A stretch of DNA of 28,524 nt from a virus: positions 1 through 28,524 of IMG/VR virus record IMGVR_UViG_3300045453_000017, one strand, 5' to 3'. Shown here piece by piece: positions 1 through 28,524 of this stretch. Within the stretch, counting starts at the first letter, position 1, and every line of letters begins with the position of its first letter. The notes under the pieces were generated by a model that saw only the letters and a program-made list of their open reading frames with translations, did not search any database and was not told the DNA's origin. The translations under genes were made by a program, and so were the position numbers.

Positions 1-120
1 CTAATGGAAATGCTCAAGCCACGCGGCATGCCGACAATCCAAGCCGCTAAAAGCCGAGACAGCAATGAGGCTATCGCGGGCAACAACGACGGCAGCGACG
101 ACGAATTCCAAATTGAGTAG
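1..120 (+). CDS. C-terminal end of an unrecognised protein (5' partial)
   Basis: Reading frame 1 is open from the window edge to a TAG at 118-120 and gives 39 residues. The last dozen are acidic (NNDGSDDEFQIE) and follow a polar, probably disordered stretch. The stop is embedded in the strong SD run that serves the next gene, so the two are probably co-transcribed. An acidic tail with a hydrophobic tip next to a replicative polymerase recalls single-stranded-DNA-binding proteins, but too little is visible to assign it. An in-frame ATG at 4 exists, but nothing shows the gene starts there. Confidence 0.5.
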   Translation, partial: LMEMLKPRGMPTIQAAKSRDSNEAIAGNNDGSDDEFQIE

Positions 121-130
121 GAGGAGGAGG
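119..130 (+). promoter_or_regulatory. Triple SD (AGGAGGAGGAGG) before the polymerase gene
   Basis: Three overlapping AGGAGG hexamers end 2 nt before GTG 133; the middle copy is 5 nt away. This favours GTG 133 over ATG 184, which has only a weak upstream purine match. Confidence 0.6.
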
Positions 131-132
131 CT

Positions 133-3100
133 GTGGGGAGGCGAGACCTGCCCGCCTCCCTCCCCTCAGGCGACAAGCATAAAATGAGTGGCTTCGCTCA
201 CCTTCATCTACATGACCAGTTCTCCTTCCTGGATGGATTTGGGAAGACGGACGAGTATATTCAGCAAGCGAAACAAATGGGACTCGCGGCCTATGTTCAG
301 ACAAATCATGGCGGCTTGTGGGGAATGGCGCGGGCCTTCAAGGCATGTAAGCAGGCAGGAATCAAATTCATTCCTGGTGTCGAATTCTATTTGGACAGTG
401 GTGCGGTAGACAAAGCACAACGACGTATTGCATGGGAACACCTCACGGTCCTTGCTATGAACCAAGAAGGATATCAGAACCTGCTGCGTCTTGCTTCATT
501 AGCAGGGGAGCGGATGCACAGGAACAGACCAATCCTAGACTATCCGGCACTATTCAAACATCGAGAAGGACTCATTGTCCTCTCAGGCTGTTCTTCTGGC
601 AAGGTGATACGGCTGATCAACGCAAACGAGATTGATCGAGCCATAAAAGTTTTGGAAATCTTCAAGCGTGGATTTGATAATCGGTTCTATGTGGAGTTAC
701 AGCCCGCAAACCTGTCTGAGTATCGAAACGCTAATCCTGTTCTCGTTGAACTCGCGCACAAACTCAAACTCCCCCTTGTAGCGACAAATGATGTGCATTA
801 CCCGAAGCCCTCTGATGCAGAAGTTCATGAAGTGATGCTCTGTGTCCAGACCAGAGACAGAATGGCAAATCCAAAGCGATGGAAATTCGCATGGGATGGG
901 TTCTACCTTGCCAGTGATAAAACTCTGCAACAATGGTTCAGAGACTATCATGGCCAAATCAGGCGATGCGATGTTGATGCCGCGTTTCAAGGGGTGTCAG
1001 ACATCGTGGACCGTTGCCGGGTCGATCAGCCAATTCCGTCTCAATTCATTCTTCCACAAATTGCCAAAGATCCAAAGGCTGAATTTGAACGCATTGTTGC
1101 GGCGGGTTTCCGGGCACGCGGCCTTGACAAGCGCCCCGATACAGATGCCTATCGCCAGCGACTCAAGTATGAAGGATCGATAATTCTCAAACAAGGACTC
1201 CATCCTTACTTCCTCATCGTCGCAGACTTGATGCGGTGGGCACGGGCCCGGATGTTGGTAGGGCCTGGCCGAGGGAGTAGTGGAGGGAGCCTGGTTTGCT
1301 ATTGCCTTGGCATTACAGATGTAGATCCCTTTGTCCATGGCACATTGTTTGAGAGATTCATAACTGAAGAGAGGGCTGACCTGCCTGACATTGATATGGA
1401 CTTTCCTGCTTCGCGCCGCGAGGAGATTGTTGAATACCTACGGCAGAAGTACGGGTTCGAAAGTGTCGCTGGTGTTGCAACATACATTGAGTTCAAAGGC
1501 CGGTTGGCTCTTCGCGATGTTGCCAAGGCATTTGATGTGCGGCCAGAAGAGATTAACAAGGTCGCGCCACTTATCATTGTGAAGTCTGGCGGCGATGCTC
1601 GCGCCGATATGACGGTAGAAGACGTAGCCACCGAATCGCCTGAGTTCAAAACCTTTGCTAAGCAGTATCCTAAGGTTGTGAAGGTGGCGATGCGCCTTGA
1701 AGGTACCACGCGTCAGCTGGGGAAACATGCTGCAGGCGTTGCGGTGACCGATAAGCCCTGTACTCATTACTTCCCAACGTACCGAACTAAAGATGGCTAC
1801 CGGATGTCACAGTGGGACAAGGATGATCTTGAGGGGCTGAAACTCCTGAAGATTGATATCCTCGGCATTGATATCCTTGACACGATCACCAAAACACTCA
1901 AGGCCATCAAGGCAAGGCACAACAAAAAGATTGAGATGATAGATTTGCCTCTTGATGATCCAAAGGTCCTCGCAGAGTTTAATGAAGGCAATACTGTGGG
2001 CGTGTTCCAATTTGAATCCAAAGGAATTGCCTACTGGGCTAAGGCAATTGGCGTTCAGAAATTCAGGGACATCGTTGACATCAATGCCCTTTATCGGCCC
2101 GGTACTTTGCGGTCAGGAACAATTAAACAATACTTCCTGCGAAAGAAAGGGAGGCAGCAGTATAGTTATGCTCATCCCTATTTGGAAGCGATTCTCAAGG
2201 ACACCTACGGGATTCCATTGTACCAAGAACAATTGATGTTTATCTTCAATCGCCTTGCAGGATTCAAGTGGCGTACAACCGATACAGTACGCAAGGTCGT
2301 ATCAAAATCGCAAGGTTTGGAAAAGTTCAATTCCTATTGGCAGGATTTTCTGAAAGGCTGTCAGGAGCGTGGAATGACTGAAGCCCAAGCCAATGAAGTG
2401 TTCAAGACCATGCGTGATTTTGGCGCGTATGGTTTCAATTTGGCGCACGCTGTTGAATACTCGATGATTGCATCATGGTGTATGTGGTTGAAGGTTTATT
2501 ATCCGCTTGAATATCTGGCAGTGCTCATCTCCAATGAAAAGAACCCTGAGCGTGTGGCTCTCTATTTGAAAGAGGCTCACCGCCTTGGCATTGAGATTCG
2601 CGCGCCTCAAGTAGGGAAGAGTGGATGGGGATATAAGATTGAAGGGAAAACCCTTCGGATTGGCTTTAAAGACATCAAAGGGATAGGTGAGAGGGCGGGC
2701 AGAATACTGGAGACCGCAAAGGGTATTACATCATGGGAACGCTTCTTTGGAACCATCGAGAAACGCATTGTGAATGCCCGCGTGCTTAAGGCCCTCTTGC
2801 AAGCAGGAGCGGCAAAAGATCTACGTCCTGCTGTCTCCCTTAAGGCCGTCCACGAGGATGGATGGGCCCGATTTGAAAGCCTGCGTCGGCTCAAATTTGA
2901 TGAATTGCCTCACGTGGAATATGATGATTCAACGTTGGCAACCCTACGACACGAAGTCTTCCCAATCCATATCGGGCCACACCCGTTGACGCTCTATAAG
3001 GATCTATTGAAACGGAATCCCAAGGTGCTCCCAATTGAGAAATTGCAATGGACGTCAGGCATCTACTTGTTCGCGGGCGTTATCACGAATGTTGGGCATA

Positions 3101-3384
3101 GCACAATTCATCGTCTTGACGAGAATGGTGTCAGCCGCTCGAAGAAATTGACTTACTGTACATTGGATGGTGAACGCGAATACATGGTTATGATGATCCG
3201 GGGCGGACCAGGAGAACCTGAGCGAGCCAACGCAGTCAAGGCACTGAACGGCAAGCCTGTAATTGTCGAGGTTGAAGTCAATGCTGATCGTAACAAGGTC
3301 TACCTTATCAATGTAGCGAGCCTGGAGGAGATTAGGAGGAAGGCGGATGCGAAAAGGACGAATGGAGCGGAGGCACCCAAGTAG
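133..3384 (+). CDS. dnaE: DNA polymerase III alpha subunit, C family (DnaE-like), with PHP domain
   Basis: Catalytic subunit of a bacterial-type replicative polymerase, 1083 aa from GTG 133. The PHP domain is N-terminal and appears to keep the metal ligands of active PHP domains: HLH (H25, H27), D34, H59, E84, H103, C153 and D220/H222. The usual TDHG reads TNHG (N58). The polymerase core carries VGPGRGSSGGS, the palm aspartates in PDIDMDF (D421, D423) and the third aspartate in KIDILG (D575). YGIPLYQEQ and YGFNLAHAVEYS motifs follow, and an OB-like region lies near residues 975-1020. I see no QxxLF-type clamp motif just before the HPL segment, where DnaE proteins usually have one. Residues 1-17 have no family counterpart, so translation from ATG 184 (1066 aa) remains possible. 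It overlaps the next gene by 38 nt. Confidence 0.93.
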   Translation: MGRRDLPASLPSGDKHKMSGFAHLHLHDQFSFLDGFGKTDEYIQQAKQMGLAAYVQTNHGGLWGMARAFKACKQAGIKFIPGVEFYLDSGAVDKAQRRIAWEHLTVLAMNQEGYQNLLRLASLAGERMHRNRPILDYPALFKHREGLIVLSGCSSGKVIRLINANEIDRAIKVLEIFKRGFDNRFYVELQPANLSEYRNANPVLVELAHKLKLPLVATNDVHYPKPSDAEVHEVMLCVQTRDRMANPKRWKFAWDGFYLASDKTLQQWFRDYHGQIRRCDVDAAFQGVSDIVDRCRVDQPIPSQFILPQIAKDPKAEFERIVAAGFRARGLDKRPDTDAYRQRLKYEGSIILKQGLHPYFLIVADLMRWARARMLVGPGRGSSGGSLVCYCLGITDVDPFVHGTLFERFITEERADLPDIDMDFPASRREEIVEYLRQKYGFESVAGVATYIEFKGRLALRDVAKAFDVRPEEINKVAPLIIVKSGGDARADMTVEDVATESPEFKTFAKQYPKVVKVAMRLEGTTRQLGKHAAGVAVTDKPCTHYFPTYRTKDGYRMSQWDKDDLEGLKLLKIDILGIDILDTITKTLKAIKARHNKKIEMIDLPLDDPKVLAEFNEGNTVGVFQFESKGIAYWAKAIGVQKFRDIVDINALYRPGTLRSGTIKQYFLRKKGRQQYSYAHPYLEAILKDTYGIPLYQEQLMFIFNRLAGFKWRTTDTVRKVVSKSQGLEKFNSYWQDFLKGCQERGMTEAQANEVFKTMRDFGAYGFNLAHAVEYSMIASWCMWLKVYYPLEYLAVLISNEKNPERVALYLKEAHRLGIEIRAPQVGKSGWGYKIEGKTLRIGFKDIKGIGERAGRILETAKGITSWERFFGTIEKRIVNARVLKALLQAGAAKDLRPAVSLKAVHEDGWARFESLRRLKFDELPHVEYDDSTLATLRHEVFPIHIGPHPLTLYKDLLKRNPKVLPIEKLQWTSGIYLFAGVITNVGHSTIHRLDENGVSRSKKLTYCTLDGEREYMVMMIRGGPGEPERANAVKALNGKPVIVEVEVNADRNKVYLINVASLEEIRRKADAKRTNGAEAPK
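136..160 (+). promoter_or_regulatory. 8-bp GC hairpin at the polymerase start
   Basis: GGGAGGCG (136-143) and CGCCTCCC (153-160) are perfect inverted repeats around a 9-nt loop. No T-run follows, so a terminator is unlikely. The hairpin lies immediately after GTG 133 and upstream of ATG 184, where it could modulate initiation at either codon. The regulatory role is inference. Confidence 0.4.
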
Positions 3385-3673
3385 TCAGCGATTCCATGAA
3401 GTCCTTGGTGAACTTAGCAGGCTCCACGATCAAAAGCAAGCAGATTATGGCACCGCCACTGATCCATTCGCCAATGTTCGTGCCTCAGAAGACTTTGGCG
3501 TTGAAGCATGGATTGGAGCCTTGATCCGAGGGAACGATAAGATGGCGAGACTCAAGGCCTTTATCCGTAGGGGAAAACTCAAGAATGAATCTGTCAAGGA
3601 CTCTCTTTGGGATCTGGCAGTCTATGTTGTGATTGCCTATGTGCTCTATGAGGAGAAAGAGAAAAGTGGGTAA
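3347..3673 (+). CDS. MazG / Nmad1 (DUF1599)-like nucleotide-associated protein
   Basis: A 108-aa all-helical protein. HDQKQADYG (27-35), DPFANVRASEDFG (39-51), the NDKMARL helix (63-69) and ESVKDSLWDLAVY (81-93) match a phage family related to DUF1599/Nmad1 and to MazG-like NTP pyrophosphohydrolases. E81, D85 and D89 are candidate metal ligands. Family members are linked to hydrolysis or sensing of (modified) dNTPs; the substrate cannot be read from sequence. The ATG has a strong SD (TAGGAGGA, 7 nt spacing) inside the polymerase gene, so it is translated with it. Its 3' end overlaps the RecA start. It could equally be a dNTP-pool housekeeping enzyme unrelated to base modification. Confidence 0.6.
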   Translation: MRKGRMERRHPSSQRFHEVLGELSRLHDQKQADYGTATDPFANVRASEDFGVEAWIGALIRGNDKMARLKAFIRRGKLKNESVKDSLWDLAVYVVIAYVLYEEKEKSG

Positions 3674-4544
3674 CCCAAATCTCAAAGCCGCCCTCAAGGA
3701 AATCAACGACAAATATGGTGAGGGCACCATCGTTCGTCTTGGCGACTCCAAGATGCTTGAGGTCCCTCGGATGCTAACAGGAGTCGGCCCTATAGACGAA
3801 ATGCTTGGTGGGGGGCTCCCACAGGGCAGCATTGTTGAGTTATACGGCGAACCCTCGGGCGGCAAATCCACCCTCGCACAAATTATCATTTCCATGTTAC
3901 AGAAGCGTGGTGGAGAGGCTGCCTACCTAGACGCGGAGCATGGGCTTGATGATAAGTGGATGCGCCGGTTTGGAATCAATATTGAAGACTTGATATGGAG
4001 CCAGCCAGAGACAGCAGAGGAGGCTCTCGATTCTACGCTTGCATTGATCAAGGCTGACATTGATCTTATCGTTGTAGACAGTGTCGCCGCGATGGTTCCA
4101 AGAGAAGAATTGGAAGGCGTTGCTGAAGAAGGCATGGGCGATAAGAAGATGGGCGTGAAGGCCCGGCTTATGGCTAAGGCAATTCGTGTCATGCTCTCGG
4201 CATTGAAAGGCAAGAAGACAGTGGTTCTCTTCATTAATCAATTCACCACCGACATCGGAGCGATGCGTTCATTTTATGGATCGCCTTCCTCGACACACGG
4301 CGGCAAAATGTTAAAGCAGCAGGCTCGCGTGCGATTAGAGATCATTCGCACTGAATGGCTTACGTCTGACTTGGCAAAGAAGGCAGGGGCATTCCAAGGC
4401 CGATATGGTGCCAAATTGGAGGTGCGTGTGATGAAGAGCAAGGTATCGCCGCCATTCCGATATTGTACATTGATTCTAAATTTCTACACGAAAGCAGAAC
4501 TGGCCAAGATTGGCATTGGCAGAAAGAAGGGAGGCAACAGATGA
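3666..4544 (+). CDS. recA: RecA-like recombinase, core domain only
   Basis: ATP-dependent strand-exchange protein of 292 aa from GTG 3666. Visible landmarks are Walker A GEPSGGKST (61-69), LDAEHGLD with the catalytic-type E90, Walker B LIVVDS (D137), the FINQ segment, an L2-like loop with THGGKMLK, and MKSKVSPPF, which keeps the two lysines of the RecA subunit interface. It ends soon after the core, so the regulatory C-terminal domain of cellular RecA (about 350 aa) is missing. L1 carries a few extra residues (EEGMGDKKMG). The frame is open to TTG 3633 and contains ATG 3648; GTG 3666 is chosen because AGGAG lies 10 nt upstream and the overlap with the previous gene is short. It probably works with the downstream resolvases and nuclease in recombination-dependent replication. 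Confidence 0.93.
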   Translation: MGNPNLKAALKEINDKYGEGTIVRLGDSKMLEVPRMLTGVGPIDEMLGGGLPQGSIVELYGEPSGGKSTLAQIIISMLQKRGGEAAYLDAEHGLDDKWMRRFGINIEDLIWSQPETAEEALDSTLALIKADIDLIVVDSVAAMVPREELEGVAEEGMGDKKMGVKARLMAKAIRVMLSALKGKKTVVLFINQFTTDIGAMRSFYGSPSSTHGGKMLKQQARVRLEIIRTEWLTSDLAKKAGAFQGRYGAKLEVRVMKSKVSPPFRYCTLILNFYTKAELAKIGIGRKKGGNR

Positions 4545-4669
4545 AAGACTTTCTGGCATACATCACTGGATGGATCATCATCGCCATATTGTTCATTTTT
4601 GTCTCGGCGACCGTGGCATGGTATTTGGGGCGCCTGGTTCGCATCTTTCTCAATTCGGCAGGACTATGA
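4541..4669 (+). CDS. Small single-pass membrane protein, 42 aa, unknown
   Basis: ATG 4541 overlaps the RecA stop (ATGA) and has GGGAGG 6 nt upstream; the gene ends in another ATGA overlap with the next one. One hydrophobic helix (about residues 10-30, ITGWIIIAILFIFVSATVAW) is followed by a short basic tail (GRLVRIF). No family is recognised. The good SD and overlaps on both sides support real translation. A role in membrane attachment or as a regulatory micro-protein would be a guess. Confidence 0.6.
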   Translation: MKDFLAYITGWIIIAILFIFVSATVAWYLGRLVRIFLNSAGL

Positions 4670-5052
4670 GGGCACAACATATCAAGCGCTTATCAAAGCG
4701 CCAGGAACACAGACTAGCGAAGGCAAGAGGCGGCAAGGTGCGTTGGGCATCGGGCGCAGGGCCCATGAAGGAGGACGTAAGCGACCGCGTGGCTCTCGGA
4801 CAATGCAAAGCCACAGAACGCGACTCGATACGCCTGCACTATGCTGATTTGAAGAAGATCCAAAAACACGCAGCAGCCGAGGACCGCCTGCCCTATGTTG
4901 AACTTCTGTTTGAACGTAGGAACCCGCTCGATACTTTGCGTGTGTATCTAGTCTTTGAGACAGAGTTCAAACGACACTTTCCACAGGAGGAAGACCATGA
5001 ACCAACAGATGGACTTGTTTTGGGAGAATTGGATTCAGGGAGGGCTATTTGA
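4666..5052 (+). CDS. PD-(D/E)XK nuclease, Holliday-junction-resolvase (Hjc)-like
   Basis: A 128-aa protein starting in an ATGA overlap. RQEHRLAKARGGK (E14), WASGAGPMKEDV (D37) and GQCKAT (K48) follow the order of small phage and archaeal resolvase-like nucleases: helix with E, SGA..GD, then ExK. It continues with SIRLHYADLKKI and the LPYVELLFE strand. The acidic residue of the ExK motif is Q46 here, so catalysis may be weakened or the motif may be a tolerated variant. Residues after about 108 lie where all three frames are open, and the last 18 codons overlap a mini-ORF. It sits between RecA and a RuvC-like gene, which fits recombination-intermediate processing. The specific substrate is inference. 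Confidence 0.68.
   Translation: MRAQHIKRLSKRQEHRLAKARGGKVRWASGAGPMKEDVSDRVALGQCKATERDSIRLHYADLKKIQKHAAAEDRLPYVELLFERRNPLDTLRVYLVFETEFKRHFPQEEDHEPTDGLVLGELDSGRAI
4985..4990 (+). promoter_or_regulatory. Strong internal SD (AGGAGG) inside the resolvase-like gene
   Basis: A perfect AGGAGG lies 6 nt before ATG 4997, within the upstream coding region. The RuvC-like start at 5052 has its own GGGAGGG at 5038-5044, so this site most simply serves the mini-ORF at 4997. Confidence 0.5.
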
Positions 5053-5188
5053 TGGGAGCAATATTGGCGATTCTCGGCGTGGACCCTGGGACCAGAACAG
5101 TAGGTCTGGCCTCGATCAACGGGAACACGGTCCCCCTCAGGCTGCTTCAATCGCCCAAGACGATGGAATTTGTGGGCGACCTGCCTGA
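4997..5188 (+). CDS. Candidate overlapping mini-ORF with sliding-clamp-binding-like motif
   Basis: ATG 4997 with a near-ideal SD opens a 63-codon frame that overlaps the end of the Hjc-like gene and the start of the RuvC-like gene. Its first residues are MNQQMDLFWENW; QMDLF fits the bacterial beta-clamp pentapeptide consensus QL(S/D)LF. Beyond residue 18 the frame is antiphase to the RuvC-like coding sequence and reads like random polar sequence. It could be a short leader for translational coupling, a true peptide, or the N-terminus of a +1 frameshift product joined to the RuvC-like protein, whose frame is open from 5001. No homologue is recognised. Confidence 0.35.
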   Translation: MNQQMDLFWENWIQGGLFDGSNIGDSRRGPWDQNSRSGLDQREHGPPQAASIAQDDGICGRPA

Positions 5189-5564
5189 CCGCTTGGCTCA
5201 ATGGTCCCAGGCATATGAAGGCGTTCTTGAACAAGTTCTCCCTGGCATTGTGGCGGTCGAGAATCCGATGGTTTCTCGCAACATGAGAACTATTGATGCT
5301 CTTGCCCGATTCGTCGGAATCACTGTTGCCCTTGCCCGTAGGCGCCAGTTGCTCGTGCTTGAATACAGGCCAGCCCAACATCGCCTACTTAGTACAGGCG
5401 AGGGCATCCGTACAATCCGTTATCTGCCTGAACGAAAGAGGATGCATGAGCGCCTGAAGCGTCAATTCCTCGCCTTCCCTTCTTTCAAAAAGGTTGACGA
5501 ACATCAATTAGATGCCATTTCCCTGGCTATAGCCGCGAGGCGCGAATATGAGCGAAGAGATTGA
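5052..5564 (+). CDS. RuvC-like Holliday junction resolvase (RNase H fold)
   Basis: A 170-aa protein from ATG 5052, with GGGAGGG 7 nt upstream and TGATG overlap with the previous gene. The first strand LGVDPGTRTVGLA carries D11. VAVENP supplies E70, YRPAQHR matches the RuvC region that packs against the junction, and DEHQLDAISLAI supplies D154 with H151 three residues earlier. The D/E/H/D set resembles RuvC enzymes in which the third ligand is histidine, as I recall for the Thermus enzyme, rather than the D-E-D-D set of E. coli. No RuvA or RuvB is visible here. It would cut four-way junctions made by the nearby RecA. Two resolvase-like genes in a row is unusual. Confidence 0.8.
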   Translation: MGAILAILGVDPGTRTVGLASINGNTVPLRLLQSPKTMEFVGDLPDRLAQWSQAYEGVLEQVLPGIVAVENPMVSRNMRTIDALARFVGITVALARRRQLLVLEYRPAQHRLLSTGEGIRTIRYLPERKRMHERLKRQFLAFPSFKKVDEHQLDAISLAIAARREYERRD

Positions 5565-6402
5565 ACTTGGAGAACTATTGACCACTGGACTCAAAAAGAA
5601 GGCGACCATTGTCAAAGATGGCGATACGGCTTTGCTGGACCGCCTCATTGATTGGAGCCTAACAAAAGATACTGACAAGCCTTCAATAGATGAACGCAAT
5701 AAGCGGTTCATTGAGAAACTCAACTTACCATACAAGAACAAGCCAATTCGGTCAACGTTCAGGGGGAGTCTCATTGCTTCTGAACCATGCAAGCGGTACA
5801 TGGTCATGCAGATGGTCTATCCTGATAGGCCAAAGAAACTTGCGGCAAAGACAGCAGCCATCTTTGATGACGGAGAGTGGCGGCATAAGCGTATTCAGGC
5901 ATGGATCAAGCGGCTTGCGAAGTTCAAGGCTGCTACTCTCTTTGGTGCTGAATTCAGCATTGAGGATCTACGCTTGCGCGAGACTGGCCACGCAGATATT
6001 CTTGTTCAATTTCATGTGCGGCCACTATCGACTCTTGGCAAGGTAATTGTTGAATTGAAAGGAAGGAAACACGAACGGTTCATTAGTCAGGATGCGCCTG
6101 AATGGAACCACTTTCTACAAGCCCAACGCTACATGCATAAAACTGACTCAAAGTGGGCATTCATTCTGTACGAAAACAAGAATGACCAAAGCCGCCATAT
6201 CTACAAAATTGCCTATGATTCAAAGATTGGCAAGGAGGGCGACGCCCTGCTCAAACGCCTCAATGTGTATGTAGACCGACTTATCAAACGCGGCATCAAA
6301 GATCCAAAGCCTGGTGACCTGCCAGAACAAGAAGTAGATTCGTGGTGTTCAAATTGCCCACAGAAACAGTTGTGCTTCTTCCTTGCCAAGAAAGGAGTTT
6401 GA
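5548..6402 (+). CDS. Cas4/RecB-like PD-(D/E)XK exonuclease with four-cysteine cluster
   Basis: A 284-aa nuclease. H113, GHAD (D150), VIVELK (E169, K171) and QAQRY (Q191, Y195) make the full RecB-family active site including the QxxxY motif. C81 plus C267, C270 and C276 (CSNCPQKQLC at the C-terminus) are placed as in Cas4 and AddB, where four cysteines bind a 4Fe-4S cluster. Residues 1-65 are polar with no assigned domain. It overlaps the RuvC-like gene by 17 nt. Phage Cas4-like nucleases usually process DNA ends in recombination and replication, and there is no CRISPR locus here to suggest spacer acquisition. Confidence 0.85.
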   Translation: MSEEIELGELLTTGLKKKATIVKDGDTALLDRLIDWSLTKDTDKPSIDERNKRFIEKLNLPYKNKPIRSTFRGSLIASEPCKRYMVMQMVYPDRPKKLAAKTAAIFDDGEWRHKRIQAWIKRLAKFKAATLFGAEFSIEDLRLRETGHADILVQFHVRPLSTLGKVIVELKGRKHERFISQDAPEWNHFLQAQRYMHKTDSKWAFILYENKNDQSRHIYKIAYDSKIGKEGDALLKRLNVYVDRLIKRGIKDPKPGDLPEQEVDSWCSNCPQKQLCFFLAKKGV

Positions 6403-6403
6403 A

Positions 6404-6739
6404 ATGGGAGTCGAGGAGAGGATTGAACAAGAAGTTCAAGCCGTCATAACATTGATTCGTGAAGCAGCAGGACATTTGGGGAAGCCTATGCCTGATGTTG
6501 GGCCGCTACTGATCAAGCATCTCATGCATATTGACGCATACCGTTTCACGTTCCTTGCTAAGGCGGCTATCCTGAATGGATATTCGCGCGCCCACAAAGG
6601 CGAGAAGATCGGCGGCCGGGCCCGGGTTGGGGCAGAGTTAGCCGAAGGTGCGGCGGACGCAATTCGGTATCGCGTGAGCCTTGGACAAAGTATCTTGAAT
6701 TATTTGATGTCTGAGATGAAATCGGGCATGAGTGGGTAA
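6404..6739 (+). CDS. Unknown helical protein, 111 aa
   Basis: ATG 6404 has AAAGGAG 7 nt upstream and begins one base after the Cas4-like stop; the open frame extends to TTG 6383 with no SD. The predicted content is mostly helix: an acidic amphipathic start (MGVEERIEQEVQAVITLIREAAGHLG), a central IDAYRFTFLAKAAILNGY segment and a Gly/Ala/Arg-rich stretch. No catalytic motif or known family is recognised. It sits at the junction between the recombination genes and the lysis genes. Confidence 0.72.
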   Translation: MGVEERIEQEVQAVITLIREAAGHLGKPMPDVGPLLIKHLMHIDAYRFTFLAKAAILNGYSRAHKGEKIGGRARVGAELAEGAADAIRYRVSLGQSILNYLMSEMKSGMSG

Positions 6740-6761
6740 GAATTCAGATAGGAGAAGACAC

Positions 6762-7358
6762 ATGACCTTGCGCCGGGAAGACATCCGTGAAGCCGCCCGC
6801 ATCATTGGCGTTGAGCCTGCAGCCCTGCAAGCCGTGGCTGATGTAGAGGCATCTGGGGCGGGATTCCTGCCCGACGGTCGCCCCAAGATCCTTTTTGAAG
6901 GGCACATCATGTGGCGGGAATTGAAGAGGCGTGGCCTTGATCCTGAAAGGTTCGGCCGCCTCTATCCATCTATTGTCTATCAGCGATGGACGCGCAAGCA
7001 CTACATTGGAGGGGCAGGAGAGTATGCTCGGTATGAGACTGCGCTTAAAATTGACGAGGAAGCAGCCATTGCTTCAACGTCGTGGGGCGCTTTCCAGATC
7101 ATGGGATTCAACTACAAGGCTGCAGGATTTGAAGACCTTAGGAGTTTCCAACGCGCAATGCAGTTAAATGAATCAGAACACCTCAAGGCCATATGCCGAT
7201 GGATGCAGTCAAATGGCCTTGCACGCCGACTCCGAGCCAAAAATTGGAAAGGATTTGCGAGAGGGTATAATGGTCCTGGATTCGAAGCGAATCGGTATGA
7301 TGAGAAGTTAGTAGCCGCCTATGTTAGACGTGTGAAGCAAGGATACAACCAAGGATGA
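6762..7358 (+). CDS. Endolysin, N-acetylmuramidase family (DUF3380 type)
   Basis: A 198-aa peptidoglycan hydrolase. ATG 6762 has AGGAG 7 nt upstream. The N-terminal AVADVEASGAGFLPDGRPK followed by ILFEGHIMW is the hallmark of the muramidase domain often found at the C-terminus of phage endolysins, with E29 as the probable catalytic acid. STSWGAFQIMGFN is the conserved middle motif, and NWKGFARGYNGPGF the substrate-groove segment. No separate cell-wall-binding domain or signal peptide is present, so release should depend on a holin. The ATGA at its end touches the next gene's leader, and a two-helix membrane protein follows. Confidence 0.9.
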   Translation: MTLRREDIREAARIIGVEPAALQAVADVEASGAGFLPDGRPKILFEGHIMWRELKRRGLDPERFGRLYPSIVYQRWTRKHYIGGAGEYARYETALKIDEEAAIASTSWGAFQIMGFNYKAAGFEDLRSFQRAMQLNESEHLKAICRWMQSNGLARRLRAKNWKGFARGYNGPGFEANRYDEKLVAAYVRRVKQGYNQG

Positions 7359-7372
7359 GAGGAGGCAGGTCG

Positions 7373-7561
7373 ATGAATTGGAAGAATTGGAAGAAGCACG
7401 TTGATGTGGCTGCGGGAGGGCTCGCGGGCTTTGTGTTCTCTCAATTTGCTGGGCGACAGGTTTCTGAAGACCTGGGAGGGATGGTTCTCGTACTTAGCAT
7501 TGCAATAGGCGTTGGCGTGTACCTGCTTGTTCAGCGTTGGGTTCCTGAATCAAAAGGTTAG
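7373..7561 (+). CDS. Two-helix membrane protein, holin candidate
   Basis: A 62-aa protein from ATG 7373, with AGGAGG 7 nt upstream; the overlapping ATG 7355 has no such site. A basic N-terminus (NWKNWKKH) precedes a moderately hydrophobic segment at about 10-28 and a strong one at about 39-57 (MVLVLSIAIGVGVYLLV), then a charged C-terminus. Size, topology and position right after the endolysin fit a small holin, but sequence alone does not show it. A second, better-matched holin is encoded on the other strand at 11262-11738, so this one may be an antiholin or accessory membrane protein. Confidence 0.6.
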   Translation: MNWKNWKKHVDVAAGGLAGFVFSQFAGRQVSEDLGGMVLVLSIAIGVGVYLLVQRWVPESKG

Positions 7562-7565
7562 GGCC

Positions 7566-8321
7566 ATGATCGCTGGTGTAGTAGCCCAAACATTGTTAGG
7601 GCTAGTGAAGAAACATGGCGTGGCCCTAGGCCTTGTTCTCATTATCGTTGTTCAAGGGTACATAAGCCAGATCAACACCAACAGGCTCGAACGTCAAATT
7701 GCAGAAGGACTCCGGCGCGAGGAGGAATACAAGGCTGCGCTAGCGCGGGCGAATCAAGCCATTGCTGTACTCGATGAGAGGGCGAAGACTCTCCCTCCAG
7801 GCAAAACAGAGACTGTCTTCATTAAGGTTCCAGAGTACATTGGATACGAGAAGCCCATGCCCGTTCTGGTCACTCGGACTGAGAGGGCCGTTGAGACTAA
7901 GATCGAGACAATCACCTTGCCTGCCGAAAAGATCAAAGAGATCATCGACAGATCCCCCCAATCTCTTGTTTTTGAGATTGAGGCGACACGCGACATTGTC
8001 AAAGGCGAGAAGTTCAGGATTATTGCCAGCCAGATCCAACCAGGTTTTTGGCAGCCAATTCTTGATATTGGTGCCCCGATCAAAGTAGATGCGAAGGTCG
8101 TTACGCCAATCGACAAAATCCCTCAGCCACAAATCGTAGCGCTTGAGCGTAGATTCCACGTGACAGGGCTAGTTGGGCACAGTTTCAATCTTGGTCCATT
8201 CCTCGCCGCTCGAATCAACTATGCACTCAACCAGACATTTGGGCTAGAGGCACAAGCGGCTTGGTACCCTAACAATGCAATTCGCTATGACGGGTATGTA
8301 GCACTAACGGCCAGATGGTAA
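7566..8321 (+). CDS. Membrane-anchored coiled-coil protein with beta-rich C-terminus, lysis-region unknown
   Basis: A 251-aa protein from ATG 7566, 4 nt after the previous stop. Residues 15-33 form one transmembrane helix (HGVALGLVLIIVVQGYISQ). Next comes a charged probable coiled coil (RLERQIAEGLRREEEYKAAL, to about 75), then a mixed region, and a final 55 residues of alternating hydrophobic/polar strands ending in aromatic ALTARW. The N-terminal anchor plus periplasmic coiled coil and the location fit an inner-membrane spanin-like role. The final strands look somewhat like an outer-membrane beta-signal. Both are inference; no family is recognised, and it could be a structural scaffold instead. 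Confidence 0.65.
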   Translation: MIAGVVAQTLLGLVKKHGVALGLVLIIVVQGYISQINTNRLERQIAEGLRREEEYKAALARANQAIAVLDERAKTLPPGKTETVFIKVPEYIGYEKPMPVLVTRTERAVETKIETITLPAEKIKEIIDRSPQSLVFEIEATRDIVKGEKFRIIASQIQPGFWQPILDIGAPIKVDAKVVTPIDKIPQPQIVALERRFHVTGLVGHSFNLGPFLAARINYALNQTFGLEAQAAWYPNNAIRYDGYVALTARW

Positions 8322-8322
8322 C

Positions 8323-8604
8323 ATGACAATTCCTGTCGAGGAAGCCCGGGCAATCGTGCACACGCGAGAATTCCTGCTGATGCTATGCATCCCACAAGAG
8401 ACACCAAATGTCCCTCAGATTGTTCGGGCTCTCGCGCGTCAACTTCTTAGACATTACCCTTCGGCCGAGAAGGTCGAAGAGATATACAGGGACGCAGGGA
8501 TAAGTCTAGCGCCTCTGATCAAAGGGGGGATACGTCGTGAGGCAGCTGATGTTCGCGTTGGTATTCGCGCTGTCCTTCGCGCTGGTAGGGCTCGGCTCAA
8601 GTAA
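8323..8604 (+). CDS. BPSL0761-like small phage protein
   Basis: A 93-aa protein starting 1 nt after the previous stop. EEARAIVHTREFLLML, then TPNVPQIVRALARQLLRHYPS, matches the pattern I associate with the BPSL0761 family of small phage proteins (ERTRAV..TREFL, TP.VP..VR..A..LLRHYP). Function is unknown. The last 68 nt are shared with the start of the next gene; residues beyond about 60 (DAGISLAPLIKGGIRREAAD) have no family match in memory and may be a less constrained extension. Confidence 0.68.
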   Translation: MTIPVEEARAIVHTREFLLMLCIPQETPNVPQIVRALARQLLRHYPSAEKVEEIYRDAGISLAPLIKGGIRREAADVRVGIRAVLRAGRARLK

Positions 8605-9079
8605 CACTGCGCCAGCGCCTGTTTCAGGGCCAATTGTGCCTGGGAAGATGATTGGGCCTATTGTCATTGGGATGCCCTTCGATGCTGCCAGAGGGATCAT
8701 GGAGGGACTTGGCCCAATCGAAGATCACAATGACGAGCATGGTCTCGGGACCTGCAATCAAGAGCCAGGCGTTGGTTTCTGTATTTTTGACTCCTTGTAT
8801 CGCCATGATATCGACGAAGTCATTTTGAAGACGCCTGGCCAGGTAGCCTTCGTCGGGACCGACGACGAACGATTTGGTGCCCCGCCATTGAAGGTTGGCG
8901 TCCTTGCAGAGAGGGGTGCCCTTGAAACCTTCATTGGTGCGCCGCATGAAGATGCGTGGCTCTTGACGCCTCATGCAGGAATAGTAGTTTGGTGGTCTAA
9001 GGGTGTTTCCATTTTTGTGAGCCTAGTCAATGGTGAAATTCAAGGAGTCCACGTCTTTGTGCCAATCACAGCAAGATAG
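8537..9079 (+). CDS. Exported protein of unknown function
   Basis: A 180-aa protein from GTG 8537, with an AAAGGGGGG tract about 9 nt upstream; ATG 8549 is an alternative. The N-terminus is a Sec-type signal peptide (RQLMFALVFALSFALVGLGSS), with cleavage likely near residue 21-25; no lipobox cysteine is seen. The mature part has two repeats of the kind 'IGMPFDAARGIMEGLGPIED' and 'VLAERGALETFIGAPHEDAW', a LGxP-type layout found in small periplasmic proteins. Two cysteines (about 72 and 82) could form a disulphide. The 68-nt overlap with the previous gene is large for this genome. Possible roles include an outer-membrane spanin partner or a host-surface modifier, neither shown. Confidence 0.68.
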   Translation: MRQLMFALVFALSFALVGLGSSNTAPAPVSGPIVPGKMIGPIVIGMPFDAARGIMEGLGPIEDHNDEHGLGTCNQEPGVGFCIFDSLYRHDIDEVILKTPGQVAFVGTDDERFGAPPLKVGVLAERGALETFIGAPHEDAWLLTPHAGIVVWWSKGVSIFVSLVNGEIQGVHVFVPITAR

Positions 9080-9100
9080 CGTGAAGGAAGGAGGGGAGGC

Positions 9101-9274
9101 ATGCTATCTGTAGCATGGGGGATTGTCGATTACATGCGGGAGCCCATCGAGTTATCTTGTCTGTCGTGTGGGTTCTATTTCTCGTTGCCACGCGAAGACG
9201 CGCTGATTGCGCGATACTGCGTGCGATGCGGTAAGCCTGTCTCATGTGTAGAGCATAACCTACGCCCGGCCTAA
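9101..9274 (+). CDS. Zinc-ribbon mini-protein, 57 aa
   Basis: A short frame with one of the best SDs here (AAGGAGGGGAGGC just upstream of ATG 9101), filling the gap between two larger genes. It encodes two CxxC knuckles, CLSC (20-23) and CVRC (40-43), separated by 16 residues, plus C49 and H52. That spacing is typical of zinc ribbons in small phage regulatory or nucleic-acid-binding proteins. The start of the frame (MLSVAWGIVDYMREPIE) suggests a short helix. No specific partner can be named. Confidence 0.7.
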   Translation: MLSVAWGIVDYMREPIELSCLSCGFYFSLPREDALIARYCVRCGKPVSCVEHNLRPA

Positions 9275-9302
9275 TAGGCCTGACGAGAAAGGAAGGAGTA
9301 CG

Positions 9303-10241
9303 ATGCCAAAACAGAATGGACAGGATGAAACAATCCTCGCTATCCTCAGTGCGATTGGGGGGAAATCAGGCGCCTCTATTCCACTAAAGCCAGAGGAAAT
9401 GATCCAGGATCTACAGGCTGCAGGATACCGGATTGTCAAGCACGATCCAGGATCTGAACAACGGCATCTGAAAGAGATCAAGACCTTCAGCAAAGAACGA
9501 TGGGAAGGAGGCGATATTGTCAAATTTGGCGCCCTCTCGTGTACGCATCTAGGAAGCCGCCAGCAGCAATTGACATTCTTGAATGCTCTCTATGACCGAT
9601 TCGCTGCCGAAGGAATCACGACTGTATTGAATTGTGGCGACATCGCAGAAGGCGATGGGAATGTCTACCGTGGCCAACGTTATGACGTCTTTCTGCATGG
9701 GGCGGACGTGCAGAGGGACTACGTCACTGAGAAGTATCCGAAGCGCAATGGCATCACAACCTACATGATCGCAGGGAACCATGACTGGTCTTTCTGGCAG
9801 CGAGGCGGATTCAATCTGCTTGAATCTGTGGCCGAGAGGCGACCTGATATGGTCTATCTGGGCGCAATGGGCGCAAAGGTTCTTGTGGATGGCGTCCATG
9901 TCTACGTATCACACGGAAGCGGAGGCAATGCCTACGCGCGGTCCTACAAGCCCCAGAAACGTATCGAACAGTTCGCGCCTGCCGAGAAGCCTGAAGTCTT
10001 CCTCCTTGGGCACTACCACTCATGGAACCATCTGCCAATGTACCGTAACGTCATCGGGTATCAGATGGGCTGCCTACAGTCACAAACAGACTACCTGAAG
10101 CGGGTTGGTCTCTATCCTGAGATTGGTGGTCTGATTTTGACTATCTATCGAGGAACCAAAGGGGCTGATCGTCTTGGGGGATTTGTTCGCGTCGTCGATG
10201 AGATTATCCCCCTCTACAAACCAAAGGAGCGTGACTATTGA
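9303..10241 (+). CDS. Calcineurin-like metallophosphatase with altered first metal motif
   Basis: A 312-aa protein; ATG 9303 has GGAAGGAG upstream. The metallophosphoesterase motifs run in order: SCTHLGS (80-86), NCGDIAEGD (D113), AGNHDWS (N159, H160, D161), VSHGSG (H204) and GHYH (H237, H239). The family normally opens with DxH; here the aspartate is cysteine (C80, codon TGT), with H82 kept. Residues 1-70 hold a helical, possibly DNA- or partner-binding segment (PEEMIQDLQAAGYRI). Phage members are often found with replication genes and may act on nucleic acid or nucleotide phosphates; the substrate is unknown. The gene overlaps the next by one base. Confidence 0.85.
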   Translation: MPKQNGQDETILAILSAIGGKSGASIPLKPEEMIQDLQAAGYRIVKHDPGSEQRHLKEIKTFSKERWEGGDIVKFGALSCTHLGSRQQQLTFLNALYDRFAAEGITTVLNCGDIAEGDGNVYRGQRYDVFLHGADVQRDYVTEKYPKRNGITTYMIAGNHDWSFWQRGGFNLLESVAERRPDMVYLGAMGAKVLVDGVHVYVSHGSGGNAYARSYKPQKRIEQFAPAEKPEVFLLGHYHSWNHLPMYRNVIGYQMGCLQSQTDYLKRVGLYPEIGGLILTIYRGTKGADRLGGFVRVVDEIIPLYKPKERDY

Positions 10242-10525
10242 TGCCACTTCCAAACGATGCAGAGTTCAAAGCCTTGGAGGCTCTACTTAGCAAATTCTCA
10301 ACTAAAGAAATGGCTGATGGCTTCTCTGTTGCTGAACTTGCAGTCAAAACAGGCAAAGGCATCGAATGGATTCGCGAACAACTTCGCAAACTCGATGCGG
10401 CTGGGTACCTCATTGCTGGGCGCAAGAAAGTCAAAGCGATTGATGGCCGCATGGTGTGGATTGCTGCATACAAGGTGAGGCGTCCCGAAACACCGCAAGA
10501 GGATGAAAAGGGAAAGAAGAAATGA
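10241..10525 (+). CDS. Winged-helix DNA-binding protein
   Basis: A 94-aa protein from ATG 10241, sharing one base with the previous stop; TTG 10238 is an alternative with better SD spacing (AAAGGAG). FSVAELAVKTGKGIEWIREQLRKLDAAGYL is a clear helix-turn-helix with a recognition helix, followed by a wing (RKKVKAIDGRMVWIAAYKV). The last dozen residues are charged (ETPQEDEKGKKK). It is a likely transcription regulator of phage genes, but no operator can be pointed to. Confidence 0.75.
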   Translation: MPLPNDAEFKALEALLSKFSTKEMADGFSVAELAVKTGKGIEWIREQLRKLDAAGYLIAGRKKVKAIDGRMVWIAAYKVRRPETPQEDEKGKKK

Positions 10526-10854
10526 GCCGGCGTGGCCCTGTACAAGCGCCAACAGAAGCCATTGTTTGGTATGACGCTGAAGGGAAACAACGTGAGAAGT
10601 ATCGTACTGGCCTTCCTGTCCTTGCAACAGTTGGGATACGCATGTATGAAGATGACGATGAAGTGATCTTGGGAACTGAGATTGAGTATCGCCCTGGCTA
10701 TCAAACTGAGGAGACCGATCACGTCAAAGTGCCCAAGGTTCTCATCATCGCTCGATTCCCTCTCGATGAGTTTCCAATCTTTCGATCAGTTGAGGAATTG
10801 AAAGCCCACCTTAAGGAGCGTCATAGTGAAGCGCCAACCACGCAAAAGGAGTGA
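10522..10854 (+). CDS. Unknown protein, 110 aa
   Basis: Starts in an ATGA overlap with the winged-helix gene; the SD (AAGGGAAAGAAG) is modest. The protein is a mixed alpha/beta sequence with a strand-rich centre (EVILGTEIEYRPGYQ, VPKVLIIARFPLDEF) and a C-terminal helix (SVEELKAHLKERH). No family or catalytic motif is recognised. Overlap coupling suggests co-expression with its neighbour. Confidence 0.68.
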   Translation: MSRRGPVQAPTEAIVWYDAEGKQREKYRTGLPVLATVGIRMYEDDDEVILGTEIEYRPGYQTEETDHVKVPKVLIIARFPLDEFPIFRSVEELKAHLKERHSEAPTTQKE

Positions 10855-10857
10855 GTC

Positions 10858-11127
10858 ATGGTCAAGGGCACGCAAGACCCGCAGAGTCAGTCGCCGGAAT
10901 CGGGCCCAGGCGCAGCGTCGCAGGGCTCGCAGATCACCGTTGACCTCATAGAAATTCAAAAGATCATTGGTGATCTAGCGCTTACTCTTGCCAGCGAACG
11001 AACGCGGGCCACAAGGGCAGAACAGGTGATACAAAATCTCTTGCGGGAGAGGGAAACGTTGATTGTCCGGATTCGCAGCCTGGAAGGGGACGAGCCTCGG
11101 GTCTCTGTGGATCGCCAACGATCCTAG
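10858..11127 (+). CDS. Small coiled-coil protein, 89 aa
   Basis: ATG 10858 follows AAAGGAG and begins 3 nt after the previous stop. A Gln/Ser/Gly-rich disordered N-terminus (to about 27) leads into a long helix (28-75, VDLIEIQKIIGDLALTLASE then RATRAEQVIQNLLRERETLI) with heptad hydrophobics. It is the last plus-strand gene; its stop lies inside the GC-rich repeat tract. Function unknown; oligomerisation is likely. Confidence 0.62.
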   Translation: MVKGTQDPQSQSPESGPGAASQGSQITVDLIEIQKIIGDLALTLASERTRATRAEQVIQNLLRERETLIVRIRSLEGDEPRVSVDRQRS

Positions 11128-11190
11128 GGCCACTCCCCTGGGCCCTAGGCTCCACCCTAGGCCCTAGGCTCCGCCCCTAGGCCCTAAGGC
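11123..11190. repeat. Short imperfect direct repeats with CCTAGG palindromes
   Basis: Two nearly identical 19-20 nt units, GGCCCTAGGCTCC(A/G)CCC(C)TA, lie at 11141-11159 and 11160-11179, flanked by degenerate copies at about 11127-11140 and 11180-11195. Because CCTAGG is self-complementary, several alternative hairpins are possible, such as CCTAGGG 11123-11129 with CCCTAGG 11143-11149. The tract sits where the two transcription blocks converge and may add to termination. Confidence 0.6.
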
Positions 11191-11216
11191 CTGTCCCCGC
11201 CTATAGATCCTCTCCT

Positions 11217-11246
11217 AGGAGGGCCGGCGGGCGCGTCGGCCCTCCT
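11217..11246. terminator. Convergent hairpin, probable two-way terminator
   Basis: AGGAGGGCCG (11217-11226) pairs perfectly with CGGCCCTCCT (11237-11246) around a 10-nt GC-rich loop. It lies between the last plus-strand gene and the end of the minus-strand holin gene, 16 nt from the latter. No clear U-tract follows on either strand, so classical intrinsic termination is not certain. Confidence 0.55.
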
Positions 11247-11261
11247 GCAATGCCTCTGCGG

Positions 11262-11738
11262 CTACTGGCGCGGGCCTTTCGGTAGATCCTCTCCAACGCC
11301 AGACGCCTTCAAGAATCGCCGCAGGATAGCGCCAAGCCCAATGCCGGCGGCCCTCCGCAGATTCTCGTCAATGCTGGTGGCCTCTGCTAACGTCAAGTAG
11401 AGGAGAGCCACCTTGACTGAGACAAATCCTAGTGCAGGTGCGCCGATAGCCAGCGCCAGGATATGTTCTAGCATCCGAGCGGCTACGATAATGATTGCGT
11501 AGGATGCAAATTTCTTAAGTGTTTTCTGGATCATGCCTGACGAAGTGATTTTGCGCCCCTCTTTTCTCGACGCCCAAATGCCTGTGAGAAGGTCAAGAAG
11601 CATCAAGATTGAGAAGGGAATATACATCGCATGAACAAGGGGGTCTCCTCCGAAAAGATAGACAAGGGCAGCGACCATTGTTTTGATGAGCCAGTAATCT
11701 GTGATACTCTTGGGAGTCCATGTCAAAAGGGTGTTCAC
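11262..11738 (-). CDS. Phage holin, Phage_holin_4 (toxin secretion/phage lysis) type
   Basis: A 158-aa membrane protein from GTG 11738, with GAGGAGGG about 6 nt upstream. Hydrophobic segments at about 20-50 and 76-120 bracket ILMLLDLLTGIWASRKEGRK and ITSSGMIQKTLKKFASYAII, the pattern of the phi29/Cph1-like holin family (DxxTG..a, SS.G...K..Y). Holins permeabilise the inner membrane to release the endolysin at a set time. It is the last gene of the virion block, far from and opposite in strand to the endolysin. The C-terminus is basic and polar (LRRFLKASGVGEDLPKGPRQ). Confidence 0.8.
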   Translation of the reverse strand: MNTLLTWTPKSITDYWLIKTMVAALVYLFGGDPLVHAMYIPFSILMLLDLLTGIWASRKEGRKITSSGMIQKTLKKFASYAIIIVAARMLEHILALAIGAPALGFVSVKVALLYLTLAEATSIDENLRRAAGIGLGAILRRFLKASGVGEDLPKGPRQ

Positions 11739-11752
11739 GCGATGCCCTCCTC

Positions 11753-12943
11753 TTAATTCGGAATTCGCAGGGCTCTGAATCCGACTCCTGCGCTATCAAT
11801 TGCCCCCATGCTAACTCGCTGTACAGTAATTGTCCCCCCGATGTTTCGTGCAATCAAGAGAGCGGTCTCGCCATCTGCTGGGGTTCTTACTCCAATGGCC
11901 TCCACAATGACGCTGGTCGTTCCGTCGCGGGTGATGTTGATTTGGAATCGGCTTCCATTGGCTGCTGTTGTCCAATTCTCGGTCGCAAAGAAAGCGTTGT
12001 TCCCTCCAGAAGCAAAGGCTGTCCCATTGTAGGCGGTGGCAATCCATGCTACAAGGCGGTCTCCTGACAAAATTGCAGCAGGCCCGACTCGTGCTCGTAG
12101 GTATTGTGTGATGGGGGAATTTGATGCAATATTGCTGTGCGCTTCAAGAGTATGTTGTTGAATCCCATCATCGCGTCGGGTGAAAATTGACCTCCACCCC
12201 AGAGAACTACTCCCAAAGTCTCTTGTTCCTGTCGGTTGAGGGAGCATTGATCGCATTACACGGATATTGCTATTAGCATTAGGGTTATCATTATCAATGA
12301 ATAAATCTCCGCCTATCCCACTCAAAACAAGGTCTCCCGATCCAGTTGACCGAATACGCCCCCGTTCTACGCCTTGTGTTTTGAAGACCATCACTGCTTG
12401 GCCTGCCCCTATGCTATCTGGTGTTTCCACAATTAAGGCTGGATCGGAAATATTGGTATTTTCAGATACATAACGAACATGGAGTCGAAGGGTTTTGGTG
12501 TTACGTCCAACCCCGCCTCCTTCATAGAGCATTATCTCTGTTGGGCTTATAGCAATGCCAATAGGCTGGCTGTTAGTTGTTGGGGCGGTTGCTGTCAGCG
12601 TTCCAGCAGTGGTGCTAATGTAGATGTCTTGTCCTGCTGTCCATGCCCATCCGGTATTGGTAACGATGGAGAGGGGCTCTTGATAAACGTAGATGGTGGC
12701 ACCTGAACCTGCGGCTGTTGCAGCGATTCCCCGAACCCCCAAAGAAGCATCAACCGCTCTCAACCATCGATTCGTCGCCGCATTATAGAAGACGGCCTGG
12801 AATTGGCTGATTGACTCGCCAGCAAGACCTTGTACTGTGAACCCGGCTTCGACTCTATCCAGGTTTGTATTATAAGTCAAAGTCTTCGCGGCCGCAGTCG
12901 GATCAGGCTTCGTCAATCTGCGGTGTCTCGTAACAGTGGCCAT
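11753..12943 (-). CDS. Tail fibre / receptor-binding-like protein
   Basis: A 396-aa protein with AGGAG upstream of ATG. Residues 30-145 form a beta-rich head (SISQFQAVFYNAATNRWLRA, GIAATAAGSGATIYVY, AGQDIYISTTAGTLTAT) similar to small virion decoration or fibre-attachment domains. The middle has strand-turn repeats typical of trimeric fibres (SGDLVLSGIGGDLFIDNDN) and the fibre signature FGSSSLGWRSIFTRR (about 245-259). The C-terminal 110 residues are a probable receptor-binding tip rich in T, S, N and G. It follows the tail-tip gene, which fits a side or central fibre. Receptor unknown. Confidence 0.75.
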   Translation of the reverse strand: MATVTRHRRLTKPDPTAAAKTLTYNTNLDRVEAGFTVQGLAGESISQFQAVFYNAATNRWLRAVDASLGVRGIAATAAGSGATIYVYQEPLSIVTNTGWAWTAGQDIYISTTAGTLTATAPTTNSQPIGIAISPTEIMLYEGGGVGRNTKTLRLHVRYVSENTNISDPALIVETPDSIGAGQAVMVFKTQGVERGRIRSTGSGDLVLSGIGGDLFIDNDNPNANSNIRVMRSMLPQPTGTRDFGSSSLGWRSIFTRRDDGIQQHTLEAHSNIASNSPITQYLRARVGPAAILSGDRLVAWIATAYNGTAFASGGNNAFFATENWTTAANGSRFQINITRDGTTSVIVEAIGVRTPADGETALLIARNIGGTITVQRVSMGAIDSAGVGFRALRIPN

Positions 12944-12979
12944 TATTCTCCTCCCTACTCTCTTATTCTATCCATCTGA

Positions 12980-15900
12980 CTATGTCTTGACAGTCATTGT
13001 GAAGGTCCTAGAAATTGCCTCGGACAACCCGCCGTCCTTTCCAACAATTTGTACAGTGACCCCAATGGTCGATTGCCATGACCCGCTGTCGGCGATATTT
13101 TCTGACTCAGTGTAAGTATCGGTCTCAGTTGTAACTTCCCGGATGCGCCTTACATCTGCGCCGACTCTGTAGGTGACTCGATAGGCTCTAAAGTTTGGGT
13201 CCTTACCATCGACGACGCCTCGTTCCAATTCGCTGTCCTCTTGAATAGATACATCTGTGTATGTCCAAACAGTCTTGAGATGCCGATTCGGTGACGCTGA
13301 CACTGAAAGGCCTGTGGCTATGCCCATTTCAAAGTCAGCGCCACTGGCCTGAATCGCCCCCGCATTGACCCCTTGCAGGTTATCGATTCTAGTGGGCATC
13401 CCTCCTGTTGCTTGATATAGAATGCTCACAGGAGACACTTCAGAAATAGGTTGCTCCTCGCCCATCACATTGCGGGAAGTGGCCTTGAAAAACATAGTCC
13501 TCCCCACAAGGAGCCAATCAATTGGCATAGACTGTATGGGCTGTAGACCAATCTTTGGAATTGTTCCTCGGACTGGTGTCAAAATGATCGCATATTGATT
13601 CAGGACCAAGGCTCCAGCCTCGGCGTTGTGCGATGTGGCGGTGGTCAATTCCATCCCCCGGAGGAGCGTAGAGAGGGTATATCGTTGGCCGGAGACAAGA
13701 GTGGCTGTTTTGAAGTAGATTATCTCCCCACCAATGAGGATGCGATTGACTCCAGCACGAAATTGTGAATCTGTCACCGATACCAAAGTCACATCTGGCG
13801 CTAGAATCTCTACATCAACAGTGTTTGTCTCATCAAGGAATTGACTTGGTGTAGCAACAAGGCCTGTTCTCGTTACCCCCCAAACTGATCCAGTACCAAT
13901 CTCGGCTATCCTGGTATAGGTCGCATTGTCATCCGAGGCATACAATCTTGCCCCTGCCCACGCTCTATCGACTCCAGAGACAATGGCTACAATAGATGGA
14001 TTCCCATTCACCGGGACCGGGCCAAGTTCCAGGACTGACAATCGCGTGTGTGCCGCTGGATCTTGCAATTGAGGGCTTACTGGAACAATGACGTCACCAG
14101 GAAGTGGAGCATCCCATTCCATGATGTATTCATTCTCTTCAAGAGCCTCAAGCATGGCTCGGCCATCTGATTCTTCGCCCAAACCTACGACACGCATTCT
14201 TTTGGAAGAGAGCCCTAGATCGGTATCTGTCCATGCAATAACATCAGCAGGTTCAATATGCCCATCCTGAGGGCCTATAGGAATCGCTCCAGTTAGACGT
14301 TTGACGCTCTTAACCCATAATGTTCTGTAGGCAAGTTTGCGGGCGAGTTCAGGATCAGTGATGGCCTCTCCGCCTATCTCCAGTTCCCGACCGTGCGTCT
14401 GGCCAAGCAGCCGGGCTTCCTGGGTATCTGGGGTGTAGTCTTGCGCCCTGTTCGTGTAGTGGACAATGACTCTACTTGTCAGATCGGTATTCCCTTCTCG
14501 GGAAACTACTACGCTTTGTCCCTTTGTATATGCTGCAGTGGTGATCGCAGGGATATTTGATGCTGGCTCTTGGCGTCTTGGCCTTAGGCTGAACTTCCCT
14601 CCCGAGAACGTCAAGAAAGTATCCACAAGAAGGAGCATCGATTCAAGATGCTGCAGGGCTGACCCCCGCTCACGGAAAATTGGTGAGATGAAGAGCCTGT
14701 TCTGTGCGAAGTAGATACTTGCATCTCGGAATGAAGCCTCGTCAATCATTGATGCCGGGAAGCCACAACCATACCTAGTATTTGTCAAGACATCATATGC
14801 AATCCAAGCCGGATTCTCATCTCCAGTTGAGGGAGTATGTTGGGCGCCGTACTGAACTTCCATAATCTGTCCACTATCGGCGATTGGGCCAGTTACGGTC
14901 CACTTGATAGCCTTATCATCTATGTTGATGGCGCGCACGAGGGTTCCAGCAGGGTTTTGATTATCTACGACGACCATCCGCCCAATTACCTTCATGCCCA
15001 CAAGGCCGCCGCCAGTGAAAGATCGGACTCCTGTGATTACATCCACGAGGGGGAATTGATTGAAGGCCGGAGGGTGGTCGCCTCCAAGAGTCGTTCCCCT
15101 AGCCAGGTATTCTCCAACGCCAGGGGAATACCGACTCTGGGCCGAGAGGATTTGCGCCGATCCTCCAGCCAAGTCATACACGCGAATCTCCCCAAAGTTC
15201 CCTTCTCCTGATCCTGAATTTGACCAGTATACATAGATCAGACTTCCACAAACGACAAGTGCAGCAACGTCACCGTCAGGCGCTGAATCCTTTGGGCCCG
15301 TGGTGATTGCTGATCTGTTGATAACATAACTCTTGATTGCTTGATTGCCTTCATGCTGGTCGGCGCCTCGTGTAAGAAGCAAAAGAATTCTCGCGATGCC
15401 GTTGGCATAGACAAAAAACTCATCCATGTCAACGATTCTCAAACTGGTATGATCGGGCCAAAACATTTGCCACCAACTGAACTTGACGCCCACGATGGCT
15501 AAGGAATCATCAAATATCCAGTCAAAGACCTTAAGTTTCTGCCACTGTCCATTTATACCGAGAGCATCTCCTGCCACAATACCAGTTGTTCGCGTAAGGT
15601 ATACACTACTTCCTCCTGAGAGTGGATTTGCGAAACAACTAAGCAATGCCCCGGTCTGAAGGTCGCGGACAAAGAATCCTGGTCGTCCAGCAACACACTC
15701 TCCCCGCAGTGCATGCCATTGGGACGAAGGATGGCGCGTCTGATCAAAAATCGCCCCTAAGTCAATTGTTGAAGCCTCAATTCCTGTCTCTGGATTATAC
15801 AATTTGTATGTGCGGCCAGCATCTTGCCAAACTGCAATATAGTGCTTAGGCTGGGCTGAGAGCGGGACTCGCCGACTAACCTCAAAGATGAAGTTTGGAA

Positions 15901-16723
15901 CCATGGTGGTTGGCCCCAAGTCCCAATCGAGGAAGACAACCTGTGTTATATGAGGATAGGACTCTACGTCTGTTGTTGCTCCTGTCCCTTGTCTATACTC
16001 AATCCAAATTGTCACGTTAGAATACGTCCCGCCAAACACAATGCGCCCATCTGAATTGCTGATGGTATATTGATTTTGACCTGGCGAAGCGCTGACCTGC
16101 GTGAAGACAATCCGATTGCCAGTGGACCCAGCCGGGCCACTTTCAAAGGAATAGATCAAGTCACTACCAACAACAATTGGAGTCCGCGCGACTACATAGG
16201 ACTGGCCTGATCCATTTAGGACAATTGATTCCTTGTGTTTTGGTTGATTTGATCCAGGTCCAAAGACCGTCTGCATCGTCGAATCGGCTGCCTGTCGCCA
16301 TCCTTTGCGGACTCTGATTTGTGAACCATACTTTGATAGATCAACGAGAGCCTTATTTGACCATATGCGATGGATACGATCAACAACGCCTTCACAAACA
16401 TTGACAACAAAAGAGGCCACATAAGTAATTTCCTCTTGCTGCTGTTTCCCTCCGCCACCGCCTTTGCCTCCCTTGCCTCCGCCTTTCTTGACTTGACGGA
16501 ATCCCCAGTGCGCTACGATATTCCCAGCGAATTTCTGCCGGCCATAATGGAAAGGCAATGGGACGCCGCGAGCGGTAGTCTGGAATTGAAGGTTGGCTAT
16601 TCCCTCTGGCCCATAGGTTCTCGGTTTGGGCATGAAGAGTGCTTTGAGCAAAGACCCTACTGCAAACCCTAGCAGGTTCTTGAGGACTCCTCCAAGGGGT
16701 CCAGCGAATATGGCCTTAGCCAT
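12980..16723 (-). CDS. J-like tail tip attachment protein with a ~330-residue inserted domain
   Basis: A 1247-aa central tail-tip protein; GGAGGAG precedes ATG 16723. The N-terminus has a hydrophobic helix, then IANLQFQTTARGVPLPFHYG and a Lys/Gly loop (80-95), a known trait of this family. VNVCEGVVDRIHRIW (108-121) and VPNFIFEV (275-282) belong to the conserved core, which resumes at NPAWIAYDVLTNTRYGCG (637-654). Between them, residues about 288-615 contain repeated strand-turn units (VWQDAGRTYKLYNPETGI, GFFVRDLQTGALLSCF, IYVYWSNSGSG, EIRVYDLAGG) that look like a beta-propeller insertion. The C-terminal third has fibronectin-like strands. It works with the three preceding tail genes at the tail tip. 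Confidence 0.88.
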   Translation of the reverse strand: MAKAIFAGPLGGVLKNLLGFAVGSLLKALFMPKPRTYGPEGIANLQFQTTARGVPLPFHYGRQKFAGNIVAHWGFRQVKKGGGKGGKGGGGGKQQQEEITYVASFVVNVCEGVVDRIHRIWSNKALVDLSKYGSQIRVRKGWRQAADSTMQTVFGPGSNQPKHKESIVLNGSGQSYVVARTPIVVGSDLIYSFESGPAGSTGNRIVFTQVSASPGQNQYTISNSDGRIVFGGTYSNVTIWIEYRQGTGATTDVESYPHITQVVFLDWDLGPTTMVPNFIFEVSRRVPLSAQPKHYIAVWQDAGRTYKLYNPETGIEASTIDLGAIFDQTRHPSSQWHALRGECVAGRPGFFVRDLQTGALLSCFANPLSGGSSVYLTRTTGIVAGDALGINGQWQKLKVFDWIFDDSLAIVGVKFSWWQMFWPDHTSLRIVDMDEFFVYANGIARILLLLTRGADQHEGNQAIKSYVINRSAITTGPKDSAPDGDVAALVVCGSLIYVYWSNSGSGEGNFGEIRVYDLAGGSAQILSAQSRYSPGVGEYLARGTTLGGDHPPAFNQFPLVDVITGVRSFTGGGLVGMKVIGRMVVVDNQNPAGTLVRAINIDDKAIKWTVTGPIADSGQIMEVQYGAQHTPSTGDENPAWIAYDVLTNTRYGCGFPASMIDEASFRDASIYFAQNRLFISPIFRERGSALQHLESMLLLVDTFLTFSGGKFSLRPRRQEPASNIPAITTAAYTKGQSVVVSREGNTDLTSRVIVHYTNRAQDYTPDTQEARLLGQTHGRELEIGGEAITDPELARKLAYRTLWVKSVKRLTGAIPIGPQDGHIEPADVIAWTDTDLGLSSKRMRVVGLGEESDGRAMLEALEENEYIMEWDAPLPGDVIVPVSPQLQDPAAHTRLSVLELGPVPVNGNPSIVAIVSGVDRAWAGARLYASDDNATYTRIAEIGTGSVWGVTRTGLVATPSQFLDETNTVDVEILAPDVTLVSVTDSQFRAGVNRILIGGEIIYFKTATLVSGQRYTLSTLLRGMELTTATSHNAEAGALVLNQYAIILTPVRGTIPKIGLQPIQSMPIDWLLVGRTMFFKATSRNVMGEEQPISEVSPVSILYQATGGMPTRIDNLQGVNAGAIQASGADFEMGIATGLSVSASPNRHLKTVWTYTDVSIQEDSELERGVVDGKDPNFRAYRVTYRVGADVRRIREVTTETDTYTESENIADSGSWQSTIGVTVQIVGKDGGLSEAISRTFTMTVKT

Positions 16724-17222
16724 GATGCTCCTCCATCTCCACCATTGACTTTGGCCGAAAGGCTCCTGTGTAACGTTGCCACCAATATTCGTTCATTGTT
16801 TCGCGAAGTACGCCCTGCCGCGTCCCGCGATTCCATGAGTGAATAAACTCATCGCCGCCAATCCATATACCAGCATGGGAAACGGTGCGCCCGGTTTGGA
16901 AGGTCACGATGTCGCCAGGCATTGGGATTGGGACTCTCACTCCATATTTGAGTAACCCTTCCAGATACCGTTCTTCATCCCGATGGAGATGCCAATCGGG
17001 GGCATAGTAGGTGAGTTCAGACAGCAGTTCCTTCAAGTCAAATTTGGAAAGAGCCCCAACGGCCGCATACACCTCGACGAGGAAGAAGAGGCAATCCACC
17101 CCTGATCCCTTCTGCCGCCCCATGTGATGATATGGAGTCCCTATCCATGTTTGGGCTTCGGCCACAATCTTTTGGCGCAGGTCTTTTATAGCGTGTCGGT
17201 GGGTTTCGGTATCCTTGGGCAT
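16716..17222 (-). CDS. NlpC/P60-family tail-tip peptidase
   Basis: A 168-aa protein. The catalytic set is C44 (GSGVDCLFF), H116 (VSHAGIWIG) and H128 (EFIHSW), and the N-terminal AEAQTWIGTPYHHMGRQKG is the family signature. ATG 17222 is chosen because the conserved domain starts soon after; the frame is open to GTG 17285 with no better SD. It overlaps the end of the upstream gene by 37 nt and the tail-tip gene by 8 nt. Lambda K and gene-transfer-agent homologues sit at the same place and are thought to cut peptidoglycan peptides during infection or to act in tail assembly. Confidence 0.9.
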   Translation of the reverse strand: MPKDTETHRHAIKDLRQKIVAEAQTWIGTPYHHMGRQKGSGVDCLFFLVEVYAAVGALSKFDLKELLSELTYYAPDWHLHRDEERYLEGLLKYGVRVPIPMPGDIVTFQTGRTVSHAGIWIGGDEFIHSWNRGTRQGVLRETMNEYWWQRYTGAFRPKSMVEMEEHHG

Positions 17223-19147
17223 CCTCTGAACCCCATTAGGTTGTTGAATTTGTTCTTGCAGTCTCCGCTCATCCGCTTGTCGCACCCTGGGACTATCCTG
17301 ATTGAATCGCCAGCACTTGGGACTCTGGGCAGGTCGGCCGCTAGGCTAAGAGTCTCAATTCCATTCGGATGCCGAACAAAGACTTCAGACATTTCTACGG
17401 AATCTCCATCGGCCGCTCGCGTAACAATAACCCTAACGTATCGGCTAGAATCAGCAGCCCCCAAAGTCAAGGTGAACCGGCGCCACCTATCTGGAACTGA
17501 GATATGATCAAGGTTAGAAGCCGCCGCAGAGGATACCGCCCCCAAACTTGTGAAGGTTACCCCATCGTCTGACTTTAGGTACTCAACCTGAGACGGAATA
17601 GCGGAGCCAGTGAAGGAAGATGTCAATTCCTTATAGGATCGAGAGGCTCCAAGATCAATTGTGATCTGAATGACTCCATCCAACGATAAACTACGGAATC
17701 CGGCGAATGGAATTCCATTCCGTCCATTGAATTCCTGCAGGTCTGTCAGGACTTGGAAATGGGGGTCTGTCGTACCCTGTGGAGGATTCAAGTATGTATA
17801 CCTAGCATACCGAGCCACTTCCCAATCAGCATGGGTATGTTTGCGGATCATCCGCTTAGTCCCGAGCATAGCCCCTGTGTTATATGTCAATTCTCCTCGG
17901 CTATAGTAGTCGGTCGGTTGAGTCCCGCGAGTCCGTATTGTCATCTTCTCTAGAACATCAGCGTAACGGATGTCGATTGGGCTTACATCTCCTGTGTACT
18001 CCCTGTAAGAATCAAATGAATGGCCAACAATTTCCTGACCAGATGGCCTCTCATCAACCAACATCACGCGCGTATATGATCCTAGCCCTGCTGGCATAAC
18101 ACCTTGCGTGGCTGTACTTATGGCCATTATCCATGTTTTCCCCGCATCAATGCTGTATGAGAACCATACTGTCCGGCCATTACAGTATAGTCGGAACAAG
18201 GGAGAATCTGTTGTTTTGATCGTGCGACCCCCGATAGCCTCCCAGGAAGTCCCATTCCAAAATGTGATATCTATGCGAATGCCTCCACTTACGACAATGG
18301 CACTGAGGAAGACACCAGGATTATTGGCGCTTACTGTATCTTGAATTCCAAGGAAGGCGCTACGAAGCGTTGACCCGCCCCATTGTGCCCAGTTACTTGG
18401 ACGAATCTCTAGTGTGAATGGAAAGGTGGGTGGCGTTCGATAAATCTGGGCCATTGTATTATTGACTGTTGCCTGAACCATCACGGCCGATCCATCGAGC
18501 GTCACGCTACCGACTCCAGCATCTGTCCAGTCAGTGCCTAAGACAAATCGATTAAACAAGTCTTCAAAAGCAATGGCTGGACCAGGGAACAATGATGTGG
18601 TAATCTCATAGGAAGGTCGAGGAACACCACACCACTCGTCGAAGAGTTCATTCTGGCATAATTCATCTTGGATGGTTTTAGGGATGTCTCGATCAATTCT
18701 TGCCAATGGCGATTCTAGACGAAGCGATACTGTGGTACGAGTAGTTGAGGCTTTTTGAATGATCCACGTTGTATGGGGCACAGCATTGGCAAGAGGGTTA
18801 TCCCCGTCCCACTTGAAAAGTTCCACAATTCCACCGTCGAGGAATCCTAATAATGCCATATCTCCCAGCCGAGTCCTCGTTCCATCCTGAAGCATCAAGG
18901 GGACATTTGGCATTGAGATGTCCATGGAGTCAATAGTAAGATTGACTCTCGATGTGGCTCGCCCACGCCTATGTCCAAAGGCCACAAAAAGATATGGAAT
19001 TCCAAGGATGTTCGCCGTCACGTCCGTGTCTCTATCGGCGAAACGATATATAGTTCCATCTGGAAGCGTAACCCGATACAACGTGATGTGGATTCGGCTT
19101 GGAGCCTTGGAGGTGTCTCTAAAGGATTGTGGCCAGTTCTTTGGCAT
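17186..19147 (-). CDS. DUF2163/BR0599-type tail protein with two inserted adhesin-like domains
   Basis: A 653-aa protein; family members are usually under about 300 aa. Residues 1-180 are the DUF2163 part (ITLYRVTLPDGTIYRFADRD, SRVNLTIDSMD, WCGV). The C-terminus IVPGCDKRMSGDC then KNKFNNLMGFRGCPRIP (619-647) is the BR0599 end. Between them, residues about 193-385 form a concanavalin/laminin-G-like sandwich (EDLFNRFVLGTDWTDAG, LFRLYCNGRTVWFSYSIDAG). Residues about 445-592 resemble an F5/8-type-C galactose-binding domain (VIQITIDLGASRSYKEL, VEYLKSDDGVTFTSL, RYVRVIVTRAADGD). The family is a hub protein below the tape measure; the insertions suggest glycan binding. It starts in a TAATG overlap. 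Confidence 0.85.
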   Translation of the reverse strand: MPKNWPQSFRDTSKAPSRIHITLYRVTLPDGTIYRFADRDTDVTANILGIPYLFVAFGHRRGRATSRVNLTIDSMDISMPNVPLMLQDGTRTRLGDMALLGFLDGGIVELFKWDGDNPLANAVPHTTWIIQKASTTRTTVSLRLESPLARIDRDIPKTIQDELCQNELFDEWCGVPRPSYEITTSLFPGPAIAFEDLFNRFVLGTDWTDAGVGSVTLDGSAVMVQATVNNTMAQIYRTPPTFPFTLEIRPSNWAQWGGSTLRSAFLGIQDTVSANNPGVFLSAIVVSGGIRIDITFWNGTSWEAIGGRTIKTTDSPLFRLYCNGRTVWFSYSIDAGKTWIMAISTATQGVMPAGLGSYTRVMLVDERPSGQEIVGHSFDSYREYTGDVSPIDIRYADVLEKMTIRTRGTQPTDYYSRGELTYNTGAMLGTKRMIRKHTHADWEVARYARYTYLNPPQGTTDPHFQVLTDLQEFNGRNGIPFAGFRSLSLDGVIQITIDLGASRSYKELTSSFTGSAIPSQVEYLKSDDGVTFTSLGAVSSAAASNLDHISVPDRWRRFTLTLGAADSSRYVRVIVTRAADGDSVEMSEVFVRHPNGIETLSLAADLPRVPSAGDSIRIVPGCDKRMSGDCKNKFNNLMGFRGCPRIPKPTDTL

Positions 19148-20226
19148 TATGCCTGCACTCCTTCTAGCATGGTCTTCTCCCCAATGAACTCAACCTCGAC
19201 CCCCCATCGCTCATGCGTAACACGCTGAAAGTCCAATTCATCCTGCACAAAGTAGACTCGATACCGCGCATCAGTTACGTCAGCGCGAAGAATAGCGCCA
19301 TAGGCCGGAGCCGCAGCATACGTAACGACGCCTGTGAAGTAGTCAATGGTCGGCTGTGGGGAGTCTACGATACCATTAGTAGAGGTTGTTACGACCATCG
19401 CCCAATCACAGTGAAGTTTGAATTTGGTCGCAAATCCATTGCCCATACCAAAGAACTTGGCCGTGTAGTTTGCCTTGATTGGGTCTCGAATTAGCAGAGG
19501 CTTCCATGCGCCCCAGTGTTGTGAATGAAGTTCTTCCATTGCTTCGCGTTCAGCATCTGTAAGTGAATCGTATCTAAACCTAAAACCATATCTGCCTCGT
19601 TCCCACAGTTTATTCGCTTGGCGAAACCCACTTACATATTCGACAACTTCGGTGGCTCCTGCAATCCGACGCATGGAATATCCATTGGGCACGTAAGTCC
19701 AGAAGAAGTCTCCCAAGGCTTCAAAGTCATCGAGACGCGCCCCGCCTGCTAGTGAACAGAGACCGCCTGCCCCTGTGGCGATTGAAGTATCAGTCACTGT
19801 CCCACGCAGAATTTCATTGTAGTAGGCCCGGAGCGTAGTCCCCTGCCCTTCAATGCCCATATAGGCGCTAGGGAAACGTCCAATCCCACCAAATGCAGCG
19901 ACCTGCGAATAAGCGCCCCCCACTCGTTTCATAATCCGATAGCCCGCGATTGCATCAAATTCAACCCAATACAAGTTAGGCGTCGCGCCCACTCCAACGC
20001 GAAATGCGGGCCCAAAGGCATTGCCAGCCTCAGCAACATCTCTGACTCTGACGCGGTAGTCATTTGGATGAAGTGCACGGCTTCGCGCAACATGCGTTCC
20101 TGCTGCAACAGTTCGAAATTCATTTGAGACAATTTGCCAATCGCCTTGATTCTCTTCCCAATTCACACCGAGGGAAATGGAATTGGCTCGGTTGGCATCG
20201 TCCTTGAAAATCATAGGCACAGGCAT
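19147..20226 (-). CDS. DUF2460-like distal tail protein with N-terminal lectin-like domain
   Basis: A 359-aa protein. ATG 20226 is preferred (AGAGGTGG about 7 nt upstream, 4 nt after the tape measure stop) over GTG 20238, which would overlap. Residues about 8-175 read as a concanavalin/laminin-G-like sandwich (NWEENQGDWQIVSNEFRTVA, YWVEFDAIAGYRIMKRVGG, TTLRAYYNEILRGTVTD). From about 195 on, the sequence SGFRQANKLWERGRYGFRFR, DSLTDAEREAMEELHSQHWG and WGVEVEFIGEK fits the DUF2460-type protein that normally lies between the tape measure and DUF2163 genes. The role is a distal tail ring; the N-terminal sandwich probably faces outward. The DUF2460 assignment is supported by position as much as by sequence. 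Confidence 0.72.
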   Translation of the reverse strand: MPVPMIFKDDANRANSISLGVNWEENQGDWQIVSNEFRTVAAGTHVARSRALHPNDYRVRVRDVAEAGNAFGPAFRVGVGATPNLYWVEFDAIAGYRIMKRVGGAYSQVAAFGGIGRFPSAYMGIEGQGTTLRAYYNEILRGTVTDTSIATGAGGLCSLAGGARLDDFEALGDFFWTYVPNGYSMRRIAGATEVVEYVSGFRQANKLWERGRYGFRFRYDSLTDAEREAMEELHSQHWGAWKPLLIRDPIKANYTAKFFGMGNGFATKFKLHCDWAMVVTTSTNGIVDSPQPTIDYFTGVVTYAAAPAYGAILRADVTDARYRVYFVQDELDFQRVTHERWGVEVEFIGEKTMLEGVQA

Positions 20227-20230
20227 GGCG

Positions 20231-23053
20231 TTATCCACCTCTGAAGGCTGGGTGATTCATCCGCCTCTGCATCCCCATCAAATTGGCCAGATGATCGCCC
20301 TGCTCATACAATTTCTGCAGTCCAGTCTCAGTATCCCACGCAAAGATATTGACAACATTCATTCCTGCTGCGCCCGCAAGTTCCACAGGTATCTTTCCCT
20401 TCTTGAGGGGGATGACGGCTTCAGGATGATTGAATTCCGAGAGGGTTGCCAACGTTGGCCGATTGCTGATCCATCCTTCTGCCGCTCGTACAGGCGTCAG
20501 GCGGCCTGGCGAGATTCCACCTTGTGCAAAGCCAAAGCCCAGCAGCCCAAAGAGGAACCCAAGAAGCCCTCCTCCAGCAAGACCCCTGAAGCCGCCACCC
20601 TTGAGCCCTGACAAGAGTGAAGAGAAGACTTCCCTTAGCCTGAGCGACTCCACGACAGACTGTGCGACTGCCTTAGCAACCTCAGAAATGATTGCGCGGC
20701 CAACGCTTCGAGCAAAGTCTACAATCCCTCCAAGCGCTGTCTTTGATCCGGTTGCCACGTCTACAATCATCTGTTCAATGGCGCTTTGGATGCCTCCGAC
20801 GACTCGATCAATCGGCTCCATAATCAGGTTATTCAATTCTCTTCTTGTCCGAGCAATCTCATGTTTGATGGTCCCCTGCTGTTCTTCGGTGAGTCCGTTC
20901 ACAAGTAACTGCTTCTCAAGTCCAATTATCCTTAGTCTCAATTTGTCTTCAGGCGTGCCTTCATAAAGTTCCAGTTCACGCTGGAGATGTGTCCGAAGAT
21001 GCTCTAACTCTTGGTCTCGCGCCTCACGTCGTGCCTGCACAATATCCCACGCACCCTTGATAGCCGCTTCCCTCTCCTTTGGTGTACCTGGGGCCTCAAA
21101 TGCAGCCCTGAGCAAATCTTCCTCCTCTTGTATTTGAACTCTCTTAAGCATATCTAGATATAGTTGAATCGCTCTCTGTGCCGCTTCCATCTGTTCATTG
21201 TGCTCGCGTTGCCTTATGGCGGCTTCTCGTTCCAGCATCGCCTTCGCCTGCAGGGCTTCAGCATACTCTTTCATCTGCTGGGTAAGGATGTGAAGATCGG
21301 GCAACATACCTTTGTATCGTTCATGGAGGGCTTCAATGGCGTCAATGTCCCCTTCTTCGGCGGCCCGCTTCATCGCTTGGGCAACTTCCACAAATTGATC
21401 CGCCATCTTCTTGCCAATGTTCTCGACTGCCAATGCTTTGAACTTATCAATGACAAAGTCAATATCAGGAACCGCCCCACGCAACTGATCCCTCAATCGC
21501 TCAAGGCCGAACACGTCTCCCTCTTCGGCCATCTTTGTGATCTTAGTCAAATCGGCGACCAGTTGATTTGTAGTTTCCTCGACTAATTGTTTTGTAAGCC
21601 GAGTTTGCTCACGCTTCAAATCATTATTGCGGATGAGCAAATCATTCTCAATTTGAAGCAATTGATTGAGGATTGTACGCCGCTCATTCTCGTCCTTAGC
21701 CAATGGGAGTAACTTTGCCAGCGATGTTCTATGTGTTTCAATTGCAGCAATCTCGGCCTTCATGCGGTCAATGGTGTCGTCCATAATAGCCGCATAGGCC
21801 ATCTGCCGATCCCTAAGCGTATTGATCGCATCAAGGCGCCTCTCAAGAACTGATATCCCTTCTGCCCCAACCCCAGCCCCGCCTCTGAGGACTCTAGCAA
21901 GTTCCTCTTCCATCTCTGCTGAGAACTTCGCCATCGCAGCCTGCTGTGCTTGTGCTGCACCGTGCGCCTCGATGATTTTGATTGCTTCGGCTCTCGCTGA
22001 CGCCTCGCCACGCACGGCACGAAGAACCAAATCCTTGTCTTTGATAATCCCTCTGATATACGCATCACTAATGCGCCTTGAATCTTCGGCGTGTTGCTTC
22101 ATTCTATTGGCCTCGGCTTCGAGGCGCGTCAAACCAAGACCAAGGAGTGCCGCAAAGGCTGCTGTAAGTCCAATTACAGGGTTGGCAAGAGCAATGACAG
22201 CAATCCTCAATGCGACAAGGCCCTTAATAAGAAAGGCCGCCGCAACACCAACGCCTCCTATCGCTGTAAGCAACCCACCAAGAACGGCAGCAGTTTTGAG
22301 AATCTGCATAGTTAGGACTGGATGTTCTTTCATCCATCCAGTGACTGCAATCATTGCCCGCGTTGCCTCGACCACAAGTTCTCGCACAAAGGGCATCAAT
22401 TGCGCCCCGAGAGTCATGGCTGCGCCTCTGAGTCCTGCTGTCAATTCGGTTAGGCGGTCACCAAATTCTTCTGCCCCTTTGACGGCTTCATCGGAAAAGA
22501 CAAGGCCTAATTTTCTAGCCATCTCCATGTTGCGTTCTATATCACTAGTGCTTTGCCGAAGGAAGGGCATAAGTCCTTTGTACCCTCCCCCAAGCATCTT
22601 AATAGCAATGGCGCTACGTGTTGTATCGCTTTCGACCCTATTGAGAGCCTGGCCAAAGAGGATCAATGATTCATCAATCTTCATGTCCCGAAGTTCTCGC
22701 ACCGAAAGGCCCATCTTTTCAATCAATCTTGCCGCATTACTGGTCGGGTCTGCGGCTTCTGTCAATGCTACTGCCCACCTCTCGGTGGCCGCAATCAAAT
22801 CATTTAGTGTGCCATGCTCCTGCTCAATAGCAAATCTGAGCATTTGAAGCCGCTCAACGCTTATGCCGGTGATCCTGTTCGCGCGGTCGATTTCCTCGCC
22901 ATAGGCTTGGAACCCTTTGACAGCAAGAGCCAAGGGTCCTGTAATAGCCGCACCTGCAACGGCGAGACGTTTCGACCCTTCCTCAACCTTACCAAGAGCG
23001 GCAATAGCCGCACCAGCATTTGCCCGAACGATGATTTCAATGATATTAGCCAC
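20231..23053 (-). CDS. Tail tape measure protein
   Basis: A 940-aa protein from GTG 23053, with AGGTGA 7 nt upstream. It is the longest helical protein in the virion block and lies after the chaperone pair. Ala/Gly-rich N-terminal helices (GKVEEGSKRLAVAGAAITGP) are followed by a hydrophobic cluster at about 245-305, long charged coiled coils (400-780), a Gly-rich stretch (about 830-860) and a compact C-terminus (EGWISNRPTLATLSEFNHPE). Using the common rule of about 1.5 angstrom per residue, the tail would be near 140 nm. Two AEEGD helical units spaced 56 residues apart look like an internal duplication. Confidence 0.93.
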   Translation of the reverse strand: MANIIEIIVRANAGAAIAALGKVEEGSKRLAVAGAAITGPLALAVKGFQAYGEEIDRANRITGISVERLQMLRFAIEQEHGTLNDLIAATERWAVALTEAADPTSNAARLIEKMGLSVRELRDMKIDESLILFGQALNRVESDTTRSAIAIKMLGGGYKGLMPFLRQSTSDIERNMEMARKLGLVFSDEAVKGAEEFGDRLTELTAGLRGAAMTLGAQLMPFVRELVVEATRAMIAVTGWMKEHPVLTMQILKTAAVLGGLLTAIGGVGVAAAFLIKGLVALRIAVIALANPVIGLTAAFAALLGLGLTRLEAEANRMKQHAEDSRRISDAYIRGIIKDKDLVLRAVRGEASARAEAIKIIEAHGAAQAQQAAMAKFSAEMEEELARVLRGGAGVGAEGISVLERRLDAINTLRDRQMAYAAIMDDTIDRMKAEIAAIETHRTSLAKLLPLAKDENERRTILNQLLQIENDLLIRNNDLKREQTRLTKQLVEETTNQLVADLTKITKMAEEGDVFGLERLRDQLRGAVPDIDFVIDKFKALAVENIGKKMADQFVEVAQAMKRAAEEGDIDAIEALHERYKGMLPDLHILTQQMKEYAEALQAKAMLEREAAIRQREHNEQMEAAQRAIQLYLDMLKRVQIQEEEDLLRAAFEAPGTPKEREAAIKGAWDIVQARREARDQELEHLRTHLQRELELYEGTPEDKLRLRIIGLEKQLLVNGLTEEQQGTIKHEIARTRRELNNLIMEPIDRVVGGIQSAIEQMIVDVATGSKTALGGIVDFARSVGRAIISEVAKAVAQSVVESLRLREVFSSLLSGLKGGGFRGLAGGGLLGFLFGLLGFGFAQGGISPGRLTPVRAAEGWISNRPTLATLSEFNHPEAVIPLKKGKIPVELAGAAGMNVVNIFAWDTETGLQKLYEQGDHLANLMGMQRRMNHPAFRGG

Positions 23054-23063
23054 TGTCTATCAC

Positions 23064-23280
23064 CTATTCATCATCGTTTTCCAGGGCGTGCCGCATCCTC
23101 AAATGTTCGCGACGAATCCGGTCTGCTTCCATTGTTTCCTGCCGTTCCTGTTCCTTCACATACAAGCGCCAGCATTGAAGATCAAGTCTGAAGTCTTCTA
23201 TCGGAATGTCCAAGAGTTCATGAGGAAGCACTCGATAGAATCGGGCCATCGGCGCCAATATCGTCCAATTTTGGCCCACG
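23064..23280 (-). CDS. Tail assembly chaperone, downstream frame (frameshift extension)
   Basis: This frame is +1 relative to the upstream chaperone frame and overlaps its end. It runs into MARFYRVLPHELLDIP (ATG at 23249) and ends with a charged helix (VKEQERQETMEADRIRRE). No SD precedes ATG 23249 or the earlier TTG/ATG at 23309/23306. That absence, the overlap and the place directly before the tape measure are the usual signs of a G-T type fusion made by programmed frameshifting. The coordinates given begin just after the candidate slip at 23283-23280. Independent initiation at 23249 would give 61 aa. Confidence 0.6.
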
Positions 23281-23661
23281 AAATTTATCAATCTGTGACA
23301 ATGCATCAAGGCTCAACCCGCTGAATGTCGCAATCTCCTTCAGCAGGTAGTCCTTATCTTCGCCCAGATCGAGGAAGTAGATAGCATTCGTCCCTTCTTT
23401 AGATGGATCAAGCACGACAAGAGGAGAAACAACGCCCAATTTGAGAATACGCTGTTCAACTTCTTCAAGTTCTTCAACATGCGAATCCACATAGTCTGAA
23501 ATGGACTCTTGTGTCAGTTTGATGCCCTCTTGTACAACTAGAGCCACTAAGCCTCTAGGCATGAAGTCTCTTTGCGTCAATTTTCGAATGATATATGTTT
23601 CTCCGCTCGGGCCAGTAACTTCTCGACGGTTCCTCTTGCGAAGTTCCTGTGGCGATGCCAT
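23218..23661 (-). CDS. Tail assembly chaperone, upstream frame (G-like)
   Basis: A 147-aa protein from ATG 23661, with AGGAGGCGGAGGG just upstream. Features are a basic start (SPQELRKRNRREVTGPSGE), the strand TYIIRKLTQRDF, a central acidic helix (DSHVEELEEVEQRILKLG) and a C-terminal helix. Location between the tail tube and tape measure genes defines the role: chaperones that coat the tape measure before tube polymerisation. The final 30 codons overlap the downstream frame, so most copies would end here and a minority continue. No close family is recognised by sequence alone. Confidence 0.7.
   Translation of the reverse strand: MASPQELRKRNRREVTGPSGETYIIRKLTQRDFMPRGLVALVVQEGIKLTQESISDYVDSHVEELEEVEQRILKLGVVSPLVVLDPSKEGTNAIYFLDLGEDKDYLLKEIATFSGLSLDALSQIDKFRGPKLDDIGADGPILSSASS
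23280..23283 (-). other. Candidate +1 slip site TTT-C in the chaperone overlap
   Basis: In the upstream frame the codons read GAT AAA TTT CGT. A tRNA-Phe on TTT can re-pair with the overlapping TTC, moving reading to GTG GGC CAA of the downstream frame (..DKF|VGQNW..). TTT-C is a known type of +1 slip sequence. A -2 shift elsewhere in 23218-23306 would also connect the frames; no stimulatory structure was identified. Confidence 0.35.
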
Positions 23662-23684
23662 GGTCCCTCCGCCTCCTATGCTAA

Positions 23685-23750
23685 GAGGGACGGGGCGACA
23701 CATATCCAGCGCCCCTGGTCACGCTGGCTGCGTCACCACACCCGTCCCTC
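23685..23750 (-). terminator. Long nested inverted repeat after the tail tube gene
   Basis: GAGGGACGGG (23685-23694) pairs perfectly with CCCGTCCCTC (23741-23750). Inside the 46-nt loop CCAGCG (23706-23711) pairs with CGCTGG (23722-23727). It lies in a 129-nt gap between the tail tube and chaperone genes. There is no U-tract, so it may attenuate transcription or protect the upstream mRNA 3' end. Confidence 0.5.
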
Positions 23751-23758
23751 TACAGTTA

Positions 23759-23777
23759 TCCAGCCCAGGGTGCTGGA
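23759..23777 (-). terminator. Short hairpin just after the tail tube stop
   Basis: TCCAGC (23759-23764) and GCTGGA (23772-23777) form a 6-bp stem with a 7-nt loop, 14 nt downstream of the tail tube stop codon on the minus strand and 8 nt ahead of the longer nested repeat. It probably acts with it. Confidence 0.4.
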
Positions 23778-23790
23778 ATCGTGCGTGCTA

Positions 23791-24762
23791 CTAGTAGGCC
23801 GACAACCCGTTCACAAGCCGAATCTTGAATGGCGTGTCTGCTACTGCTGGATCATATTTCGCCTTACCGGCGAACGAAACCATAACCTCGTCCGGCCCAC
23901 CAATGCCTATTGGATAAGCCGTATACCGAAACCTGGGGAACCAAAACTCCAATCTGAAGTTCCCAGCCCCCAATGCCGCACCTGTGAACACGATCTTGAG
24001 ATAACGTTCGCTCCCACCAATGAAAGCAGTATTCTCGGCGGTCTTCACCAAGGCGACGCCACTACACGTTACGACACGTGAGCCAGCAGAACGGATACGC
24101 CTAATGTCCTGCGTACCATCAATATATGCTTTGCCTTCATATCCGTTCTCAATGTTAATCGTGAGGTCTTGGATGTCACTTTCGACTGTGGGATCGGGCA
24201 AGGTAATGACAGCCTCGCGCCACTGGAAGGCACGCGTGGCCTCATAGACTGGCGTTGTTGGAGCAATCATAGCAACAGACCTGGCAATGGCCCCCACGCT
24301 TGCCCCAAGAATCTTGTTCCCGACGCCAAATTGGAACTGCATCGAGTTCACGCCGACGCCCGCGAATCGAAAGGCATTAGAGCCAGGCAAGTCTCGGTGG
24401 ACTTCGAGCGTCAGTGGCTGCGGGATACAGTCAGCAGAGAATTCTGTTTGTCGAGGCGCAAAGTCATGCTGCCATCGTACTCCAACCTCAAGGTTGGTCG
24501 TGGTAACTGGCCCCGCGCCACTCAACAGGTAGTCGCCAAGGATTACTGGATGAGCGTCAAATTCAATTGGCCCACTATGGGTTCTAAGTCCCTGATACGT
24601 CGGGCCCTCGTCAAAGACGCCCAGGATGTTCGGCGGTGTCACCTCTTCGATAGCAGTAACGATCCCCTCACTCCTGAACCGATGATATCGAGCGGCTGCC
24701 ACCGGTGTTCCAAAGGTCGTTTCCTTCCCCACGCCGATATGGCCTTTCCTCCCCTGCGACAC
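23791..24762 (-). CDS. Major tail tube protein
   Basis: A 323-aa beta-rich protein from GTG 24762, with AGGAGGG 7 nt upstream. The opening GRKGHIGVGKETTFGTPVAA and the early segment RYHRFRSEGIV resemble the first strands of siphovirus tube proteins of this layout. Later segments alternate strands with glycine turns (DLTINIENGYEGKAYIDGTQ, RYLKIVFTGAALGAGNFRLE). Its position between the terminator-like and chaperone genes fits. It polymerises as hexameric rings around the tape measure and should be among the most abundant virion proteins, in line with the strong hairpins after it. Confidence 0.83.
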   Translation of the reverse strand: MSQGRKGHIGVGKETTFGTPVAAARYHRFRSEGIVTAIEEVTPPNILGVFDEGPTYQGLRTHSGPIEFDAHPVILGDYLLSGAGPVTTTNLEVGVRWQHDFAPRQTEFSADCIPQPLTLEVHRDLPGSNAFRFAGVGVNSMQFQFGVGNKILGASVGAIARSVAMIAPTTPVYEATRAFQWREAVITLPDPTVESDIQDLTINIENGYEGKAYIDGTQDIRRIRSAGSRVVTCSGVALVKTAENTAFIGGSERYLKIVFTGAALGAGNFRLEFWFPRFRYTAYPIGIGGPDEVMVSFAGKAKYDPAVADTPFKIRLVNGLSAY

Positions 24763-24765
24763 GGC

Positions 24766-24960
24766 TTATCCCTCCTCTCCCCCTCGCCTGCGCGGCTTCG
24801 GTTCTTCAACGATTGTGAAGTCAGGTCGCCGAAGCAGGTCAGAAGCAAGTTCATCGCCAGCCTCAAATTCCTCTCCAGGTTGGCGCACCACGCCAACAAG
24901 AGCCCCAGGGCCCGAAAGAACCTCAACCGGATAGGTGCCAGTGTACTTAATCTTAATCAT
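24766..24960 (-). CDS. Small head-tail region protein, 64 aa
   Basis: ATG 24960 has GGAGGGC upstream, and the gene ends 3 nt before the tail tube start. The sequence MIKIKYTGTYPVEV, GVVRQPGEEFEAGDELASDL and LLRRPDFTIVEEPKPRRRGG has the shape of small phage proteins with a GExF..a.eLA..L...p motif. The protein at 26643-26870 has a similar layout, so the two may share a fold. Exact role unknown. Confidence 0.68.
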   Translation of the reverse strand: MIKIKYTGTYPVEVLSGPGALVGVVRQPGEEFEAGDELASDLLRRPDFTIVEEPKPRRRGGEEG

Positions 24961-24977
24961 TGTTGCCCTCCTTCTCC

Positions 24978-25409
24978 CTAACGCAGGCGTATTTTGATGG
25001 CTACTGTTATTGTGAATCGCGCCTCAGGCGGATCAGCCTCTGGATTACTGTCTGTTCTGAAATTGACCTGGTCTACTGCTGCCCCTGGCGTGAAGGCGTT
25101 CAAATCCCACTTCTCTGCTAAGACCGCAAGGGTTCTGTCAAGCCAATTTTGAACATTCTTCTCAGCGTCGCCTACTTTCTCGGCTGTCTCGCGTACGCTT
25201 ACAAGGACATTGATCGTCGCCTCGCGTCCCAAGCCCCCAATATAGGCAAGCACATCTTCCCCTGTATCTACGCAGACGGTACCTGCTGGGTTACCTTGAA
25301 CTTGCTGGATGCTCCGACGCCCATCATGCCACAGGATGCCTGATGTTCGCGTATCAGAAGCAAGGATGTCTCGAATCCTCGTGACTAACGCACCAAGGTT
25401 GATAAGCAT
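24978..25409 (-). CDS. Tail terminator-like protein
   Basis: A 143-aa protein beginning in a TGATG overlap with the previous gene. It opens with an amphipathic helix (LINLGALVTRIRDILASDTR) and has strands such as EATINVLVSVRETAEK and ARFTITVAIKIRLR, separated by a helix (NVQNWLDRTLAVLAEKW). That helix-strand plan, size and place after the gp10-like gene and before the tail tube fit tail terminators of the gpU type, which cap the tube at the head end. Assignment rests mainly on position. Confidence 0.65.
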   Translation of the reverse strand: MLINLGALVTRIRDILASDTRTSGILWHDGRRSIQQVQGNPAGTVCVDTGEDVLAYIGGLGREATINVLVSVRETAEKVGDAEKNVQNWLDRTLAVLAEKWDLNAFTPGAAVDQVNFRTDSNPEADPPEARFTITVAIKIRLR

Positions 25410-25837
25410 CAGAATATCCCCCTATTCGCATCCTCCACAACCTCAGTCACTGCCCCGCCGAAGATGTCGATGATCTCTGTACGTTTCTCCTCCACGCTTG
25501 GTTGCAAATATGGACGTTTAGGAATGACTGTTTGCAAATTCTCGCCTGACATCCCTCCCAATTCGTGGATGCGACCATAGGGCACGAGGGCGCGCACACC
25601 AATAACTGCATGGATGTCGCTTCCGACCTTTCGGGCAACACCGACAATATTGCGCCGCAAGTGCCCTGTGCGAACCTTGAGGACCTGCCCGCTAACCTTT
25701 TGTGTCTTTGCATGATCGGCGACCAAGAGGGCGACCGTCCGGGCTCTTTGCATCATCTTGGCATCAAGGTCGCGAGAGGCACGGCGCAATCGCCTTGCCA
25801 ACGCTGCTGCCCCCTGAATCACTACAGCGATAGGCAT
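25409..25837 (-). CDS. HK97 gp10-like head-tail joining protein
   Basis: A 142-aa protein with GGAAGG upstream of ATG 25837. VRTGHLRRNIVG (about 55-66), VPYGRIHELGGMSG and IPKRPYLQPSVEEKRTEI form the well-known gp10 pattern: RTG.LR.SI, YG..IE.GG, P.RPFL.PA. The N-terminal helix is Ala/Arg-rich. The protein bridges the neck and the tail terminator in siphoviruses. Starts and stops abut both neighbours. Confidence 0.87.
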   Translation of the reverse strand: MPIAVVIQGAAALARRLRRASRDLDAKMMQRARTVALLVADHAKTQKVSGQVLKVRTGHLRRNIVGVARKVGSDIHAVIGVRALVPYGRIHELGGMSGENLQTVIPKRPYLQPSVEEKRTEIIDIFGGAVTEVVEDANRGIF

Positions 25838-25838
25838 T

Positions 25839-26462
25839 TTATCCTTCCCTCTTGTAGTGATTCAAAATCGCTACAACATCAGATGGCCATCGATCAAAAT
25901 CTGAAGACCATCCCTCATTCGCCAAACGAGACATTCCTTCTTTATCACGGTTGAGGTAGAGCCCCGCAACAAGCCGCCCACACGCCAGTTCCAAGTCGAA
26001 TGGTAGGTTTCTTTCGGCCGGAGGCGTGAAGTTTGGCGTCTTGTATCCTGCTGAATAGGAAACCTCAAGGTTGTATCGGGCAGCATATGGATGGACTTCA
26101 CCTAGAGGGATTGAACGAAATTCCAATGCGCCTCCAGGCCATCCCCCTTCCTTGAAGAGCATTCCTTCTCCAGGCATTATCACATAATCGGTCGCAGGAA
26201 TGGTAGATCCATCATCCTTCACGTAGGCCACTGACGCAATGGGCCACTGCTTCAACAGGAGCATTTGGCGACCGTGACCAATATATTTCTCGACGTATGA
26301 TTTAAACTCTAGGATACGGCCAACGTAACTTTCAATGCGGTCGCTCATCGCTTCAATATAGAATGCGAGGAGGGAGTCATGCCCTGCTGGAACCGACGTT
26401 TTATCGACCAGCAGGGTTTTGATTTGGGCTACGGTTGTCAATGCCCCAGTAGTCAAACTCAT
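25839..26462 (-). CDS. Head-tail adaptor (gp6-like connector)
   Basis: A 207-aa protein from ATG 26462, with AGAGGA upstream. It starts with TTVAQIKTLLVDKTSVPAGH and DSLLAFYIEAMSDRIESYVG, the helical bundle of gp6-type adaptors. MLLLKQWPIASVAYVKDDGS follows, then a loop and the strand LEVSYSAGYKT, with a helix LPFDLELACGRLVAGLY before the end. These parts match the DUF of head-tail connectors that dock under the portal. Neighbouring gp10-like and capsid genes agree. Confidence 0.85.
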   Translation of the reverse strand: MSLTTGALTTVAQIKTLLVDKTSVPAGHDSLLAFYIEAMSDRIESYVGRILEFKSYVEKYIGHGRQMLLLKQWPIASVAYVKDDGSTIPATDYVIMPGEGMLFKEGGWPGGALEFRSIPLGEVHPYAARYNLEVSYSAGYKTPNFTPPAERNLPFDLELACGRLVAGLYLNRDKEGMSRLANEGWSSDFDRWPSDVVAILNHYKREG

Positions 26463-26466
26463 TCAC

Positions 26467-26535
26467 TTATCCTCTGGCCTTTCCCTTCGTTGTACTCCCC
26501 TTCACCATCTTATCTTTGCGAGCCCCGCCAATCAT
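26467..26535 (-). CDS. Possible 22-aa basic peptide
   Basis: ATG 26535 follows directly after a TAG and the frame ends 4 nt before the adaptor ATG. The peptide is MIGGARKDKMVKGSTTKGKA plus two residues: strongly basic, Gly/Lys/Ser-rich, similar in flavour to small capsid-region peptides. No clear SD beyond a GGTGGTGG stretch. The 180-nt gap between the 75-aa gene and the adaptor is otherwise unexplained, which is why it is listed. Confidence 0.3.
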   Translation of the reverse strand: MIGGARKDKMVKGSTTKGKARG

Positions 26536-26643
26536 CTACCACCACCGGTCCTCTCCTTGTCTGAGAATGGCGTTTGCGTCCTGTGCTGGATAGTCAATCT
26601 CTATGAACTTTCCATCACGGAAAGCAAAGCGCCCAACACGAAT
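26536..26643 (-). CDS. Cryptic 35-codon frame with apparent ATT start
   Basis: Directly after the 75-aa gene, its stop TAA overlaps ATT at 26643-26641 in the same geometry as the genome's TAATG junctions. The frame then reads xRVGRFAFRDGKFIEIDYPA, then QDANAILRQGEDRWW, a balanced, protein-like sequence ending at TAG 26538-26536. No ATG, GTG or TTG is in frame. AAGGAG and GGGGG lie upstream. Options are initiation at ATT, or a -1 slip on the five-G run at about 26651-26655 adding this stretch to the upstream protein. A mutated start or a base error would also explain it. Confidence 0.4.
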   Translation of the reverse strand: MRVGRFAFRDGKFIEIDYPAQDANAILRQGEDRWW

Positions 26644-26870
26644 TAGTCTGCCCCCTTCTCCTTGCCCTTCTTGCTCTTCTCTTTTGGGCTGGCTTCAGCC
26701 TCAACAGGCGCAGGAGCATCAGCAGGATCTTCATAGACTGCACACCCCTTTATCACAAGGTCTGCGGCATCTTGTTCTGTGAAGCCTGCGATTTCGCCCG
26801 AATTGTAAGGAGCCACACCAACAAGGAACCGAACCGGGACTCGAACCTCGCCGTCCACTGTGACTTTCAT
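26643..26870 (-). CDS. Small head-region protein with Lys/Glu-rich tail, 75 aa
   Basis: ATG 26870 has GGAGGG 7 nt upstream; TTG 26876 is a weaker alternative. The folded part MKVTVDGEVRVPVRFLVGVA, APYNSGEIAGFTEQDAADLV and IKGCAVYEDP follows the pattern of small phage proteins with a GEiAgF....A..Li..G.A motif, common next to the capsid and connector genes. Residues about 52-75 are a low-complexity acidic then Lys-rich tail (SPKEKSKKGKEKGAD). Function unknown. Confidence 0.72.
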   Translation of the reverse strand: MKVTVDGEVRVPVRFLVGVAPYNSGEIAGFTEQDAADLVIKGCAVYEDPADAPAPVEAEASPKEKSKKGKEKGAD

Positions 26871-26899
26871 GCCCAATCCCTCCAGGGGTCAAGAGTCAA

Positions 26900-26928
26900 G
26901 GCCGTTTTTGTTTCGATCCAGAACGGCC
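26900..26928 (-). terminator. Hairpin between the decoration-like gene and the next small gene
   Basis: GGCCGTT (26900-26906) and AACGGCC (26922-26928) form a 7-bp perfect stem with a 15-nt loop. On the minus strand it starts 25 nt after the decoration-like stop. The sequence after it is TTGACTCTTGACC, not U-rich, so partial termination or mRNA protection is more likely than full stop. Confidence 0.45.
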
Positions 26929-26953
26929 AAACTGGACTTAGCCTCCTCACCCA

Positions 26954-27367
26954 CTACGCTTGAGGCAGGGTATCGGCGCCACCGAGAACAACCAAGGCAG
27001 ACCGATCCACGGCCGGCGCAGTCCCGCCTGTGAACGCATCTACCACGACTGCACGGATAAACGCTCGCGCCGCAGACAGATTCACATCAACAAACTGCAG
27101 CGTGTTGACTGTCGTGATTCGCGGGACTGCCGCCCCGACAATATCTGCCCATCCAGTTGAGCCATCGGCACTGTCCTGCAGTTTCGCATCCACTGTGAAT
27201 GATGTCGGGGCGCCAGTCGTAGCCCCAACCTCCAGAAGCAAAACTGCAGAGAGCAAGCCTCTTCGGTCAATGGCCGGTCCATTGACTGTACCGCCAGTAC
27301 TCCTAAGAGGAACTACGCCCTGGACGGCCCTGATAAGTGCCCCGATGTTTTGCAAAACCCATCCCAT
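26954..27367 (-). CDS. Capsid decoration/cement-like protein
   Basis: A 137-aa beta-rich protein; AAGGAGGG lies 9 nt before ATG 27367. The order IDRRGLLSAVLLLEVGATTG, FTVDAKLQDSADGSTGWADI, VDVNLSAARAFIRAVVV and SALVVLGGADTLP is a recurrent pattern of small virion proteins encoded just after the major capsid gene (..dR.gy.sa.l...Ga, .vqdS.dG..w.dv, vdls..r.yvR, .ggad.lP). Such proteins commonly coat or stabilise the capsid. Not proven from sequence. Confidence 0.65.
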   Translation of the reverse strand: MGWVLQNIGALIRAVQGVVPLRSTGGTVNGPAIDRRGLLSAVLLLEVGATTGAPTSFTVDAKLQDSADGSTGWADIVGAAVPRITTVNTLQFVDVNLSAARAFIRAVVVDAFTGGTAPAVDRSALVVLGGADTLPQA

Positions 27368-27398
27368 CTCCGTTTCCCTCCTTTATATTGAGAGAGGA

Positions 27399-27420
27399 GA
27401 GGAGGGCCGAAGCCCTCCTC
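27399..27420 (-). terminator. Stable UUCG-loop hairpin after the major capsid gene
   Basis: On the minus strand GAGGAGGGC, loop TTCG read within C(TTCG)G, and GCCCTCCTC give a 9-bp perfect stem closed by the exceptionally stable cUUCGg tetraloop arrangement (27420 down to 27399). It begins 10 nt after the capsid stop. The trailing TCTCTCAATATA is only mildly U-rich. Fits a partial terminator or a 3' end stabiliser for capsid mRNA. Confidence 0.6.
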
Positions 27421-27430
27421 ATCCATCGTC

Positions 27431-28524
27431 TTATGACCACTTGACTCCTGTCAGGATGTGGGCCGCTCGACCATAGCGCAGAGCGAAGTCATGGCGAGCA
27501 ATCGCCCGCAAGACCGTCTGGTCAAGAGAAAACGCAGCCCTCAGGGTGCCGCCCTCGTCGTATGCGGCTTCCTGGGACACAGCAAGTTCCAGAGCCATGT
27601 TCTCCCCAATGATGGCTTCGAACATGTCCACCAGGTAGAGTTCAGACTCGTCTGCGCCAGCCCCTAGGTTATCGGGGATCTGGTCAGTAACAAAGTACGG
27701 ATAGCCGAAGAGTTTCCCAGTCAGCATCTCATCCCTGAAGAAGTACCGCTCCGGCGCCCCTGTGACGAGATGCGCTAGATACTGTTCGGTCCTCGTACTC
27801 ATGAACCACGCAGGGGTGATGATCTTGCCCTTTCGCCCCTGCTTGAACTTTCGCAGACTAGTCTTAAGGTCGGCGAGGGTGTTCGTAATGTTCACGGTGA
27901 CATTGGCAGTCGTCAAACCTGCGGCATCTACCCAGAATCGGATGCCCTTGGGCTTGTACTGCGTCCCATCATCGCGGATAAATGCCAGATCTTCTCGGGT
28001 CGCCAAGGCCTGAACAAGGTCATCCCGAACCCATGCATCGGCCGAGGGGCTAGAGTCGCGGATCAATTCATTGGACACCGGCACAATCGCAGCCAGTTTT
28101 CTTGCACTCATCTGGATCATGCCTAGTCCAGGCTCTGTTGCCGTGATGTTCACGTTCTCGCCAACGTAGGCCGCCGACGCACCGGCTGCGCCCCGAGGGA
28201 TCATCAAGGTGTTGCTATTCATCGGGACAGTTCGAGCCCCAGCCTTTCGCACAACTGCCATATCCCGCAAGAAGGGGATAATCTCAGCAGCGTATTCCGG
28301 CGGCACAATGAAGCCACCAGCCGCACCCGTGGCTTCGCCAAGAGCCTTGTGAAGTGAAAGATCCTTCGGGTACAATGACTTGCCAACTTCAACGGGTGTC
28401 TTGAGGTCAAGCCGGGCCCCAATGACTGACTTGGCGAATCTGGCGATACGAAGGCCAGGCTGAACTTCTTCCTCGCCCTTCGCGTGAGACCCGATGAAGG
28501 CATTCCCCCACTTCACCATCTCCT
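27431..28524 (-). CDS. Major capsid protein, HK97 fold (5' partial)
   Basis: The frame is open through the window edge, with at least 362 aa visible. GEATGAAGGFIVPPEYAAEI marks the end of the N-terminal arm region. VRKAGARTVPMNSNTLMIPR, AAYVGENVNITATEPGLG and RKLAAIVPVSNELIRDSS are the E-loop, P-domain and A-domain landmarks of HK97-type capsids. The C-terminus FSLDQTVLRAIARHDFALRY is also typical. ATG 28519 has AGGAG directly abutting it (no spacing), so it is probably internal. The true start, with a delta domain or protease linkage, likely lies beyond the window. Confidence 0.92.
   Translation of the reverse strand, partial: EMVKWGNAFIGSHAKGEEEVQPGLRIARFAKSVIGARLDLKTPVEVGKSLYPKDLSLHKALGEATGAAGGFIVPPEYAAEIIPFLRDMAVVRKAGARTVPMNSNTLMIPRGAAGASAAYVGENVNITATEPGLGMIQMSARKLAAIVPVSNELIRDSSPSADAWVRDDLVQALATREDLAFIRDDGTQYKPKGIRFWVDAAGLTTANVTVNITNTLADLKTSLRKFKQGRKGKIITPAWFMSTRTEQYLAHLVTGAPERYFFRDEMLTGKLFGYPYFVTDQIPDNLGAGADESELYLVDMFEAIIGENMALELAVSQEAAYDEGGTLRAAFSLDQTVLRAIARHDFALRYGRAAHILTGVKWS

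Follow-up and report, generated by a model that had tools for sequence, protein, structure and literature searches.

The tail hub and distal tail proteins encoded in a 28.5-kb metagenomic virus record are probably normal core parts of a siphophage tail tip of the RcGTA/lambda type that have gained outward-facing carbohydrate-binding modules, which are candidate adhesins for adsorption. The whole stretch analysed (28,524 nucleotides, hereafter the window) contains an RcGTA-like tail module (Table 1). Its gene order of distal tail protein, hub, NlpC/P60 and megatron is that of RcGTA, in which gp12 is the distal tail protein and gp13 the hub (PDB 6tba). The Megatron-like protein scored 179.6 bits against NCBIfam GTA_megatron, below the cut-off of 800. 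An alternative GTG start at 20238 would give a distal tail protein of 363 aa.

Table 1 Features of the tail module in the window.
Feature	Coordinates	Strand	Basis
Candidate separate fibre, downstream in same record	11753-12943		
Megatron-like tail protein, 1247 aa	12980..16723	-	PF13550 and PF23666 above cut-off
NlpC/P60 peptidase adjoining hub, RcGTA g14-like position	16716..17225	-	PF00877, E 2.5e-11
Tail hub protein (DUF2163/BR0599, lambda gpL / RcGTA gp13 type), 653 aa	17186..19147	-	PF09931 and PF09356 above cut-off
Hub C-terminal ion-binding/clip part, residues 599-653	17189..17353	-	phmmer to RcGTA hub 6tba_7A
Iron-sulfur cysteines 3 and 4 (C622, C630)	17258..17284	-	Align with conserved profile columns
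Insert 2, residues 441-598, beta-rich, weakly F5/8 type C-like	17354..17827	-	158-aa insertion against hub profile; PF00754 below cut-off
Residues 405-440, conserved strand of normal oligosaccharide-binding (OB) domain, between both inserts	17828..17935	-	Aligns to hubs L001 (234-266) and L002 (186-218)
Insert 1, residues 185-402, predicted concanavalin/CBM66-like beta-sandwich	17942..18595	-	Structure model, Foldseek, VIA
Iron-sulfur cysteines 1 and 2 (C164, C173), insert-loop base	18629..18658	-	Invariant in 19 hubs
Hub attachment domain, residues 8-153	18689..19126	-	pLDDT mostly 70-86; lambda gpL 8iyk_L aligned, rmsd 2.8
Distal tail protein (DUF2460), 359 aa	19147..20226	-	PF09343 above cut-off, residues 191-343
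CBM66-like sandwich of distal tail protein, residues 1-186	19669..20226	-	Family profile A4 against PDB
Tape measure protein	20231..23053	-	Several PHROG tape-measure families, best E 2.7e-23

An enlarged hub with a conserved core

The hub ORF is intact, and both ends of the protein belong to recognised hub families. The N-terminal attachment domain matched PF09931 at residues 19–175 (54.9 bits, cut-off 26) and the C-terminal part matched PF09356 (BR0599) at residues 578–648 (65.1 bits, cut-off 22.9). The score against NCBIfam TIGR02218, the GTA baseplate hub, was 59.2 bits and thus below the equivalog cut-off of 80.5, which makes the protein a member of the hub superfamily outside that equivalog. 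Structural comparison of the core gave Z-scores of 13.8 with the hub of roseophage vB_DshS-R4C, 12.9 with lambda gpL and 12.8 with the RcGTA hub; the R4C and RcGTA superpositions extend over a broken range (rmsd 11), and that of lambda gpL covers the attachment domain (rmsd 2.8). Residues 595–648 matched the RcGTA hub 6tba_7A by phmmer (E 3.9e-8), and the four cysteine columns of the hub profile were retained in 57 of 59 hubs.

The first-pass annotation had put the protein at about twice the usual family length, and this was borne out: it has 653 residues, compared with 266–322 in the first 18 related viral hubs identified. Measured on the hub profile, the core spans 646 aa here and 257–287 aa in ordinary hubs. 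Cysteines 2 and 3 enclose the small oligosaccharide-binding-type domain, and the ~366 extra residues occupy two of its loops as two blocks (about 185–404 and 441–598). The spacer between these cysteines is consequently 448 residues long in the window hub, compared with 76–93 in 51 of the 58 measurable hubs, 22 in lambda gpL, and 649, 337, 327, 326, 159 and 154 in the remaining outliers. Spacers were counted by profile columns; a simple cysteine pattern picks the wrong cysteines in the window hub and some others. The window's own entry (L019) and L024, which is the same stretch as L021, were left out of the cysteine and spacer counts, and no spacer could be measured in L034. That protein's long N-terminal part was rejected as a real domain because it is read, in a different frame, from DNA that overlaps the upstream DUF2460 gene.

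The two hub inserts

Structure modelling supports, with caveats, the assignment of insert 1 as a jelly-roll/concanavalin sandwich, in agreement with the lectin-like domain first annotated at about residues 193–385. The model (pLDDT 63.7, pTM 0.59) matched CBM66 (4b1m) in Foldseek with an E-value of 2.3e-5, with 8zdo_a among the matches, and VIA returned Z-scores of 13.2 to a GH43 C-terminal sandwich, 11.3 to CBM66 and 10.7 to gp20 of mycobacteriophage Douge. It was folded with rows of a presumed homologous family (A5) and is therefore biased; an independent unbiased model has in common with it the strands of residues 263–344, so that only the second half recurs. The biased model also resembles non-lectin sandwiches such as SPRY domains. 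The sequence of insert 1 matched no concanavalin-like Pfam or PHROG family, and five further loci contained no significant relative of it.

Insert 2 had been annotated as an F5/8-type-C-like galactose-binding domain at about residues 445–592. PF00754 gave E-values of 0.1 with the whole protein and 0.03 with the fragment, whose 14.9 bits fall short of the cut-off of 28.2, and the confidence of the hub model is mostly <50 in this region. Given the sub-threshold Pfam score, the label was rejected as unproven. Sequence searches of the PDB with insert 1 and insert 2 produced no match worth noting. The proposal of several lectin-like modules around the hub is supported for two sandwiches, one recognised by sequence profile (in the distal tail protein, below) and one by fold, whereas the F5/8C assignment of insert 2 is below threshold.

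The sandwich of the distal tail protein

The distal tail protein matched PF09343 with 45.1 bits (cut-off 30.4), limited to residues 191–343, and scored 14.2 bits against the narrower TIGR02217, below its cut-off of 136.65. As the first-pass annotation had proposed, a separate domain (residues 1–186) lies at the N-terminus; it precedes the DUF2460 domain and does not interrupt it. The profile of its family (44 rows) matched three entries of the CBM66 of Bacillus subtilis levanase in the PDB with E-values of 3.1e-9 to 6.5e-9, the best being 4azz (E 3.1e-9). The levanase CBM66 binds levan. In assembling the family, fragments with >80% position identity, the window and partial rows were removed and 50 were kept, of which 43 entered A4, 29 entered A5, and 37, together with the full L020 protein, entered A3. 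The family corresponds to phrog_2804, which PHROGs labels only 'virion structural protein'.

A relative with 87% identity retains the sandwich. In a comparison of two phages whose DNA is 80% identical, dN/dS was 0.108 for the sandwich and 0.041 for the core, so the sandwich is under purifying selection and evolves faster than the core.

Relationship between the two sandwiches

A shared F.D..NR..LG..W opening had suggested a common origin for the two sandwiches. The elements F.D..NR and LG..W occur in both, but the spacing differs (NR-2-LG and NR-5-LG), and the motif adds little to the weak similarity between them. Profile comparison did not uphold the proposal: hhalign of insert 1 with the distal tail family returned a probability of 5.4% over 27 columns, and BLASTP between the two sandwiches found no meaningful match. 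Duplication within this phage, with the hub acquiring a copy of the distal tail sandwich, would account for the common openings, for the tie of both domains to CBM66 (one by sequence, one by fold) and for the score of insert 1 against the 44-row profile (7.4 bits, equalled or exceeded in 7 of 1930 shuffles). When the same profile was run against 3394 ORFs, however, the window hub ranked only 124th (E 8.2), and dozens of domains from unrelated phages resemble the distal tail domain far more than insert 1 does. We consider such a duplication very improbable and discarded it on the hhalign, BLASTP and profile-ranking results; the two sandwiches share at most a fold, and a common origin is not established.

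Insertions in other hubs

Six other alphaproteobacterial hubs carry insertions in the same loop as insert 1, which lies before the same strand as they do. One is a Pfam-confirmed Laminin_G_3 domain (L031, E 5.6e-16), three are galactose-binding-looking domains and two are only ~70 aa. Two sibling hubs from one genome differ in this respect, with an insertion of 243 aa in L027 and only 70 aa in L026. The called starts of L026, L028 and L029 lie ~150 residues too early and overlap the upstream gene; lengths were counted from the profile match. Large inserts were present in 4 of 54 PF09356 matches and in none of 40 in a second set; being rare, they are dispensable for the system. A further set of 80 hubs was biased against inserts, as it took the 80, out of 591 relatives, that most resembled a hub lacking them. 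A scan of genome contigs yielded only two loci, and the order of genome G104 contained only four genomes. The inserts of the window hub itself were found in no relative by tblastn and pattern searches of phages, plasmids and IMG/VR (insert 1) or of plasmids and IMG/VR (insert 2). The contig of one close relative ends 30 residues into the hub.

Comparison with known tail tips

The first-pass annotation had regarded sugar-binding folds at the hub as a departure from fibre-based recognition, but RcGTA, R4C and Gram-positive siphophages already have them (PMC7296036, PMC10276861, PMC7291167). For RcGTA and R4C, oligosaccharide-binding-type domains are described in both Dit and hub (PMC7296036, PMC10276861). 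According to the RcGTA report, gp13 resembles the window hub in having an attachment domain, four cysteines and, between two ion-binding segments, a domain named oligosaccharide-binding, and gp12, like its counterpart here, is a distal tail protein with a sugar-binding-type domain (PMC7296036). The RcGTA hub domain, as given there, comprises ~82 residues (168–249), whereas the window interval holds two further domains within the 448 residues between the cysteines; the RcGTA distal tail module is an internal insertion, whereas that of the window is N-terminal. R4C (PDB 8gtc) has a homologous hub, megatron and Dit, and its authors name Dit, hub, megatron and fibre as bearing carbohydrate-binding accessories; its extra module (CBM11-like) is in the megatron and its hub is ordinary at 291 aa, whereas the extras of the window are in the hub (PMC10276861).

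Gram-positive siphophages have one or two CBMs in an 'evolved Dit' and two in the gp27-like part of an 'evolved Tal', some of which bind the phage's host (PMC7291167). These are described there as galectin-loop insertions in tips lacking an iron-sulfur hub, unlike the split lambda/RcGTA-type hub of the window, and their folds are BppA-like rather than CBM66/concanavalin-like. The window hub and megatron together correspond to gp27/Tal, with two inserts in the hub, the second weakly F5/8C-like and of no confident fold. As its module precedes the DUF2460 domain, the distal tail protein would work like an evolved Dit and is not classed as one. The closest solved phage tail domains to the insert 1 model are the C-terminal domain of Douge gp20 and a BppU-CBM (PDB 8zdp, 8zdo); the tip-CTD and BppU-CBM proteins are reported to bind host glycans, and these domains lie terminally on a central fibre and a peripheral baseplate protein, whereas those of the window are insertions in the hub (PMC13033339). 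The CBM66 of levanase (PDB 4azz, 4b1l, 4b1m), the profile match of the distal tail domain and fold match of insert 1, is attached to a fructan-degrading enzyme, unlike the window modules.

Possible roles of the modules

The modules probably help the virus to hold the sugar coat of its host and are candidate glycan adhesins, although a jelly-roll fold alone does not prove glycan binding. The inserts might instead be structural, widening or bracing the baseplate or docking the fibre or the megatron, their common beta-sandwich folds being incidental. We regard this as unlikely while giving it some weight: phage virion proteins often bear beta-sandwich decorations, the phrog_2804 label names only a structural protein, and SPRY domains are among the matches of the insert 1 model. 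Against it, the family profile of the distal tail domain best matches a carbohydrate-binding module, among phage structures insert 1 comes closest to tail domains that bind glycans, and in most relatives the same baseplate is assembled from hubs lacking inserts. That the inserts vary between close siblings and are missing from most hubs would also suit neutral recombination passengers at a permissive loop, with no selected function. This we consider improbable, as the window ORF is intact, the codon usage of inserts 1 and 2 resembles that of its neighbours, the comparable distal tail domain has the dN/dS given above, and chance insertion should not yield a majority of lectin-like or galactose-binding-like domains.

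On the reading that we favour, the modules would be adhesins and not enzymes. The iron-sulfur cluster would close the base of the loop, so that the hub could accept domains while its trimer and its contacts stay undisturbed. A tip with three hubs and six distal tail proteins, the stoichiometry known for RcGTA and R4C, would display about 3 + 3 + 6 modules. These may make many weak contacts with a host surface glycan (capsule, LPS or slime), which would hold the virion on the cell and align its tip before the megatron and any fibre bind irreversibly and deliver the DNA.

More tentatively, the interval between cysteines 2 and 3 may be a general display socket of lambda/RcGTA-type hubs, in which the cluster staples the loop ends so that modules of any size swap in without disturbing the tip, making the hub tolerant of host-recognition modules. 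The socket would hold 22 residues in lambda gpL, ~80 in most hubs and 150–650 in inserted ones. No such role was assigned to the cluster in the literature searched, and its function in the tip has been described as still to be characterised (PMC10721106); a role at the loop base suggests a testable reason for its retention.

These findings extend the 'evolved Dit/Tal' idea from Gram-positive siphophages to RcGTA/lambda-type tails with their split iron-sulfur hub and name a recurrent site of hub insertion, the loop between cysteines 2 and 3, whose spacer length provides a one-number test, applicable to any genome, for additional modules at the tail tip. Should these modules bind glycans, they would form a second layer of host recognition beside the fibres, one that host-range predictions based on fibres alone would miss.

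The tail hub is a conserved core with two additions

A siphophage-like structural module occupies the minus strand of the 28,524-base record, which is the whole IMG/VR entry, and its tail-tip genes follow the same order as those of RcGTA and R4C. The hub, a DUF2163/BR0599 protein of the lambda gpL and RcGTA gp13 type, is the only hub match in the window's own assembly. Its attachment domain (residues 19–175) and BR0599 segment (residues 578–648) both exceed the Pfam cut-off. The iron-sulfur cysteines C164, C173, C622 and C630 are invariant in an alignment of 19 hubs, in which the invariance of the C-terminal stretch is inflated because the 18 viral relatives were collected partly via the motif DCKNKFNN. 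These relatives are 266–322 aa long compared with 653 aa here, which bears out the first-pass annotation of an over-long protein with extra domains between conserved ends; the feature as a whole was real, although partly misread in detail. The whole-hub model has a good core at a mean pLDDT of 54.8, and searches with Foldseek and VIA paired it with the hubs of R4C (Z 13.8) and RcGTA (Z 12.8), with lambda gpL (Z 12.9) and with the JBD30 baseplate (Z 12.5). In the RcGTA hub, four cysteines hold an iron-sulfur cluster and an 'oligosaccharide-binding' domain (residues 168–249) lies between two ion-binding segments (PMC7296036). Both additions in the window hub fall within the equivalent interval, with insert 1 (residues ~185–402) before the conserved strand 405–440 and insert 2 (residues ~441–598) just after it. 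Apart from these inserts, the protein is an ordinary hub.

Elsewhere in the module, the Pfam match of the megatron-like protein is confined to residues 686–1039; no family was matched by roughly the first 600, the part that in R4C contains the peripheral and carbohydrate-binding domains. A DnaE-like DNA polymerase III alpha subunit, 30–35% identical to the best-listed phage versions, is encoded opposite the tail genes.

Features of the window and of loci in other viral or bacterial genomes, with the cysteine 2–3 spacer (residues) of the outlying hubs
Feature	Genome	Position	Strand	Spacer
Structural module: major capsid protein and tail proteins	window		minus
Tape measure protein	window	20231–23053	minus
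DUF2460 distal tail protein	window	19147–20226	minus
Hub	window	17186–19147	minus	448
Asp-box-like stretch in insert 1	window	18131–18157
NlpC/P60 peptidase	window	16716–17225	minus
Megatron-like protein	window	12980–16723	minus
Candidate fibre, 396 aa	window	11753–12943	minus
DnaE-like protein	window	133–3384	plus
Hub, insert flanks YxVGDVVRV ... ENRVYRCVTAGTT	L026	2772–4292		154
Hub, same flanks	L027	2669–4249		327
Hub, same flanks	L028	3759–5828		337
Hub, same flanks	L029	3602–5638		326
Hub	L130			159
Hub	L031			649
Hub with extra residues between cysteines 3 and 4	L039	2944–4089
Megatron-like protein, 1457 aa	L012	5079–9452
Sheath–DUF2460 fusion	L035	1096–3507
Sheath–hub fusion	L030	1805–4504
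DUF2341 protein, 552 aa	L021	317–1975

Inserted hubs are rare yet recurrent

The spacer between cysteines 2 and 3 was measured by profile columns in 59 hubs, comprising the window, 18 viral loci, L021–L023, L025, and 36 alphaproteobacterial genome stretches selected so that no match in a long open frame was left out. The full set of four cysteines was kept in 57 of the 59, and the spacer was 76–93 residues in 51 of 58 measurable hubs. It was 83–93 in all of a further 80 viral hubs, which were the best 80 of 591 relatives and a set biased against inserts. The corresponding spacer is 22 in lambda gpL (C173, C182, C205, C212; PMC10721106) and 81 in the JBD30 upper baseplate protein (PMC11445458). 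PF09356 matched 47 of 289 alphaproteobacterial genomes (54 matches, with all 14 in open frames of at least 370 aa read), and four of these hubs had an insertion of at least 240 aa. A second draw of 96 genomes gave 40 matches in 36 genomes; none of the 18 long frames read carried an insertion of at least 240 aa, and one hub (L130) had ~67 extra residues. Inserted hubs are thus rare yet recurrent. In the phylum of L021, a Bacteroidales MAG contig, PF09356 matched 2 of 296 genomes. In another hub, L039, some 80 additional residues separate cysteines 3 and 4 instead of 2 and 3.

With a profile built without the window hub, the insertions of L026–L029 and L130 mapped to one common position. This profile aligned just one end of the window hub and of L031, so these two were placed by other means, the window by pairwise anchors and L031 by a profile including the window; both insertions precede the same strand. 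The L031 insertion holds a Laminin_G_3 domain (E 5.6e-16) and a second domain. In L027, L028 and L029 the inserted domains differ from one another and look galactose-binding, a label given by eye from sequence with weak database support; L027 matched the virion structural family phrog_12736 (E 8.3e-5) and L028 had an HpiC1-like match (E 0.0021). L026, from the same genome as L027, has just 70 extra residues. The insert flanks shared by L026–L029 resemble a small chitin-binding-type repeat, as if larger modules were nested in an earlier, smaller insert. Overall, the pattern resembles module swapping at a permissive site.

Domains of the distal tail protein and the hub inserts

DUF2460 is limited to residues 191–343 of the distal tail protein. 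The family of its N-domain (residues 1–186), gathered by the motif NRA[ND]xxxLGxNW from 71 IMG/VR contig stretches, was matched in most of them. A 44-row profile matched three CBM66 levanase entries (E 3e-9 to 6.5e-9), followed by a glycosyl hydrolase at E 0.0098, supporting the N-terminal sandwich proposed at first pass. The domain is kept in a second phage (80% DNA identity over 9.35 kb), yet changes faster than the DUF2460 part (dN/dS 0.108 versus 0.041), as would be expected of a recognition module.

None of the libraries and collections searched gave a sequence relative of insert 1. It was modelled with 30 rows of the N-domain family (alignment A5), a row choice that biases the model (pLDDT 63.7, pTM 0.59), which matched CBM66 (Foldseek E 2.3e-5), GH43 C-terminal sandwiches (VIA Z up to 13.2), Douge gp20 residues 689–873 (Z 10.7) and many phage minor tail proteins in BFVD. 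Residues 263–344 nevertheless form the same seven strands in the unbiased whole-hub model, which lends independent support to the fold in its second half. The lectin-like sandwich assigned to residues 193–385 is supported as a predicted fold, with the caveat of the biased row choice. The comparison with Douge is informative, since tip-CTD and BppU-CBM expressed by its authors bound mycobacterial cells and glycans (PMC13033339). A single Asp-box-like motif, SIDAGKTW, lies in insert 1 with a sub-threshold match to Pfam BNR (E 0.13).

A common origin of the two sandwiches had been hinted at from a shared F.D..NR..LG..W opening. The hhalign probability between them was 5.4%, BLASTP gave no meaningful match between the two, and the window hub ranked 124th among 3394 natural ORFs (E 8.2). 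Shuffles reached at least 7.4 bits in 7 of 1930 scored cases (2000 made, 70 without a score). When the first 40 residues, where the motif lies, were scrambled, the mean score was still 6.05 bits, against 1.71 when the remainder was scrambled; the shared opening is therefore not what carries the signal. The sequence comparisons offer weak evidence for common origin; what can safely be said is that both sandwiches probably belong to the concanavalin-like fold group.

The F5/8-type-C domain assigned to residues ~445–592 was not upheld: the best Pfam matches, over ~90 residues of the domain, were below cut-off (E 0.03 for the fragment, 0.1 for the protein). The whole-hub model is not usable in this region, and insert 2 is treated as a beta-rich domain with no family label.

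Decoration of tail tips

Other members decorate other tail parts. The L012 megatron-like protein ends in a Laminin_G_3 domain (E 1.1e-24) beside a normal-length hub. A non-contractile tail sheath protein (NCTSP_N and TIM barrel) is fused to DUF2460 in L035 and to the hub in L030; the same enzyme-like module is attached to one tail-tip gene in one genome and to the adjacent one in another. In L021, a separate DUF2341 protein with a concanavalin-like start motif, recognised by eye, lies between the tape measure and DUF2460 genes and may be a module of this kind encoded by a stand-alone gene.

If the tip resembles those of R4C, which contains three copies of the hub and six of the distal tail protein (PMC10276861), and RcGTA, with hub trimers beneath a distal tail protein hexamer (PMC7296036), it would display six CBM66-like modules and, below them, three hubs bearing two added domains apiece. 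The inserts would face outward, with the iron-sulfur cluster closing their base, and would provide many weak glycan contacts that may affect adsorption. A bolder, testable and rather doubtful idea is that the cluster staples a display loop together at its base.

In Gram-positive phages, the decoration of Dit and Tal with carbohydrate-binding modules is established (PMC7291167), and the R4C study describes sugar-binding elements in Dit, hub, megatron and fibre (PMC10276861). Large inserted modules in a DUF2163/gpL-type hub were not found described in the open-licence papers searched, and it is to this hub type that the inserts would carry the decoration known from Dit and Tal.
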